Below, piece by piece: positions 1 through 64,000 of a DNA stretch of 64,000 nt; within the stretch, counting starts at the first letter, position 1, and each line of letters starts with the position of its first letter. The translations under genes were made by a program, and so were the position numbers. This DNA comes from Chrysophaeum taylorii (lineage: Eukaryota > Sar > Pelagophyceae > Pelagomonadales > Pelagomonadaceae). A model generated the notes under the pieces. That model was given only the letters and a program-made list of their open reading frames with translations. It was not told where the DNA came from and searched no databases. The DNA lies in contig JAQMWT010000344.1 of the NCBI GenBank assembly GCA_029834535.1, positions 310,001 to 374,000 of the forward strand. Reading direction: 5' to 3'.

Positions 1-1
1 C

Positions 2-538
2 GACGAGGCGGGGGCAACAACAACGCCCATCGACGAGGACGAACAGAAGCGAATTGTCGAAGGATTACGGGACGAAAGCGAGAGCATTAATCGGAGCGCT
101 CGGCGCATGTTTGCGGCGCTGAACGGCGCGGGCATCTGCGGCGTCATCTATTGCCTCATCTTGTTGAGCATTACTCGCCAGCGATGGCCTGGCGACGTTG
201 GGCACCCGCTCCAAGCATACGTGCCGTGGAGAGCCGTGGTGCCATGGCTCCTCGTTGCGTATTGTTGCACCATCGTTGCGTTTGCCTGCGCGGCCCGTAT
301 ATGCGTTGGCGAGGCGAGCTCGCGAGTGCGATTGTTCGGCACTGCGGCCGCCCTTGGGCCAACGGTGACATGGGGCCCGACGTTGCTTCGCGCGGCCGCT
401 CCAATGCCGATGTGGTGGATCGCGTTCGCCGCACCAATCAGCCTCACGCTCGCGGTTTACGTCGACAACGACATGGCAGATCTCGCAAGCAGCGTGACGC
501 AGCTGGATGCGCTGCGCTATAAGTATAAGGACGTCTGA
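2..538 (+). CDS. C-terminal part of a multi-pass membrane protein (5' end outside window)
   Basis: The frame is open from the first complete codon of the window (base 2) to the stop at 536-538, so the gene starts upstream. An internal ATG at 107 is unlikely to be the true start because the preceding 35 codons are open and read as an ordinary charged stretch (acidic, then DEQKR-rich). At least four hydrophobic segments can be seen: one just after residue 36 (GAGICGVIYCLILLSI), a VVPWLLVAYCCTIVAF segment, a GTAAALGPTVTWGPTLL segment and an MWWIAFAAPISLTLAVYV segment. The tail is short and soluble. I do not recognise a family. It could be the membrane domain of a transporter, channel or sensor. 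Membrane topology is the only claim I make. Confidence 0.6.
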   Translation, partial: DEAGATTTPIDEDEQKRIVEGLRDESESINRSARRMFAALNGAGICGVIYCLILLSITRQRWPGDVGHPLQAYVPWRAVVPWLLVAYCCTIVAFACAARICVGEASSRVRLFGTAAALGPTVTWGPTLLRAAAPMPMWWIAFAAPISLTLAVYVDNDMADLASSVTQLDALRYKYKDV

Positions 539-1060
539 GACTACGCATCGCCTTCTTCAAGTGGTGACCGACGAAGGTAGTGTAGTGAAGCCAGGACTCA
601 GTGCACCTTGTGTGTTCGCCCTTCTCCTCCTAGCTCGAACATCTCCCTCTGTTGCAATAATTATCGAGTCCCGAGCCGGCAGAGAGGGCAACGAGAGAAG
701 TCTCCTTCCTATGTTGTATGTGTTCGCTCTACTCCTCCTAACCCGGAAAACACGCGAGTGCTGATGAGCTCCCGGGCTGATGCTAGAAGATACTCCTGGC
801 CGCCGCACCCTCCCCTCTTCTCCCCGCCCCCCGCTGCGTTCTTCATTGTCCCTTTGCGCTCGACGACTGCGCTCTCCTCTTCTTCGAATCTTCGCTCTGA
901 TGCATACCTCTCTTATTCCCGCCCGCCCGCAAACCCCCTTCCGCGTGGCGACTTTACAGAGTAATTAGAATAGGGTAAAAAAAACTAGTTATACTTGAGT
1001 TGACTTTACCTTTCCCTTAACTTTACTTCTTTCGCTCGACGTGCCTAGAGTTTAGGGTTT
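539..1060. other. Intergenic, no gene recognised
   Basis: Pyrimidine-rich sequence after the first gene. The short ORFs on both strands lack compositional or motif support. From about 1061 a dispersed repeat begins. Confidence 0.5.
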
Positions 1061-2097
1061 TACAAGTGCAGGCCAGTAAGTTCACCTAGTCCCCGTTAAG
1101 TTCACCAAGTCCCAATCTCTAACCCCAGTAAATTCGGCGTAAACCCGCTCGTGCTCACATCCACTCTCCTTTGAAGTCGTCGCCGTCACCCCCGCCAATC
1201 TAAGCTGCTTTGATCCGCACACGCCGCTAACCTTTGAGTTTACTCTAAAAACCCCAGTAAGTTCACACTTGGTCTCAGTAAGTTCACCTGGTCACTAAGT
1301 TCTTCTAGTCCCAATCTCTAACCTCAGTAAGTTCACCTGGTTCCAGTAAGTTCACCTGGTCCCAGTAAGTTTACCTATAGTGCGCGTGTAGACGCTGGGA
1401 GGGGGCTTATCAGTATTGCGCAGCACGTGTGGGGTAGGGCGGAGTCGTCGACCCAGAAGAGGATATCCTCGGGGTTGCCGATCGACAGAGAGCCACGTCG
1501 AGCTGGACGTGGCAGAAGACGGGCTTCGCCAAGAGGACGCCGACCTCGCGGGACGTCTGGCCCTGGCTCTTGTTGATCGTTTGGCGTAGGCGGGCCTTAA
1601 GCGATACAGGTTGGAGGAGCCTCGGTGACAACGACACGATCGATCATGTATCTGGTACCGTTGCAGTGGCCGTGCGACGGGTCGAGGTTGCGAAGACATT
1701 AAGCTCGCGATCAAAGTCAGCATGCCGTTGGTTGTCAGGGAGTTGAAAACTCTACTGTAAAGAGCGAGGCGTCGTCTTCCGACCCAACCTAGTCGGCCGA
1801 AAAGAACTCCGACGCCTCGTCTCCGGGAAAAAAAGGCCGCGGTCATGCGCGCGTTGTCAGCATCGACAACATCGTTTCGACGGGGCGTGAGAATGGCGCG
1901 CTGAAAGAGCCGCCGCGGGTCGTGGAAATAGTCTGCGAGGTCGCCGTAGACGGCTTGGAGGATCACTGTCTGGCTCTCGCGCCTACCTGATCCTTACTCT
2001 CGCGCCTACCTGATCCTTACCCTAAATCGAGGGACAAACAGACAGACAGACAAACAAACAAACAGACAGACAAACATCTGTCGAATAGTAGTTAGGA
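1061..2097 (-). mobile_element. Pif1/Helitron-type helicase-fragment repeat, copy 1 (inverted relative to copies 2-4)
   Basis: Read on the minus strand, this unit has the same layout as the three copies at 27.8-31.1 kb. It begins with a CCTAACTACTA motif and a (GTCT)n tract, then a helicase fragment (about 1352-1966), then a minisatellite of GTGAACTTACTGG units, and it ends at CTGGCCTGCACTTGTA. In the coding part one frame gives a YGDLADYFHDP...RAILTPRRNDVVDADNARM stretch. A second gives TINKSQGQT followed by VGVLLAKPVFCHVQLDVALCR. These are C-terminal motifs of Pif1-like helicases as found in Helitrons. The frames do not connect, so this is a broken fragment. The unit also contains the dispersed CCGCCAATCTAAGCTGCTT motif at about 1192-1212. 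Confidence 0.75.
2032..2078. repeat. (GACA/AACA)n microsatellite
   Basis: A run of GACA and AACA tetramers that corresponds, inverted, to the (GTCT/GTTT)n tract at the start of each helicase-fragment unit at 27.8, 28.9 and 29.9 kb. Confidence 0.85.
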
Positions 2098-2457
2098 CTT
2101 CACCCTCGTGGCGAGCTGGCGGAGTGGGGAGGGAGGCTCTACAAGAAGATCGAAAAAGACACCAGGTACGGCATCCTCCCTGCCCAAGCACACGCCAGAT
2201 CCTCGCGCGGCTCCATCGCCACGCTTCCTGCCGAGAGCTTCTTCGAACGAATCATCTCGGCCGGCAACATCGTTCTGACCGAGGGTAACTCGCTGCTTGG
2301 CAAAGAAGAATGCGACATGCTCGTCCTCTTGCGCATGAACCGCGGGTTCATGGAGTGGGCCCGAGGCAAACACGGCAAGATCGCCAACGTCGCCGACGAG
2401 ACCACGATCCCCGCTGAAGAAAACCAAGAGGACGACACGGACTCGCCGGTAGAGTAG
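2098..2457 (+). pseudogene. hAT-family transposase C-terminal (dimerisation) fragment
   Basis: A plus-strand frame with no upstream ATG runs to a stop at 2455-2457. It contains the order expected of the hAT C-terminal dimerisation region: a W-containing helix (ELAEWGGRLYKKIEKD), then LPAESFFERIISAGNIVLTE (compare IPASSAPSERVFSxAGxxVT in hAT transposases), then LLGKEECDMLVLLRMN (compare RLxPxxVxxLxFLxxN). An acidic tail follows. The catalytic DDE core is missing, so this is a remnant. It abuts the 5' end of helicase-fragment copy 1, and the hAT sequence may have been cut by that insertion. The larger minus-strand ORFs here have no recognisable content and I treat them as shadows. Confidence 0.65.
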
Positions 2458-2595
2458 ACGGCTTACGACGGCCTGCGAATGCCATCGTGGATTCGGTGGA
2501 TACGAAAAAAGATTGCAAGCGCCCACTGCACTTTTGCAACGCTGAAATTTTAACCCCTGACTTTCTACTCCCTAAACCCGCACGTCGAGAACGGG

Positions 2596-3795
2596 ATGCG
2601 AGAGCACGGCGTCGTGTATCTCGAATGCGCTGCCACAGAGCTCGGGTACGGGCCGTTCGAGCTAGTGTCCAAGCCGCGGTGCGGAACGTGGTGCTTGCGC
2701 CAGTGTGGGAACGCCGACGGCGGAATGTTGCGGGTAAGACCTCGCTTCGTCGGCACTGTCGATTTCAATGGCGGTGGCGGGCCGTGGTCGCAGTGGCGAC
2801 GGGAAGAATACGGCGACTTCGAGCGACTTGTGAACGTGGGTGACCCGTCGCGGGTGCTGGTTGGGTCAACGAACGACCTCGCGACGACGGCCGACCGCGA
2901 CACGCCGGCGTGTCTCTTCCGCGTCGCGATCTCGGCGCCGGCTCGCGTCGCGAGCTCGGTCGCAGGTGGCTTCAATGTAGACGAGAGCGTGGACTTCACG
3001 CGTGCCGAGTACGAGCACTTTGACCGCGAGGGCTACGTGATCGCTCGGGGCGTCGTCGACTCGGAAGCCGTCGACCGGGCTTTGCGCGTGATAAACGCCG
3101 AGCTATGCCGCCCGGGTAGCGTGGTGCCGAACGAAGACGGCATGGGCATGACGATCTGCGACGAGGCGTCGCGCGACGTGGACGTCGGCGGCATCCTAGC
3201 CAAATCCCCCAAGGCACTCGCGCTCGTCGAGCGCCTGGTCGGCCGTGGCGCGGTGGCAAACCGGAGACATCTCAAGTGCCAGGTCGCTCTGCGCAAGCCC
3301 GAGCTCGGCCTGACCGAAGACCAGCGTATGGCGCGTCGAGCGGAGCTCGCGGGCCACCAGTGGCATGTTGACGGTATGGTCAAGAATCGACACACCCCGT
3401 TCAATTTGCTGGTGGGCGTCGCGCTCTCCGACCAGACGCAACCCGGCGCGGGCCAGCTCGTTGTGTATCCTGGCTCGCACCGCGTCATCCTCGACGCCTA
3501 TCGCGACCGCGTCGAACGCCACAACGGCGAACTCTACGTGAACGGCCCCGACCCAAACAAGCCTCTTTTCGTCAACGCCGTCGACGTCAACCTCCGTCCT
3601 GGCGATGTCGTCTTCGTCCACCAGAAGACGGCGCATAAAGTCGGCGAGAACACGAGCCCCAATATTCGGTACCAGCTTTATTTTCGCCTATCGCACGTCG
3701 ACCGCGAACGGTCGGTCGAGTCTGGCTCCGCGCTCACCGACATTCGGAGTGGCCTCGACGGCCTGCGGGCCGCCCTGCAGCAGCCCCGTTTCTAG
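2596..3795 (+). CDS. Phytanoyl-CoA dioxygenase (PhyH)-family Fe(II)/2-oxoglutarate oxygenase
   Basis: A 399-residue protein. From about residue 130 (FTRAEYEHFDREGYVIARGVV) to the end it shows the PhyH fold signature: an N-terminal helix, an HxD iron ligand pair at His257/Asp259 (GHQWHVDGM), a GAGQLVVYPGSH strand, and the distal His347 followed by NTSPNIR with Arg358, the usual 2-oxoglutarate anchor. These residues make an active oxygenase likely. The substrate cannot be inferred, since the family hydroxylates fatty acyl-CoAs and many small molecules. Residues 1-125 are not recognised. The frame is open back to about 2554 without an ATG, so an upstream exon spliced near 2560-2590 is possible and the true N-terminus is uncertain. 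The gene is convergent with the glycosyltransferase downstream (94 bp apart, GAAGAA-rich). Confidence 0.85.
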   Translation: MREHGVVYLECAATELGYGPFELVSKPRCGTWCLRQCGNADGGMLRVRPRFVGTVDFNGGGGPWSQWRREEYGDFERLVNVGDPSRVLVGSTNDLATTADRDTPACLFRVAISAPARVASSVAGGFNVDESVDFTRAEYEHFDREGYVIARGVVDSEAVDRALRVINAELCRPGSVVPNEDGMGMTICDEASRDVDVGGILAKSPKALALVERLVGRGAVANRRHLKCQVALRKPELGLTEDQRMARRAELAGHQWHVDGMVKNRHTPFNLLVGVALSDQTQPGAGQLVVYPGSHRVILDAYRDRVERHNGELYVNGPDPNKPLFVNAVDVNLRPGDVVFVHQKTAHKVGENTSPNIRYQLYFRLSHVDRERSVESGSALTDIRSGLDGLRAALQQPRF

Positions 3796-3889
3796 TGCGG
3801 TTCAACTTTAGTACGCCCGTCAGAAGAACAACAACGAGAAGAAGAAGGAGGAGGAGGAGAAGAAGAAGGTCAAAGGCAATCAATCCTCT

Positions 3890-5082
3890 TTAAAAGAAGA
3901 CGTCGGGTGAAATGGTGTGGAGATTGAGCGACAGCAAAAGGAAATCGCAGCCCGCGTTGGGGCGTTGAAGAAATTGGGCGTGTTGGCTCATATTGAGCAT
4001 GTTGCCGACTTCGAGAGTATGCATCCGGCCCGTGCCGGCGGAGAAAAAATTGAAGCGACACGTCTGGCGGGAAAAAATGCCCTTATGCGTCAGCACATTT
4101 CGCGAGAGACTGTAAGTGTCGTCGCAAAATCGAAACCTCGGGCATAGTTCGTGGCGCGCTGCGCAGTCGAGTTTGAGATGGGGATAGCGGCGCAGGACCT
4201 GTGGGGTCAAGATGGCGTGCTGCGCTTCCTTGTACGCGAAGCGGAAGATTTCGCCGTGATACTTCAGGCACCCTTCTTCTCGCGCGAGCGTCAAGACGTT
4301 GTGCCACAGGCTGTATTGGTCTTTGAACCCACACCTGAAGTGGAGCCAGCCCGCGATAAACCTCCTCGCGAGCATCGTATCGCGGACGTAATAGAGTCGG
4401 CCCGGGACGTGCCAAAAAAGGTCGCGAGAGTGGCTGTTCTCGAATAACACGTCCACCTTGTTGTCGACGTGAATATTCAGGAGCTTTTCTTCGAGACTAC
4501 TCCGGTTTCCGAACTCGAGCGGTTCGGCAAACGTGTCCATGTCGAAGTAGAAGACGCCGCCGACAAGCGGGTGATCGAGCATCGCGTAGGTCGAGATCAT
4601 CTTGATGTGGTGGTTCGAATTGAGGTCATCACGCCGGCCGTGCAACGAGTAGTACGAACGAGCCAGTCGCCGCCGTCGTTGCGCGTTGTGGTACGGGTCT
4701 TCGCCAGCGCGAAAGAGCTGCATCACTCGCGACCGGCTGCATTCGGGCCCGATGCTATTGGCAATCTCGCTAGACAACTCGCCGATGAAAACGGCAATGT
4801 TCATGTTGACGGACCGCCTACTCAACCAGTGGCAGCATCATCAACTCTTGGCCTCCTCACTCACGCCCAAAGGATCTTGTTGACGAAGTTGGGCCAGAGA
4901 TGGTAAAGGTAGTCGAAGCTGTTGACGACCATGAGTATAGCGGGCGCGGGAGGCTCGACGTCGACGTTGGCGTACATGCAGACAATAGGACCATGTCGCT
5001 CGACTATGCTCGAGTTGAGCGGGTCCACGACAATCGCGCGCTGCCCGAACGGCCCGCGGTTGGTGTCGAACCACAGATGCAT
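3890..5082 (-). CDS. Glycosyltransferase with DxD motif, two exons (joined 3890-4817 and 4865-5082)
   Basis: Exon 2 (minus strand) encodes a soluble domain with a YFDMDTF DxD-type metal/nucleotide-sugar motif, an SNHHIKM...LDHPLVGGVFYFDMD context and a QYSLWHNVL segment, as in GT-A fold glycosyltransferases acting on nucleotide-diphospho-sugars. Exon 1 ends ...WPNFVNKILWA and is followed by a consensus donor GTGAGTGAGG. Removing the 47-nt intron 4818-4864 (acceptor GAGTAG) joins the frames exactly (VNKILWA-RSVNMNIAVF). The minimal product from the Met at 5082 is 381 residues. No transmembrane anchor is seen, so one or more upstream exons are likely. An ATG at 5377 opens 50 coherent codons ending at 5225, but I could not resolve that junction. 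Sugar and acceptor are unknown. Confidence 0.75.
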
Positions 5083-5567
5083 TGCAGGGCTCGTCCTGAG
5101 CTCCCTGCGTGAAATATCTTCACCGTTATTACCAGCAAAACGCGTACGGCGGCGCCGTCGAACTCGACGGCTGCAGACCGGACTGCAGATGATCGGATAA
5201 CTTTGACACTGGCAGAAACTCAACTCAGCGCACCCTTATGGTGAAGCGACAGCTCGTGTCGACCTTCCCGGCTTGGGTCATCCAGTCGCATAGTCCATCG
5301 ACGCCGCCCTGGCAGGCTTCGACCGTCGGATCGAACCGGTAGCCGCTCGCGACAGACACCGCGATCCATTGCCACATCGGCGTAGTGTGATATGGGGGTA
5401 ACGAACGAATGATTCGAGTAGTAGTAGTATCGCGTGCTGTTATAAATTTGTGCTACACAGCGTGCGTTCCCTCTAACCCTTTTCATTTCAGCTACCCCCG
5501 CCAATCTAAGCTGCTTTGATCAGCACTAAACCCCTCACAGTAGACACTTTGCGCTGGGGACGGGGGG
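5083..5567. other. Shared upstream region of the glycosyltransferase (-) and acyltransferase (+)
   Basis: Contains a possible 5' exon of the minus-strand glycosyltransferase (ATG at 5377, stop at 5225-5227, beginning MWQWIAVSVASG) whose splice to 5082 I cannot fix. Close to the acyltransferase start lies a copy of the dispersed motif CCGCCAATCTAAGCTGCTT (5499-5517). Confidence 0.4.
5498..5520 (+). repeat. Dispersed motif CCGCCAATCTAAGCTGCTTTGAT
   Basis: An exact core of 19 bp that recurs at about 1192, 27,630 (-), 28,677 (-), 29,730 (-), 30,898 (-), 56,393, 56,533 and 56,703. This is the only copy close upstream of a host start codon (48 bp before the ATG at 5568). Elsewhere it lies in repeats. 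Confidence 0.8.
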
Positions 5568-6647
5568 ATGATGTTGTTGCGTCTCTTGCGCACGTGGGGA
5601 TGCTTCGCTCTTTTATTGACGACGGCCGCGATCGGGTCGCTCGCACTGCTCGCCGCCACTATCATCGCAATCCCATTTGGTGCCGGGGAGGAACTGCGGC
5701 GGTGGCAACGGTTCGTCGCGTGGTGGTGGTTCGCGTTTGCCGGTGCCATGATCGAGGTCGTCGGTGGAGTGCGCGTCGAGGTTGAGACGGGGTTCGCGCG
5801 TCGGTCCGACGCGCGCGTGGTGGTCGTGTGCAACCACCACTCGAACGCTGATTGGATGTTTTTGTGGTGCCTGTGCGCGCGGCTCGGTCGGTGCCACGAC
5901 CTCTGCGTCGCGTCCAAGGAGTCGATGAAAGCGATCCCGTTCTGCGGGTGGGCGATGCAGGGGCTGGTTTTCATCTTTCTCTCGCGGGAGAATCGCATCC
6001 GCGACCTAGCGACGATCCGCGAGCGCGTCGCGTACTGGCGACGCGGGCCGTCGACGTTCGTGTTGCTCTTTCCCGAAGGCACCGACCTCTCGCCGTCGAA
6101 CGTCGCCAAGGCACAGGCGTTTGGCAAGACTCTGACACCTCCGGTGTGCTGGCGACACGTGCTCGTTCCGCGTACCGGCGGCACGGTGGCCGTCGTCGCC
6201 GCGCTGAGGCCCGAGGCCGTCTACGATCTGACGATCGCCTATCCGGGGGCCAGACTCCGCCCGACTCTCACGAGCCTGCTGCGGAAGGAAGGTTTCCCGC
6301 GCGCCGTGCGTATTGTCGGCGAACGTTTCGAGCCGTCGCAGCTTCCGCCGCTGGGAGACGAGGCCGCGTGGAAAAAGTGGCTCTTGGACCGGTTCGCGCG
6401 CAAGGAGCAACTGTTCCACTCCGCGGCGGACCTCGGGGAGATTGCATCGCCCGCGCCGCGCCCCGTGCGCCTCTATGGTACCGCCCTGTGCGGCTGGGGA
6501 CTGGCCGTCGCGGGCTTTGGAGTGTGCTTGTGGCGCCGGTCCGACGCGCGCGCCTCTGCCTTCGCCGGCGTCCTCATCTGGGTTTGCCTCACCACCGTCT
6601 TCCATGGCCTCGACACAGCTATCCTCCACCAAACACGCCGCGCTTGA
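5568..6647 (+). CDS. Lysophospholipid acyltransferase (LPLAT/AGPAT family, LCLAT1-like)
   Basis: A 359-residue integral membrane acyltransferase that would esterify lysophosphatidate or another lysophospholipid from acyl-CoA in the ER or mitochondrial membranes. It starts with a long hydrophobic segment (LLRLLRTWGCFALLLTTAAIGSLALLAATIIAI). Motif I is NHHSNADWMF (the catalytic NHxxxxD form), followed by AIPFCGWAMQ and FLSRENRIRD, and motif III is LFPEGTDLSP. VLVPRTGG follows, a feature of the LCLAT1/plant LPAT4-5 branch rather than plastid LPATs. Two hydrophobic C-terminal helices close the protein. Length and motif spacing fit a full gene, and the start at 5568 precedes the first membrane segment directly. 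The substrate is not determined by sequence. Confidence 0.9.
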   Translation: MMLLRLLRTWGCFALLLTTAAIGSLALLAATIIAIPFGAGEELRRWQRFVAWWWFAFAGAMIEVVGGVRVEVETGFARRSDARVVVVCNHHSNADWMFLWCLCARLGRCHDLCVASKESMKAIPFCGWAMQGLVFIFLSRENRIRDLATIRERVAYWRRGPSTFVLLFPEGTDLSPSNVAKAQAFGKTLTPPVCWRHVLVPRTGGTVAVVAALRPEAVYDLTIAYPGARLRPTLTSLLRKEGFPRAVRIVGERFEPSQLPPLGDEAAWKKWLLDRFARKEQLFHSAADLGEIASPAPRPVRLYGTALCGWGLAVAGFGVCLWRRSDARASAFAGVLIWVCLTTVFHGLDTAILHQTRRA

Positions 6648-6732
6648 GAGCAGCAAAAAAGACGACCACCACCACGACCACCACCGTCATCATCAAGGGA
6701 GGAGAGAGAGAGAGAGACACAAACACACACAC

Positions 6733-7740
6733 CTACGACGACGACGACGACGGCGGCAAGTCGACGACGCCGGCCGCATGCATCGCGGCCTCGACTCGCG
6801 CGTGGTAGTCGGGGGCGAGCTCAGTAAGCGGAAGGCGAATGCCAGGGGGGATGCGGCCCATGCGCTGGAGCGCCCACTTGACAGGGATGGGGTTGCTCTC
6901 GCAGAAGAGGTCGGCGTGGAGGGCGGCGAGGGACGCATCCATCTCGCGCGCCGCGTCGAGGTCGCCCTTTTTGCCGAGGGTCATCACGTCCTGGAACGCC
7001 CGGGGCGCGACGTTGGCCGTGACGGAAATGGTGCCATCCCCGCCGGCGGCGACGAAATCGAGACTCGTCGCGTCGTCGCCCGAGACGAGGACGAAGTCGT
7101 CGCCGCAAGCAGCGCGGAGCGCCGAAACGCGCGAGACGTCGCCCGTCGCTTCCTTGAGGCCGACGATTCGCGGGTGCGCCGCGAGGTCGCCGACGGTCTC
7201 GGGCTTGAGGTCGACGCCCGTGCGTCCAGGGACGTTGTAGAGGAGCATGGGAATATCTACGGCGTCGGCGATTTTCGAGAAGTGGGCGACCATGCCGCGC
7301 TGCGTGGGTTTGACGTAGTAGGGCGTCACGACGAGGCTCGCGTCGGCCCCCAAGGCCGCCGCGCGTCGCGTGGTGTCGATGGTCGCGTCGGTGTCGATCG
7401 TGCCCGTGCCCACGACCATCGGCATCTTGCCCTCGACGACCTTGGCCGTCTCAGCGAGCACCGCCTCGCGCTCGGCGACCGTCAGCGTCGAAGCCTCGCC
7501 TGTTGTCCCGAGGACGACAACGCCCGCCGTGCCGCTCTCGATGTGCCACTCGAGGAGTGCGCGCAGCGCCCCGAGGTCGAGCGTGCCGTCGCTTGCCATG
7601 GGCGTCACGAGCGCGACGATGCTCTCGCCGACCACGGGCATCGCGGACTGCGCGACCCGCCGTCGCTCCGTCGTCGGAGGCGACGGGGTCGTCGGCGCGA
7701 AGGCCGCGGCAGCGACGAACAGCAACAACAGTAGCAACAT
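6733..7740 (-). CDS. dapA: 4-hydroxy-tetrahydrodipicolinate synthase, probably plastid-targeted
   Basis: A 335-residue class I aldolase of the diaminopimelate lysine pathway; it condenses pyruvate with aspartate semialdehyde. VALVTPM, the GTTGEASTL loop, a PYYVKPTQRG segment, LLYNVPGRTG (the catalytic Tyr) and GLKEATGD with the Schiff-base Lys196 are all present. The N-terminus MLLLLLLFVAAA followed by AFAPTTPSPP looks like an ER signal peptide with Phe just after the cleavage site. That bipartite AFAP arrangement directs proteins into heterokont complex plastids, which fits a plastid lysine pathway. The tail is a poly-Ser stretch. Its start codon lies 78 bp from that of the divergently transcribed large scaffold gene. 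The plus-strand ORFs across this gene are antisense shadows. Confidence 0.93.
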   Translation of the reverse strand: MLLLLLLFVAAAAFAPTTPSPPTTERRRVAQSAMPVVGESIVALVTPMASDGTLDLGALRALLEWHIESGTAGVVVLGTTGEASTLTVAEREAVLAETAKVVEGKMPMVVGTGTIDTDATIDTTRRAAALGADASLVVTPYYVKPTQRGMVAHFSKIADAVDIPMLLYNVPGRTGVDLKPETVGDLAAHPRIVGLKEATGDVSRVSALRAACGDDFVLVSGDDATSLDFVAAGGDGTISVTANVAPRAFQDVMTLGKKGDLDAAREMDASLAALHADLFCESNPIPVKWALQRMGRIPPGIRLPLTELAPDYHARVEAAMHAAGVVDLPPSSSSS

Positions 7741-7818
7741 TCAGACTCAGTTCAAAAAACGCCTTCGCTGTTTCGGGGCCGCCACAAGCAACGGCTTTCG
7801 TCGTCGCAGGCAGACACG

Positions 7819-10800
7819 ATGAACGCCGCGCAGGCGCACGTCGTGATCAGCGATTTCGCCGGCGGGAAGAGCGAGGACTACGAGACGGTCGACCGCGTGC
7901 TCGAGGAGCGGGGTGCGGCCTTCGCGCGCGTGCTCGAGGTGCCGCCGCCGAACGCGAGCAAGCGCCAGAGCCTCGCGAACGGCGCCCCCCTCCAGCTGCG
8001 CGGCAAGCCGCAGGCCATCCCGCGCGAGACGGCGCGGGAAATCGTCAAGCTCTCGGATGACCTGCAGCTCGACGAGGAGGCGTGCATCGAGCTGTGGGCG
8101 CGCGTGACGGACCGACGAGCGCGCCGGCGGCTCGCCGAGCGGTCGGGGCTCGCCGCGACGAGCCTCGACGGCGACCTCCTCGGCGCGGCCAAGTTGCTTT
8201 GGTACGTCGACGTCGAGAGCTCGCTCGAGGCCCTGTACGCGGCCCTCCGCGGGGCCTTCGACGCGCGGCTCGACGCGCGGAAGCGAAGGCTGTTGTTTGG
8301 GCACACGCGGCGACTCGCGCGCGGCGGGTTGGTCGAGGCGTTGTGCGGCGGCATCAGACACCTCAGCGGCGCGTTGTGGGCGCGCAAGGACCGGCGGCGG
8401 CGCGCGGCGCCACTCGCGACAACCGCCGCCGCGTGCCTGTTTTTCGCCTTTTACGAACTCCAGATGACGGGAGCCGAGGCCAAGCTGATGTTGGACGCGA
8501 CGCTCGAGCTCTCGAGGCTCGTCGACGAGCTCGACGACTGGCACGCGCGCAAGCTGCGCGCGCGCGAGACGACGCGCGCGCAGCTCATGTACGGCCAGTT
8601 CGCGCAGGCCCAGGCCGCCGCCCACGCCGCCGCCTCCCCCGTCACGACCCACCCCATGGTCCCCCACGCTGGCAAGCTACGCGCGTGCCGCGACGTCTTG
8701 TTGCTCGCGCTCGTCCAGGCGCTCGATCCGCGCGCCGAGCTGCGGGGGCGCGCCGACGACCCCGCCGACGACCGCCTCGTGATGGCGGGCGACGGCGACG
8801 AATGTACTGCCGACAAGCTCGCCGCGCTGGGGCCGGCGTTTCCGAACAAGCTCGCGGGCGACGCCGCCGAGAGCTCCGAGCGCGAGCCGCTCGAGCGCGC
8901 GCTCGACGCGGCCGTCGACGCCGAGACGCGCGGGGCGCGCGCCGTCGCCGCCGTCGCGCTCGCGGCGTGCGCGCTCTCGGTGCCGCGCGACCCCGCGGGC
9001 AGGCTGGCCCCCGAGGCGCGGCGCCGCCTCGCCAAGGCCCTCGCGAGCGACCAGGGCGCGTGCTGCCAGTTCCTCGCGACGCGCCTCACGCTCGCGACGG
9101 GCGTGCTCGCGAGTGGGCTGCGCGACGCGATGGTCGCGTTGATGGAGGTCGTTGCGACCTTGACGGCATTTATTGTGGAGGCCGTGGTTCTGGAACCCCC
9201 CGAGAGCCCGCTCGACGTCGTCGATATCCTGCCGGAGCTCGTCGACCTCGTGGCGAACGTTTCCGACCGGTACCCCGCGTTCGCCGACTTGGCGTTCGCG
9301 ATGGAGGACGACGACGCGCTCTTCTCGCGGCTCGTGATGCGTCTCGAGGCCCTGGCCAAGCGCGCCCCCTCGGTCGGCCTCGTCCCGTACTTTCGCCTCC
9401 TCGTCGCCGCCACGCGCGGTTCGCCGACCCGGGCAGCGCGCGTCCGCGACGTGCCGTTCTACGAGTACGACGGCCAGCCCGGCTTGACGCTCCGCGAGCT
9501 CTTCGACAAGCTCAAGCGCTACTGCAGTCTGCTCGAGGACGGCGAGCGCCGCTACGAGGAGCACCTCAAGGCCGCGCAGAGCGCGACGGCCACCGCGAGC
9601 AACGGCGACGTCCCGCTCGCGCTCGGCGGGGGCGCGCGCGGCGTCGTGCAACTCGCCGCCGCCGAGCCCGACCACCACCACCGCCGCCACCACCACCACC
9701 AAAAGCCGGCCGTCGTCGCGCCCGTGTGGCTGCCGCCGCAGGACGCCGACATCCTCAAGGGCGTCGTCGAGCTTGTGGGGGGTCTTTGCGCGCCGTCGGC
9801 CGACCACGTCGAGAATTTGTGCCTGACGGTCGGCCCCGACGTCGGCGTCGACCCCTTCGAGGCGCTCGCGCACCTCGCGCACGCGCTGTTCGTGCTCTAC
9901 CTCCGAGACAGCGACGCCGTGCCCCTCGACCTCAAGGGCGAGTGCATGCGGTCGCTCGCCGCGCTCTGCGTCCACCCCGGCGCGGCGCGCGACATCGCGG
10001 CCATGTGGGAGAAGGCGCTTGTCGCCGATGCCTCGAATTCGGCCGACGACGCGGCGCTTCCGCTCGAACCACCGCCCGAGCACATCATCGTCGCGCGCGA
10101 ACGCGACGCGCTCCCGCCCGTCTTCGCGTGGCCCGCATCGTGGCGCGCCGTGCGCCAGCCGTCGAGGAAAGGCGTGCTCTACGGCGAGACCAGTAGCGGC
10201 GGCATCTCGCCGCTCCAGGTCCACGAACACCGGCTCCACACGGTCCTCGGCGGGCAAGACGCGCGCCGCGGCTCGCCAGACGACGTCGCTCGCGTCGTCG
10301 GCACGAGCCCCTCCGCGATCCCGACCGTCTTCTCGCCCGCCAACGTCGCGTGCCGGGCCGAACTCGATCTCGTCGCCGAGTCGCGCCTCCGCAGCTACGC
10401 CGCGACCGAGGGAGTGCTGCGGCTCGGCCGCGAACTCGTGCGCCGCGAGTCCGAGTTGTCGGGCGCGTCGCGGGTTGCGCTCGTCAAGTTCGCGAGCCGA
10501 TCCGTTCTGCTGCGGTGCGCGGCGCCCCCCCGCGCGCGCAAGGGTGTCTTTCGCCGCCGCGACGACCGCTGGCGCCTCGCGGCGCGCGCCTGCGATCTCC
10601 TGGCGGCGATCGTCTCTGACTACGGGCCGTCGAGCGCCGACTGGAAACGCGACTTTTCCGAAGCCGACGCCGAAGCGCCCGTATCCGCCGGAGGAGGACC
10701 CGGCGCGCAGCAGCAGCCCTTCGACTTTGCGTTCGGCGGCGGAGGCCAGGTCCCCCCCCAGCCAGTGATCATGCCTCCCAAGTCGGCGGCTCGAGAAACA

Positions 10801-13800
10801 ACAACTGGCGGCGGAGGCGGCGGCGTCTCGGCCGGGTTTGCGGCCGTGTTCGACGCGCTCACGAGTTCGGGCGGCTTGCTGCGGATCCTCTGCGAGCTCG
10901 TCGCGTCGGCGCGCGCCGAGGACGAGGCCGACGACGACGACGAGAAGCCCACGCTGCCGTTGAGCGAGGCCGCCGCCGCCGAACACCGTCTCACGAAGAC
11001 GGCGGGCGACTTGGCGGCGGCCGCACTCGTCAAAGGGCTCGCGACGAGCGTGGCCGACGCGCTGAAGGACGCGCGCGAGAAGGGCGACGCGCGCGTCGTC
11101 GAGCGGTGCGAGGCCGCGGCGCAGCGCGGCGCGGGCGTGTCGTGGTGGCGCGCGAAGAGCGAGCTCCTCGCCCTCGAGCTGCTGACGGCGATCGCCGACG
11201 TCGAGGTCGACTTCGTCGCCGCGTGTCGCGCGGCCTCGCGCAGCGAGCGCGCGTCGTCCCGTGCAGCCAAGGTCATCGTCTCGAGCGCGAGCGGCCCGCC
11301 CTCGACGTTGGCCACGCTCGCGACGTCGCTCGGCGCGCCGCATCGCCGCGGAGAGAACGGCGGCGCGCTGGCGATCCAAGAAGTGCCGTCGCCGCCGCTT
11401 TCGCCGACGTCGCCGTTCGGCGATCGCCCCGCCTACGGGCTCGCGACGCTCTTGGCCGACACGAGCAACGACATCGTCGAGATTCCTTTTTTTGCGGCGC
11501 GCGGCTCGGCGCTTCTCGTCGAGCTTGCCAAGCGCGTCGCGCCGATGCCTCGCCGCGAGCGCCATTCGGCCCTCGCGATCGGCCTGCTGCGGCGCATCGC
11601 GACGGCCGCCGCCGCCGAGGGCGAGCCGGGAAAGCTGCGGGCGGCGCTCGTCTGCTTCGCCGAAGAAGACGACGCGTCGACGCGTGCCGACTTCGCCGCT
11701 CGCATTCGCGATCCCGACGAGGGCGACGACGACGACGACGACGTTCGGGTGGGTGTCACCAACGACGCCGCCGACTTGGCGCCGCGCGACGCCGCGCGAC
11801 GGACCCCCGGAAAAGAAGATGACGGCGAGCCCCGAGGCGCGCGCGACCTCGCGCTGCTGCTGCTGGCCGACACGACGCCGCCGGGCGCCGAGAGACACTC
11901 TGTGGGACACTGGCTTCTCGGGCTCGACGAGACGGCCAGCGCCTACGTGTCGCGCAGAAGCGCGGCCGACGACCGCGGGTGCCTCGCCGCGCTCGTCGAC
12001 CTCGCCTTCGGTTGGATAGCGAAGTGGCGCGACGCGACGTTCGAGGTCCCCACCGACGACGACGACGACGACGACGACGCCGCCGCCGCCTCGAGGCTCG
12101 GGCGGCAATGCCGCGTCGCCGAGCGCGCCGTGGACCTCCTCTACAAGCTCGCCAAGGCGCGAGGTACTCGCGGGGGCGTCGTCGAGGCCGTCGCCGCGGC
12201 GATGGGCGGCCTCGCGCTTCCGACTCTTGTAGTCACGGCGCGCCGCTTAGCGCGAGCTGCGGTGGCAAATCCCGACGAAGCGGCCGCGCTCGCGTCCGTC
12301 GCCCGCGCCGCGCTCGACCTCGCCACCGTCGCCGCGCACGCCGCCAAGCTCCCCGACGTCGACCTGAGCGACCGCGCGCGCGACCGGGCGCGCACCATGA
12401 TCTTCCACCGCTTTCTGCGCCCCGCCGATCGCGACGCCTTGCGGCGCCGTCGCGCGAGGAAGCGGGTGGCGGGAAGCCTCGAGCTCGACGCGGTGTCCGC
12501 TCTGTTCTCGTCGGCGCTCGAAGCGAGCGAGGCCGCGCTCGCGACCGCCGCAGACCTCAAGGACCACCAACAGCCGGTAAGGCGCGCGCGAGAACAAGCC
12601 GCCGAGGACCTCGAGAAAATCACCTCCAAGATCGTAGAGCGCCGGGCCGCGAGCGTCGACCTCGCTGTCTCGGTCTCGAGGCTCGCCGTCGTAGCGCTCG
12701 GCTACGCGTGCGAGGCCGCGAGCCTGCTCGCGCCGCGCCTCCCGGCGCGGCCCGACCAGCCACCCTGGGACGACATGGACGACGACGACGACGATGAGGA
12801 CGATCGGGACGATCCCGATCCCAAGCGACTCGTCGCGTCCGTCGCGATCGCCGCGCTCGAAGCGCTGCTCGAGCGACGGGACGCGGACGCCGCGGCCGCC
12901 GACGCCGCTGCACACGCCGTCGCCGATGCGTGCGCCAACCTCCGAATGCTCGCCGCAGGCGACTCGGCCACCGGGACGAACGACCATCTCTCGCGAGATC
13001 TCGAGGCGATCGCCGCCCTCGTCGGCGCGGCGCTGTTGGAGCGCGAGGCGGCCTCGCAGGGCACGACCTCGGGAATCCTCTCGGCCGCGGCGGCCTCGGA
13101 GGTCTACCGCGGTCACCTCCACGTCGCGCTCGCGCACGTCCTCGGCTCGCGTAACTACTTTAGATCCGGCGAGCCCTCCAAACGACGACGACGCCTCCTC
13201 CCCGCGGGCAACGACGACGACGACGACGCCGACGACGACGCCGCCGCTACCAACGGGGGCGGTGTCGAGTATGCCGAGGTCTACGCCGTGTCGGAGGCGG
13301 CCTGGACTCGCGTGTGCGTCGACGCGGCGTCGGCCTCGACGCCATGGGTCCGCCTCGGCGCTGCCTCGGCGCTCTCGGCCGCGGCGTCCGGCGCCGCCTG
13401 CCGCGACGATGCGTTTTTCGACGATTTCTTGCGCGGCGCGGGCTTTTTGACGTTCTCGTCGAACCGCGACGGCTCGAGCTTCCTCCCCGGCTCGGTCGAG
13501 ACGCGTCGCGCGGCGAGGTACCACCACGAGCCCTCCGAACACCTCGTCGTGCAGTCGATCGAGACGACCCTCGCCGCGCTTCTACGACTCGGCTCGCGGC
13601 GCACGGGCGCGCACGCCCTCGCGAAGAGCTCCGTCGTCGAGGTGATCGCCCGCGACGACCGCGTCTGGACGCCGCCCGACGAGGCGCGGCCGCGCTGCCT
13701 CTGCCTCGCCCTCGAAGTCGTCCGCCAACTCCTCCGCCAGCTCCCCGCGCACGCGTCGCTCCGCCAGCAGTCCCAGGATCTCGTGTACGCGCGCGACCGC

Positions 13801-14622
13801 GTCCTCTCCCGCGTCCTCCTCGACGACGCGCGTGCCCGCCCTTTGACGCTCGCGGCGTTTCGCGCGCGCGCAGCCTACGTCGGCGTGCTCGCGAGCTTGG
13901 CGGCTTCGGCCCGCGACGACCATCGGCGCGCGCGCCGCGCCGCGGCCGTGGTCGAGGACGCCCGCCGCGCCTCGATGCTCTGGTCCCTCCTCGGCGCGGC
14001 GGCGACGCAGGCGCCCTACGCGCCGCTCCCGCCCTGGCCCGACGCGCACCCGGCGCCGTGGCGCGACGACGACGCCTCGTGGTGGCGCGACGTGCGACCT
14101 GCGCCCGCGAGCGAGGAGAACCTCCGCGCCTCGATGCCTACCACATCGCCCTCGAGCGCCGCTCACAGTAATTGGACCGCCTTCGATGACGACAAGCTCC
14201 GCTGTTGCGTCGCGACGTGGGCCCGCCTCGTCGACTTCGCGCGCCACCAGGTAGCCCTCCCCGAGTTTGACCTCGACGCCCTCGTCGCCACGCTCCGCAA
14301 GGCTGCTGCCATCCGCCGCGGCACCCTCTGCGACGCCGATACCCTCGCAGCACACGAGCTCCGCGCTACGGCCGACTTCGCCCTGGAGGCCTCGCTCCTC
14401 GCTCTTCGCGACCGCCTCTGCCCGCCCGAGACCGCGACTATTGCGCCGCCGGGAGCCCCTCAAGACCCCGACCAACCGCGCGCCGCCGACCCTCGCACCG
14501 AACGCCGCCTTCACGCCGCCGCCGTTCTCGCCGCCCTCGACCTCGTCACCTTCACCGACGACGACGACTTCGTCTCCAGACTCAAGAAGCGCCTCACCAC
14601 TGTCCTTTCCCTCGACGTCTAA
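7819..14622 (+). CDS. Very large alpha-helical scaffold protein, probably Nup192/Nup205/Nup188-family nucleoporin
   Basis: A single uninterrupted frame of 2,267 residues, rich in Ala, Arg, Asp and Leu, with helical-repeat character throughout and no signal peptide or membrane anchor. The N-terminal 300 residues resemble Nup205-type proteins in layout: a segment REIVKLSDDLQLDEEACIEL, a WYVDVESSLEALYAAL helix pair, and then FYELQMTGAEAKLMLD. Size and all-helical repeats match inner-ring nucleoporins, which hold the nuclear pore scaffold together. Several Asp-rich or His-rich linkers (for example near residues 610-625 and 1415-1425) probably form loops between helical blocks. This call rests on overall likeness, not on a diagnostic motif; another HEAT/ARM giant is possible. 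The 1,143-aa and 348-aa minus-strand ORFs inside it are compositional shadows. Confidence 0.6.
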   Translation: MNAAQAHVVISDFAGGKSEDYETVDRVLEERGAAFARVLEVPPPNASKRQSLANGAPLQLRGKPQAIPRETAREIVKLSDDLQLDEEACIELWARVTDRRARRRLAERSGLAATSLDGDLLGAAKLLWYVDVESSLEALYAALRGAFDARLDARKRRLLFGHTRRLARGGLVEALCGGIRHLSGALWARKDRRRRAAPLATTAAACLFFAFYELQMTGAEAKLMLDATLELSRLVDELDDWHARKLRARETTRAQLMYGQFAQAQAAAHAAASPVTTHPMVPHAGKLRACRDVLLLALVQALDPRAELRGRADDPADDRLVMAGDGDECTADKLAALGPAFPNKLAGDAAESSEREPLERALDAAVDAETRGARAVAAVALAACALSVPRDPAGRLAPEARRRLAKALASDQGACCQFLATRLTLATGVLASGLRDAMVALMEVVATLTAFIVEAVVLEPPESPLDVVDILPELVDLVANVSDRYPAFADLAFAMEDDDALFSRLVMRLEALAKRAPSVGLVPYFRLLVAATRGSPTRAARVRDVPFYEYDGQPGLTLRELFDKLKRYCSLLEDGERRYEEHLKAAQSATATASNGDVPLALGGGARGVVQLAAAEPDHHHRRHHHHQKPAVVAPVWLPPQDADILKGVVELVGGLCAPSADHVENLCLTVGPDVGVDPFEALAHLAHALFVLYLRDSDAVPLDLKGECMRSLAALCVHPGAARDIAAMWEKALVADASNSADDAALPLEPPPEHIIVARERDALPPVFAWPASWRAVRQPSRKGVLYGETSSGGISPLQVHEHRLHTVLGGQDARRGSPDDVARVVGTSPSAIPTVFSPANVACRAELDLVAESRLRSYAATEGVLRLGRELVRRESELSGASRVALVKFASRSVLLRCAAPPRARKGVFRRRDDRWRLAARACDLLAAIVSDYGPSSADWKRDFSEADAEAPVSAGGGPGAQQQPFDFAFGGGGQVPPQPVIMPPKSAARETTTGGGGGGVSAGFAAVFDALTSSGGLLRILCELVASARAEDEADDDDEKPTLPLSEAAAAEHRLTKTAGDLAAAALVKGLATSVADALKDAREKGDARVVERCEAAAQRGAGVSWWRAKSELLALELLTAIADVEVDFVAACRAASRSERASSRAAKVIVSSASGPPSTLATLATSLGAPHRRGENGGALAIQEVPSPPLSPTSPFGDRPAYGLATLLADTSNDIVEIPFFAARGSALLVELAKRVAPMPRRERHSALAIGLLRRIATAAAAEGEPGKLRAALVCFAEEDDASTRADFAARIRDPDEGDDDDDDVRVGVTNDAADLAPRDAARRTPGKEDDGEPRGARDLALLLLADTTPPGAERHSVGHWLLGLDETASAYVSRRSAADDRGCLAALVDLAFGWIAKWRDATFEVPTDDDDDDDDAAAASRLGRQCRVAERAVDLLYKLAKARGTRGGVVEAVAAAMGGLALPTLVVTARRLARAAVANPDEAAALASVARAALDLATVAAHAAKLPDVDLSDRARDRARTMIFHRFLRPADRDALRRRRARKRVAGSLELDAVSALFSSALEASEAALATAADLKDHQQPVRRAREQAAEDLEKITSKIVERRAASVDLAVSVSRLAVVALGYACEAASLLAPRLPARPDQPPWDDMDDDDDDEDDRDDPDPKRLVASVAIAALEALLERRDADAAAADAAAHAVADACANLRMLAAGDSATGTNDHLSRDLEAIAALVGAALLEREAASQGTTSGILSAAAASEVYRGHLHVALAHVLGSRNYFRSGEPSKRRRRLLPAGNDDDDDADDDAAATNGGGVEYAEVYAVSEAAWTRVCVDAASASTPWVRLGAASALSAAASGAACRDDAFFDDFLRGAGFLTFSSNRDGSSFLPGSVETRRAARYHHEPSEHLVVQSIETTLAALLRLGSRRTGAHALAKSSVVEVIARDDRVWTPPDEARPRCLCLALEVVRQLLRQLPAHASLRQQSQDLVYARDRVLSRVLLDDARARPLTLAAFRARAAYVGVLASLAASARDDHRRARRAAAVVEDARRASMLWSLLGAAATQAPYAPLPPWPDAHPAPWRDDDASWWRDVRPAPASEENLRASMPTTSPSSAAHSNWTAFDDDKLRCCVATWARLVDFARHQVALPEFDLDALVATLRKAAAIRRGTLCDADTLAAHELRATADFALEASLLALRDRLCPPETATIAPPGAPQDPDQPRAADPRTERRLHAAAVLAALDLVTFTDDDDFVSRLKKRLTTVLSLDV

Positions 14623-15110
14623 CAACATATTTTATCACGTCCATCTATCTAATGATCCTCTCCCTTCTTCATGTTTCGACTGCGGCACAAAAATTAAGGG
14701 GCCCTCTAGCACTAGTATGGGGGCGGCGGCTTCTGTTATTAGCGCTTCGTGGCGTTCGAACGAAAGAGCACCAAGGCTGCTGGTACGTGGTGCGTGAGGT
14801 TCCGAGCAACAATGTTGCCAACAATTCATCGCGGCGGACCTCGTGGTTTGCAATGCAATCAATTAACAAAAATGGCTCTTGGAGCTTTGCGTTGTCGTCG
14901 TAATCCTGGCCAGACATAGTGCACTTGTACTTGTTGTACTACGGTAAATCAACGCAATTCTTCTCTCCAGAGGGGTAAGGAATTTCTGAACATAAGAAAG
15001 CACTGTCTGTGAATGACGTCATCCATCCCCACACACCTTGTACGACGACAGGAGGGTTTTTAAACATCGACTGCGAAGGGAGGGTTTATTAGGGTAACTA
15101 GAATGAGAGG
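14623..15110. other. Intergenic region between scaffold gene and J-protein gene
   Basis: AT-richer than the genes on both sides. Short ORFs on both strands show no recognisable content. It contains a palindromic CRE-type site at 15014 and a single decayed TCGACTGC-type repeat unit near 15066. Confidence 0.5.
15014..15021. promoter_or_regulatory. Palindromic CRE/bZIP-type site TGACGTCA
   Basis: A perfect TGACGTCA palindrome 90 bp upstream of the J-protein start codon. bZIP factors bind this site in many eukaryotes, so it is a plausible stress-responsive element for a chaperone gene. Its position is the only further support. Confidence 0.35.
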
Positions 15111-17171
15111 ATGAGAGCGGAGGAGGTGAGCGGGAGCGTCGCGGAGAAGGAGGACGGTGCGGTGACGGAGGAGCAGGAGGAGGAGCCGCCGGCGACCGTC
15201 GAGCAGCTTTCGGTGGAGATCGTGCAGGGCGTGTGGAACAATGTGTTCTCGACGCGGCGGCCCCGCGACCTGTGCGCGGGCGTGAGCTCGGCGCTCAAGT
15301 CGGTGGGGAAGGGGTTGACTCTTGGAGTGACGACGCTGATCGCTGCGCCGATCGCAGGGTTCGCGTGCGCCGACGGGAGTTCGGCGGCGGATGAGGAGGA
15401 AAAAGAGGCCGAGCGTCCGCCGACCGTACTCGCTCGCGCCAAGGGCGTCGCGGTGGGGGTGGGCGCGGGACTCGTTGGAGCTCTGGTGCTGCCGTTGACA
15501 GGAGCGTTGGTGGGGCTCGTCCAGATCTGTCGGGGGGCCTGGAACACGCCGTCGGCGATCTACGAGCTCTCGAGGGGCGAGAAGTGTTGGGACCAGTCGC
15601 GGAGGACGTGGGAGACGACCAAGCCGTACTCGCTGGTCGAGGAGGAGGAGGAGGTGCGTGTTGCCAAGCAGAAGCGCGAGGCGACGACGCGGCGGAGGAA
15701 GCGGCGCGAGGCGCCGCGCGGCTCTTCGGACGTGGACTACTACGACCTCCTCTCGGTCGGCGTCGACGCCGACGAGGCGACCATCAAGAAGGCCTACTAC
15801 AAGAAGGCGCGCGCGTGCCACCCCGACAAGTGCGGCGGCGACCCGCAGGCGGCCGCGCGCTTCCAGAAACTCTCGCACGCGTACCAGGTGCTGAGCGACA
15901 AGCGGCTCCGCGCGGCCTACGACGCGGGCGGCGCCGACGCGGTCGGCGCCGACAGCCTACCCGACTACGACCCGGCCGTCTTCTTCGCCGCGCTCTTCGG
16001 GACGCATCCTCGTTTCGAACGGTACGTGGGCGACCTCGCGCTCTCGCAGCTCGCGACGGCCGTCGCCGCGCGGGGCGGAGCGGCCGAGTCGGCGGCGCGG
16101 GCCCTCGCGGCGCGCACGGGCGGCGCGGCCGGCGACGCCCAACCGCCGACGGGCGACGAGATGTCGCGCGCGCTCGCCGAGGTCGCGCTCGAGTCGAGAC
16201 GCACCTACGCCGCGACCCAGCGCGAGCGCGAGGTCAGCCTCGCGCGCTCCCTGGCCGATCTCCTCGACGAATCCGACGAGGCGGCGCTCGACCAGGAAGC
16301 CTCGCTCCTCGCATCTGCAGACTACGACGAGACGAGCCTCACGAAGGGCGCGCTCGTCTACGGCCTCGCGTCGAGCTACCGCGCCGCCGCCGACGACTGG
16401 CTCGGCCGAAGATCGTTGCTGGCCGCGCCGTCGGCCGTCGCCTCCAAGGTCGTGCGCGCGGCGAGTCGTGCGTCGGCGTACGCGTCGGCCGCTCGCGCGG
16501 CGGCGCGCGGCGCCGTCGTCGCCAAGCGCGTCGCCGAGGCCGTCGACGAGCGCAAGCACCGCCCGGCGACGCGCGTCGCGACGCGCGACGACCTCGCGAC
16601 CATGTCCGTCTCCGAACTCAAGCGCCTCGCGCGCGACAACAACGTCGAGACGGCGACCTGCTGCGAGAAGGCTGACCTCGTCGACGCTCTCCTCGCCGCG
16701 AACCCCGACGGCCTCGAGATAGTCGCGCAGCCCGACGACCAGAACCCCAACGGCGGCCTCCCCGAGGCGGCGATGCGCGACGCCCTTCCCGTCTTCCTCG
16801 AAGCGATGATCCGGGTCTCAATCGTCGACGTCCACCGCACGCTCGAGGTTGTCACCCGCAAGGTCCTCGACGACGAGTCGGTCGACGTCGACGCCCGTCG
16901 CGAGCGCGCGCTTCGCCTCAAGCACTTCGCGCGGGCCCTCGACGCCCGGGCGTACGAGCAGCGCACCCGCAAACCCGAATCCGACCAAAAAAACACCCAA
17001 AGTCCCGACGATGCTGGGACGGCTGCCGCTTCATCCGGCACGGCCAATGACGCGACCGCCCGCTTCGAGCGCGCCGTCAACGTCACCGTCGCCACCGCCA
17101 TGGGACAGGATCTCTCGGCGGAGGAGGGGCCATCCTTTCACGACTCTGCGGCTTCCGACGACGTCTCGTAG
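15111..17171 (+). CDS. J-domain protein (Hsp40) with N-terminal glycine-rich hydrophobic domain, DnaJ-X-like middle and SAP-like C-terminal motif
   Basis: 686 residues. A J domain starts near residue 210 (VDYYDLLSVGVDADEATIKK) with the HPD motif at about 237, which stimulates Hsp70 ATPase. Before it, residues 30-160 form a domain with two Gly/Ala-rich hydrophobic hairpins (KGLTLGVTTLIAAPIAGFAC; GVGAGLVGALVLPLTGALVG) ending in RGAWNTPSAIYELSRGE. After the J domain, DYDPAVFFAALFG and FERYVGDLAL start a region like the DnaJ-X domain of Caj1/Djp1-type proteins. Near residue 500 a SAP/LEM-like helix-turn-helix is seen (SVSELKRLARDNNVETAT). The hydrophobic hairpins suggest membrane association. The client is unknown. 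The gene is a single exon. Confidence 0.85.
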   Translation: MRAEEVSGSVAEKEDGAVTEEQEEEPPATVEQLSVEIVQGVWNNVFSTRRPRDLCAGVSSALKSVGKGLTLGVTTLIAAPIAGFACADGSSAADEEEKEAERPPTVLARAKGVAVGVGAGLVGALVLPLTGALVGLVQICRGAWNTPSAIYELSRGEKCWDQSRRTWETTKPYSLVEEEEEVRVAKQKREATTRRRKRREAPRGSSDVDYYDLLSVGVDADEATIKKAYYKKARACHPDKCGGDPQAAARFQKLSHAYQVLSDKRLRAAYDAGGADAVGADSLPDYDPAVFFAALFGTHPRFERYVGDLALSQLATAVAARGGAAESAARALAARTGGAAGDAQPPTGDEMSRALAEVALESRRTYAATQREREVSLARSLADLLDESDEAALDQEASLLASADYDETSLTKGALVYGLASSYRAAADDWLGRRSLLAAPSAVASKVVRAASRASAYASAARAAARGAVVAKRVAEAVDERKHRPATRVATRDDLATMSVSELKRLARDNNVETATCCEKADLVDALLAANPDGLEIVAQPDDQNPNGGLPEAAMRDALPVFLEAMIRVSIVDVHRTLEVVTRKVLDDESVDVDARRERALRLKHFARALDARAYEQRTRKPESDQKNTQSPDDAGTAAASSGTANDATARFERAVNVTVATAMGQDLSAEEGPSFHDSAASDDVS

Positions 17172-17800
17172 CGGCGCCAACTTCTCTTATCGCCTCCTCC
17201 TCCTCCTCCTCCTCCTCTTGAGATACGTTCTTCTTCGTTCGACCGCTCGACCGCGCCGAAGATGGTGGAGGAGCGTTCTTCGAGCGTCTTCGTCACCGTC
17301 CCTTCTACCTTTCTTTATTTTTTATTTTTTCTTTCTTTGTTTCTTTCTTTCTTTCGACCCCGTCGCTTTTGTATTCGTTGTTGTTGTTGCTGCTTGCATC
17401 CCGGCTTCTTTGCTTTCGCGCTTAACTACGCACGTACACACACGTGGCGCGCGCGAGCTCCCGCGCATAGCGTCGGCAAATGTACTTAGAAGACGCGCCG
17501 CCTCAATCCCTGGCGATTATTGTCAACACACGTCCAAAGCCTGGGAGTCTCGTTTCGGCACCTGGGCGGCGGGGCACTTCCATGTAGAACCAGGTTCGTT
17601 TTCTGGGCGAGACTTAACAATCTCCAGAAGGAGAAGGGATTTGGAGTTGATGCTCACACCAGGAGACAGAGAGAGTGAGAGGGCCCACAACAGGAGGAGG
17701 AGGAGGAAGAAGAGCGCGATGGCAATCCTCGAATGACGCGAGCGCATCACGAGCGGAGATCGATCCCTTGGCATATAGATAAAAGAGAGAGTGGTGTTGC
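17172..17800. other. Intergenic, pyrimidine-rich tracts
   Basis: Between convergent genes. CTC/CTT and TTTC-rich low-complexity runs (17190-17220, 17290-17350). No ORF with recognisable content. Confidence 0.5.
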
Positions 17801-19698
17801 TCAGCACGTGCCGCACGAGACGAGGCAGTGCTTGTAGGCGGCGTCGCCGTCGGCCCCGACCACGGTGCAGCGCGGGGCGGGGGCGAAGCCCGCCACCCAG
17901 TCGCAGTCTTTGCCTGGAGTGCGAGAATAAGACGCAAAACCACAGAAAGAGACGCGATCACGCGTATGAAAAACAACCGCGGACTCAGGAATCTTTACTC
18001 GGTTCGCCGTTCTTGTACCATGTCGTGGAGTCTTCGCAGGTTCCTGTTTCCCCCTCGCAGACTTGGCATGCGTCGCGGCACGAGAGGAAGCCGAGGGTCG
18101 TCTCGCCGTCCTCGAGGCCGTACTTGGTGCACCGGAGTGTGGAGGATTCGGCAACCCACGCGCAGTTCTTGCTCGCGTCTGAAAGATACGACGAGTCAAG
18201 AAGAAGAGGACGGTTGTTTAGCAATGACCTGTTTCGATCGACCAGGAAGTCGAATCTTCGCACTTGGAGCAGGTGCGGCAGGCGTAGGGGCACGCCTCGA
18301 AGGCGTAGGCGCCGTCGTCGCTCTGGCGGGTACAGCGATTGCGGTAGAACTCCTCGACCCAGGCGCAGTCCTTGGTGTCGTCGCTCGAGAGGGTCCAGCT
18401 CGTCGAGTCTTCGCACGAGCCCTCGTCACACGCGTCGCAGGATTCTTGGCAGGCCTGGTACGCGTCGCGACCGTCCTCGCCTCTGACCGCGCACCGCGTC
18501 GGCACGAAGCTCGCAACCCACGTGCAGTCCTTATCCGTATCGCCTGTATTTTGTTGGTGACGGCGGTCTCTCTCGCATCACGCACCGCTTTTGTACCACG
18601 TGGTGTCGTCGAAGCAGGTGCTCCCCTCGGTGGGCCGCGGCGTGGGCTCGAACGACGGCTCGAACGTCGGAACGTAGGTCGGCTCGGCCGAGGGCTCGGA
18701 GGAGGGACGCTTCGTGGGCGCGTAGGTCGGCGTCGCGCCCACCGTGCACGGGCTTCCGTTGGCCACGTCGATCGCCTCGAGGATCATCTTGTTGATGGTG
18801 AGACACGTGTCGACGTTGGGGTGCGTGTCGTCGAAGAGGAAGTCGTCCTTGTCGTCCTCGTCGAAGAGCGAGTAGGCGTCGACGTAGGAGTGATCGTTGT
18901 TCTCCATAAAAGACTTGGCGTACGAGTTTTGCTCCTCGATCGACGGGATCCACTCGCCGTCGTCCGCCTCGCCGCAGCACGTGGTCGCTCGCCACACGAC
19001 GGTCGCGCCGTCGGACCACATCTCGTCTTCGAGGTCGTCGAACATGTCCTCCCAGTGTTCCTCGCATTCGTCGGTCCAATCCTCGCCGCAATAATCGCTG
19101 GTCAAATCGTTCTTCTCTTTCAGATTCCATATCCCCGTGTTGTACGCGATGTAGTCGTACCCCTTGACGGTCGACGCGAGGTCTGCGACGGACGTTTCGC
19201 CGTCCGTATCGTCCGAGTCGTAGTACGCGTCCTGGATGAAATAGAACTCGGTGTAGGCGTCGTCGAGGTCGTCGAACACCTTGGCGAACCGCTGCCGCCA
19301 CTTGCCGTTCGACATGTCGCTGATGTACCAGTCCGTCCTAAGCGAAGAACCAACTTTTTTTTTTTTTTGCCCGAGGAGACGGACGACCTACCACGGCGTC
19401 GTCACCCGATTCCTGTCGTAGTCCTCGTCGTTGTCGCCAAACGAGCTGTCGTACTCCTCGGACGGGACCTCCCCGGTCTCGAGCCAGTAGCTGCGCGCGC
19501 AGGCTCAGCAGATGACCTCCCGACTGGTGTGATAACGCCTCTCACTTACTTGAAGCCAAAGTAGCAGTACCGCGTGATTGAATCGCCAAAAAACGCCATC
19601 GTCTTCCCACGCATGATGCACTGCGCGTCCTCGTGGCTAATTTCGCCGGCGACGCGCCGCGCAGCGAGGAGGGCAACGACCACGCGACCACCACCCAT
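17801..19698 (-). CDS. Secreted SGNH-hydrolase/PC-esterase-like protein with PT-rich linker and cysteine-rich modules; six exons
   Basis: Exons on the minus strand: 19550-19698, 19392-19490, 18586-19337, 18229-18543, 17999-18178, 17801-17913. Introns are 59, 54, 42, 50 and 85 nt, all GT-AG, and every junction preserves frame, giving 535 residues. The N-terminus has a short hydrophobic stretch (VVVALLAARRVAG). MAFFGDSITRY (Gly38-Asp39-Ser40) is SGNH block I, and D252-x-x-H255 (DDTHPN) is block V with the catalytic His. A PTYAPTKRPSSEPS-type linker, typical of stramenopile extracellular proteins, leads to four repeats of a module C-DSTxW...KDCxWV...RC...D...C...C-C. These resemble ShK-like cysteine-rich modules and may bind carbohydrate or cell wall. 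It is likely an extracellular esterase or acetyl-transfer enzyme; the substrate is unknown. Confidence 0.85.
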
Positions 19699-19892
19699 GA
19701 TGTCTCCCCGACTTTGTTGTGATCAATCAGTCTTCTTCTTCTTCTTCTCCGCAAAAAAATTGAGTGGGACACTTCTTCTTCTCTCCGCCGCGAAAAAAAC
19801 CACGTACAAACATGTGTGGCAATAATAACGGATTTATTATATTTTTGCCACTCACACCCCTTCATGGGATGGATGGTAAAAAGGAAAAACTA

Positions 19893-22388
19893 CTACAATC
19901 TGGACGGGGGGGAGGGCTCGAGGTCCCCGATGAGGGTGACCGAGTTGCGGAATTCGGAGATCGGCCCGTCGTCGTCCTCCCCCTCCTTTACTACAGAAAC
20001 GGCGTCGTCGCTGGGCTTCGGCTCCGCGGGTAGAAGCTCTGCGAGTTTGGCGTTGAGCCTGGCCGTGTTGTACGAGTAGAGGATGTCGTGGCGCAGGCCG
20101 AGGGCCTCCGCCGCAGCCTCGGCGAAGGAGGCGTAGCCCGAGCCGAGCGCTTCTTGGCCACGCCGCTTGGGAGCCGAGGTGAGCTCGAGGAAGACGGCGC
20201 CTGGCGAACAGGCGGCGCAGAGGAGGGGGGCGACGCCGAGCTTGTCGGGCGCGCGGGGGGCGACGACGAGGACCGTGTTGTCGGGATAGAAAACGCGATC
20301 GCGCAGCCCGTACCAGGCCGGGCCCTTCCCGGTGAATTTCTGGGAGGTCGCAAGGTGCACGCCGAGCGGCGGCTTGATGGTACTCACGATCTTCTCGCAG
20401 TCGAGGAACCCAAAGGGCGGCTGTCCGCAAACGACGACGACGAACGCAGCGACGTTTCCTCCTCCGCCAAACATCATCGGGGGCGGCGGCCGAAGCGCCG
20501 CGCGCAGGCGGCCGAGTTCTTGGGTTGCCACGCGTCGTATCCCGGAGATAGAGAGGGCCGAGTCGCCCGCGTGGCACGTGTAGAGGGTGTCGGCATAGAA
20601 TGTCCGGTGCTCCTTGGCGTCGACGGCGAGCGGCAATCGGTCGCGAAAGGGCGCGAGGTGGCGCCAGTCGGCGTCAAAGTCGGCGTCCCTGTCGCCCGGA
20701 TGCGACTGGATGACAAACTGCGCGTCTCGCGGCGCGTTCTGGGCGCACGCGAGCGCCAGCGGCGCGAGAAAGCGCCAAAAGTAAGAGGCTTCCACGACGT
20801 CGTCGACGAGCTGCTTGGACTCGCCCTCGGTCGGAGGGTAGAGCGACCGCCGCGAGACGGGCAGCGGCGCCAGCACCGCCAAGGTCGAGAATTCTTCGAC
20901 GGTCGACGCCATCGTCGGCGGTGGACGCGTTTTGTTCCGCCACATCGGTAACGACATGACGGAGTCGCCGTCGGCGACGGTCAGGTCGCCGCGCTCCAAG
21001 GTCGCGTACGCGCACTCGTGAGCGACGACCGCGAAACCCTCCCGGAGGGGATCGGTGCTGAAGGTATACCTCGTCGAGTGGACGAGCCGCTTCCGGCCTT
21101 GTTGTTCGCGCACCCGCGTCATTGCGCGCAGCAGCGGCACCACCGCGAGCTGTTGCGGATCGCGGCCGTCGGCGTCGTCTCGAGAACACGCGAGCGATTT
21201 CGGACGCGCGTTCGAATCTAGCAGCAGGCGTCCCAAGAAGTGCCTCAAATTCCGCAGAGAGTCGCCAACGTCGCACGCGGCTTGGGGCGTTGATGGCTCG
21301 AAGTATCGCACGCCCAGATCGTTGTTGAAAGTTTCCTTTTCGTAGCCACCAATCTTGGAGAGACACGACTCGAGCGAGGCGCGCGCGGCCGTCACGAAGT
21401 CTGTCGCCTCTTTCGCGGGCCGCAGGCCCATCCGAGCTTCCTGTGCGGGCGAGAGAGCGCTCTCCTCCAGAAACGCAGCGTGGCGCTTCAACATCATGTC
21501 GAGAAACTGCACGAGCATCGAGCCAGGAGTCTCGCCGTCCGAGCTGCGCGCGCCTCCGTATTGGCCGGCAAAGTGGACGACGAGCGACCTCGACGTCTCG
21601 TCGCCTGGGGGCGGCATCTCGAAGCCCTCCGTTGGCACGAACTTGACCTCTGGAAACGCGTTCAGCAGCGACTTGTCGTAGAGCTTGACATGCTTGGCGC
21701 GCTCCGCGGCGCCGAGAGAGTCGAGAAAGTGGTTGATGCTGTTCTGATCAGAGGCGCCCTCGCCGGAATCGTTGTGGTCCCAGACCCGCTCGAGGAACTC
21801 CTTGGTCCACGCGCTTTTTCCGCGCAGAGCGAAGAACCCCGTGTTGACGCGCGGTTTCTCGCCGCCGACGTCCGGCGTGAAATGAGCGTCGTACTGCGGG
21901 TTGAGCGCGCGCAGCACGTCCCCGCGGTTTCTGGAGAAGAAGCAGTCGAGGTCCATCCATACGATCCAATCGTACGTGTCCACGACGCGCCGCAGCCAAG
22001 CGACTTTGTTCCATCGAGCCGATCTGCCCTCGGCCTCCTCCACCTCGGCGCCAACCACGAGCTCCCATCCGCGAGAGGCGCAGTACCGCGCCTTGTTGTC
22101 GATCGACGCGGCGTATACGTACGTCGCCTTGAGTTCGCCGTACTCGCTTGCGCCAACCCGCTGCCGCCGAGATGCCGTCGTCACCAGCCCCACGCGCGCC
22201 GTCCTCCCTGAAGCGGCTTCTTCTTGTGTGAGAGGCTCTGGTCGCCGCGGCACCTCATGGCCCCGCGACACCAGGACAAGTATGCCGACCAAAGCGGTGA
22301 CCACGACGACCACGAGCCCGCGCCGTCTCGCCCATACCTCAAGCAGCCGCCATCGACGTCGACGATCCATGCTCCCCTTGGCTTTCAT
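19893..22388 (-). CDS. Type II membrane glycosyltransferase, probably two catalytic domains (GT34-like + GT61-like)
   Basis: 831 residues. A short Arg-rich cytosolic tail is followed by one membrane anchor (about 25-41), the Golgi glycosyltransferase topology. Domain 1 (about 65-320) has YDWIVWMDLDCFF with DLD at 146-148, RVNTGFFALR, and GASDQNSINHF. This order matches the galactosyl/mannosyltransferase GMA12/MNN10 (GT34) family. Domain 2 (about 470-800) reads like GT61: a YFWRFLAPLALA segment, RRVATQELGRLRAAL, KIVSTIKPPLGVHLAT and a VAPLLCAACSPGAVFLEL stretch near the place of the family's GAxxxN...E motif. The C-terminus is acidic. Two transferases on one chain would suit sequential steps of a matrix or N-glycan polymer. 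The domain 2 call is less certain than domain 1. Confidence 0.7.
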   Translation of the reverse strand: MKAKGSMDRRRRWRLLEVWARRRGLVVVVVTALVGILVLVSRGHEVPRRPEPLTQEEAASGRTARVGLVTTASRRQRVGASEYGELKATYVYAASIDNKARYCASRGWELVVGAEVEEAEGRSARWNKVAWLRRVVDTYDWIVWMDLDCFFSRNRGDVLRALNPQYDAHFTPDVGGEKPRVNTGFFALRGKSAWTKEFLERVWDHNDSGEGASDQNSINHFLDSLGAAERAKHVKLYDKSLLNAFPEVKFVPTEGFEMPPPGDETSRSLVVHFAGQYGGARSSDGETPGSMLVQFLDMMLKRHAAFLEESALSPAQEARMGLRPAKEATDFVTAARASLESCLSKIGGYEKETFNNDLGVRYFEPSTPQAACDVGDSLRNLRHFLGRLLLDSNARPKSLACSRDDADGRDPQQLAVVPLLRAMTRVREQQGRKRLVHSTRYTFSTDPLREGFAVVAHECAYATLERGDLTVADGDSVMSLPMWRNKTRPPPTMASTVEEFSTLAVLAPLPVSRRSLYPPTEGESKQLVDDVVEASYFWRFLAPLALACAQNAPRDAQFVIQSHPGDRDADFDADWRHLAPFRDRLPLAVDAKEHRTFYADTLYTCHAGDSALSISGIRRVATQELGRLRAALRPPPPMMFGGGGNVAAFVVVVCGQPPFGFLDCEKIVSTIKPPLGVHLATSQKFTGKGPAWYGLRDRVFYPDNTVLVVAPRAPDKLGVAPLLCAACSPGAVFLELTSAPKRRGQEALGSGYASFAEAAAEALGLRHDILYSYNTARLNAKLAELLPAEPKPSDDAVSVVKEGEDDDGPISEFRNSVTLIGDLEPSPPSRL

Positions 22389-23207
22389 GCACCTTTAGAT
22401 GCCACTACTCCTAGAAGTAATCGTCGCGGGCACGACCATCATCTCGGTTGGTTGGCTTTGGCTTTATTATTACCCTGTAATAACAATAATAATAATAACC
22501 CTAAGCACGAGTTATGCAGGCGACCTTTCAAAACCCTTGGTGGCGATCTCGTGCCTGCTGCACAGCGCACGGTGCATCCGCGTTCCTCGTGGAATGGTAT
22601 GTCTCGGTGACCGTGCGGGCAGTCAGCCGATGATACTGTTTTAATAAGATTGAAAACCTGAAGCCGCTGAAATATGCGGCTCCAATGTGAAGCCAATCTG
22701 TTTTTGCAACTAATTGTATGAGGCTCGACCACCGCCGCTTTTATTTTCCCAGTCAGCAACGAAAGCACTCTTCTGCGCAGGTTCTCGAGCCGCGCGTTTT
22801 GGTGGTGGGCACCGGCGCCATAATGTCTGAACTACCCGCCGATGAATGCTATTTTTTACGAGTAGTCGGAACGGCGCCCCCGTGTCGTTGACGTTAAACT
22901 CTGTGATGAGGCGACGTAGCCAGACCCGCAACGTCTTGTCGTCATGGCGCGCAGGCGAATCCCGAAGAATCGTTCGGCAAAGAGCCAAGTGCTTCACTCC
23001 CCGAAAGTAATAACTAAAGATATGTATTCGCCCAAAAATCTACGGAGATTTCCATTCTCCGGGAACCTCACGAGAGCTTCCTTCCCGCCCGGCTGGTCGC
23101 GGCACCCCGAATAGAATCTTCGAGGAGAAGGATGTCGAAATTTAATTCCGCTGCTCCAGGATAGGATTCTTACCGGTTCGTAAACCAGCTTTCACGGTGT
23201 CGACCAG
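22389..23207. other. Upstream region of the large glycosyltransferase; no clear gene
   Basis: Contains an AATAAT-rich tract near 22480-22500. A minus-strand ORF of 95 codons (22710-22997) has no recognisable content. Confidence 0.4.
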
Positions 23208-23663
23208 ATGCAGCTCGGCGAGAATGTTCCGGGTTCGGACGTTTGCGCGTTGCAATACGTGTCAAATACGCCTCTCCGGATCTTGCGTATGGGCGTCGAT
23301 CACTGTGCTTCGTGTCCGTGTGTCGCGATGTTGCTACAGCCTGTCTCGACGCGAGACCATATGGAATGGTAAGGGTGTCCTACGCGACACAGCTCGAGTT
23401 TGGTGATGGCGTGGCTTACCACCACGAACAAGAGTGCCGTCCACGATACGCACTGCCATACGGGAGACATGGTCGCCCTGGAGAACGTCGGCTACATCGG
23501 GCCTAGGGAGCGAACCCCAACTACACCAACGTTTTTATCACGAAGCTATCGTGTCTCACGTCAGCGTTTTTGGGTAGTCGAAGATGACGAGGACACGAGC
23601 TCATCACGCTCCTCTTCATCTTCGAGTGGCCAGACAGACGCGCGTGGGAGTACTTCCAGATAA
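23208..23663 (+). CDS. Possible small gene, needs a 24-nt intron or contains a frame break
   Basis: An ATG at 23208 opens 53 codons of protein-like sequence (MQLGENVPGSDVCALQYVSN...) that would stop at TAA in GAATGGTAAGG. If GTAAGG...CACAG (23369-23392, 24 nt) were removed, the frame would continue through MAWLTTTNKSAVHDTHCHTG to a Ser-rich tail and stop at 23663, giving 143 residues. Other introns in this window are 38 nt or longer, so a 24-nt intron is doubtful and the region may be a pseudogene. No family is recognised. Confidence 0.2.
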
Positions 23664-23935
23664 CCACCCAACACCACTAACCAAGGTGCCCCTCGCTCTC
23701 GCCTGTGGTCGTGACGGAGCGCTCGTGGGTCGGAACGTCACGCGTTAGCAAATGTACACATTGTAAATTTCATGCTCTTTATATGACAAAGAGGGATGTA
23801 ATCAGGATGTAGTTGTCTTTGCGAGTCCGGGTGCCCGAGGCGTCGCGGTGGCCGCGTTTTTTTTCCGCATGAAGTTGTTGTAGAGGGGAGGTACCACGTC
23901 GGACAAATGAGCACGGTCGCCGCCGCTCACTTGGT

Positions 23936-24163
23936 CTAGCGGGGGTCGAACAAGCGCTTCTTGAAAACGGGTTCCATATGCTGGAATTCGCGGTAGGCCC
24001 TTGTCGCCTGCTCCCACTCGGGCGTGATCGTCCGCGGGAGATTTGGCTTAGTGTAAGCCTTCTGCAGGAAGGTGAAGAAGGTCGACAGTCCGAAACAGAT
24101 CGATAGGGAGCCAATGACGGCCGTCGCGGGGCGGAGTGCCATGAGTTGAGTAGCGATAGTCAT
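23936..24163 (-). CDS. 75-residue single-membrane-span protein, perhaps a mitochondrial respiratory-complex subunit
   Basis: Starts MTIATQLMALRPATAVIGSL, with one hydrophobic segment (ATAVIGSLSICFGLSTFFTFL). This is followed by KAYTKPNLPRTITPEWEQAT and YREFQHMEPVFKKRLFDPR. The pattern of a short N-terminus, one membrane helix and a basic/aromatic soluble tail is typical of small accessory subunits of mitochondrial inner-membrane complexes, and the sequence looks conserved and unbiased compared with its surroundings. No specific family is claimed. Start and stop are both clear, and upstream sequence is AT-richer. Confidence 0.5.
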   Translation of the reverse strand: MTIATQLMALRPATAVIGSLSICFGLSTFFTFLQKAYTKPNLPRTITPEWEQATRAYREFQHMEPVFKKRLFDPR

Positions 24164-25323
24164 GCCTGAACGCAGAGGTCACACACCACACGACCACGAC
24201 CACACACACAAATAACGGCCGTACAAGACGTCAGGCTCGGATAACAACGGTAAACAAGTGCAAACAACACGACAGGACGCACTTGTGGTTGGTGGAGACG
24301 GGTGTTGTCGGCGTCTCGATATCAAGGTTGCCTTCTGGTTTTGAATTGGGAGCGTTGCAGTTGGCTCCTTCAACACGCTGTTAAAGTCAACTTCAATGCA
24401 ACCCAGTATATTTTTGAATTAAGGGTAAGGTTTGTAGCGTGCTCCCAGAATTGTTGACCTTTTTTTTTTTTGCATACATTTTCCTCTCGTACATTTTTTT
24501 TCGGTATGACGCTTCTTCTGACCAAAACGCTAACTACTAAGTCTTGAACCAAAACGCTAACTACTAAGTCTTGACTTTTCCTTACCTGACGATGAGAAAG
24601 GCTTATTATGATGTTAGCATACCCGAACAATACCCGGGTTTGACTGCGTTACAGTTCCAACGCCACCCGACAGTTTGCATCCCCTCTTTAAAGTCGACCG
24701 TTAAATTCCCCTTCCCCACCGGAAAAAATTCCTACTACTACTCCTTACGCGTCTTCCGCCGAGGTGACCCAACGCCCCCGTCACGGCTGTCGCTGCCGTT
24801 GCGGGTAGGTCCGGGTTTGCCCTTCCCGCGGCCACCCTACCCGGCACCTCTAACCCCCGAACATCCTGCGTGCGTACAAGCGTCCTCCCCCCTCTTAGGA
24901 CGAAGTCGACCTTCAAAATGCCCTCGGTGCGCTCTTCGCATTTCGCTTTGCCAGGTTGGAAACGAAGTCAAAATAACGCCAATCGTTCAAGATGATGCTA
25001 CACCCTGCCCGGAGTGGCTGCTGAGCTCGGTTCCATGCTCAGCGATGTTGGGCGCCAGATCTCGCCTTGTTGGTTGCTTGCTTCCTTCCTTCCTTCCTTC
25101 CTTCCTTCCTTCCTGAACCATTGAGTAGCCGCTTCCGCCACACGGCACCCGCTACCAGTCCTCAATGACGGGCCGTGCGTTTTCGTTCTCAGACGCCGCG
25201 TTTTTATCTATATCCTGAAGAAGACGATTAGTTGTTTTTTCTTTTCAAGAGCCTGGGATATTATGAGAGCTTACCATAATATTCATGTCGATTGTCCTGA
25301 GAATATTGAACGCAGAGCCCTCC
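24164..25323. other. Non-coding region with a tandem duplication and a microsatellite
   Basis: No convincing gene. A 27-bp direct tandem duplication (CCAAAACGCTAACTACTAAG...) lies at 24522-24575 and a (CTTC)n tract at 25081-25114. The 181-codon plus-strand ORF at 24571-25116 ends in this microsatellite and has no domain features. Confidence 0.45.
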
Positions 25324-26473
25324 TCAAGACACACGGGAGAGTGGCGGTCGAGAGCGTTTCTTGGACTTGGCCCCCGACCCCTCCCGTGGCGGCTCGTCGA
25401 GGCTCTTGCAGAGGCCGCGGCGAGGTCCCCAGGCGAGGGCGCACGGCGCGTAGCCCTGGGCCATGGAGCTAGATGTCCACTGATCGTCGATGTCGATGAT
25501 GTCGGGCGGGCCGGGCTGGTTTCGTCGCGCGCTCTGGAGAAGGAAAAGGGAAACGCCGAGAGTCGAGCGCGAGTTGGCTACGACCGTGTCGGCGTCGGCC
25601 AAGAGGTCGAGCGCGGCGAAGAGAAAAGCGAGATCTGTGACGTTCTCGGGTCGACCTCGGTTGAGATGGTGGACGGTCACCGGGAGTCGGCTGGAGAGCT
25701 CGGTGACGACAGTGAGGTTCTTCGTCAAGACGACGACGTCCCCGCCCGACCTCGCGCGGTTCGCGGCGCTCGCGACGACGCGATCCAGAGACCACGACTT
25801 GTCAGCCGTCAATTTGTCGCTCCCGGAAACGTGGAGTCCGACAGCGATCTTCGGCGCCTCGCTTCCAAACAGCGATTCCCGGAGCTGGCGTGACACGCCC
25901 GCGATCGACTCGGTCGGCACCCAGTACGCCGCGCTGAACGCGACCTGTTGCTCGTAGTAGGACAACCCGAGCAGCTCGTCGATCCGGCTCTGCTTTCGTG
26001 GCCCGCATCGCGAGCGTACCGGCACGAGAAAGCAGGCCCACGTTCGGTTCGGGCAATTCTCGACGTCGAACAGCGCCCCCGGCTGGCCCTTGGTCAACGC
26101 CGCGACGGGTATTTCGTCGAAACGTCCTGCCGATCGTCCTTTCAGCACGCGAGTCATGGCCGTGCCCGTGGCATGCAACAGCTGCGACCCAAAGCTATAC
26201 GGCCACTCTCTCTCAGACCTGCATCGAAATCTTCACGTCAAGACATATCTCGATTTTTTTTTCGGGTCGGGGGGTCTGAGTGACTTAATGTATCCACACT
26301 GGCAGAGACTCCATGGACGCGCGGGCAGTCGCTTCGTCATTCTCGAGCGCGCACAGCGTTTCCAAAACCGCCGAAGGATCAGCTGCCATAGCACCCACGA
26401 TCCACACGAAGAGCATCACCATGTTTGCAAAACGGAACCTTTTTGGCCACGACTCTTTCAAGGGTTTTTTCAT
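25324..26473 (-). CDS. Secretory-pathway fucosyltransferase-like protein, two exons (25324-26218 joined to 26298-26473)
   Basis: Exon 1 encodes an N-terminal signal peptide or anchor (RFANMVMLFVWIVGAMAADP) and ends ...MESLPV. A 79-nt GT-AG intron (26219-26297) restores frame into exon 2, which starts VSEREWPYSFGSQLLHATGT. The 356-residue product contains IAVGLHVSGSDK and a late segment DLLADADTVVANSRSTLGVS. These match the general pattern of alpha-1,6/O-fucosyltransferases (a VGVHIRRxDK strand, and later a helix ending in AD..V...S..G), although the usual HxRRxD arginines are not conserved here (LHVSGSDK). It may be a divergent or inactive member of that superfamily. An alternative acceptor a few codons downstream cannot be excluded. 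Confidence 0.6.
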
Positions 26474-26529
26474 TTTACGTTATTTATTGGGGGGGTCCTG
26501 CAGGGTGAATGAATCCTTTGGTTGAAAAA

Positions 26530-27007
26530 CTAGCCCTCTCGAAGAAAGGAGGCTGGAAACGGCGTCCCACACGCGCAGTTACGAAGCGCCTTCCTCGCCT
26601 TGTCTCTCGTACCTCCCTCCGCCTGCAGAAGCAGAAGAAAACACAACAGCGCGACAGCTTTCTTGATGGAGGAAAACCCGTCGTCACCGAAATGTAGCCG
26701 TTCAAAGTAACGCTGGTCTTCCTCCTCGGCATCGCAGCAGTTCGTAACACGTCGTGCCCCTCGTCGGATCGCGATAGATGTAGCAGTGCGTCTTTTTACT
26801 GCAGTCCGTGTCTTTCTTCGCACGCTCTGGGTGATCCCCTGTCAGGCGCTTAACGTGCCTCCAAACCCCACAAGGCGCCGCTCTCCTCCCGGCTGGCTTT
26901 CCCGGGCGTGTTATCCCGATACTGCTCCGGTGGAATGTACGGCCTCGCGTCCTATTCCTCCTCCTCCGCCCCGCTGACATCCTCGTCCAACACGAGCTGG
27001 TGTACAT
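26530..27007 (-). CDS. Possible cysteine-containing small protein, gene model unresolved
   Basis: Two overlapping minus-strand frames look protein-like. One is 26702-27007, with DTDCSKKTHCYIYRDPTRGT followed by TCYELL. The other is 26530-26823, with CDAEEEDQRYFERLHFGDDG and a hydrophobic KKAVALLCFLLLLQAEGG. They could be joined by a small intron or a frameshift around 26740, but no clean splice pair was found. An ACGTCA cluster lies directly upstream of the ATG at 27007. Unknown function. Confidence 0.25.
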
Positions 27008-27037
27008 GCACTGGAGCCGATTCCGTCAACGCCGACG

Positions 27038-27165
27038 ACGTCATGTAAAATCCCGTGACCGTGACCAGCTCGCCAAAAGTGGTCACGTCAAGTCAGTCAC
27101 AAAAAAACGTCAACGTCAATATTTAACGGTCGTTTGACGTCAACGTGTTGACGACCTCGACGTCA
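27038..27165 (-). promoter_or_regulatory. Cluster of six ACGTCA (CRE/CCRE-like) sites
   Basis: ACGTCA occurs at 27038, 27085, 27107, 27113, 27137 (inside a perfect TGACGTCA palindrome, 27135-27142) and 27160. All six are in the same orientation (TGACGT on the minus strand), within 128 bp, and end 31 bp from the ATG of the minus-strand ORF at 27007. Such sites bind bZIP proteins. In diatoms, TGACGT/ACGTCA motifs form CO2/cAMP-responsive elements in carbonic anhydrase promoters. A regulatory role here is inference. Confidence 0.5.
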
Positions 27166-27790
27166 AGGTGCAGCCTACAGAAAACTTTGCTGGGGTTTCG
27201 GAGTAGAAGACGACGAAAGACTCAACAGTCGGCACAGGCAACGGCGCTCCTCCCAGCCCGATAAACAAGATGCCTCATGTCGCTGCGCATACCGAACTCG
27301 AGCCTGCAGCAGCGACTTGGAAAAGGATGCCGCCGCCTCCGCCGCCGCCGCCGCCTCACGAGGAGGCCATGCGTGCTCAGCGTTAGAACGCATGGTTATG
27401 CTTCTTCTTTGCAACCTCGATCATAGCAAATGACACAGAAACAGCTAGCGGTGTTTCGTTCTTCGGCTGGACTTGGCTGTTGTTTCTACTCCCAGGCTCA
27501 AAGAGCCAACATGGATGGACGAAGTGATTATCCATATGTAAGATGCGCTGATTACGGGCGTATTTGAAATATGGGTACGTGAAAAAGTGGTTTAAGAGCA
27601 AACTCAAAGGTTAGCGAACGTGCGTTGATCAAAGCAGCTTATTAGATTGGCGGGGGTGAGAGCGTCGAGCTGAAATGAGAGTGGGGTGGGTGGGTGTAAG
27701 ACCCGTTCTTTACGGAGCCCCTTAATTTTTTCTCGTGCATACCCCAAAAAATAAGGGTCATTCTTTACGGAAATGCCCTTATTTCCGCTA
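27166..27790. other. No clear gene
   Basis: A 79-codon Ala-rich minus-strand ORF (27175-27414) and other short ORFs have no recognisable content. A dispersed-motif copy (minus strand, about 27627-27655, with a 3-bp insertion) lies just before the tandem helicase-fragment units, next to GTGGGGTGGGTGGGTG. Confidence 0.4.
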
Positions 27791-27811
27791 TCCTAACTAC
27801 TAATCGACAGA

Positions 27812-27846
<35 letters not shown>

Positions 27847-28850
27847 TTGTTTGTTTGTCCCTCGATTTAGGGTAAGGATCAGGTAGGTGCGAGAGTAAGG
27901 ATCAGTTAGGCGCGAGAGCCAGACAGTGATCCTCCAAGCCGTCTACGGCGACCTCGCAGACTATTTCCACGACCCGCGGCGGCTCTTTTAGCCAGCGCGC
28001 CATTCTCACGCCCCGTCGAAACGATGTTGTCGATGCTGACAACGCGCGCATGAATGACCGCGGCCTTTTTTTCCCGGAGACGAGGCGTCGGAGTTCTTTT
28101 CGGCCGACTAGGTTGGGTCGGAAGCCGACGCCTCGCTCTTTACAGTCGAGTTTTCAACTCCCTGACAACCAACGACATGCTCACTTTGATCGCGAGCTTA
28201 ATGTCTTCGCAACCTCGACCCGTCGCACGGCCACTGCAACGGTACCAGATACATGATCGATCGTGTCGTTGTCACCGAGGCTCCTCCAACCTGTATCCCT
28301 TAAGGCCGGCCTACGCCAAACGATCAACAAGAGCCAGGGCCAGACGCCCCGCGAGGTCGGCGTCCTCTTTCCCAAGCCCGTCTTCTGCCACGTCCAGCTC
28401 TACGTGGCTCTCTGTCGATCGGCATCCCCGAGGATATACTCATCTGGGTCGACGACTCCACCTTACCCCACACGTGCTGCGCAATACCGATAAGCCCCCT
28501 CCCGGCGTCTACACGCGCACTGTAGGTGAACTTACTGGGACCACGTGAACTTACAGGGGTTGGAGACTGGGACTAGGTGAACTGAGTGACCAGGTGAAAC
28601 TGGGACCAGGTGAACATACTGGGGTTTTTAGAGTAAAGGGTTTTTAGAGTAAACTCAAAGGTTGGCGGCGCGTGCGGATCAAAGCAGCTTAGATTGGCGG
28701 AGGCGAGAGCGACGAGCTCAAGGGAGTTGGTGTGAGCTAGGTGAACTTACTGACCAGGTAACTAACTAAACTTATACGAAACTTACTGGGACCAGGTGAA
28801 CTCTCTGGGGTTAGAGATTGGGACTAGGTGAACTTACTGGCCTGCACTTG
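27791..28850 (+). mobile_element. Pif1/Helitron-type helicase-fragment repeat, copy 2 (tandem unit 1 of 3)
   Basis: Begins TCCTAACTACTAATCGACAG and a (GTCT)n(GTTT)n tract, then CCTCGATTTAGGGTAAGG. The coding fragment follows: one frame gives NLDPSHGHCNGTRYMIDRVV and another TINKSQGQT...VGVLFPKPVFCHVQLYVALCR. Pif1-like helicases of Helitrons have NLDPxxGLCNGTR followed by TINKSQGQTL...VGVYLPRPVFSHGQLYVALSR, so the assignment is firm though the reading frame is broken. GTGAACTTACTGG minisatellite units and CTGGCCTGCACTTG close the unit, immediately followed by the next unit. The Walker A/B half of the helicase and the Rep domain are absent. Confidence 0.8.
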
Positions 28851-28871
28851 TCCTAACTACTAATCGACAGA

Positions 28872-28911
<40 letters not shown>

Positions 28912-29895
28912 CCTCGATTTAGGGTAAGGATCAGGTAGGCGCGAGAGTAAGGATCAGGTAGGCGCGAGAGCCAGACAGTGATCCTCCAAGCCGTCTACGG
29001 CGACCTCGCAGACTATTTCCACGACCCGCGGCGGCTCTTTCAGCGCGCCATTCTCACGCCCCGTCGAAACGATGTTGTCGATGCTGACAACGCGCGCATG
29101 ACCGCGGCCTTTTTTTCCCGGAGACGAGGCGTCGGAGTTCTTTTCGGCTGACTAGGCTGGGTCGGAAGACGACGCCTCGCTCTTTACAGTAAGAGTTTTC
29201 AACTCCCTGACAACCAACGGCATGCTGACTTTGATCGCGAGTTTAAAGTCTTCTCAACCTCGACCCGTCGCACGGCCACTGCAACGGTACCAGATACATG
29301 ATCGATCGTGTCGTTGTCACCGAGGCTCCTCCAACCTGTATCCCGTAAGGCCCGCCGACGCAAAACGATCAACAAGAGCCAGGGCCAGACGCCCCGCGAG
29401 GTCGGCGTCCTCTTGCCCAAGCCCGTCTTCTGCCGTGTCCAGCTCTACGTGGCTCTCTGTCGATCGGCAACCCCGAGGATATCGTCTTCTGAGTCGACGA
29501 CTCCACCCTACCCCACACGTGCTGCGCAATACCGATAAGCCCCCTCCCGGCGTCTACACGCGCACTGTAGGTGAACTTAGTGGGACCAGGTGAACTTACT
29601 GGAACCAGGTGAACTTACTGAGGTTGGAGATTGGGACTAGAAGAACTTAGTGACCAGGTGAACTTACTGAGACCAAGTGTGAACTTACTGGGGCTTTTAG
29701 AGTAAACTCAAAGCTTAGCGGCGTGTGCGGATCAAAGCAGCTTTGATTGGCGGGGGTGAGAGCGACGAGCTCGCAGGAGAGTGGGGTGAGTGTGGGTTTA
29801 CGCCGAACTTACTGGGGTTAGAGATTGGGTTTACACCGATTTTACTGGGGTTAGAGATTGGGACTAGGTGAACTTACTGGCCTGCACTTGTATTA
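28851..29895 (+). mobile_element. Pif1/Helitron-type helicase-fragment repeat, copy 3 (tandem unit 2 of 3)
   Basis: Same layout as the preceding unit and head-to-tail with it. The helicase fragment includes RAILTPRRNDVVDADNARMT and TINKSQGQTPREVGVLLPKP, in different frames. It ends with the same CTGGCCTGCACTTGTA terminus. Confidence 0.8.
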
Positions 29896-31100
29896 TCCTA
29901 ACTACTAATCGACAGATGTTTGTCTGTTTGTCTGTCTGTCTGCTTTTAAATGTCGACTGCTAAGAGGGGGGTGTGTGTGGGGAGCATGAAGGATGTGGGT
30001 GGGTTTGTGGGGTATGAGGGATGTGCCTGACGGGCGGAGATAAGTACGCGGGACCTAGTCGGGGTCATCGCCGAGGCGTGAGGCAGGCGAAGAGAGTGTG
30101 TCTGTCTGTCTGTTTGTCCCCCGATTTAGGGTAAGGATCAGGTAGGCCCGCGAGCCAGACATTGATCCTCCTCCAAGCCGTCTGTGGCGACCTCGCAGAC
30201 TGTTTCCACGACCCGCGGCGGCTCTTTCAGCGCGCCATTCTCACGCCCCGTCGAAACGATGTTGTCGATGCTGACAACGCGCGCGTGACCGCGGCCTTTT
30301 TTTCCCGGAGACGAGGCGTCGGAGTTCTTTTCGGCCGACTTGGTTTGGTCGGAAGACGACGCCTCGCTCGTGACAGTCGAGTTTTCAACTCCCTGACAAC
30401 CAACGGCATGCTGACTTTGATCGCGAGCTTAAAGTCTTCGCAACCTCGACCCGTCGCACGGCCACTGCAACGGTACCAGATACATGATCGATCGTGTTGT
30501 GTCACTGAGGCTCCTCCAACCTGTATCCCTTAAGGCCCGCCGACGCCAAACGATCAACAAGAGCCAGGGCCAGACGCCCCGCGAGGTCGGCGTCCTCTCG
30601 CCCAAGCCCGTCTTCTGTCACGTCCAGCTCTACGTGGCTCTCTGTCGATCGGCAACCCCGAGGATATGCTCTTCTGAGTCGACGACTCCACCCTACCCCA
30701 CACGTGCTGCGCAATACCGATAAGCCCCCTCCCGGCGTCTACACGCGCACTATAGGTGAACTTACTGGGACCAGGTGAACTTACTGGGTCTAGACATTGG
30801 GACTAGGTGAACTGAGTGACCAGGTGAACTTACTGGGACCAGGTGAGCTTACTGGAGTTTTTTGACAACTCAAACTCAAAGGTTGGCGGCGCGTGCGGAT
30901 CAAAGCAGCTTGGATTAGCGGAGGCGAGAGCGACGAGCTCAAAGGAGAGTGGGGTGAGTGGGTGTGAGCACGAGTGGGTTTACGCCGGGATAGAGATTGG
31001 GACTAAGTGAACTAACTGACCAGGTGAACTTACTGGGACCAGACCTGAACTTACTAGGGTTAGAGATTGGGACTAGGTGAACTTACTGGCCTGCACTTGT
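29896..31100 (+). mobile_element. Pif1/Helitron-type helicase-fragment repeat, copy 4 (tandem unit 3 of 3) with an internal insertion
   Basis: Same terminal sequences as copies 2 and 3, but about 160 bp longer because a different repeat interrupts the (GTCT)n tract at about 29942-30100. The helicase fragment begins LQAVCGDLADCFHDPRRLF and ends with a TINKSQGQT segment in another frame. Confidence 0.78.
29942..30100 (+). repeat. Insertion of a TCGACTGCTAAGAGGGG-type repeat into copy 4
   Basis: The GTCT tract is interrupted by TTTTAAATGTCGACTGC followed by TAAGAGGGGGG and about 130 bp of G-rich sequence, after which GTCTGTCTGTCTG resumes. The same leading motif recurs in the array at 39.7-40.2 kb and near 59,350. 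Confidence 0.6.
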
Positions 31101-31149
31101 ATACGTACTATCTCTATTCGTGATGAATCACGCGAGGTGGAGGCCCGTC

Positions 31150-32637
31150 GTCGCAAATGTAAGTGCGCTGGGATGACGGTGGCTGGTTCTGTTGTCGCAG
31201 CCATTAAGTACGGTTTTCTCGAGCGCGGGGTGACCATGATGGAGTCGGGTGTGGCTTCGGGAACCAACGGCGGATCCGACGTCGTCTCGCGGCTAGGCCT
31301 GGCGCGAGTCAACGCGGCGCAGTTGTGTGTTGCTCAGAGCATTCAAGACCTCATCTCCTCGGGCGTGAGGGTCGACCACGGCGAAGTCGCCCGCGAGTTA
31401 GACAAGCAAGCTCTCATCAAACTGAAACGACTTCAGTGCAGCGGGCTCGAAAGTGGGCCTCACTATGGACAGGATTATTTTTGGATGAAGTATCAAGGCA
31501 GTCGACAGGCCTTCCGTCCCGGTCGAAGACTCGAGCCCGTCGCCAGGTTCCAGGCTGCACTTCGTAGCGCTCGCCCAGTTTCTTTTCGAGATCACCGAGG
31601 TCCATGTCGAGCCGCCGCTCAACGCGGAAGTTGTGTAAGTGGGCTCAACAGAGGATGAGGGAGGCGCGGCGGTTATGGTGGACAGCAAGCTTGCGCCAGA
31701 GGATGCCCCAGCGAGCAATCAGTTCACCGAATGCACATTCTATGTTGATTCGAAGGGAGCTCATAGCCCAGTTGAAAGAATCTTCGATCATGCCGATGCG
31801 TGCTTTCCCTCAAACGGTGAAAGCAGCCACGACTTGCGTGAATAGGCAGCATCGCCAATGAGAAAAAAACCGCGAGGCATCGTGCCTGCTTCGAATTCTC
31901 GGAAGAGCCATGTGGACCGAAAATGGTTCATGTCATGGGCCGAGCCGGGGAAGGAGATGTCAAAGAAGAGAAACCGACGATCCGCACCACAGACGGCCTG
32001 TGCAAGAAGACCGTATTTATCCTTGCGAGGAACATGATAGCGCTGAGGATCGTCGACCTGTATCCCTGGGTTCTTGACTTCAAAGATGCAGCCATCGATC
32101 GCGCGCCAACAGACCCGCGCAGCGCCTGATTTGCCGACTTGGCACGAAATCTCTGTTCGACGTGCTGGATCGCCTCCTCTGACTCGGGGAACTCCATTTT
32201 AAAGGAGTCGTTGATCGCGTCGACCACGCGCCACACAGAACTGTAGAACTCACTTGATGACACGTGAAAAATGCAGCACAAATCCCAGACATGACCTCCC
32301 GCGAGAAAACGAAGCGTCATCGCCAACCGCGCCTCGGGGATGACAGGGCCTCGCTGGTCCGATTGGCGGGCCCGAACTTCGCCCTTGGTCTCCATAAACG
32401 GTCGAATCAACTGCAGGAGATCATCGAACGCCGCTCGGTTCATCCGAAACTTGCGACGAAATGCCGTTACCGACAAATCGTCGACAAACGCCTCCCAGTC
32501 GAAACAAACTCTAGTCCGACGTCGCTTCGGCCCGCGGGGACCTATGATGGGACTTGCTACCTCCGCAGTACCCCTGGCAAGCACAAGTTGAACAACGGAA
32601 GCAGCCACCGTCATCCCAGCGCACTTACGTTTGCGAC
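31150..32637 (-). mobile_element. PIF/Harbinger-like DNA transposon with 46-bp terminal inverted repeats
   Basis: The 46-bp sequence starting GTCGCAAATGTAAGTGCGCT at 31150 (plus strand) is repeated in inverse at 32637-32592, with about three mismatches by eye. Between them lies a decayed PIF/Harbinger transposase on the minus strand. Unusually, the inverted repeat includes the transposase start codon (GGGATGACGGTGGCTG), so the opposite end also shows an ATG in the same context. The 3-bp target duplication usual for the superfamily was not found. The minus-strand right end abuts AAGTCTTCGCA from a fragment of the Pif1-like repeat family. Confidence 0.65.
31417..32614 (-). pseudogene. PIF/Harbinger (DDE_4) transposase pseudogene
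   Basis: The first frame (31928-32614) carries the N-terminal helices (FRMNRAAFDDLLQLIRPFME; AMTLRFLAGGHVWDLCCIFH). A frameshift near 32130 moves the coding to another frame with RAIDGCIFEVKNPG (first Asp), FFDISFPGSAHDMNHF (second Asp) and FFLIGDAAYSRKSW (third catalytic position region). A stop and another shift near 31790 precede NWAMSSLRINIECAFGELIA with RWGIL, the conserved C-terminal block, and an in-frame TGA lies before AHLHNF. The catalytic core is recognisable but the gene has at least two frameshifts and two stops. It cannot make active enzyme. A plus-strand ORF at 31077-31658 covers the same region and is probably antisense. Confidence 0.78.
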
Positions 32638-32639
32638 TG

Positions 32640-32830
32640 CGAAGACTTTATGCTCGTGCTCAAAGTCGGCATGCCGTTGGTTGTCAGGAAGTTGAGAAAG
32701 TCGACTGGAATGAGCGAGGCATCGTCTTCCGACTCACCTCGTCGCCCGAAAAGAACTGCGACGCGTCGTCTGCTGGAAAGGCCGCGATTATTGATGGTGA
32801 CGTTGCCAGCCTGGAGGAGTAGAGCACGTT
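32640..32830 (-). mobile_element. Diverged fragment of the Pif1-like helicase repeat (copy 5)
   Basis: On the minus strand the frame contains INNRGLSSRRRVAVLFGRRG and FLNFLTTNGMPTL, aligning with DNARMTAAFFSRRRGVGVLF and FNSLTTNGMLTL of copies 1-4. It is broken off where the Harbinger-like inverted repeat begins. Confidence 0.6.
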
Positions 32831-32859
32831 GACGCCCAAAAGCAACTGCAATCAACGCG

Positions 32860-33588
32860 CGTAGATCGGCCGTCGCCTAAGTCTTTTGCTACGAGACTTC
32901 TTTTCCAGCGAGAGCACTCTCCAGGCTCGGGGCAGATCTGCCCCGTGCTCCAGGGCAAAAGATCGCGGGCGCGGCATCGATACTCCTTGCACCACACTCC
33001 CCTCTTTTCTTATGAGGGTTTTCTCTCCGAGCTAACTACGGCTTTCCCTCGTACTTGCCCTTCCTTCCCTTCCGCTTTCTACTTTCTTGCGAATTTCTAG
33101 ACAACATGAGATTTGTCTAGCGTCTTCATGACACTAGGAGAAGTCCACCCTTGCGTGCCGCAAGGTCCAGAGTTCACTGTTTAAGTCGCAGTATCTCCGT
33201 TCCTCGTTGTCGGTGTGAAAGCTTCTCCGGGATCTATTGTCCCTGGGAAGTGAGGAGCTCAATCCATACCTTGTGTCGTAGCACGTGACAAGCGGGATGG
33301 TCTAGTCACACCTAAGACCGCACGCGTTCTCTATCATACACCCGGAGAGGGTCAAATCTCGCCGGATTGTAGAGAGCAATTCCCGTTCAACGTAGGAAGT
33401 GAAAGAATAAAAGACCTTAGACGACGGCGAAGGAAGAAACTATAAAGAGTTTTATTTTATTTTATTTTATTTTAATTCAGAGCGATGGATCGCAAAATAG
33501 AGCCAGAATAAAGCAATCCGCGGCGCCACGGTATCGCAGATGACGAGGCCAACTTTAGTTATTTGAGTCCCAGTACCAGGGAAAGAGT
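32860..33588. other. No gene recognised; (TTTTA)n tract
   Basis: About 730 bp without a convincing ORF. A (TTTTA)n microsatellite at 33449-33474 lies about 250 bp before the next gene's likely start. Confidence 0.5.
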
Positions 33589-33723
33589 GTGGTTCGAAGG
33601 CCGTGGTGGTGCCACGACCGCCACCGCCCATCGAGTCTGAATCAGTTGAAAGTTCGTCGAACGGAAAACTCTCGGCAAATAAATTTTCGCATCAACAACG
33701 GACCCATAATAAAAGTTGCAAAG

Positions 33724-34511
33724 ATGATGAAATGTGTGTCTTTCCTGTGGTTGGTCTGCGTTGCAGGTTGGACTCTCTGTCATGTGACGGCCGAATTCCG
33801 TGGGGATGGCGATCCCCGACGTGATGAGCTTGTCTTGAAGGCAGAGGTCGTGTCGACGACCGACGATGCCGTACGTCTGCGGTTTCGGTACACTCAAAGC
33901 AACAAGGTTATGAGTTTTGCGGACTTTATATACGATTGCAACACTGAAAATTTTGGGTCGTGGTTTGGGGGCGTGCTGGCGCGAACGCCCTTTCCCCAGT
34001 TTTATTTCGAGTGTGCGCCGGTCGCTCGAGCGACGGTCGCGCGACCGTTCGAGTGTTCGATCGTGCGCGCTCGTACATTTGCTCCTGCGTCACCCGACGC
34101 ATTTGCGAGTCACTTCGTCGACGCCACCAAGCTCGCAGTCACCTTCACCAACATGGGCGGCGACGCCACGCTCATCGCGCCGACAACACATTCGCGAGTT
34201 CCTCGAGAGGCCAACGGTAATAGTAATGCGGTGTTGTTTTCAAGAATCGTGCAGGTCACATTGCTGCATTCTGCCGCGAGGCGCCCGCGACGGTCCTCAA
34301 CGAGTTTTGGCGCCAAGTCGGGGCCGCGTTCAAAGAGGAGCTCGCCAGAAAAGGCCGCCAACGCCGGACGTGGCTTTCCACCGCGGGCAATGGAGTACCT
34401 TGGCTCCACGCGCGCCTAGACTCACGGCCCAAGTACTACCACACGCAAGAATACATTGCTTACAACCGCAAAAAAGAAGTGCGGCGGCTTCGATTTCGAT
34501 TTGCAGATTAA
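33724..34511 (+). CDS. Secreted protein of unknown function, two exons (33724-34216, 34255-34511)
   Basis: I chose the ATG at 33724 because it begins a good signal peptide (MKCVSFLWLVCVAGWTLCHV, then TAEFRG); an in-frame ATG at 33589 would bury it. A 38-nt intron 34217-34254 (GTAATAG...GTGCAG) restores a protein-like frame: ...REAN-GHIAAFCREAPATVLN... to the stop at 34509-34511, giving 249 residues. The unspliced frame instead runs into Arg/Ser-rich sequence typical of a wrong frame here. The mature part has six or so cysteines and a beta-rich N-terminal half (DELVLKAEVVSTTDDAVRLR, FRYTQSN), and ends with a basic tail. No family is recognised. Confidence 0.6.
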
Positions 34512-34642
34512 CGGACGGACGGACGGACGGACGAGGCAGTGCAGCAATTGCGCGCCGGCGGTGGAGGCGTGTCGTCGTCCTCTGATGATATATTGATATT
34601 TATCTATACGGGATGCAAACAGCATGATCCCGACGCAAGGTA

Positions 34643-36157
34643 TCACCAACCCAAGTAGGGCTCCCAATTGGCACACTCTGGTCGGACGGTGTCGAGGGAT
34701 TCGTTGAGGCGGGGATTGGGATCGTGGTCGAGGCCCATGTACATGACGAGTCGGTGATCTGGCGGGTCGTAGGCGCGCCAGCCGGGCGCGCTCGTGCCGT
34801 TATTGGGATCGGCAAACTTGGCCATCGAGGCCCACCAGGCAGCCATCTTGGCGGAGAGGTCGGGGGTTTCGAGGTCGAGGATGTATGTTTCATCGGAGCC
34901 GTGGGTGGCGCCAGGGAGGGAGTCGTCGTCCTCGGTGTAGGCGAAGAAGTAGCGCCAGACGACGGGCGCGCCACCCTGGGCAAAGGCCTCGGCGTGGAGC
35001 GCGGTCGAGCAGGCATGTCCCGAATCCGAGAGAATTCTCGCGAAGGTGCGCCAGCGGCCCTCGGTCTCTATGCGATGGGCGTACCAGGCCTCGAGCTCGA
35101 GAGGCGCGACGAGGGCGCCGTCGTCAAAGTACGACGCGAGAGAATTTAAAAACTCTTCGCGCGTCACGTTGTCGCGGGGTTCGCCCAAATAGTCTACGGC
35201 TTTCTCGCAGCTCTCGCAGCTGACGCCACCGACGATGACGGGAACGCGCGTCCAGCGACCCGTGCGGATGCGGTGGAGGGGATAGTCGTCGTTTCCATTT
35301 TCGTCGACGAGCGACGGCGCGAAGCGAAGCGCCTTGGCATAAAAGTAGATCATTTCCGTCGGGAGGTCGGCCATGTCGTCGACGCTGCTCGCGTTCAACA
35401 AATTGAACAAACGCGCCGTGTGGTTGATCTTGAGCGCGTTTGACATCCAGTCGTCGTCGCTGCGCTTGTCGCCGCCCATCCAGCCCTGATGTCCTCCGGG
35501 CGACTCGAGCGTCGCCGCCGCGAACGTTAGCGTCGAGTCGTTCGCCACGAGCATCCCAGCCACCGAGGCGCCGCCCGCCGAGCCGCCCATGAGCAGGATC
35601 CGCGACGAGTCGCCGCCAAACACGTGGGCGTTTTGGACGGTCCAGACCAAAGCGAGGCGCTGATCGAGAAGACCAAAGTTGAAGCATCCGCCGTCGTCCG
35701 ACCGCTCGTTGCACAAAAAACCGAACACCCCCAGTCTGTACTGCGGCGCGACGACCACCAACCCCGTTTGTCGCGACATGTTGAACGCGTCCAGGCGCGC
35801 CGACCCGCCGACGAACCCGCCGCCGTGGATCAGAAATAGCACCGCGCTCTTCTTCGTTGTCGTCGGCGAGAGCCCGGAAGTCCTCGCGAACGCGTTGAGG
35901 ATCAGACAGTCCTCGCTCCCGCCGTCGCTCTGCACGCACTCCGGCGCCGCCGTCGTCGCGTCCCGAATGCCGGTCCAGTTCTGATGAGGCTCCGGAACCT
36001 TAAACCGACGCCCCATGATTGGGGGGACAGCGTAGGGCACGCCCCAGAACCCCGCGACACCGGCCTCGACGCGGCCCAGGATCTTCCCGTTCCCGATGCT
36101 CACGACGATCTCCTCCGCGCTCGCCACCACCAGCCCGACCACGATGCCGACCTTCAT
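34643..36157 (-). CDS. Type-B carboxylesterase (alpha/beta hydrolase), secreted
   Basis: 504 residues, with a short hydrophobic N-terminus (MKVGIVVGLVVASAE) likely to be a signal peptide. Characteristic family order: GKILGRVEAGVAGFWGVPYA near the start, SEDCLILN (81-88), the oxyanion-hole HGGGF at 111-115, the nucleophile elbow GGSAGG with Ser193, and a C-terminal GATHGSDETYILDLE segment supplying the catalytic His. The overall length is normal for cholinesterase/lipase-type carboxylesterases (EC 3.1.1). The substrate is unknown. The gene is intronless and starts 131 bp from the divergently transcribed TPR gene. Confidence 0.92.
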   Translation of the reverse strand: MKVGIVVGLVVASAEEIVVSIGNGKILGRVEAGVAGFWGVPYAVPPIMGRRFKVPEPHQNWTGIRDATTAAPECVQSDGGSEDCLILNAFARTSGLSPTTTKKSAVLFLIHGGGFVGGSARLDAFNMSRQTGLVVVAPQYRLGVFGFLCNERSDDGGCFNFGLLDQRLALVWTVQNAHVFGGDSSRILLMGGSAGGASVAGMLVANDSTLTFAAATLESPGGHQGWMGGDKRSDDDWMSNALKINHTARLFNLLNASSVDDMADLPTEMIYFYAKALRFAPSLVDENGNDDYPLHRIRTGRWTRVPVIVGGVSCESCEKAVDYLGEPRDNVTREEFLNSLASYFDDGALVAPLELEAWYAHRIETEGRWRTFARILSDSGHACSTALHAEAFAQGGAPVVWRYFFAYTEDDDSLPGATHGSDETYILDLETPDLSAKMAAWWASMAKFADPNNGTSAPGWRAYDPPDHRLVMYMGLDHDPNPRLNESLDTVRPECANWEPYLGW

Positions 36158-36288
36158 GGTGCTGAGGCGGCGGCGGCGGTAATATGCTCAAAGAACAGCA
36201 AGAAAAAGAAGCACTTGCCAATCAAGACGAGGTTGTGGGAGGTTATTGTTGTTTATGATGGAGTGATATATCTTAACGCCCTGACAAA

Positions 36289-38286
36289 ATGTCGGGCGGG
36301 CGGGCGAGAGCCAGCGCCCAGGAGCGAGAGGGGGATGAGCTGATGTGCGGCGGGAAATGGGCGGAAGCCTGCGCCGCGCTGAGCGAGGCAAGCTGCGCGC
36401 TCCAGTTGTACGAAGAACCTCTCGCCAAGTCGCGCGTCGAAGCGAAGATAGGGCGGTGCCACGTGGAGCTCCGGCAGTACGGCGAGGCCCTCGAGCGCTT
36501 CGAAAAGCAGCTGGCCCGCGCCCTCGAGTGCACCGACGCCGAGGAACGCGCCGAAGGCGAGGCCGTGTCGCGGCACAACCTCGGCGCGGCACGGTTCTTT
36601 TTGGGCGACCACGACAGAGCTCTCGTCGAGCTCGAGACGGCGTCCGAGTTGCTCGAGACCCTGGACCTGCCCGCGCAGACGGCGCGCACCGAGGCGCTGC
36701 GAGGGGTGATTTTTCACCTGCGAAAAGAGTACGACAACGCGCTCAAGCACCACAAGCGCGACGCGAAGGCGTCGGCGCGCGCCGGAGAGGACGGGGTCCG
36801 CGCGCGCATCAATACGGGCGCTGCTTTGCTTGGGAAGGGTGATCGCGAAGCGGCGCGCGAGATCTTAGAGTCGTGCGTCGACGAGGGCGGTGAGAACCCG
36901 GCGCTCGCGAGGGCGCTCTATCTCGCCGCGATGACGGCACCCCGAGAGGACGCTCGCGCGCGAGGAGACCTCGAGCGCGCCGCGCGTATCTTCCCGGCGC
37001 ACCCCGCGGACGGCGAGGAGCTGAGCTCAGATGTCTCGTGTGGGCCCGCGGATACGCTCGTGGCGTCGCTCGTATACTCGGCGCTTGCGAGGCGAGAGCT
37101 CGTGCGAAACAACGAGTCGCTCGATGACGCGACTCGGGCTTTGGGCTGCGCGGAGGCGGCGCGGCTGCACGCGGAGGCCGCGCAGGCGCGCCTCGGCGAC
37201 AACGCGACGAGCGTCTTCGCTCTAGTGGCCGCGCTCACCGCGCTGGGGTGCGGACACGCCGTCCAAGGCAACCTCGAGACGGCAGCGGCGGACTTTGCCG
37301 CGTGTCGCGCCGCGCTCGCCGACGCGGACCGCGTCGTCGGAGACGCAAACGGTTCTATCGGAATTGTTTTGCCGGACACGCGCGCGGCCGTCGTCCGCAC
37401 CTGGCGCTGCGCTGCGCTGCGCAACCAAGCCATTGTGATGCGCGCCGGGACCGGCCTCGGCCCGTTCCGCGCCGGAGCTGCCACGCCGAGCCCCGAGGCC
37501 CTGCGGCACGCCGTCGAGCTCCTGACTTTGGCCGCCGAACTGAGCGCGAACGACGACGCGGCAGACGCCACAATCCACGGCCACCGTGGCTGTTGCCGCC
37601 AACTCCTGGGATTAAGAAAGGAGGCGATGGCCGACTTTGAACATCAGAAGTGCGCGGCCAGCAACGTCCCGGGTCTGGAGGGTCTCCAGCTGCAGATGGA
37701 CGCGCTGCGGAACATCGTCGACGCCAGCGATGCGCGGGGAGACCTCAAGACCGCCCTGCGCCACGCCAAGGACCATCTCCATCTCGCCCAAAAATCTAAC
37801 ACCCCGTCCGCCGTAGCCGACGCTGCCAAGCGCGTCGTTGCCATCTACTGCAAAATTGGCCGCCAATTTGACGACGACGACGACGACGACGACGACCATC
37901 AACGGAGAACTGCCGTCGAATCTGTCAGCATCTCCAAACTCGAGTCGATGCATCCGCGCGAGCTCGCGAACCGCGAGGAGGACATCCGATGGGTTGCCCA
38001 CAACGCTAAGGTCCTGGCGCGCTGGTACCTCCAGCAATATACGAGACACGCCCGAGTCTTCACGTTGCAGCCTGCTGAGGTCTCTAGCGACAACGGTGCG
38101 ACCGATCCGGGACGAGAGCGGGTCCCCTCTGCCGCCGACTCCCTCATCTCTGGCATTTCTGGAATGCCAGAAGGGGGGAATGTGGTCGCCGACGACGCCG
38201 ACGCCGACGACGACGACGACGACGACGACGACGCAACAAGCCTCGATCCACGATTGACTACAGAAGCAAAAGACCAACTCTCCTAG
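36289..38286 (+). CDS. TPR-like helical repeat protein with acidic C-terminus
   Basis: 665 residues, single exon. The N-terminal 250 residues contain repeated helix pairs with TPR spacing (for example KIGRCHVELRQYGEALERFE; HNLGAARFFLGDHDRALVEL; GVIFHLRKEYDNALKHHKRD; NTGAALLGKGDREAAREILE). More irregular helical repeats follow (GHRGCCRQLLGLRKEAMADF). Two Asp runs encoded by GAC repeats (near residues 526-533 and 642-654) flank the C-terminal region. TPR arrays mediate protein binding; nothing here fixes the partner. No signal peptide or membrane segment. Confidence 0.8.
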   Translation: MSGGRARASAQEREGDELMCGGKWAEACAALSEASCALQLYEEPLAKSRVEAKIGRCHVELRQYGEALERFEKQLARALECTDAEERAEGEAVSRHNLGAARFFLGDHDRALVELETASELLETLDLPAQTARTEALRGVIFHLRKEYDNALKHHKRDAKASARAGEDGVRARINTGAALLGKGDREAAREILESCVDEGGENPALARALYLAAMTAPREDARARGDLERAARIFPAHPADGEELSSDVSCGPADTLVASLVYSALARRELVRNNESLDDATRALGCAEAARLHAEAAQARLGDNATSVFALVAALTALGCGHAVQGNLETAAADFAACRAALADADRVVGDANGSIGIVLPDTRAAVVRTWRCAALRNQAIVMRAGTGLGPFRAGAATPSPEALRHAVELLTLAAELSANDDAADATIHGHRGCCRQLLGLRKEAMADFEHQKCAASNVPGLEGLQLQMDALRNIVDASDARGDLKTALRHAKDHLHLAQKSNTPSAVADAAKRVVAIYCKIGRQFDDDDDDDDDHQRRTAVESVSISKLESMHPRELANREEDIRWVAHNAKVLARWYLQQYTRHARVFTLQPAEVSSDNGATDPGRERVPSAADSLISGISGMPEGGNVVADDADADDDDDDDDDATSLDPRLTTEAKDQLS

Positions 38287-38472
38287 CGCATTTGCGCAGC
38301 ATACAGGCACAGTTTTAATAAAAATGCGATGTCGTCGTTGTTGTTGTTCTGACAACGCACGTTGTTGTCGTATGGCGCCGCGGCGTCGGAGGTCTCTGCG
38401 GGTCGGTCGCAACACGACAGGACAAGGTGATCACCGCGCGCGCTCTTCTCTATGGGGGGCTGCGACGGTGTC

Positions 38473-39694
38473 CTACTGAGGAAGAGAGCCCGCGGGGAAG
38501 TATGTCAACGCAGGGATGATGATAAAGACGATGATGATGATGATTGCGAGCATGACGATAGTAACTAGAATCCGTGTTGGCCGTAGAGCGCGGCTTGGGC
38601 GCCTGATGAATATTATCCGCAAGTAAGTGAGAGAACAAGAAACGACGAGAAACGAAACGCTGGAGCGGCGACGGTCGTGTCGGCGAATGGCGGAAGCCGT
38701 GTTGAGCGCGACGAGCGCGAGGCGCGTTTTGTCGGTGCTGGTTTTGTGCTTGGCATCCGCTGATTTCGTGAGGACGAGCCACTCGTTGAGGCCGGTGAGC
38801 ATCTCGGAGCGACCGGACACCGCCACGCCGCGCTCCTCGCAGGCCGACTTGAGCACCGGGAGTGGTAGGTCGTCGAGCTTGGAGCGTCGGAGCGCCAAAT
38901 CACCCTCGGCCAGCTTCTTCAGGCCTTGGTTGATGGCGCGCTTGTGTAGGGGCCTGGGGAAAATTCGATAGGGCCCATCGAATCTGCGACGACGCGCGTT
39001 TGAGGCGAGGCGAACCACGACGCTCACAGTCTACTCGTGGCGTAAAAAACATTCTGCGACCGTATCACCAAAACACCAAATGTCGCACGCACGTTTGGGA
39101 GCTCGTGGACGCTCAAGTCGTGAGCTGCCGATATGATGTGTTCGAGAGCTTTACCCTTGGATGAAGCTTGGCTGCGACGAACGTCGGCTATTAGTGTTAA
39201 ACATCACGCACAGCGCGTTCGTCGCGACGCCGCCGAGGGCCGCGTCTGCCCCTACGGCCTCCAAGACCGCCTTGCGGCGTCTCTCCGAGAAGTCGTTACT
39301 TCGCTTATCCCTCACCTGTGCGCGCGTATCCGGAAAAAAAAAACGAGGTAATCTTGCTCACCGCTTGGGACTGGAAGGCCGACGGCAGCATGTCGGGAAA
39401 AAAGTACACCGTAACGGGCGTGTACCACTTGGTATAGAGCGTGAGCCACACTAAACTCAGCATCTTCCCAAAGTCGACGCCCGCCTGCTCGAGCTTGTAG
39501 TGCTTCATGAAATCGATGGTATCGGGCCGCTCCTTGCGCTCCTTCATTATCGATAACCGATCCCACTGATTCTGGTAGAGCTCGACGCTCGACTGCTTGA
39601 ACCGCACGAGCTGGTCGCTCCACGGCACCGACGCTCGCGCGCTCGCGCACAGAAGGAGAACTACCATGGCGGAAAGCCACTTGTTCATAATCAT
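38473..39694 (-). CDS. LETM1-like membrane protein with N-terminal signal peptide, three exons
   Basis: Exons on the minus strand: 39362-39694, 39155-39315, 38473-38983. Introns of 46 nt (39316-39361) and 171 nt (38984-39154), both GT-AG, keep frame throughout and give 334 residues. Exon 1 has a signal peptide (NKWLSAMVVLLLCASARAS), then DTIDFMKHYKLEQAG and a membrane segment with YFFPDMLPSAF, which matches the LETM1 core (a hydrophobic segment, then FPxMLPxxF). Exon 3 has KLAEGDLALRRSKLDDLPLP and LKSACEERGVAV...LTGLNEWLVL, the C-terminal LETM1 module. LETM1 proteins act in mitochondrial K+/H+ or Ca2+ homeostasis. Here a secretory leader suggests another membrane, possibly a plastid one. The C-terminal hydrophobic tail overlaps an ATG/ATC repeat and may be mis-modelled. 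Confidence 0.75.
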
Positions 39695-39719
39695 CGCGGA
39701 CAGCGAAGGAAGTTGGGAC

Positions 39720-40240
39720 AGTTGACTGCAAGGAGGGGGGTGCACTTTTTTTTTCTTTTTTTTTAAGTCGAGGGAGGGTGGGTGCACTTATTTATTTTTT
39801 ATTTTTTTAAATATGTCGAGGGGGGTGCGAAGCGGGGGCACCGGCGTTAACAATGTACTAAAATGTACATCACAGGGTTTTATAACGTCGATTGCTAAAA
39901 GAGGGTGGGGGTGTGAAAGTCGACTGGGCCCGTGCGGGGGCACGAGCGATTTCCCATGTCTAATACTACTGTAGATAAGGGAGTGTACGAACGGAAGCAC
40001 GCAGGCCGATCAGGGGGTCCTAAAGGTCGACTGCTAAGAGGGGGGCCACGGGTGTTGGAGGGCCTTTCGAAACTCGACTGCTAAGAGGGAGATTGCCTTT
40101 CGAGGGTTCCTAAAAGTCGACTGCTTAAAATGGGTAGTGCGGACGTGAGCACGAGTGTTCAGTCTATCTTCAAGAGGGTTTCTAAGTCGACTGCAAAAAA
40201 GGGGATGTGCGAACGGGAACACGGGCGTTCAAGGGTATGG
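39720..40240 (-). repeat. Degenerate array of TCGACTGCTAAGAGGGG-type units
   Basis: Variants of AGTCGACTGCTAAGAGGGGG occur near 39727, 39885, 40025, 40071, 40112 and 40183, each followed by a G-rich stretch and a GTGCGAACGGGAACACG-like segment. The same unit is found inserted at 29,951 and near 59,347. Confidence 0.65.
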
Positions 40241-40309
40241 GGGTATCAGTAACGAAACGTGGAAGGCGGAGGCATCCCGTTCAGCCTGAACTTCAAAGGG
40301 CAGGGGATT

Positions 40310-40644
40310 TGGGCATTGAAGGTGCAGAGAAATCTGATATTTCTAGCCCTCGTGCCGTCCGTTGAGAACGACATCTATCTTCTTCTGTTTTCAAATCTTC
40401 TGTCCGTTGAGAAAGCGATCTCTTCCTTACCCTTCTACTTCCCTTTCACACAATCCAATAGTTTCGAAATAGTCCTCTGATTTGTGCTCGCGCTCATCAT
40501 CATGGCATAGCGCGTCCCGTAGGTACGTAGGATTATTTGTTAAACTAGGTGTAGTCCTATGTGTCGTCTGTCGTGTGCTGAGTCTAGGGGAACTAGCCTG
40601 TTCCATGAACTTAACCTGCCAGACTCAAACGGTGAGAAGGGATG
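40310..40644 (+). repeat. Dispersed repeat A, left part (split by a TIR element at 40645)
   Basis: Matches repeat B at 58,960-59,240 in the same orientation: GTGCAGAGAAATMYGATATT, CCGTTGAGAACGACATCT, CCCGTAGGTACGTAG, TGTCGTCTGTCGTGTGCTG, GGGGAACTAGCCTGTTCC and AACCTGCCAGACTC occur in the same order. A is interrupted after GGGATG at 40644, and the expected continuation ATGGTTCTTCAGTGACT appears at 51,268. Confidence 0.75.
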
Positions 40645-40735
40645 GGCTTGGCGACAGCCGCATCCGAGGAAGGGGGCGCGCGAGAACACGAAAAGAACGC
40701 CCCCCCAGCACGAAAGCTTAGCGCTGGGGGGTCGG

Positions 40736-41072
40736 TGTGGCGTAAGGAGAATTTAGGCCTACCTGGCGTGCCTTCGAATCCTGGCTCGCCGCTCGCGTCC
40801 GTGCCCTTGATGGAGTCACTGGACGAGGATGGCCGTTCTCCCGCCACACAACCACAGACAACTTCCGTGCCTGGTCCTCACAACTTGAGGATCGGCTGTT
40901 GCTTTATGATTAAGATATTATCGAAACACAGAAATCAGGGTGACACATGTCACGGAAAAGGGAGGTGGTGTCATAAAGAAAACTGACATCATCATGACGG
41001 AGTAGGGTGCCCCTGATAAGGGGGGGGGGCTAGAAGAGGGGTAAGCCTTAGGATGCGGGAGTTGCCGCCACA
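40736..41072 (-). repeat. 3' LTR of the Ty3 element (337 bp)
   Basis: Starts TGTGGCG and ends CGCCACA (perfect 7-bp terminal inverted repeats), nearly identical to 50859-51194. On the minus strand it is preceded by CCAGGGGAGTCC, a plausible polypurine tract. Confidence 0.93.
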
Positions 41073-41112
41073 GGACTCCCCTGGTAAGAATTCGAGCTGC
41101 CCCAGCGAGGTG

Positions 41113-42408
41113 CTAGCGCGAGGAGCGCGGCTTCGCCTCACGAGCATCTCGTAAACGAATCTTCTGGTAAACGCGGGTGATAATCGGTTCAGGAACTCGA
41201 CCACTGCGTAAAGAAAACTTGGGGATCAGCACATCAATCACGTGCGGAGCGAAATCCGTGACACAAGGTGTTGTGTTGGATGAGACTCTGGACTTGTCGG
41301 TGAAACTGCGACCTTCAACCTTGAACTCGGGCTTGAGTTTGCGGTGCGAAAGGTGAGAGGTCGGCTTGAAATAAGCGACATCCTCGTTCGGACCCAAATC
41401 AGAATAGAAATGTAGAGCAACACGATCATTCTGGTAATCGTAAGGCTCGTAAACTTCGGCAACATAAATCTTCTTGCGCCAATCAGAGCGCTTCCGGTCA
41501 GGAATCCGGAAAACAAAAAACTTGCCGTGCTGATAATCATCACGGAAGGTTTCTTCGGGTTTGCGGATGGTTTGATCAACGATCGGAGGTACCATCACAG
41601 GCGTGATCTGACTAACATGAACACGTCGTTCTTCGGGCGGAGAGTCGAGAGACTCAATCCTATAGGTGACCGGGGAAAGGCGTTCCTTGATAATAAACGG
41701 TCCTCGCCATTCCGGTCGAAGTTTGTTCTGAAGGAAAGGAATGTAGAAAAAAACATGCGATCCTTCCTTGTATTCTACATCGATATGATCGGCATTGTAC
41801 GCCACTCGTTGTTTCTTCAAAGCTTTATCACGAGCCTCGCGGACGATCTTCGTATAATACTTCAATCGTTCACGAGTTTCGGCGACTGCATCAGAGCGAG
41901 TCTTCGGCAACAATCGCGTATCGAAGTTCGTAGGCGTGTAGTCAGAAGGCAGCATCGGCTGACGGTTCAGGCGCAGCATAAAGGGAGAAATCTGCGTGCC
42001 TGGAATAAACTTGCGGTTGTAACAAAACGCAATATAATGGGCAAAGTCGGGCCAATCCGTGATGTTCCGGCCCTGAAGGCAAGCACGGAGGAAGGCCTTG
42101 ATAAATCGGTTTACACGCTCAGCCGGGTTCGACTGGGCATGATAAGGAATCGTAGTTTGGTATCGTGCGTTGAAGAGATGGCGAAACTCGCGCATCAACT
42201 TGTTCACGAACTCTTTTCTGTTGTCGGTTCGAATCATCTGGGGCAAGTAGCCCTTGAGGAGGATGTTAATGACAAAAGACTCGAGGACGGACTCAGCAGT
42301 CTTATCGTTCAAAACATCGAGAATCAAGAAATGCGAGAACGGATCAAAAATACTAGAAGATACGTCTCGGGACCAGCGCTGGGCAAGGGTCCAAATAAAT
42401 CCATGCAA
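41113..42408 (-). pseudogene. Ty3 integrase core and C-terminal region
   Basis: A 431-codon frame with FDPFSHFLILDVLNDKTAES, QMIRTDNRKEF (second Asp) and NPAERVNRFIKAFLRACLQG (catalytic Glu). This is followed by the typical fold after the core (YIAFCYNRKFIPGTQISPFM) and a GPFIIKERLSPVTYRIESLD C-terminal domain. The first catalytic Asp (FCMDLFGPLP) lies in the preceding frame, so a frameshift around 42330-42350 separates the two halves. No chromodomain motif was recognised in the C-terminal tail. The product would insert element cDNA if the frame were intact. Confidence 0.88.
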
Positions 42409-44066
42409 AAAACAGCACCATCACCATCGTAGACGGGCTGCTGCAAAAGTCCAGCTCGTTTCGGCTCATGCGTACGAGATTTCTGGCAAACTAAGCACTC
42501 AGCAATGAAGACTCCAACTTCGTTCGACACGTGGGGCCACCAAAATTGTTCCTGGATAGCCTGGACAGTACTGTGACGTCCCATATGACCACCGTTAACC
42601 GGAGTGTCATGGTAGAGTCGAATAATGCGCTTGCGCAACGTAGCAGGTGCAACAATCATCGGGTGCAAATCAGCAGAAATGCGGTAAAGAACGTCTTTAA
42701 CGACTTCGTATCGTTCGTTCGCTCGGGAACGTCGCGGCGTCTGACCTTGGGCCATCCGGTAGCGAATATCCTCGCAAGTAGCATCAGATTCTTGCTCACG
42801 TGCGATCACAGCGAGCGTCATATTATCGGGTATCTTATCGATATAATCTTTGTAGGCGGCTGCGTCCTTGAAGATCTGTGGCTCGTCGCGCGCACGGTTC
42901 TTCCGACGTTGTCTCGTAGCGTGAGACGTAGCCAATTTCGTCGGATCCTTTTCAGGGTCTTCGTCTTCGTCTTCCGGCAGTTCGGTTGTAACAAACGACA
43001 TTATGAAGTGGCAGCCGGAAGCGGGAATTCCTCGGTTATCAACAGGTCGGGGAAGCTCTTGGAACACCAAATAAGCGTGATTCAAAGGTTCTCCAAACTC
43101 GTCAGTCTCGGTGACATGATCTATCGGATTGCGAGAGAGACAGTCAGGGATACTCATTCCCGGTGACTTTCCCGGCTTGTAACCAAGTTCAGGGTCAAAG
43201 TTGGCGAGGCGCATCGCCCAACGAGCGAGCTGCCCAGACGAGTGCGTCGCCTTACGTAAAAACGTCAAATTTCGGTGATCGGTCTCAAAAATAGTCCTGT
43301 GCCCTTCGATGTAAGCTCGAAAGTGCTCTAGAGAAAGTATAACTGCCAGCAGCTCTAACCGACGGGGCTCATGATTGCGCATCTCCTTCGGCACAGCTCG
43401 GCTCCAATATTCAATCACTCGTTCTTCTCGAGTCATTCTTCCGGCATCGTCCTTGACTTCGACAATCTGGAAGAGATATGCTCCAAGTCCATCCTTGGAT
43501 GCATCGGATCGGATCTGAAAAGGCAGATCATAATCGGGGTGGTAGACTCCTCTGGAATCAACCAAAGCGTCAATAATCGTATCCCATGCTTTCTGACACT
43601 CGGGCGTCCATTCGAACTTTACACCTTCGAGGCATAATCGTCTTAGCGGTTCCACGATCTTCGAGTAGCCCTTCACATATCGCCGGCAATAATTACACAT
43701 GCCGATGAAAGAGCGTATCTGGGTCTTCGGGGAAGTATTCGGCAAAGTACCTGGAATCGGCATCTTCTGCAGTGCTTCCAGCGTCTTCGGATTCGGCTTC
43801 AAGCCTTCTGGGGTCGAAATATGTCCCAGAAATTCTATATCATCCTTGAGAAGGTGGAACTTCGCGGTTCGACCGCTGTACCCTCTCTGTGCCAAATGAC
43901 ACATAACTTCGATCAAAACTTGTAAATGTCGATGAAGATCGTCCGATCCCATCATAATATCGTCAACAAACGCAACCAAGTCTCGATACATCCAATTCGA
44001 AAGGTCGCTCGCCATTTGCTTGCAGAAAAGAGCTCCAGCCGTCTTTACACCTAGAGGTAATCGCAA
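42324..44066 (-). pseudogene. Ty3 reverse transcriptase (C-terminal half), RNase H and integrase zinc-binding domain
   Basis: A 580-codon frame. It begins RLPLGVKTAGALFCKQM, then FVDDIMMGSD (RT catalytic VDD), the RT thumb (FLGHISTPEGLKPNPKTLEA; IRSFIGMCNYCRRYVKGYSK), RNase H (FQIRSDASKDGLGAYLFQ; FETDHRNLTFLRK) and then the HHCC zinc-binding region of integrase (RLYHDTPVNGGHMGRHST ... ECLVCQKSR). The upstream RT part is in another frame, so a frameshift around 44070-44140 breaks the enzyme. Confidence 0.9.
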
Positions 44067-44143
44067 GTATGAGCACCAAGTGGGCTAACCATCGTGACCG
44101 CGTCTTGCGCTGCCGGATCCAGACGAAGGTTGTGGTATCCCCA

Positions 44144-44545
44144 TCAAATATCAATGCATGTCCGCCATCGTCGCATAGCGAGAAAAGCTAAAGCATCATC
44201 TTGCCGAATGTTCGGCCAACTGTCATTGACCAATTGGTCGTTGAGCTGACGTAAGTCAACTGCAGCACGGAACGCGTTTGACGTTCCAATCTCCGCTCCT
44301 TTCTTCGGAAGCATCAACACAGGAAAGCCCCAAGGTGAGTTGGCCGGACGAATGACTCCATCCCGGCACCACTCCCTGATCTGCTTGCGGAGACAATCGA
44401 GCTTCGCAGGCGTCAATCGGTAGGGCGTCATCTTAATCGGTCGCGGATTCGCGTCTTTGAATCGTAGAGACACAGGAGGTGAGTCCACAGGTCTCATAAT
44501 CGGGTCGAAAAAGGCCCAAGAATATTGCACACAGTGACGGAGCAT
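44144..44545 (-). pseudogene. Ty3 reverse transcriptase, N-terminal part, cut by a TGA
   Basis: 133 codons with PYRLTPAKLDCLRKQIREWC, DGVIRPANSPWGFPVLMLPK and FRAAVDLRQLNDQ, ending at CIDI-TGA. Translation beyond the stop continues WGYHNLRLDP, which is the expected next RT block. The TGA stands where the related element at 54.8 kb has Arg (IDIRWWYQ, codon CGC), so it is a nonsense mutation, possibly CGA to TGA. Its ATG overlaps the stop of the upstream ORF as TGATG. Confidence 0.85.
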
Positions 44546-45255
44546 CAGTTTGCCTCGTCATCTAAGTGCGGATTGTCAGGAATTCCCAGCTCCTGAACAA
44601 TCTTGTCAGCTTCTTCCTTCGTAGGAACTTGAACTTTCATGGCTTCGTTATCCTTGACATGCTCAGGAGTTTGAGGCAGCGGCGCACCCTCAGCATCGCG
44701 CGGCGCATCTTTCCATGGCACATCAAACTTTTTCTCATATTTTAGTCTCACTTCCGGGTGGCTTTTGTTGATCCTCTCGCCTTTGACACGAACACTCGGC
44801 TCGTTCTTAATCTTCGGTTCCCGATCTCGCTCAGGATCTGGCGGAACGTCCAAATTTGGTTGTCGGGGGGTGGCAGCAGAAGAAGCATGAGACGTCCCCG
44901 GCTCATCTGTTGCAGGCGGAATCAACGGTACCTCTGGAGGTTTCCATTTGGTGCGATCTTGGAGATCATCAGTCGATACCCATCTTACGACACGTGTGCG
45001 CGTGTTTAACAGCGGAACTTGTACGTGACGAAGGGTGGTTTCGTCAATTTGCAAATAATAACCAAACGGTTGGTCTGCAAGACTCAACGCCGACGGCAAA
45101 GCTTCGCCGCTCAAGTGAAAATCCTTGGTCACAGAGTTGTGCAGATCGAGTACTAATAAGGTCATCGTGTCTGGTGGCACGACGGACGCCAAGTGTTTCA
45201 ACGAGGTCGACCTGGAGAAGCCGGCCCAATCAAAATCAAGGGGCATTGTCAGCAA
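44545..45255 (-). CDS. Ty3 polyprotein segment between methyltransferase-like domain and RT (charged linker)
   Basis: 236 codons in the same frame as the upstream protease/methyltransferase ORF, from which a single TAG (45256-45258) separates it. The first 100 residues are globular-looking (TMTLLVLDLHNSVTKDFHLS; PFGYYLQIDETTLRHVQVPL). The rest is Pro/Glu/Lys-rich and probably unstructured. There is no ATG at the start of the frame (it opens with TTG). It may be the C-terminal part of the methyltransferase region or a tether to RT. Confidence 0.6.
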   Translation of the reverse strand: MLTMPLDFDWAGFSRSTSLKHLASVVPPDTMTLLVLDLHNSVTKDFHLSGEALPSALSLADQPFGYYLQIDETTLRHVQVPLLNTRTRVVRWVSTDDLQDRTKWKPPEVPLIPPATDEPGTSHASSAATPRQPNLDVPPDPERDREPKIKNEPSVRVKGERINKSHPEVRLKYEKKFDVPWKDAPRDAEGAPLPQTPEHVKDNEAMKVQVPTKEEADKIVQELGIPDNPHLDDEAN

Positions 45256-47655
45256 CTACGAAGTCATTTTCAGATTCAGAGATCTGTAATCGGAACGGCG
45301 CGTTCCTACGCGAAGCGGGACACGCGTAACGGTATAAGCTGCGTCTGTCGCGGCTCGTGATGATCCTAAATTGTTCATCTGAAGTAAATGTCGTTCGTTG
45401 GCGTAGCCAAGCGCGGCGGCGAACTCTTGCTGCATATTCTTGCAAGTCTTCGGAACTGCGCGCAAATGGAGCGGATGGCTGGAAACCAACAATCGCACGC
45501 GATAGCTCATCAAACTGGGCGTTATGTCGTAAAAATTGACGACGCACACGTAAGGGTGCAAACGTGCAACGTAAGAAATAATCGAGGCCTCCTGCTCTAT
45601 CAACCACATGAAGAAACCAGCCATCTTGCATAATTTCATCGTCCAGTGGGTAGCGGTGACTCCTTTACCAACACCTCTGGAAGTCAAGTTGCACAGAGCG
45701 GAGTGTACGCAGGGTGGCGACGCGATACACATCGACGACGCCCATTCCGCGTAGGGTAAATAAGATTCGATCAACCGTAAGGTTGTAACATAGCGACCAC
45801 ACAGCGTGTGCTGCACCACAGGAATATTCGGAAAGTTCTTGTGGTGGATCTGGTTGGCGGTGTCCGACGCATCGAGTGCTAGCACGACTCGAAACGACGT
45901 CCCACACATTTCGTTGGCTCGTTGGAGACCTAAAGTACTGCCCTCGGCTCCACTGAACAGCATCACCACCCTGCGATAAGTGATTGGAAGCCATTGAAAC
46001 TTTTCGTATCGGCGGCGGATCTCCGCTTCGGTGATCTCGCGGCACTTCTTTTCGTCTTCTTCCGACCTTCGAGCAAAATCGTCGTCGCCTTCGGGTCGTT
46101 TGAGGGAGGACTTGTCCGCCATAGCGGTCGTAGCGTCCTTCTGCGCCGTGCTCAGCAACATCGGCGGGGGAGACGCGTCGCAATGCGTCAAATGACTAGC
46201 GACGGAAACGGTGAAAGAAAGGTTCCCCTTGTCGTATCCTTCTTCACATTCTTTCGTAAGTTCGTTGATCGTAGAGACGTTCAACTCATCTTCGTACCGA
46301 ACGATATCGCCAATCGCGAGGACTTCGCCTTGAGTGACGACCGTCGGCACTTCTTCCGCGGCAGTCACCGCGACCCGAGCAGCGGACCGGTCGTGCTCTT
46401 CGCAAGAAGAACACATTCCTTCGACAACGCCCAACTGCTCGTTTTCTGCAAACGTAGCGACGAAAACCTGTCCCATTTCCATAGGCTTCGACAAAATGAC
46501 CGGTAGATTGCAAGTTCGACCGGGCTCGATTTGAAGCGTGCGCGCAGCGTATGCCACTACTTCTCGCGCGTCTTCTCCCGGAGCGGGGGAGAATTTGGTC
46601 GTAGCATGTCCCCGCGTAGCTAAGGCTACCGTTCGTTCCGGCGGCGGGCTTCGGAGATCTTTAATCGTGCTCAAACGAGCGTAAACTCGAGTCTTGACCA
46701 GGTCGAGACTCTTCCGAAAAGCATCGTGTTGATGATTGTAAATCGGTACGGTTATCGGGTCTCGATCGTAAATAGATCGAAAGCTCACGATGGGTGCATC
46801 GACTCGTTCATCCTTAACTTTAATCTTCTTGCGCCCATAGACGACTTGGGTTCGATAAAAACAGATCCGATCGTGGGGGTAGTCCACGACGGCTCCGAAA
46901 ACTCGTATATCGCGCCCTCCCAACAGGAACAGATAGTTCGTATCGGCCACAATAGCGACAATGGGGGCGGCGATGTTGTCGGCGAGGGCGACCCGAATCG
47001 CGATCCAACGAAAGATCGTCGTCGTATTCAACCCCGATCCGTACACCTTGCGCTTAATCGGAAGTTCGCCTTCATCGAAAATCAACTTATCTTTGGCCAA
47101 CTTTCTGACCATTTCTCGGCAAATATTAGAAACATCTGCCATTCCATCGACACCGATAGTCGTCGAGAATTTCGGTCCGTCACGATTCCTGTAGATGTGA
47201 CAGGCCATAAACGTAAGAGTACCCGTATCAAAACAACTGAGGGTAACCGAATCATCTTCGATCGTCTTGCCATCTCGCGGCGTCAGCGAAGTGTGAGCAC
47301 ATTGGGCTCTGACTCGCTCGTCGCCGGGGTTGGGCATCGACACCGCGGCTTGAGCTTTCGTATCGTCTAATGTCGGCGCCATCGACGCAGCGCTCGCGGC
47401 AGCCTCTTTATCTGGCGGCTTCCGCTCTTCCTCCATGACAATCTCGGAGGGAATCAGTGCTGGTAGGGGATCCCGATCTTCGTTATTCTCTGAAGCAAAG
47501 GACCTCTCCCAAAACTCATTTATTTCATCTTTCCAGAATGCACCCGTAGATTCATACGTCGTTGGTTGATCATCACCATCATCGGCGATCGGTTCCGTGT
47601 CGGCTGCGGCTTCGAGTCCGCAGCTGAGCGGTTGTTCTGGTGGCTTCTTTAGCAA
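45256..47655 (-). CDS. Ty3 polyprotein segment: retropepsin-like protease and DNA (cytosine-5) methyltransferase-like domain
   Basis: 799 codons, in frame with the acidic ORF upstream (one TGA between) and the linker ORF downstream (one TAG between). Residues about 165-290 form a retropepsin-like fold: IGVDGMADVSNI at the position of the catalytic D-T/S-G (here degenerate, DGM), then FLLGGRDIRVFGAVVDY at the flap-helix end. Residues about 575-760 show C5-methyltransferase motifs in order: VVMLFSGAEGSTLGLQRA (motif I, SAM binding), VVLALDASDTANQIHHKNFP (motif II region), MCIASPPCVHSALC (motif IV with the Pro-Cys nucleophile), and LMSYRVRLLVSSHP as a possible motif VIII. A clear ENV motif VI was not seen. 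If active it would methylate cytosines in DNA. Confidence 0.75.
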   Translation of the reverse strand: MLKKPPEQPLSCGLEAAADTEPIADDGDDQPTTYESTGAFWKDEINEFWERSFASENNEDRDPLPALIPSEIVMEEERKPPDKEAAASAASMAPTLDDTKAQAAVSMPNPGDERVRAQCAHTSLTPRDGKTIEDDSVTLSCFDTGTLTFMACHIYRNRDGPKFSTTIGVDGMADVSNICREMVRKLAKDKLIFDEGELPIKRKVYGSGLNTTTIFRWIAIRVALADNIAAPIVAIVADTNYLFLLGGRDIRVFGAVVDYPHDRICFYRTQVVYGRKKIKVKDERVDAPIVSFRSIYDRDPITVPIYNHQHDAFRKSLDLVKTRVYARLSTIKDLRSPPPERTVALATRGHATTKFSPAPGEDAREVVAYAARTLQIEPGRTCNLPVILSKPMEMGQVFVATFAENEQLGVVEGMCSSCEEHDRSAARVAVTAAEEVPTVVTQGEVLAIGDIVRYEDELNVSTINELTKECEEGYDKGNLSFTVSVASHLTHCDASPPPMLLSTAQKDATTAMADKSSLKRPEGDDDFARRSEEDEKKCREITEAEIRRRYEKFQWLPITYRRVVMLFSGAEGSTLGLQRANEMCGTSFRVVLALDASDTANQIHHKNFPNIPVVQHTLCGRYVTTLRLIESYLPYAEWASSMCIASPPCVHSALCNLTSRGVGKGVTATHWTMKLCKMAGFFMWLIEQEASIISYVARLHPYVCVVNFYDITPSLMSYRVRLLVSSHPLHLRAVPKTCKNMQQEFAAALGYANERHLLQMNNLGSSRAATDAAYTVTRVPLRVGTRRSDYRSLNLKMTS

Positions 47656-47676
47656 GAAGTTCCGAGTTCTCGTCCA

Positions 47677-48336
47677 TCAATCCTGGAGGTTCCACGTCGG
47701 CTCGTCTTCGTCTCCTTCGAGAACGCTGCGAATCTTCTTCTTAAATCTATCCTTTTCTTCCGGCGGCGTGTCCGTGGCTCGATCCGTCGTAACCGAAACC
47801 GTTTCGGGGGGGTCCGCAGGAAAAGATGGCGTCGTCCCCGACGTCAACTCTATCGTAAGATCGTCGTCTGCATCACTCGCTATGGTCATCGTCTCGTCCG
47901 TCGAATGATCACACGAGCTATCACTGCAGAAATCCTTGTCTGGCTCAGAGCCAGTTCGGTCGCCAAAGGTCGTCCCTGGAGGGTCCAAAGAAAAGACGAT
48001 AGCGTCGAGGGCTTCCTCGTCGAAAACAAACGGTTCGTCGTCCGTGGACGACTCGTCAAGTAGCGTTATCGCGGACACTTGTTCACAAGGTGTAGCTTCT
48101 TCATCTTCCGAATCTGAATCGCCTTCCCAGTATCGTGGAGCTTCGAGGTCATCGCTCGAATCTTCGAGTTCATCGCTCGACATCTCCTCATAAATCTGTG
48201 CCAAAGACCGACGACCGGTCAGCACGTCATTGGGTGGCTCGTCCATCGGCGGGCGAGCAAGATCATCGAATACGGCCGCGGCAAGGGCGTCGGCTGCGTC
48301 GTCGGTGCGGGTGTCCGTGTTCGGGTACACCATCAT
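47677..48336 (-). CDS. Ty3 acidic ORF between gag and protease
   Basis: 219 codons, very rich in Asp, Glu and Ser (SSDELEDSSDDLEAPRYWEG). It overlaps the end of gag by 74 nt in the +1 frame and continues in frame, past one TGA (47677-47679), into the protease/methyltransferase ORF. It may be the N-terminal part of pol reached by frameshifting from gag. Unknown fold; probably disordered. Confidence 0.55.
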   Translation of the reverse strand: MMVYPNTDTRTDDAADALAAAVFDDLARPPMDEPPNDVLTGRRSLAQIYEEMSSDELEDSSDDLEAPRYWEGDSDSEDEEATPCEQVSAITLLDESSTDDEPFVFDEEALDAIVFSLDPPGTTFGDRTGSEPDKDFCSDSSCDHSTDETMTIASDADDDLTIELTSGTTPSFPADPPETVSVTTDRATDTPPEEKDRFKKKIRSVLEGDEDEPTWNLQD

Positions 48337-50173
48337 TCCTAATGGTAACTGCTGACCGCAAGGGGTCGTAAACGCGAACGTTGCAGACGAATGTCCCGAG
48401 TCTTCCCGGTAACGACCATCGTCCGAATTTCGATCGCGAGATCTTCGTCGCCGCGGCGGCGTGAATGTCTGCTAGAGCTCCGGCTGTCTTTCCGTCGCGC
48501 GGGCGCGAGCTGCTACGGCACTTGTCGCGGCGTCGGGGGCTCCGGCTATCTCGACGGCCCGGTCGTGTCGAAGACGATCGGCCGTGTCCATCTTTCAAGT
48601 GCTTCACGGAATCCATAACCGTGGTCAACTGCGTGCCTATATTATTGAGTCTGCTCTGAATCTCGTGAGCAGCGCTCGAACCGAGGGTGGCATTGGAACT
48701 GCCGTCGTCACGCGAATGATTATCTTTCTTTTGTCGGCTCTCCCATCGTCCCCGAGAGATGGGCTTTTTGCCGTCTTCGATGTACTTACACATCGCCACA
48801 TAATAGTCGTCGGGCTCGCGGTTGCAATTGACCCGGCTCCCGTGTTCATCCTTTTCGTGGGTCGTCAAGAAAAACCCACAATCCTTGCATGTGCTCTCGA
48901 ACCACTTTTTCGGATTTTCTTCGAGACGCAATGCTTCATATTTCGTGGTTTTATCTTTCGTTCCCGAGGCGAGCGCTCGTCCTCCGCGTCCAGACGGTGG
49001 CTTCTGCGGCTTCCCGCCCGACGGATTCGTTGAATTTCGGCTGTTCTTCTCCGCCATGGCGGTTGCGAAATCGTTCTCGAGCCGAGTAATCAATGACAAC
49101 GTAGACATAAACGTTTTATACGTCGTCGGGTGCCCGCTGCGCATGGTTCGCACGCGGGATTTCAATTCGCTGGACTCCAGTCCACGTATCAAGTAAGAGA
49201 TGATCTCCACGTCGCCGAGATCTCGGTTGGCCACAGAGCAGTACGCCATGGCCTCTTTCTGAAATTTGATGCAATAAGTATGCACGTGGCGTTCCCCAGA
49301 TCGTTGCGAAACGGTCGCTTGGGTCGTGCCTTGCAGTTTTCGTAGCGATTCCTCTGCCGTCATCGGCAATGGGCAACTCTCCCGGAAATATCTCAAAATC
49401 TTGAGGCAGTACTTCTCATTCAGTCGTCGAAATCGTCGTACCACTGAACCATACTCCTCGTCGTCGATATCCCGACGTAAATAAAAAGACGCCGGGTGAT
49501 CGAGATCTTTACACAGGTCTTCATACTTCTTCAAGTGTTCTCGAAAAATCGGTGCGACTGTGTCGCGCAGGCTCGCGAGCAACAGGTACCGCAGCTTCTC
49601 CATGCCAAAATGGTCTTCGGCTAACGTACTCATCACCGCTCCCGCATCCAAATCGAACTGATCCTGATCGCGTCCATCAAGAACCAGTTTAAAAGTTTCG
49701 GTCTTTAATACGGAGGTCGATCGCCGATCCTTGTTGCGATCGTGTTTGGCTAACGCGCTGGCGAACCGATCCGTGAAAGCCATCAAGAACTCTTGGTTGT
49801 CGATTCTTCCGTCGCCATGCGTCTCCTCCTTTTCTTCGTAATCATCGTCTTCATAGCGCGGCTTTCTAGCTTTCGCGCGTGATCGTGTAGTTGGCGGCTC
49901 TTCCTCAGCTCGGGACCCCGGGCTGCTCGCTCGCCTCGATCGACTCGGCGTACGCAACTCGTCTCTTTCTCGTGCCAACAAACTTACTTGATCTTGGAGT
50001 CCATCTGCTCGAGCGTTGGCCCTCCGCACTTGCTCTCGTAATTCTTCTGCCTCCTTCCGCTGTAGCCGCTCCTTTCGATCGTCTTCTTCTTCTATTTGTT
50101 TTAAATGTCGTTCCTGCGCGCGTTCGTTCTCTTCGCGTGACGCCCGCAAATGAGCCTCGTAGAACTCATTCAT
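48263..50173 (-). CDS. Ty3 gag-like protein
   Basis: 636 codons. The N-terminal 100 residues are a highly charged coiled coil (RKERLQRKEAEELREQVRRA). A central helical region follows (GAVMSTLAEDHFGMEKLRYL to LITRLENDFATAMAEKN) with the length and helical character of a retrotransposon capsid domain. Downstream is a Cys/His segment (FESTCKDCGFFLTTHEKDEHG...NC) that could be a variant zinc site and an Arg/Ser-rich nucleic-acid-binding tail. The last 25 codons look out of frame. A 72-codon acidic ORF (50179-50397) in another frame may be its displaced N-terminus. Confidence 0.7.
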   Translation of the reverse strand: MNEFYEAHLRASREENERAQERHLKQIEEEDDRKERLQRKEAEELREQVRRANARADGLQDQVSLLARERDELRTPSRSRRASSPGSRAEEEPPTTRSRAKARKPRYEDDDYEEKEETHGDGRIDNQEFLMAFTDRFASALAKHDRNKDRRSTSVLKTETFKLVLDGRDQDQFDLDAGAVMSTLAEDHFGMEKLRYLLLASLRDTVAPIFREHLKKYEDLCKDLDHPASFYLRRDIDDEEYGSVVRRFRRLNEKYCLKILRYFRESCPLPMTAEESLRKLQGTTQATVSQRSGERHVHTYCIKFQKEAMAYCSVANRDLGDVEIISYLIRGLESSELKSRVRTMRSGHPTTYKTFMSTLSLITRLENDFATAMAEKNSRNSTNPSGGKPQKPPSGRGGRALASGTKDKTTKYEALRLEENPKKWFESTCKDCGFFLTTHEKDEHGSRVNCNREPDDYYVAMCKYIEDGKKPISRGRWESRQKKDNHSRDDGSSNATLGSSAAHEIQSRLNNIGTQLTTVMDSVKHLKDGHGRSSSTRPGRRDSRSPRRRDKCRSSSRPRDGKTAGALADIHAAAATKISRSKFGRWSLPGRLGTFVCNVRVYDPLRSAVTIRNDGVPEHGHPHRRRSRRPCRGRIR

Positions 50174-50836
50174 TCCCGTTACATCCGGGGTTCGTGCACG
50201 CGCTGACGGAGCTGTCGGTCGTCCTCCCGGCGGTCTCTCCGCGGGTTGTAGTCTAGCTCTTCTTCCTCGTTGTCAACTTCAGTGTCGTGCTTTTCATCAT
50301 CGTTATCATCGTCATCGTTCCCCTCGCTCGTCTCATCCTGACGGCTTGGCGGTTCGTCATATCGCATCTGCTCGTCGGCAGCATCATCGTCTTCCATATC
50401 GGCTCTGGCTCGTTCTAATCGGCCGAGATCAGAGCGGGTCCAAAATGGTTGAGTCGTCGTCGTTCTCGTGCTCCTTCAACTCTGGGACTTCTACTCGCCC
50501 ACGACACGCGTAATATCGTCGTCGCGTGCGTCTTCCACCAACCGATCTATCAGTCCGGTGGGCGGCAGAATTAGTTTCTGCCCGGAAATTAATGCCTCAG
50601 TGAGTTGCGATCTCACTCCGCTCGCCTGCGGCAGCGGTACCCGGGTTGCGCGTCGGCTAGAACCGAATCGCGCGTCGTCTCCTCCGACGACGAACGTATC
50701 CGGCCGGGGAACTTTCCCACGGCAGTGGTCCTCCTGGAGCTCTTCGTCGGCGCGCTTGATCAGGGCGCGCACGGCTTGTCCGGGCCGTGTAGAGAATGCA
50801 AGATGCACTCGTCCGCCGCGACCGATATGGTCTCTC

Positions 50837-50857
50837 GAATCTCATATCCTCCACCAC
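50837..50857 (-). promoter_or_regulatory. Candidate primer-binding site of the Ty3 element
   Basis: On the minus strand, two bases inside the 5' LTR, lies TGGTGGAGGATATGAGATTC. Its complement ends in CCA and contains CGAATCTC upstream, as the T-loop/T-stem and acceptor of a tRNA 3' end would. This is the expected place and form for minus-strand priming. The tRNA species cannot be named from the window. Confidence 0.45.
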
Positions 50858-50858
50858 C

Positions 50859-51194
50859 TGTGGCGCAAGGAGAATTTAGGCCTACCTGGCGTGCCTCCGA
50901 ATCCTGGCTCGCCGCTCGCGTCCGTGCCCTTGACGGAGTCACTGGACGAGGAAGGCCGTTCTCTCGCCACACAACCACAAACAACTTCCGTGCCTGGTCC
51001 TCACAACTTGAGGATCAGCTGTTGCTTTATGATTAAGATATTATCGAAACACAGAAATCAGGGTGACACATGTCACGGAAAAGGAAGATGATGTCATAAA
51101 GAAAACTGACATCATCATGACGGAGTAGGGTGCCCCTGATGAGGGGGGGGGCTAGAAGAGGGGTAAGCCTTAGTAGGCGGGAGTTGCCGCCACA
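50859..51194 (-). repeat. 5' LTR of the Ty3 element (336 bp)
   Basis: Direct repeat of 40736-41072 with TGTGGCG...CGCCACA termini. It would contain the promoter and polyadenylation signals of the element. It includes a palindromic CATCATCATGACGG/TGTCATAAAG region shared by both LTRs. Confidence 0.93.
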
Positions 51195-51267
51195 GGTGGC
51201 GGCCCCCTCGCCCAGCAAAACGCTGTTCTCGCGCCCCCCCCCCCTCGGATGCGGCTGTCGCCAAGCC

Positions 51268-51680
51268 ATGGTTCTTCAGTGACTTTATACCACTGCCTCG
51301 CGGAGTACTCTGCTCAAACATCCGATAGTCTCTGGAATGTGTGGCGAAACGAAATGCGGCCTAGCTCACCAAACTCGCCCCGACACGTCTATGCCCTCGC
51401 ACACTCGAGGAAGCCGGGCGGGGAGGGGAGAACATCGCTCGTCGCCACAACTACCACTCCCCCGTGTGGCAGTAACGCCCATTCCCCCACTTGCCTGCCT
51501 GCCTCATGACGTACTGACCTTGCAATTATGGGGGGGGTGTCATCTTGACACCCTCACCTGCGCTTCCACTGAACCCTATGTACCAGGCATTTGTGTTGCT
51601 TTCTTGATGTCTTCTTGATATTACCCTCATTTTATTGTCCGATTTCGTGATGGCGTGAGGTATTACGCTGAGATCGGGCG
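51268..51680. other. Continuation of repeat A and unassigned sequence
   Basis: Begins ATGGTTCTTCAGTGACTTTAT, the continuation of repeat A interrupted at 40644 (compare ATGGTTCTTCAGTGACTAAAT at 59,238). After about 60 bp similarity fades. No gene seen. Confidence 0.5.
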
Positions 51681-54600
51681 TGTGGTGGTTTCACCCGCGG
51701 TTCGGGTTGGGAGGAAGGGTTGTTGAGGCCCCCGGTCCGGCCAGGAGGGGCGGGTATCTGAGAAAACCACTACACCCGCCAAGCCCCTCACTTAAGGTTG
51801 GGACATCATTTATGACAGAAGGCCCCCCTTATGAAGGCGTGACGTAGTCGCCAAAAACTAGGGCTAGGCAAATGAGGTAAGCCCTAAGGAACAGGAGTTT
51901 CCGCCACAGGACTTCTCTGATTTGATAACGAGCTGCTCTCAGCGCGTGGCTCTTTTGCGCTTGGCGCGAGCCGCAGCAGCCTGAGCATTTCGAAACTTGA
52001 CAAGGCCGTACACGCGTTTGATAATGCGCTCAGGTATGCGACTATTATACAACGTGAAACTGGTAATCAGAGCATCAATCTCATGCGGAGAAAAATCGGT
52101 AACACACGGAGTGCACTCTTTGGTTTCGATTTATCAGTGAAACTACAACCATCGACGTCCTTGTACTCGGGCTTGAGCTTGCGATCCTCGAGATGAGATA
52201 CCGGATTACAGTAGGTCGGCTAGTCATCAGGACCGAGATCGAAATAGAAATGCAAAGCAACAAGATCATTCTCGAAATAATAGACCACATAAACCTCAGC
52301 AACATGTATCTTCTTGCGCCGCTTGGAATTCTTACGATCAGGAATACGGAAAAGCGACGAAATTGCTACGCTGGTGATCGTTCCGAAGAGTCTCAGTCGA
52401 CTTAGGGAAAGCGCGATCGATAATCGGAGGAACCAGAACTGGTGTGATCTGCTGAACAGACACCGTCCGACGCTCGGGTGGGTTGCCAAGAGATTCAGTT
52501 TGGTAGGTCGCGGGCGCGTGGTGATAACAAATGGCCCGCGCCACACAGGTCGCAATTTGCTCTCAAGGCGAGGAATATACAACAAGACGTGAGATCCTTC
52601 CGTGTACTCGACATCAACTTGATCAGCACAGTAGGCAAACTTCTGCTTACGCTTAGCCTTCTGGTGAGCTTCAGCAGAAAAGTCTCAGTCATAGCATCAG
52701 CACGAGACTTGGGCAATTGTCGCACGGGCTGACTGAGCAAGGCGTAGTCAGTCGGAAGCATCGGCAGACGGTTCTGACGAAGCATAAACGGTGAAATTTG
52801 AGTACCACGAATGAATTTGCGATTGTAGCAGAAAGCAACATACTTCACAAATGCAGGCCAGTCACTGATATTCCTAGTCTGAAGACAGGGACGAAGAAAA
52901 GTTTTGAGAAAACGGTTGACTCGCTCGGCAGGATTAGCCTAGGCGTCATAAGGAATCGTGGTCTGATATCGCACATTGAAGAGCTTGCAGAAGTCTTCTA
53001 TCAACTTATTGACGAATTCATGATCGTTGTCAGTACGAATCTTTCGTGGAAGATACTCGTAACAAGATGTTCGCGAAAAACGACTCGAGAATAGCATCAG
53101 CCGTCTTTGTATGAAGAACATCAAATATCAAGAAACGCGAAAAAGGATCGAAAAAACGACAATGTGCGTCTCGGGACCGGAACTGGGCAACGGTCCGAAA
53201 AGATCCATACAAAGAACATAACAATCTCCCTCATAAACTGGCTGCTGAAGTAGTCCAGACTTCTTCGGTTCGGGCGTTCGAGCTTTCTGACACACAATAC
53301 GCTGAGCTATAAAGGCTCCAACTTCGTTTGACATGTGAGGCCACCAAAAACTCTCTAAAATCGCCTGAACAGTGCTTTCACGACCCATATGACCACCATT
53401 GACAGTATTGTCGTGGTACAGGCGAATAATGCGGTCGCGCAGCTTCGCAGGTGCAACAATCATACGGTGTAACGCGACAGCAATGCGTTACAGTACATGT
53501 GATTCTTTCGAATCGACTGTTGGCTCCATAACGATGAAGAGAATGGCCTGAGCTACCCGAGCGCATGTATTCTTGCACATTGGATCCTTCTTCCGAGCCT
53601 GGATAATCTCGTCAAGCGCGAGGTTGTCTGGAGTCTTGTCAATATACTCCTGGAACGCAGCAGCATCTTGGAATGGACGTCGTTGAGATTGCGGGCGAAG
53701 TTTTCTGACGCGGGTGCGCTGGAAATAGACAGAACCATAGGATCATCTGGCGGCTCACCTTTTCTCCTCGGGTATGTCAGTCGTAATAAATGACAACATG
53801 ACATGACACCCAAGGAGAGGTGCATCGTCATCCTCAGTGGCCTTAGACAACTCAAAAAAAAACAAATAAGCGCGGTCGAGCTCAGTCTAAATGACATGAT
53901 CAACGGGATTTCGAGAGAGGCAATCAGGTATGCTCATCCCTGGCGACATACCTGCCTTGTAACCAAGTTCGGGATCAAAATTCGCTAGACGCACGGCCCA
54001 TCGAGCGAGCTGACCAGACGCATGCGTGGCGGGGCTCGTTATGTCGCATCTCCTTCGGTACGGCCCGACTCCAAAACTCAATTTCTCGAACCTCGCGACT
54101 AACTTGCCCTTTCTCATCCTTAACTTCGACAGCTTGGAAAAGGTGAGCGCCAAGTCCATCTTTAGACGCGTCCGAATATATTTGAAGCGGCAAATCATAA
54201 TCTGGATTGAACACTCCGCGAAATCGACTAGAGCGGCAAGAATCGTGTCCCAAGCCTTCTGACATTCAGGCGCCCACTCGGAAGGCACACCTTTGAGACA
54301 TAATCGTCTCAGCCGCTCCGCTATCTTCAAGTTATCTTTCACATATCGGCGGCAGTCGTAGCTCATTCCGATGAATGATCGGATCTGAGTCTTGGGTGAA
54401 GTGTAAGGCAACGTCCCTGGTATCGGCATATTCTGCAGTGCCTCCAGCGTCTTAGGATTCGGCTTCATAGGATTCGGCTTCAAACCATCCTGCGTGAAAA
54501 TATGGCACAAAAACCCAATCTCATCCTTAAGGAGATGGAACTTTGACGTTCGATCACTGGACCCTCGCTGAGCTAGGTGACAAAGATTTAAGCTAGGTGA

Positions 54601-55300
54601 CAAAGATTTTCAATCGAAACTAGCAAGTGACTGTGGGGATCATCTGTCCCATCATATTTTCGAGAATGATAGCAATCAAGTCACGTTACATCCATTTTGA
54701 CAGATCACTAGCCATCTACTTGCAAAAGAGAGCTCCAGCTGTCTTCGCTCCTATGGGTAGTCCCAGGATACAATGCGCTCCAGGTGGACTGACCTTTTGA
54801 CTGCGTCCTGCGATTCGGGGTCCAAATGAAGGTCTTGATTTGATACCACCAGCGTATATCGATGGAAGTTCGCCAGCGGCGCTTCGCTATATAAAGCCAA
54901 AGCATCATCCTGTCGCACATTCGGCCAACTGTCTCCAACTTACTGGTCATTGAGCTGTCGCAAATCCACAGCGGCACGAATAGCGATAGACGTTCCAATT
55001 TTAGCTCCCTTCTTGGGGCAGCATACGCACAGGAAATCCCCAAGGCGAGTTCGCAGGGCGAACTACTCCACTTCGACACCTCTCTGTAATCTGCTTGCGT
55101 AAACACTCGAGCTTGGCCAGAGTGAGTCCATACGGCGCCATCTTAATGACTAGGGTTGGCGTTGGCGGCGAATCGACTGGCCTCATGATAGCGTCGAAGA
55201 ATGACCACGCTTATCGAACACAGTGACTCAACGTAAGCTTCGCATCTTCATCCAAGTGCTGGTTATCTGGTATACCAAGTTCCTTCGCGACTTTCACTCC
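51681..55300 (-). mobile_element. Second Ty3/gypsy element, 3' half only, heavily mutated
   Basis: A probable 3' LTR at 51681-51908 (TGTGGTGG...CCGCCACA) is followed by AGGACTTCTCTG, like the purine tract of the first element. Minus-strand coding pieces then follow in pol order: integrase C-terminal (52220-52848), integrase core (52939-53224), zinc-binding (RLYHDNTVNGGHMGRESTVQ, 53128-53463), RNase H (SDASKDGLGAHLFQ, 53975-54265), RT thumb (53887-54603) and RT N-terminal part (54708-55186). Many frameshifts and stops separate them. It is of the same family as the first element but clearly older. The sequence stops near 55,300, just upstream of RT, so gag, protease and any methyltransferase region are missing. 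Confidence 0.88.
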
Positions 55301-56279
55301 TATGATATCGTCATTGTTGCCAATGATGATGATTTACGTATGGAACTACAAAGTGCGCTACTGAAACGCTACGCTGTCGAACAATTTCGACATTGTGCAC
55401 ACCCTCTTGGGTATGTGTATTTGCTGTACAGCTGATGGATCCATTTCTCTCGATGTACAGGTCAAACTCGACTCCTTATTCGATGAGCATCCGAATCTTA
55501 AAAACCACACGCATCTCAGGTATCCCACGTCGCCAGCGGCGACGTATAAATAAGGTTCGCCTTCATCCGACGTCGTAGTCCACATCAACGGGCAATTCGC
55601 TGCTCTCTGGGGTAAGCTCGTCTCTATGCAGGCAGCTTGTCGCCCCGATTTTTCTCGAGTATTATTAGGACGCTGTTCTAGAGGCATGCATTCACCAACT
55701 TACCTACATGTGTAGATGCGACAGAACCTACCGCGCTATTTGGTCACGCCTGAGAACAGAGCCCTGTGCCTTTGGTTTCACCCAGAGGGTAACGCGATTG
55801 AAACACATCGTCCTATTATTTACGCTTCGTCTTCAACTCACGAATCGGAGCTTATTGCTCTAGGCATCTGCGCGATGAAGCTCAGAAAGCTCCTGCTATA
55901 ACGGTCTTTTGTGGTCAACCCTACGTTTTATCTTAACGCAAATCCAGATAAGGACCAAATAGCAGACTACGATGACGACGATAACCCTGTTACTGATGAT
56001 ATGCGCGTCATCAGGAGCTTACCTCTGTTGTCTGATAATGCTGCCGTGGTGCATTCCTCGAACAACCCAGATGGATATTCTCCTAGCAAAGCTCTTCCCC
56101 CCAGGTGGTTTAAGATACGAGAATATGTCGCACTACGGAAGATCCGAGTCCATCATATCCCAGGCAAAATAAATGTTGCTGATGGACTCACCAAACCTCT
56201 TGCAACTGAATCCTCTGCGTTTCGGTCACTGCTGAGCATGCATAACGTCAATCCAGACTCAGACGAGGACCAACAATAA
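55300..56279 (+). pseudogene. Ty1/Copia element fragment: end of RT and RNase H
   Basis: Plus strand. It starts in RT (IVIVANDDDLRMELQSALLK), continues with a CRPDFSRVLLGRCSRGMHSP segment, then IIYASSSTHESELIALGICA of the RNase H, a DNAAVVHSSNNPD block, and ends with VHHIPGKINVADGLTKPLA and the polyprotein stop at 56277-56279. This order is diagnostic of Copia. In-frame stops (for example TAG just before 55716 and TAA near 55899) show it is dead. Gag, protease and integrase are absent; the fragment is joined directly to the truncated second Ty3 element. Confidence 0.82.
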
Positions 56280-56319
56280 CCCTCGCTTGCCATAGTGACG
56301 GCAATGTCGTTAAACTAAC

Positions 56320-56790
56320 CCTCTCCCCTCGGCTCGCACCCATTCGTGCTTACACCCACTCACCACTCTCCTTTCGGCTCGGCGCTCTCACCCCCGCCAA
56401 TCTAAGCTGCTTTGATCAGCGCACATTCGCCAACCTTTGAGTTTACTCCTAAACCCTCTCCCCTATAATCGGCTTGCGTCAACGTCCTTCCTTCCACTCT
56501 CCCCAGCTCTCTTTTCCGCTCGACGCTCTCACCCCCGCCAATCTAAGCTGCTTCAATCGGCGCACGCTCCGCCTTTAACCTTTGAAATTACTCCTAAACC
56601 CTCTTCTTCTAGGCTATCGCTTGGCCGTCCCCCAAAATCGTCTTGCGCCAACGTCCTTCCTTCTACTCACATCAGCTCCCCTTTCCGCTCGACGCTCGGA
56701 CTCCCGCCAATCTAAGCTGCTTGCATTCAGAGCACGCTCCGCCCTTTATCCTTTAAGTATACTCTTAAACCCTCTTCTTCCTTTCACCAC
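56320..56790 (+). repeat. Three tandem ~150-bp units containing the dispersed CCGCCAATCTAAGCTGCTT motif
   Basis: Each unit has CTCTCMCTTTCSGCTCG-type sequence, the motif (56393, 56533, 56703), a GCACGCTCCGCC-like stretch, and CCTTTGAGTTTACTCCTAAACCCTC. The same order is found next to the helicase-fragment units at 1.2 and 28-31 kb, so these are probably pieces of that family. Confidence 0.65.
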
Positions 56791-56929
56791 AAGATCCTTA
56801 ACAGGAATCGCGGGTGCCTCTTCAAACGGTCATTGCGCACATTACCTCGAGGGTTGTCTCCCGGCCGACGAGACCTACCGCGCCCGCCCGGCTCCTCTAA
56901 CTCTCAGCCGCATAGTTAAGTATTATACT

Positions 56930-57815
56930 CAGGAACAGCATTGCACGTAAACGTCATCTCTCGTCTCGTAAAACACATTTCTGAAGCTGTCGTCAAAGAC
57001 CGTCCGCTTAGCAACCTTACTCTCGCCAGCATTCTCACATTCGAGCTTAACTTGTTCCTTGCAGGAGCTCCGTTAACGAAACCTTCAGGGGTCAAATCAC
57101 TCCTGTTCTACAGTTAATTGCACAATCCACGCTAAACGATATTCTAGATAATATTCACGCTCCAGGTGAAAAAGAGCGATGTATCGAATTATCATCTTTT
57201 CTGTCAATAAAAACAAGAGCTGTTAAAACGCATGCTGAAGCTTCTGCAATTCCACCCGCTGCGTGTTCACGTGGACCCAACAAAGACACTGCCCTCGTCC
57301 AGACCTATCCTTCAGTCTGTTTCATAATAGGTATTCCGCTGCGCATCAATTCTAACACCTACAAGCGCAAGCCTGTTTCCAAACTTCCTGATGAAGTTGT
57401 GGAGCACCTGGCCAGCCAGGAGTACAAAGACTATGGCTTCTTGTCAGTTACTTCACTAACTGCCCTTGTCTGCCTTGCTTGTCTTAACGCTGATCATATC
57501 AAGGACAGCATCCTTGTCGTCCGGCGAAACCAGACTTCATTTCATATTACTTGTACGTCCTCCCCAGCTGGTCACATTCGCGCCACCTTAATTCGCAGGT
57601 CCTACCGCCCAGTAGACCTAAAGACGCTGTTGTTAAAGTTGATTCCCCAACTGACGAGTTACTAACGAATTTCGTACTGGACTCTCCTCCCTCCACTGAT
57701 ACTAATCAAGTCTCTCTCGCACTCAACCTTAACTTTATCACCAAAGTGCATTTAGGGCACTTATCGTTACTTGTAACCTTGCTTGTAACCAATTCGCGCG
57801 CACATCTTAACGACA
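56930..57815 (+). pseudogene. Decayed coding region, possibly retroelement gag-like
   Basis: Frames with protein-like composition but breaks. Around 56950-57080 one reads HVNVISRLVKHISEAVVKDR and PLSNLTLASILTFELNLFLA. From about 57060 another frame reads ITPVLQLIAQSTLNDILDNI and continues without a stop to 57665. Composition is AT-richer than the host genes. No domain was recognised; its position among retroelements suggests a gag or accessory ORF. Confidence 0.35.
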
Positions 57816-57819
57816 CACA

Positions 57820-58735
57820 TTGACCAAGACACAAAATTATGTGCCAGCGCTCGAATTAGTTGCCAGCTCTCTACTGAGACACGTTTTTACCTTTGTTTCT
57901 ACTGCAGCCGAAGACCGCCCCCCTTCTATGATTGAAGAGACGCAGTCATCTGCTTACTCTGAGGCTGAAGAAGAGTTTCTTAAGCTTCTTTTCAACCGTT
58001 TTGCTATGCTTTATAAGGAGATGGTCGATCCCACCGATGCGACCGAAATGTCGTTAAACTACTCAGGTTTATTTGATGCTGGTGCGTCAGCTGAACCACA
58101 CACATCTTCCGGTTCTCTTCCAGCTTATACCTACGCTAGTCAGCACGATATTGTTGAGCTCAGCGACAAATTCAATAACATTCATGAAATTGTCACTACG
58201 TTAAGGAACCAAGTCGACCTTCATGACAAGGAAAACAAGGCCCTCCCTGTCGAAAATGACACAGTGCGCTGTGAAGTTCAGAAAGCAAATGACCTTGTTA
58301 GTTCGCTCGAAGATCGACTATTTGCAGCCACTTCGAATATCAATGTCCTACTCGATACTTTGTATAAGAAAGGTACCAGACGAACGTCTGCATACGTTTC
58401 GTCAAGGTCTCCGTTCGATATTGGAACACCAATCCCGCCTTCAAGTAGCTGGCGATGTTTTTGCTGATCCATTCGCTGAACCACAGTTCAAAGTTGACCG
58501 CCTTGAGGATATGAAGCTCTGTGATCGCATCCCTAGCATCTTCGACAAACTTTTTGAACTGGCGTATCGTCTAGTTACAGAGTTCTGGTCTTCTCACATT
58601 AGCAATTCTCGTCTTGCTCTTGCACTTGATGTAAATGCCAGTGAATACGACGATGTCCAAGCCATAAATGAAGCAGACGAAACCAAGTCTGAGCAGCAGA
58701 AGGCGAGTGTGTTTCCTCACGTGGCCTCTGTGTAG
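57820..58735 (+). pseudogene. Coiled-coil ORF pair with one frameshift, retroelement accessory or gag-like
   Basis: 57820-58467 (215 codons) and 58223-58735 (170 codons) overlap. A switch from the first to the second frame near 58370 joins a coiled coil (ELSDKFNNIHEIVTTLRNQV; DRLFAATSNINVLLDTLYKK) to a helical C-terminal part (FKVDRLEDMKLCDRIPSIFD). The join is inferred. The region ends 230 bp before repeat B, so it may belong to the element whose terminal repeat B is. Confidence 0.35.
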
Positions 58736-58959
58736 TTTCGCCCTTTGCCCCTGTTGTTCACGAACAGTTTAGTCGCATTCGAACGCCGACTTCACTTACA
58801 AAGAAGACTCCAACCCGGCCTCATCTCGGGGTTTCATTCTCTGAGGAGGTTGCTTCCAGAAGAAACAGCAGCACCCCATGAGGCCTTAAGTCGAAGTCGT
58901 CTCACCTACACCACTTTTCTCTTGAGATATTTAGAATACCTTAGGATTCCAGACATCTC

Positions 58960-59290
58960 TAGGGGGTGCAGAGAAATACGATATTCCTAGCCCCCATGCT
59001 GTCCGTTGAGAACGACATCTCTTCCTTGCCTTTCTTCTTCCCTTTTCACACATCCGTCGTCTCTGGAATGTGGTCCGAGCTCATCTCATATGACCTATCG
59101 CGCCCCGTAGGTACGTAGTTTTACATGCTAACTTAGGTGTAGTTCTACGTGTCGTCTGTCGTGTGCTGCGGCTAGGGGAACTAGCCTGTTCCCCGAACTC
59201 TAATAACCTGCCAGACTCGCACGGCGTCAGAGGCGGGATGGTTCTTCAGTGACTAAATTACACCGCTGCTGTTGCTGCACTTCAGAAAAA
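58960..59290 (+). repeat. Dispersed repeat B, uninterrupted copy of repeat A
   Basis: Same order of blocks as 40310-40644, and includes the intact junction GGGATGGTTCTTCAGTGAC (59235-59253) that is split in copy A. Could be a long terminal repeat of an element spanning 40.3-59.3 kb, or an independent copy. Confidence 0.7.
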
Positions 59291-59451
59291 ATCCTCTGGA
59301 GAAAAAGGAAGGCGGAGGTATCCCCCCCTCTACAGGGATCTTGAAGGTCGAGACTGCTAAGAGAAGGGGGGTGGGTAACATCACCAGGTTTTTTTTTTTA
59401 TAGGTTAGCTGCTCGGGTGCGGATGTACAAGAAGGTGAGCTTTCTTCTTCT
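59291..59451. other. Downstream flank of the AAA gene with one repeat unit
   Basis: Contains GAAGGCGGAGGTATCCC (also near 40,262) and a GAGACTGCTAAGAGAAGGGG unit of the TCGACTGC family. No gene. Confidence 0.5.
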
Positions 59452-60981
59452 TCAGGTGGAGTGTCTCTGGTCGCGGGTCACCTCACCAGGGATCTCGGCG
59501 ACAGCTCGCTCGAGGTCGGCGAGCGTGATGACGGCGGCCGCGAGGTCCTGGGTGTCGAAGTAGCGCCGGAGCGCAAAGGACGCGCCCAGCCTGACGATGG
59601 CGGCGATGGTCGCGCCCGTCGTGCCGTCGGGGAGGTCGGCAGCGATAGCGTCGAGGTTGTCGGCAGCCTCCGGCGCGAGGCGGCCCGAGGCGCGGGCGGT
59701 GGAAGTGTGGAGGTCGAGGATCTGCTGGCGGCCCCTTCGGTCGGGGGGATCGACTTTGACGTGGACCTCGAAACGGCCGGCGCGGAGGAGCGCCGGGTCG
59801 AGGAGGTCGAGGCGGTTGGTCGTAGCGAGGGCGAGGGTCCGGAAATCACTATCGTCGCCGAGGCCGTCCATGATCGAGAGGAGCTGGTTGACGATCGAAT
59901 CGCGCGCGCGCTCGGCGCCGCTGGGGGTGCCCCCCGCGGCGTCGGATCGCGCCGCGGCGATGGCGTCGATCTCGTCGATGACGACGCACCGAAGGCCCGA
60001 CGCCGTCTCGTTGGCGCCGCAGAAGAGCTCCCGGAGGTTTTCCTCGGACGCGCCGAGGTACCTCTCGAGGATTTGGGGCGCGGCGACGATCTTGGGTTCG
60101 GACTCGGTCGCCAGCGCCTCGGCAACCTTACGCGCGACCAAGCTCTTGCCGCAGCCGGGCGGGCCCCAGAAGACGACGCCCTTGATAGGCGACACGCCGA
60201 GCTCGCGCAACAGCGTGGGCGGCGCCGCGAGCGGCACCCGGACGCGCGTGTCGAGCATGCGCAGCACGTCGTCGAGGCCGGCGACGCCGAGCGCTCGGCC
60301 GTCGTCGAGCGACCGCGTCGCGCGCGCGGGCGGTGCCGCCGGCGGTGGCGGCGTCGCGGCGGGGTGCCACGCCGCGTCGAACCACTCGTCTCGCTCGGCC
60401 AGGACGGGGTCTGGCTCGGGCCAGAGCTTGGATGCGAGCGCGGCGGGGCCCGGGGCGGCAACCCGAATGGCGCCCGCCGCGCTTCTTCTGGCCCCGACGT
60501 CGACGAGAACCGAGAGGTCGACCGCGACGACGTCGAATCGCGACGCCTCGAAGGACCGCGATGAGCCGTCCAGGACGAGATCGGTGAGCGTCGACGATCT
60601 CTCCTCTTGGCGCCACTCGCAGTTGGCTCGAGGGCACCGAGAGCCGCCAAAGCACGCGCACGCGTCGGTCTCGATCCGGCTCGTCTCGACGAGTCGCACG
60701 CGGCCGCCGAGGACGCGCGACAGGCCCTCGGCAGCGCCGAGCCGCGCCCCGGGAAGTAGCACGTGCACTGTCGCGTCGCTTGCAGGGACGACAAGTGGAC
60801 GTCGCGCGCTCACGTACTCGTGCTCTTCGACGACCGGCAGCTCGTCGAGCAGCTCTTGCCGTCGGTCATTGCTCAGAGGCGACTGCATCAGTCGCGCGAG
60901 AGATCGCGCGCCGGAGGGGGCGACGGCCGCCAACGCGTGGCACCATCCCAACACCACCAACACCACCGCCGCGGCTGCCAT
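59452..60981 (-). CDS. NSF-like AAA ATPase with N-terminal signal peptide, single AAA domain
   Basis: 509 residues. The N-terminus AAAAVVLVVLGWCHALAAVAP is a strong signal peptide. Residues about 240-500 form one AAA module: Walker A GPPGCGKS (about 272-279), pore-type segment ILERYLGASEENLRELF, Walker B CVVIDEIDAIAAAR (about 330-342), NQLLSIMDGL, sensor 1 LALATTNRLDLLD and arginine-finger region ALLRAGRFEVHVKVDPPDR. The wording (SEENLRELF, IVNQLLSIMDG, ALLRAGRFEV) is closest to NSF D1. NSF has two AAA domains and is cytosolic; this protein has one and a secretory leader, so it may act in the ER lumen, periplastid space or plastid. The 200-residue N-domain is unrecognised. Divergent with the p115-like gene, 132 bp between starts. 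Confidence 0.85.
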   Translation of the reverse strand: MAAAAVVLVVLGWCHALAAVAPSGARSLARLMQSPLSNDRRQELLDELPVVEEHEYVSARRPLVVPASDATVHVLLPGARLGAAEGLSRVLGGRVRLVETSRIETDACACFGGSRCPRANCEWRQEERSSTLTDLVLDGSSRSFEASRFDVVAVDLSVLVDVGARRSAAGAIRVAAPGPAALASKLWPEPDPVLAERDEWFDAAWHPAATPPPPAAPPARATRSLDDGRALGVAGLDDVLRMLDTRVRVPLAAPPTLLRELGVSPIKGVVFWGPPGCGKSLVARKVAEALATESEPKIVAAPQILERYLGASEENLRELFCGANETASGLRCVVIDEIDAIAAARSDAAGGTPSGAERARDSIVNQLLSIMDGLGDDSDFRTLALATTNRLDLLDPALLRAGRFEVHVKVDPPDRRGRQQILDLHTSTARASGRLAPEAADNLDAIAADLPDGTTGATIAAIVRLGASFALRRYFDTQDLAAAVITLADLERAVAEIPGEVTRDQRHST

Positions 60982-61113
60982 CCTAGGATCCTTTTAATTA
61001 TTACCCTCGCACAGAGGAAGGACCTGACTTTTCCAAAAAAAAAGACTACTGCTAGATTCTAGTTTAGAATCAGCTGAAAACAAAAAAAACAAAACAAAAC
61101 CCCCTCCTTAAGT

Positions 61114-63126
61114 TTGGTGATTTTGAGTGAGCAACAAACGTCGGGTGCGATGGTGTCGCCCGAGGACGACAGCCTTTCGCTGGATGTCGAGACGTTGGCG
61201 CAGAGGCTCGAATTCTGCAGCGGGTCGGAGCGGCTGCAGACGCTCGAGGAGCTCGAGGCGATTGCCGCGTCTCGGCCCGACGTCGCGACGGGCGCGTTGC
61301 CCGCGCTGTTTGCTTTGCTCAACGACCCCGACACGGCGGGTGCCGAGGCGACGCAGCAGGCCGTGGAGGTCGTGTCGCGGTTGGTGACGCCGAAAGAGTC
61401 GTTGGCGGAGGAGTTGCGGGTGGCGGCGGCCGAGGCGAACGGCGCTGCCCTCGTGGGCGACCCCCGGCACGTCGTCATCCTGGTGGATTTGATTGAATCG
61501 GACGCGTGCGAGACCTACACCGTCGTTGTCGTGCTCGAGCTGCTGACGGCGCTGTGCGCGAGCCGCGGCGAGGCTCTGCGGGCGGCCGTGCTCGCGGCGC
61601 CCGCCGGCGCGGCGCGATTGCTCGAGACGTTGGGCGACCGGCGAGACGAGGTCCGGAACGCGAGCGTTCAACTTTGGGAACGCCTCACGCGACCCGAGGC
61701 GGCGGAGGCGGCGGCGGCGGCGGCGGTGGAGGAGGGGGGGGTCTCGACGGCCGACGAGCTCCGGACGTGCTGCGCGTTCAACGAGGGCTTCGCCAAGATC
61801 TTCGCGGCGATGGAGGCGGCCGACGACAAGCGCGCGGCGCGCGACGGCGCGCGGCTCGCGGCCAACGTGCTCGCGGGCCCGCCCGTCGCGGCGACGATGC
61901 TCGCGCAGGTCGCCGGCGGCCTCGAGCCCTTCGCGCGGCTGCTGGCGCTCCCCGACCATCAGAACAGCGGCTACGACGACGAGCGCGAGGAGACGCAAGT
62001 GGACAGCGACGAGGTCGACGAGCCCCTTCCGCGCAAGCGTAATACGCGGCGGCGAGTCGAGCTCGCCGACGCGCTCGCCAACGCCGCCGCCGGCCTGCTG
62101 GTGCTGTGGCGCCTCGCGACCAACGGCGGCCCGCACGTCCGGAAGGACCGCCAGGCGACCCTGTGGCGCTCGGACGACGTCCGGAGCGGCTTGTTAGCGC
62201 TGGCTCTCGACGACGACGACGGCGACGACGATCGCGAGCTCGCGTCGGGCGACGGGCCCGCTTTGCGGGCCGTCGCGGCCGTCGACGACGCGGAATGGTG
62301 GGCGACCTTTCAGCAGCAGCAACCGCACCTCGGGTCTCTCCGCGAGGGGACCCGTGCCGCCGCGCTCGAAGTCCTGAGGCTGTGCTTGGTGGAGAACGAG
62401 GCGCACGCCCTCGAGATGTGCGAGGCGCGCTTCGAAGCGCGAGACGGCTCGCGGCGACACGCGCTCCGCGCGACGATCGACCTCGCGACCTCGGCCGATG
62501 GCGCCGTGGCCGCGGGGGCGCGCAAACTCGCCGAGACCACCTGGGCCTCCGAGGGGGCGGCAATCGTCGTGGTCATGCACGCCGTCGCGCCGCCGCCTCC
62601 CCTCGACGACGACGACTCGGACGTTCTAAGAAGCGGGCCCGCGCTCGGCGCGCTCGTCGCGGCGCTTCAAGAGCCGGGCGTCAAGGCGCTCTCGCTCCTG
62701 CGGCGGCTCCTCTCGCGGAGCCCGAGCGTTCGAGAGCTCGCGCTCAAGATCCCGGGTCGCGGCGACGACGAAGGACCGACCTCGTTGCTCGGCGACGTCG
62801 TCGGGCGCCTCTTGAGCGCGAACGAGGCCAAGGACGAGGCGGGCCTCGCGCACGCGCTCGCCGTCGTGTGCGCGTGGCTCGAGGATAACGGCGCGGCTGC
62901 GCACGCGTTGTTGCGCGACCCCGACCACGCCGACGGCATCGCCACGATCGCCCGAAACTCGAAACACAAGCGGTCGCGAGGCCTCGCCGCGCTCGCCCTC
63001 GGTCTCTGCCTCGAGCACTTTGGCGACGAGGAGAAGGCCGGGTGGACGACGGCCGCCGTGCAGTCTCTCGTCGAGCGACGCGTCGGTCTTGGCACCTTTG
63101 CGTTTGCCACCGGCGTCCCTCTGTAG
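61114..63126 (+). CDS. p115/Uso1-like vesicle tethering factor, armadillo head
   Basis: A 670-codon ORF of armadillo-like helical repeats. Segments fit the p115/Uso1 globular head: HVVILVDLIESDACETYTVV, LETLGDRRDEVRNASVQLWE, CCAFNEGFAKIFAAMEAADD (the family's AFENAFERLLDII block) and a late LAALALGLCLEHFGDEE. p115 tethers COPI/COPII vesicles to the Golgi. The ORF ends soon after SLVERRVGLGTF, where family members pass from head to coiled-coil tail, and a coiled coil opens 150 bp downstream, so an intron near 63080-63275 probably joins them. The start codon could be either Met in MVILSEQQTSGAMVSPED; the second (61150) is better placed. Asp/Glu loops are local insertions. Confidence 0.6.
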   Translation: MVILSEQQTSGAMVSPEDDSLSLDVETLAQRLEFCSGSERLQTLEELEAIAASRPDVATGALPALFALLNDPDTAGAEATQQAVEVVSRLVTPKESLAEELRVAAAEANGAALVGDPRHVVILVDLIESDACETYTVVVVLELLTALCASRGEALRAAVLAAPAGAARLLETLGDRRDEVRNASVQLWERLTRPEAAEAAAAAAVEEGGVSTADELRTCCAFNEGFAKIFAAMEAADDKRAARDGARLAANVLAGPPVAATMLAQVAGGLEPFARLLALPDHQNSGYDDEREETQVDSDEVDEPLPRKRNTRRRVELADALANAAAGLLVLWRLATNGGPHVRKDRQATLWRSDDVRSGLLALALDDDDGDDDRELASGDGPALRAVAAVDDAEWWATFQQQQPHLGSLREGTRAAALEVLRLCLVENEAHALEMCEARFEARDGSRRHALRATIDLATSADGAVAAGARKLAETTWASEGAAIVVVMHAVAPPPPLDDDDSDVLRSGPALGALVAALQEPGVKALSLLRRLLSRSPSVRELALKIPGRGDDEGPTSLLGDVVGRLLSANEAKDEAGLAHALAVVCAWLEDNGAAAHALLRDPDHADGIATIARNSKHKRSRGLAALALGLCLEHFGDEEKAGWTTAAVQSLVERRVGLGTFAFATGVPL

Positions 63127-63275
63127 TTTTTGTGCCTGTGACGACCACTTTTTAACTGCAATCGGACCGCGTCTGACGACCGCTAACAGTCGCCCGAGGC
63201 CTCTTTTGTCTTTTTAAGCACAATAATCTCTCGCTCTGATGAACGAACCGAACGAACGAACGAACCGTTGCGCAG

Positions 63276-64000
63276 GCGAGCCCTCGACGGACTGCACGAC
63301 GACGCGGCTAAGAGCGCGGGCCGCAGACGGTACAAGATCGAGGCCGACGACGTGTTGGCCGAGGACGAGGCGTTCGCGACCTTCGCGAGCTCGGCAGCCG
63401 AGGCGGCGCGCCGACGCACGATCGGAGGTCTCGTGGAGGCCGCGCCCGTGGAAGACGAGACGCCGCCGCCCGAGGAGGAAGTCGCGTCGCTCGCGGCTCA
63501 GCGCGATCTTCTCGAGGGGGAGCTCCAACGTCAGGCCGACGAAATTGCGCGGGTCTCGCGTCAACGAGAGCAGCTGCGACGACAGGAGGAAGCCCTCCGC
63601 CGTCGCGTCGCCGAGCTCGAAGCCGCCCATCCGTCGCCGCCCCAGCCAAACGGCTCGCCGCCACCGCCGCCGCCTGAGGCAACGACGACGACGACGACGG
63701 CGACGGACGACACCCTCCGGCGGCGCGCGTCTTCTATGGCGGCCAGCGTCTCGAGGGTTCTCGAGCTCGAGCTCGACGGCGACGTCGAGTCCCAGCTGGA
63801 GCGCATCGAGGCCGTGTTGCCCGAGGCGCTCCAACGGCGCCAGCAGCACCCGGACCATATTTTGCTGCGTCGCGCCGAGGAGGCGACCAAGCGCGCCGAG
63901 AAAGCCGAGGCCGAAATCCGTGGCGAGAAGGGTGACCTCGTGGTGCGGTTGAGCGAGGAGACGAGCCGCGGCGACGAGCTCCGAGCGGCCAAGGAGGCCG
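63276..64000 (+). CDS. Coiled-coil region, probably the tail of the p115-like gene (3' end outside window)
   Basis: A frame without stop from 63277 to the window end, preceded by a plausible acceptor (GTTGCGCAG, 63267-63275). It encodes heptad-like charged sequence (AAQRDLLEGELQRQADEIAR; EQLRRQEEALRRRVAELEAA; EEATKRAEKAEAEIRGEKGD) broken by a Pro/Thr-rich linker encoded by CCG and ACG repeats. An upstream exon must supply the start. Position and type fit the coiled-coil tail of p115/Uso1, but the donor site was not identified; a separate coiled-coil gene is the alternative. Confidence 0.5.

Follow-up and report, generated by a model that had tools for sequence, protein, structure and literature searches.

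A Ty3/gypsy retrotransposon family of Chrysophaeum taylorii with a C5-cytosine methyltransferase domain, possibly DNMT2-like, between its protease-like region and reverse transcriptase

INTRODUCTION

What kind of methyltransferase sits inside the polyprotein of a Ty3/gypsy retrotransposon of the pelagophyte Chrysophaeum taylorii, where might it have come from, and on what would it act? The question is raised by a stretch of 64,000 nucleotides (contig JAQMWT010000344.1, positions 310,001 to 374,000), which is called the window here; coordinates count from its first letter. A sequence-only reading had proposed that an element in it carries a C5-cytosine methyltransferase (C5-MTase) domain between protease and reverse transcriptase (RT).

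Cytosine methyltransferase capture by retrotransposons has so far been detailed from two lineages, the C5-MTases being of DNMT3 or orphan types (PMC5890265). Transposons with adenine or N4-cytosine methyltransferases are likewise mobile elements with a nucleic-acid methyltransferase, but differ in enzyme class and transposon type. DIRS elements with Dam (PMC5890265) and an Ectocarpus Sola1 element with a methyltransferase (PMC12477816) have been described, and a 2019 hypothesis paper states that Ty3/Gypsy and DIRS elements encoding DAM and DCM occur in stramenopiles among others, DAM not being told from DCM there (PMC6338049). A 2025 survey (PMC12344493) mentions DNMT3 in LTR Copia on the authority of PMC5890265, a 2018 paper whose own text has Gypsy. 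We refer to the Ty3/gypsy family of the window element as family A and to a second, copia family as family B.

RESULTS

Structure of the window element

The element reads on the minus strand. Its 5′ LTR (50859..51194) and 3′ LTR (40736..41072) are 96% identical (323 of 336 aligned bases) and end in TGTGGC...GCCACA; no matching pair of target-site duplications was seen at the LTR-flanked element in the window. A strict pattern built to the bases after the 5′ LTR, the candidate primer site, matched no tRNA gene.

All internal features lie on the minus strand. A Gag-like ORF of 636 aa (48263..50173) is so named by its place and look only, having no significant Pfam match, and is followed by an acidic Gag/Pol spacer ORF of 219 aa (47677..48336) that has no Pfam match either. 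Next comes an ORF of 799 aa (45256..47655), which holds a spacer, a protease-like region, a linker and the start of the methyltransferase domain. The retropepsin-like region (VDGMADVS ... FLLGGRDIRVFGAVVDYP; approximate limits 46850..47160) was picked out by eye; since no retropepsin Pfam match was listed for the window element at E ≤ 10 (filters drop most matches above about 0.1), the label protease is given here by motifs alone. The N-terminal part of RT occupies a separate ORF in this copy (44144..44545), aligning to the RT of relative L020. Pfam matches to RT (PF00078, 43818..44063, E 1.3e-7), the RNase H of RT (PF17917, 43197..43535, E 4.4e-24), the integrase zinc-binding domain (H2C2; PF17921, 42471..42647, E 1.4e-16) and the integrase core (rve; PF00665, 42139..42351, E 1.4e-5, 25.7 bits, cut-off 32.6 not reached) succeed one another as in Ty3/gypsy. 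The proposal of an LTR-bounded element with downstream RT, RNase H and integrase is thus borne out.

The domain in the window copy

The peptides on which the domain had been proposed do lie in one minus-strand ORF: FLLGGRD at residue 243 for the protease, then RRVVMLFSG at 561, VVLALDASD at 590 and MCIASPPC at 642. The C5-MTase-like domain, motifs I to VIII, spans 45487..45975 on the minus strand; it matches PF00145 weakly (E 0.011), and its relatives settle the identification. Within it lie motif I (45949-45975, altered in this copy), the motif II region (45862-45888), the Pro-Cys motif IV (45709-45732), the Glu motif VI (45583-45600) and the Arg-x-Arg motif VIII (45487-45507). A stretch resembling a target-recognition region, with candidate motifs IX (45232-45285) and X (45166-45192), all seen by eye and weak, follows at 45120..45486 on the same strand.

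The domain had been placed at residues 560-799. It extends beyond 799: an in-frame stop (45256..45258) interrupts it, and the next ORF, 44545-45255, continues in the same frame. This copy is damaged, one motif I glycine that is kept in the other 29 of 30 copies being altered and the stop standing ahead of motif IX; function is probably lost here, while other copies look intact.

Family A copies and the identity of the domain

A search of the 70.8 Mb genome with the window ORF gave 56 matching places, part of them incomplete. We retrieved 30 loci, L009 being the window's own, and excluded nine with a stop in the 388-codon stretch, which left 21 stop-free copies for profile tests. PF00145 was found at E ≤ 1 in all 21 (best 1.2e-6), which upholds a C5-MTase-type domain, placed after the protease-like region and before RT, in a Ty3/gypsy element. 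The suggested PF00145 check succeeded for the family, and for relative L010 above the cut-off of 22 (25.7 bits), but not for the window copy, whose match (residues 563-617) reached 15.6 bits. Only motifs I to about III are covered by the L010 match; we assigned IV, VI, VIII, IX and X by eye and alignment. Scores of these 21 copies against a mixed C5-MTase profile had their median at 22.5 bits, with −0.4 as the highest value among 250 shuffles, and motifs I, IV, VI and VIII stand in the correct order. The catalytic Cys, the Glu and the Arg-x-Arg are retained in 30/30 copies. The family A RT occurs at no fewer than 75 places in the genome, and the three copies that were retrieved after being chosen by RT alone all have the methyltransferase domain as well. 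DUF4964 was also listed for all 21 copies (E ≤ 1, best 0.0027), lying after the methyltransferase domain and under the cut-off in one copy shown.

Could the motif-like matches have arisen by chance, or belong to a different Rossmann enzyme? The window copy alone is under the Pfam cut-off, and database searches returned little. In a protein database of 5.8 billion clusters the window ORF had no relative at E ≤ 1e-3 (7996 candidates scored), family alignment A1 no match at E ≤ 1 (8000 scored) and residues 1030-1540 of the L020 frame none at E ≤ 0.1 (6846 candidates); tblastn against phages gave no match for family A, and short peptide patterns none in IMG/VR for family A or B, nor for a phage query. 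The A1 profile found no methyltransferase among PDB sequences at E ≤ 10; its weak matches there to GGA1 look like chance. Fold comparison does not single out C5-MTases, because VIA-align Z values reach 9.7 for them, close to the 9.0 reached by Rossmann methyltransferases of other kinds. The alignment behind the model used was trimmed at both ends, which favours the C5-MTase register; a single-sequence AlphaFold model of the domain was uninformative (pLDDT 32). Against these stand the PF00145 matches in every stop-free copy, the ordered motifs and the shuffles, none of which comes close, and we regard it as very improbable that the domain is not a methyltransferase. HH-suite also matched family A to a set of ten phage C5-MTases (P 3.2e-5, probability 72.7%), the alignment covering motifs I-IV.

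Selection and catalytic competence

The domain in this multicopy family is kept by purifying selection similar to that on RT, dN/dS being 0.174 over motifs I-VIII (bootstrap 0.119-0.263) and 0.181 for RT, with 0.322 for the protease-like region and 0.549 for the spacer. Constraint alone is no proof of enzyme activity, because the linker after the domain, which has no known function, is equally constrained (0.183). The polyprotein might instead retain the domain without catalysis, for nucleic-acid binding or in a structural role. Such a role would fit a motif VI that reads EQ rather than EN, a motif VIII without the usual Gln, and the stretch VIII-X, less constrained than motifs I-VIII (0.39), where comparison of motifs IX-X with C-terminal profiles was weak, the score being reached by 18 of 1000 shuffles for DNMT2, 40 for phage and 353 for bacterial enzymes. 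It fits poorly with a catalytic Cys and Glu that are invariant in every copy, and with the lowest dN/dS among 37 windows of 60 codons (0.09) falling on motifs VI-VIII; we consider it improbable.

Affinity of the domain

Several comparisons suggest, without proving it, that the family A domain resembles DNMT2 more than DNMT1, DNMT3A, DNMT5 or bacterial enzymes. Median scores against class profiles were 24.2 bits for DNMT2, 18.5 for phage, 3.7 for bacterial enzymes and −2.2 for DNMT5, the best of 250 shuffles scoring 3.5. Among 26 single references the five DNMT2 rows ranked 1, 2, 4, 6 and 7; human DNMT3A gave −0.7 bits, under the best shuffle (4.0). In whole-PDB sequence searches the sole methyltransferase matches were DNMT2 chains and were not significant (E 1.4-1.6; 0.076-1.7). 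Two alignments with bacterial enzymes were out of register past motif IV.

Trees joined family A to DNMT2 with support of 92/95 and 100/99.9, and to the host DNMT2 with 86/94.7. Without the host DNMT2, support for family A with DNMT2 falls to 72/51.8, and one of six alternative placements was rejected at 0.05 by the AU test. Family A sits on a very long branch, of 5.1 changes per site, and the tree tool issued a long-branch attraction warning. The domain differs from DNMT2/TRDMT1 in this branch length and in lying inside a Gag-Pol polyprotein, and the CFT motif of the DNMT2 target-recognition region was not seen by eye in family A translations; DNMT2 and DNMT6 are described in the 2025 survey as consistently without companion domains (PMC12344493). 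The acquisition had been proposed as a further, possibly independent one. It is likely to be separate from the published DNMT3 cases, because the closest class is DNMT2, although joining family A with DNMT3A is disfavoured only marginally (AU p 0.060).

The host has a bona fide DNMT2 of its own (L001, E 3.9e-39 to human DNMT2). A chlorophyll-binding gene adjoins it, and the host is probably photosynthetic. It also has a DNMT5, with E 3e-143 to PDB 7r76, an entry that is filed as DNA repair protein Rad8 and that we take to be Cryptococcus DNMT5.

A second family with another C5-MTase

Family B, copia by its RT, has a different, prokaryote-type C5-MTase after its protease-like region. In its locus L040, RVT_2 (1.6e-38) comes after a weak rve match (0.0061, under the cut-off); no LTR pair was found in two stretches examined, of 10.0 kb and 9.0 kb, which may not include both ends. 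Its CpG observed/expected ratio is 1.05 in eight loci, lower than in family A, which could not be separated from age and host methylation.

Both domains directly follow a protease-like region, and a single clade of the two was not rejected (AU p 0.124), as would be the case if one captured methyltransferase had later moved between elements. Their affinities are opposite, however: family A goes with DNMT2, whereas family B goes with phage and bacterial enzymes by profile and tree, tblastn with family B finding phage C5-MTases from 2e-6. HH-suite found no match between the two domains (probability 0.9%). A single capture is accordingly doubtful, and the sources of the two methyltransferases were probably different, to judge from these comparisons.

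Substrate

The domain had been thought to mark the element's own or host DNA. CpG observed/expected is 1.34 in the 30 family A copies and 1.37 in window positions 1-40000, and the C-to-T change at CpG in family A (0.0403) falls between that at CpC (0.0348) and CpT (0.0486), with CpA at 0.027. DNA self-marking is unsupported, since neither the CpG ratio nor the C-to-T rates give a CpG footprint in family A; such an absence is as expected if the substrate is RNA. The domain may instead act on the cDNA of its element, either ahead of integration or following it and whatever its ancestry, as has been proposed for published retrotransposon DNMTs. These set a precedent, de Mendoza 2018 having found that they methylate CG de novo (PMC5890265), and 5mC may exist in this genome because the host has DNMT5. 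With the missing footprint and DNMT2 as the nearest class against it, we rate DNA action as possible but the less likely course.

RNA would be the likelier substrate of the family A domain. DNMT2/TRDMT1 is the tRNA(Asp) C38 methyltransferase, and RNA is the first substrate to be expected of a DNMT2-like enzyme.

DISCUSSION

We lean modestly towards the joint reading that a Ty3/gypsy family took in a C5-MTase domain that is of DNMT2 type, is borne by the polyprotein and methylates RNA of the replication complex. The domain and its place in the Gag-Pol frame between protease and RT are shown; its descent is suggested, by the similarities above, to run from a DNMT2-type enzyme, possibly the host's own. 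Made within the polyprotein, it would then be released or retained in the particle, where it could methylate cytosines in the primer tRNA, or in element RNA and the RNA:DNA hybrid. Such methylation may protect the RNA from cleavage or small-RNA targeting, or aid priming. A bolder and more tentative version is that the LTR element captured the host DNMT2-type tRNA methyltransferase for use on its own particle's RNA, alongside an independent copia capture; the enzyme would then act most pointedly on the priming tRNA or the primer:template hybrid, which would escape cutting and yield no silencing fragments.

A close published counterpart, KnitGypsy-Dnmt3 of Klebsormidium nitens as described in PMC5890265, is likewise a Gypsy element of the LTR class whose Pol polyprotein frame includes a C5-MTase; it has many copies, conserves the key residues and is under purifying selection. 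It differs in its DNMT3 relationship, its charophyte green-lineage host and, by its legend, a DIRS-like repeat structure, whereas family A has DNMT2 as nearest class and an ordinary LTR pair. SymbioDIRS-Dnmt3 and SymbioLINE-Dnmt of Symbiodinium (PMC5890265) are also high-copy elements with cytosine methyltransferases under purifying selection, and in that case, too, DNMTs were taken up by several elements within one genome; those are DIRS and LINE elements with DNMT3 or orphan DNMT, and the present ones Ty3/gypsy (DNMT2-like) and copia (prokaryote-type). In the open-licence literature searched we found no retrotransposon with a DNMT2-type C5-MTase, no copia element carrying a prokaryote-type one, and no genome in which both a Ty3 and a copia family have C5-MTases.

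One genome adds two further captures, in Ty3 and copia elements, both positioned directly behind the protease-like region and both under purifying selection. This suggests that such captures have been of advantage more than once and are not accidental. The C. taylorii genome is small (70.8 Mb), has many intact-looking copies and encodes a DNMT5 and a DNMT2 with which the captured domains can be compared. Should the Ty3 domain prove DNMT2-like, attention would move from DNA marking to the modification of RNA or tRNA in reverse transcription. On the bolder version above, family A would provide the first RNA-class DNMT to be found within a polyprotein, with a prokaryote-type C5-MTase captured independently by a copia family of the same genome.

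Layout of the window element

A Ty3/gypsy-type LTR retrotransposon lies on the minus strand of the window, which spans 64 kb of contig C344 from a genome of 70.8 Mb and 697 contigs. The LTR pair (40736-41072 and 50859-51194, minus strand) is identical at 323 of 336 aligned bases, with ends TGTGGC...GCCACA; no target-site duplication was seen at these LTRs. First along the element comes a Gag-like ORF (50173-48263, minus strand), then a spacer, then a 799-aa ORF with the C5-MTase-like domain (47655-45256, minus strand), downstream of which lie, on the same strand and in this order, RT, RNase H, integrase zinc finger and integrase core. The integrase core (rve) match is below its Pfam cut-off, and the protease was recognised by motifs alone, no Pfam protease match being listed in the element. 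The sequence-only reading was correct in its domain and architecture, and all the peptides it quoted are present in the 799-aa ORF.

Other repeats were noted in the window. A 110-nt direct repeat (40502-40611 and 59090-59199, 85% identical) has one of its copies a short way outside the left LTR. Also present is a degenerate second Ty3 element (52220-55300, minus strand), with an RT 43-49% identical to that of the first element's family (family A). An ORF at 55911-56279 (plus strand) resembles by eye a copia RNase H end (KIRVHHIPGKINVADGLTKPL), and a 95-nt repeat occurs three times in 56318-56722, the reference copy sharing 62% and 86% identity with the other two.

Family A and its methyltransferase domain

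The window copy of the domain carries damage: it is altered at a motif I glycine that the 29 other aligned copies retain, an in-frame stop lies between motifs VIII and IX, and PF00145 matches below its cut-off (E 0.011). The domain is not to be judged by this copy; its family A relatives settle the matter. A genome protein search with the 799-aa ORF gave 60 matches in 56 places (56 of 1424 candidates scored), 37 of the matches covering all 799 residues and others only part of them; stops occur in some matches. The best 30 of the 56 places, the window's own included, were fetched; 21 are stop-free in a 388-codon stretch and form the alignment, nine being excluded. PF00145 is matched by all 21 at E<=1, with a best value of 1.2e-6, and the single relative whose bit score was given reaches 25.7, above the cut-off of 22; this bears out the proposed methyltransferase identity though the window copy falls short. 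Searching the genome with the RT region found at least 75 places (identity 84-100%), and three of three copies picked from these (L132, L133 and L134, on contigs absent from the first list) carry the domain. In these three the frame is broken at one common point shortly before the methyltransferase, with more breaks elsewhere; a deletion in a subfamily, an assembly error or a slippery site could account for the shared break.

When the family A profile was compared with one of ten phage C5-MTases, the two aligned from motif I through the Pro-Cys loop (P 3.2e-5, probability 72.7%), and a mixed C5-MTase profile scores a median of 22.5 bits in the 21 copies, versus -0.4 for the best of 250 shuffles. 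Motifs VI (Glu) and VIII (Arg-x-Arg) come after motif IV, with a Cys-to-Glu spacing of 38 residues, as in M.HhaI. Motifs IX and X, at and past the window copy's stop, are weakly supported: of 1000 shuffles, 18 score as well on a four-member DNMT2 C-terminus profile, 40 on one of seven phage C-termini and 353 on one of 19 bacterial C-termini.

Selection was evaluated on the 30 best-scoring copies, a choice that favours intact ones. None of the 30 departs from Cys in motif IV, Glu in motif VI or the two Arg of motif VIII, and motifs I-VIII contain no stops and a frame-breaking gap in one copy. For motifs I-VIII dN/dS is 0.174 (bootstrap 0.119-0.263) and for RT 0.181 (0.110-0.304); it is 0.322 in the protease-like region, 0.311 in the linker leading to the domain, 0.549 in the spacer and 0.392 in the stretch VIII-X. 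The linker from domain to RT, which has no known function, gives 0.183. The domain is thus kept by selection about as strong as that on RT. Outside CpG, C-to-T changes in these copies (L009-L038) are commoner on the strand complementary to coding (0.043-0.046 versus 0.025-0.030), which may reflect cDNA deamination or codon constraint.

Host genes and a second family

Searching the genome with PF00145 gave a list of 57 matches, the top two being host genes: a DNMT2 (L001 1498-2577; E 3.9e-39 to human DNMT2), adjoined by a chlorophyll-binding gene (PF00504), and a DNMT5 (L002 1006-3537; E 3e-143 to PDB 7r76, molecule name DNA repair protein Rad8, which we take to be Cryptococcus DNMT5). Eight of the remaining 55 matches were opened (L003-L008, L040 and L041), and all align mutually as one retrotransposon family (family B). 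Along its element at L040 (4097-9952) lie a Gag-like ORF, the protease-like LIDGGAS, a methyltransferase (PF00145 1.1e-7), an integrase region matched weakly and below cut-off (rve 0.0061), and an RT of copia type (RVT_2 1.6e-38). Two stretches of 10.0 and 9.0 kb yielded no LTR pair. All eight domains retain Pro-Cys and Glu-Asn motifs but have a degenerate motif I, and a search of the genome with the domain gave 152 matches, some being pieces of one copy. Family B, which its RT places in copia, is present in many copies and has a prokaryote-type C5-MTase of its own between protease-like region and integrase. In the eight copies, picked by PF00145 match and far more diverged than family A (pS 0.42), dN/dS is 0.153 for motifs I-VIII, 0.128 for the protease-like region and 0.402 after the domain.

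Class and ancestry

Family A has median scores of 24.2 bits with the DNMT2 profile, 18.5 with phage, 3.7 with bacterial and -2.2 with host DNMT5, the best of 250 shuffles for each profile reaching 2.7 to 4.0 bits. With single references, the five DNMT2 rows rank 1, 2, 4, 6 and 7 among 26; human DNMT1 (2.3) and DNMT3A (-0.7) are near or below shuffles. Against the whole PDB, an intact copy matches no methyltransferases other than DNMT2 chains, at non-significant E 0.076 to 1.7, and the family A profile found no methyltransferase there.

For the maximum-likelihood trees, family A was represented by three of its 21 rows, DNMT2 by five (or four), bacteria by eight of 19 and phages by ten or seven. 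Family A joins DNMT2 with support 92/95 in a tree of 29 rows and 100/99.9 in one of 26 that excludes family B and three long phage rows; in the latter it adjoins the host's own DNMT2 (86/94.7). Its branch is very long, the tree tool warns of long branches meeting, and support for the grouping is 72/51.8 once host DNMT2 is removed. Among six alternative placements only that with bacteria was rejected (p 0.025); those with DNMT1 (p 0.188), DNMT3A (0.060), DNMT5 (0.054) and two phage placements (0.081 and 0.060) were not rejected. DNMT2 ancestry is the leading, unproven reading of these comparisons.

Family B resembles phage (54.5 bits) and bacterial (37.8) enzymes rather than DNMT2 (9.2). The two families' domains showed no relation in HH-suite (probability 0.9%), and a single clade of both was not rejected (AU p 0.124). 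One genome thus has a C5-MTase directly after the protease-like region in both a Ty3 and a copia family, probably as separate captures.

Known systems

Retrotransposon-borne C5-MTases are an already known kind: passages of a 2018 paper describe KnitGypsy-Dnmt3 of a charophyte and, in dinoflagellates, SymbioDIRS-Dnmt3 and SymbioLINE-Dnmt (PMC5890265). A stramenopile-like host need not be new, since a 2019 hypothesis paper states, in the relevant passage, that DAM-/DCM-encoding Ty3/Gypsy and DIRS elements occur in stramenopiles among others, DAM and DCM being undistinguished (PMC6338049). Passages of a 2025 survey have companion domains consistently absent from DNMT2 and DNMT6 (PMC12344493), and those of a microeukaryote DNMT survey contain no retrotransposon-borne enzyme, apart from citing the 2018 paper (PMC9998398). 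Among the open-licence papers searched we found neither a DNMT2-type C5-MTase in a retrotransposon nor a copia element with a prokaryote-type one.

Substrate

The family A domain lies within the Gag-Pol frame and has catalytic residues; it would be made and packaged together with RT, and may act on nucleic acid of the replication complex. Retrotransposon DNMTs are able to methylate CG in DNA, according to passages of PMC5890265. The DNA-marking role proposed from sequence alone is unsupported: CpG observed/expected is 1.34 in family A versus 1.37 in the window's first 40 kb, and the C-to-T rate at CG (0.040) falls between those at CC (0.035) and CT (0.049), with CA at 0.027, so that neither measure gives a footprint in family A. 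This absence is weak evidence, since the window and host loci are also CpG-rich despite a DNMT5. Together with the affinity to DNMT2, a tRNA C38 methyltransferase, it points to RNA, and tRNA in particular, as the more probable substrate. Searching with a strict pattern for tRNAs that match the bases following the window element's 5′ LTR gave no primer tRNA candidate. LTR elements are primed by tRNA, which makes a tRNA methyltransferase inside the particle plausible, and we hypothesize that family A may carry such a particle-borne enzyme.
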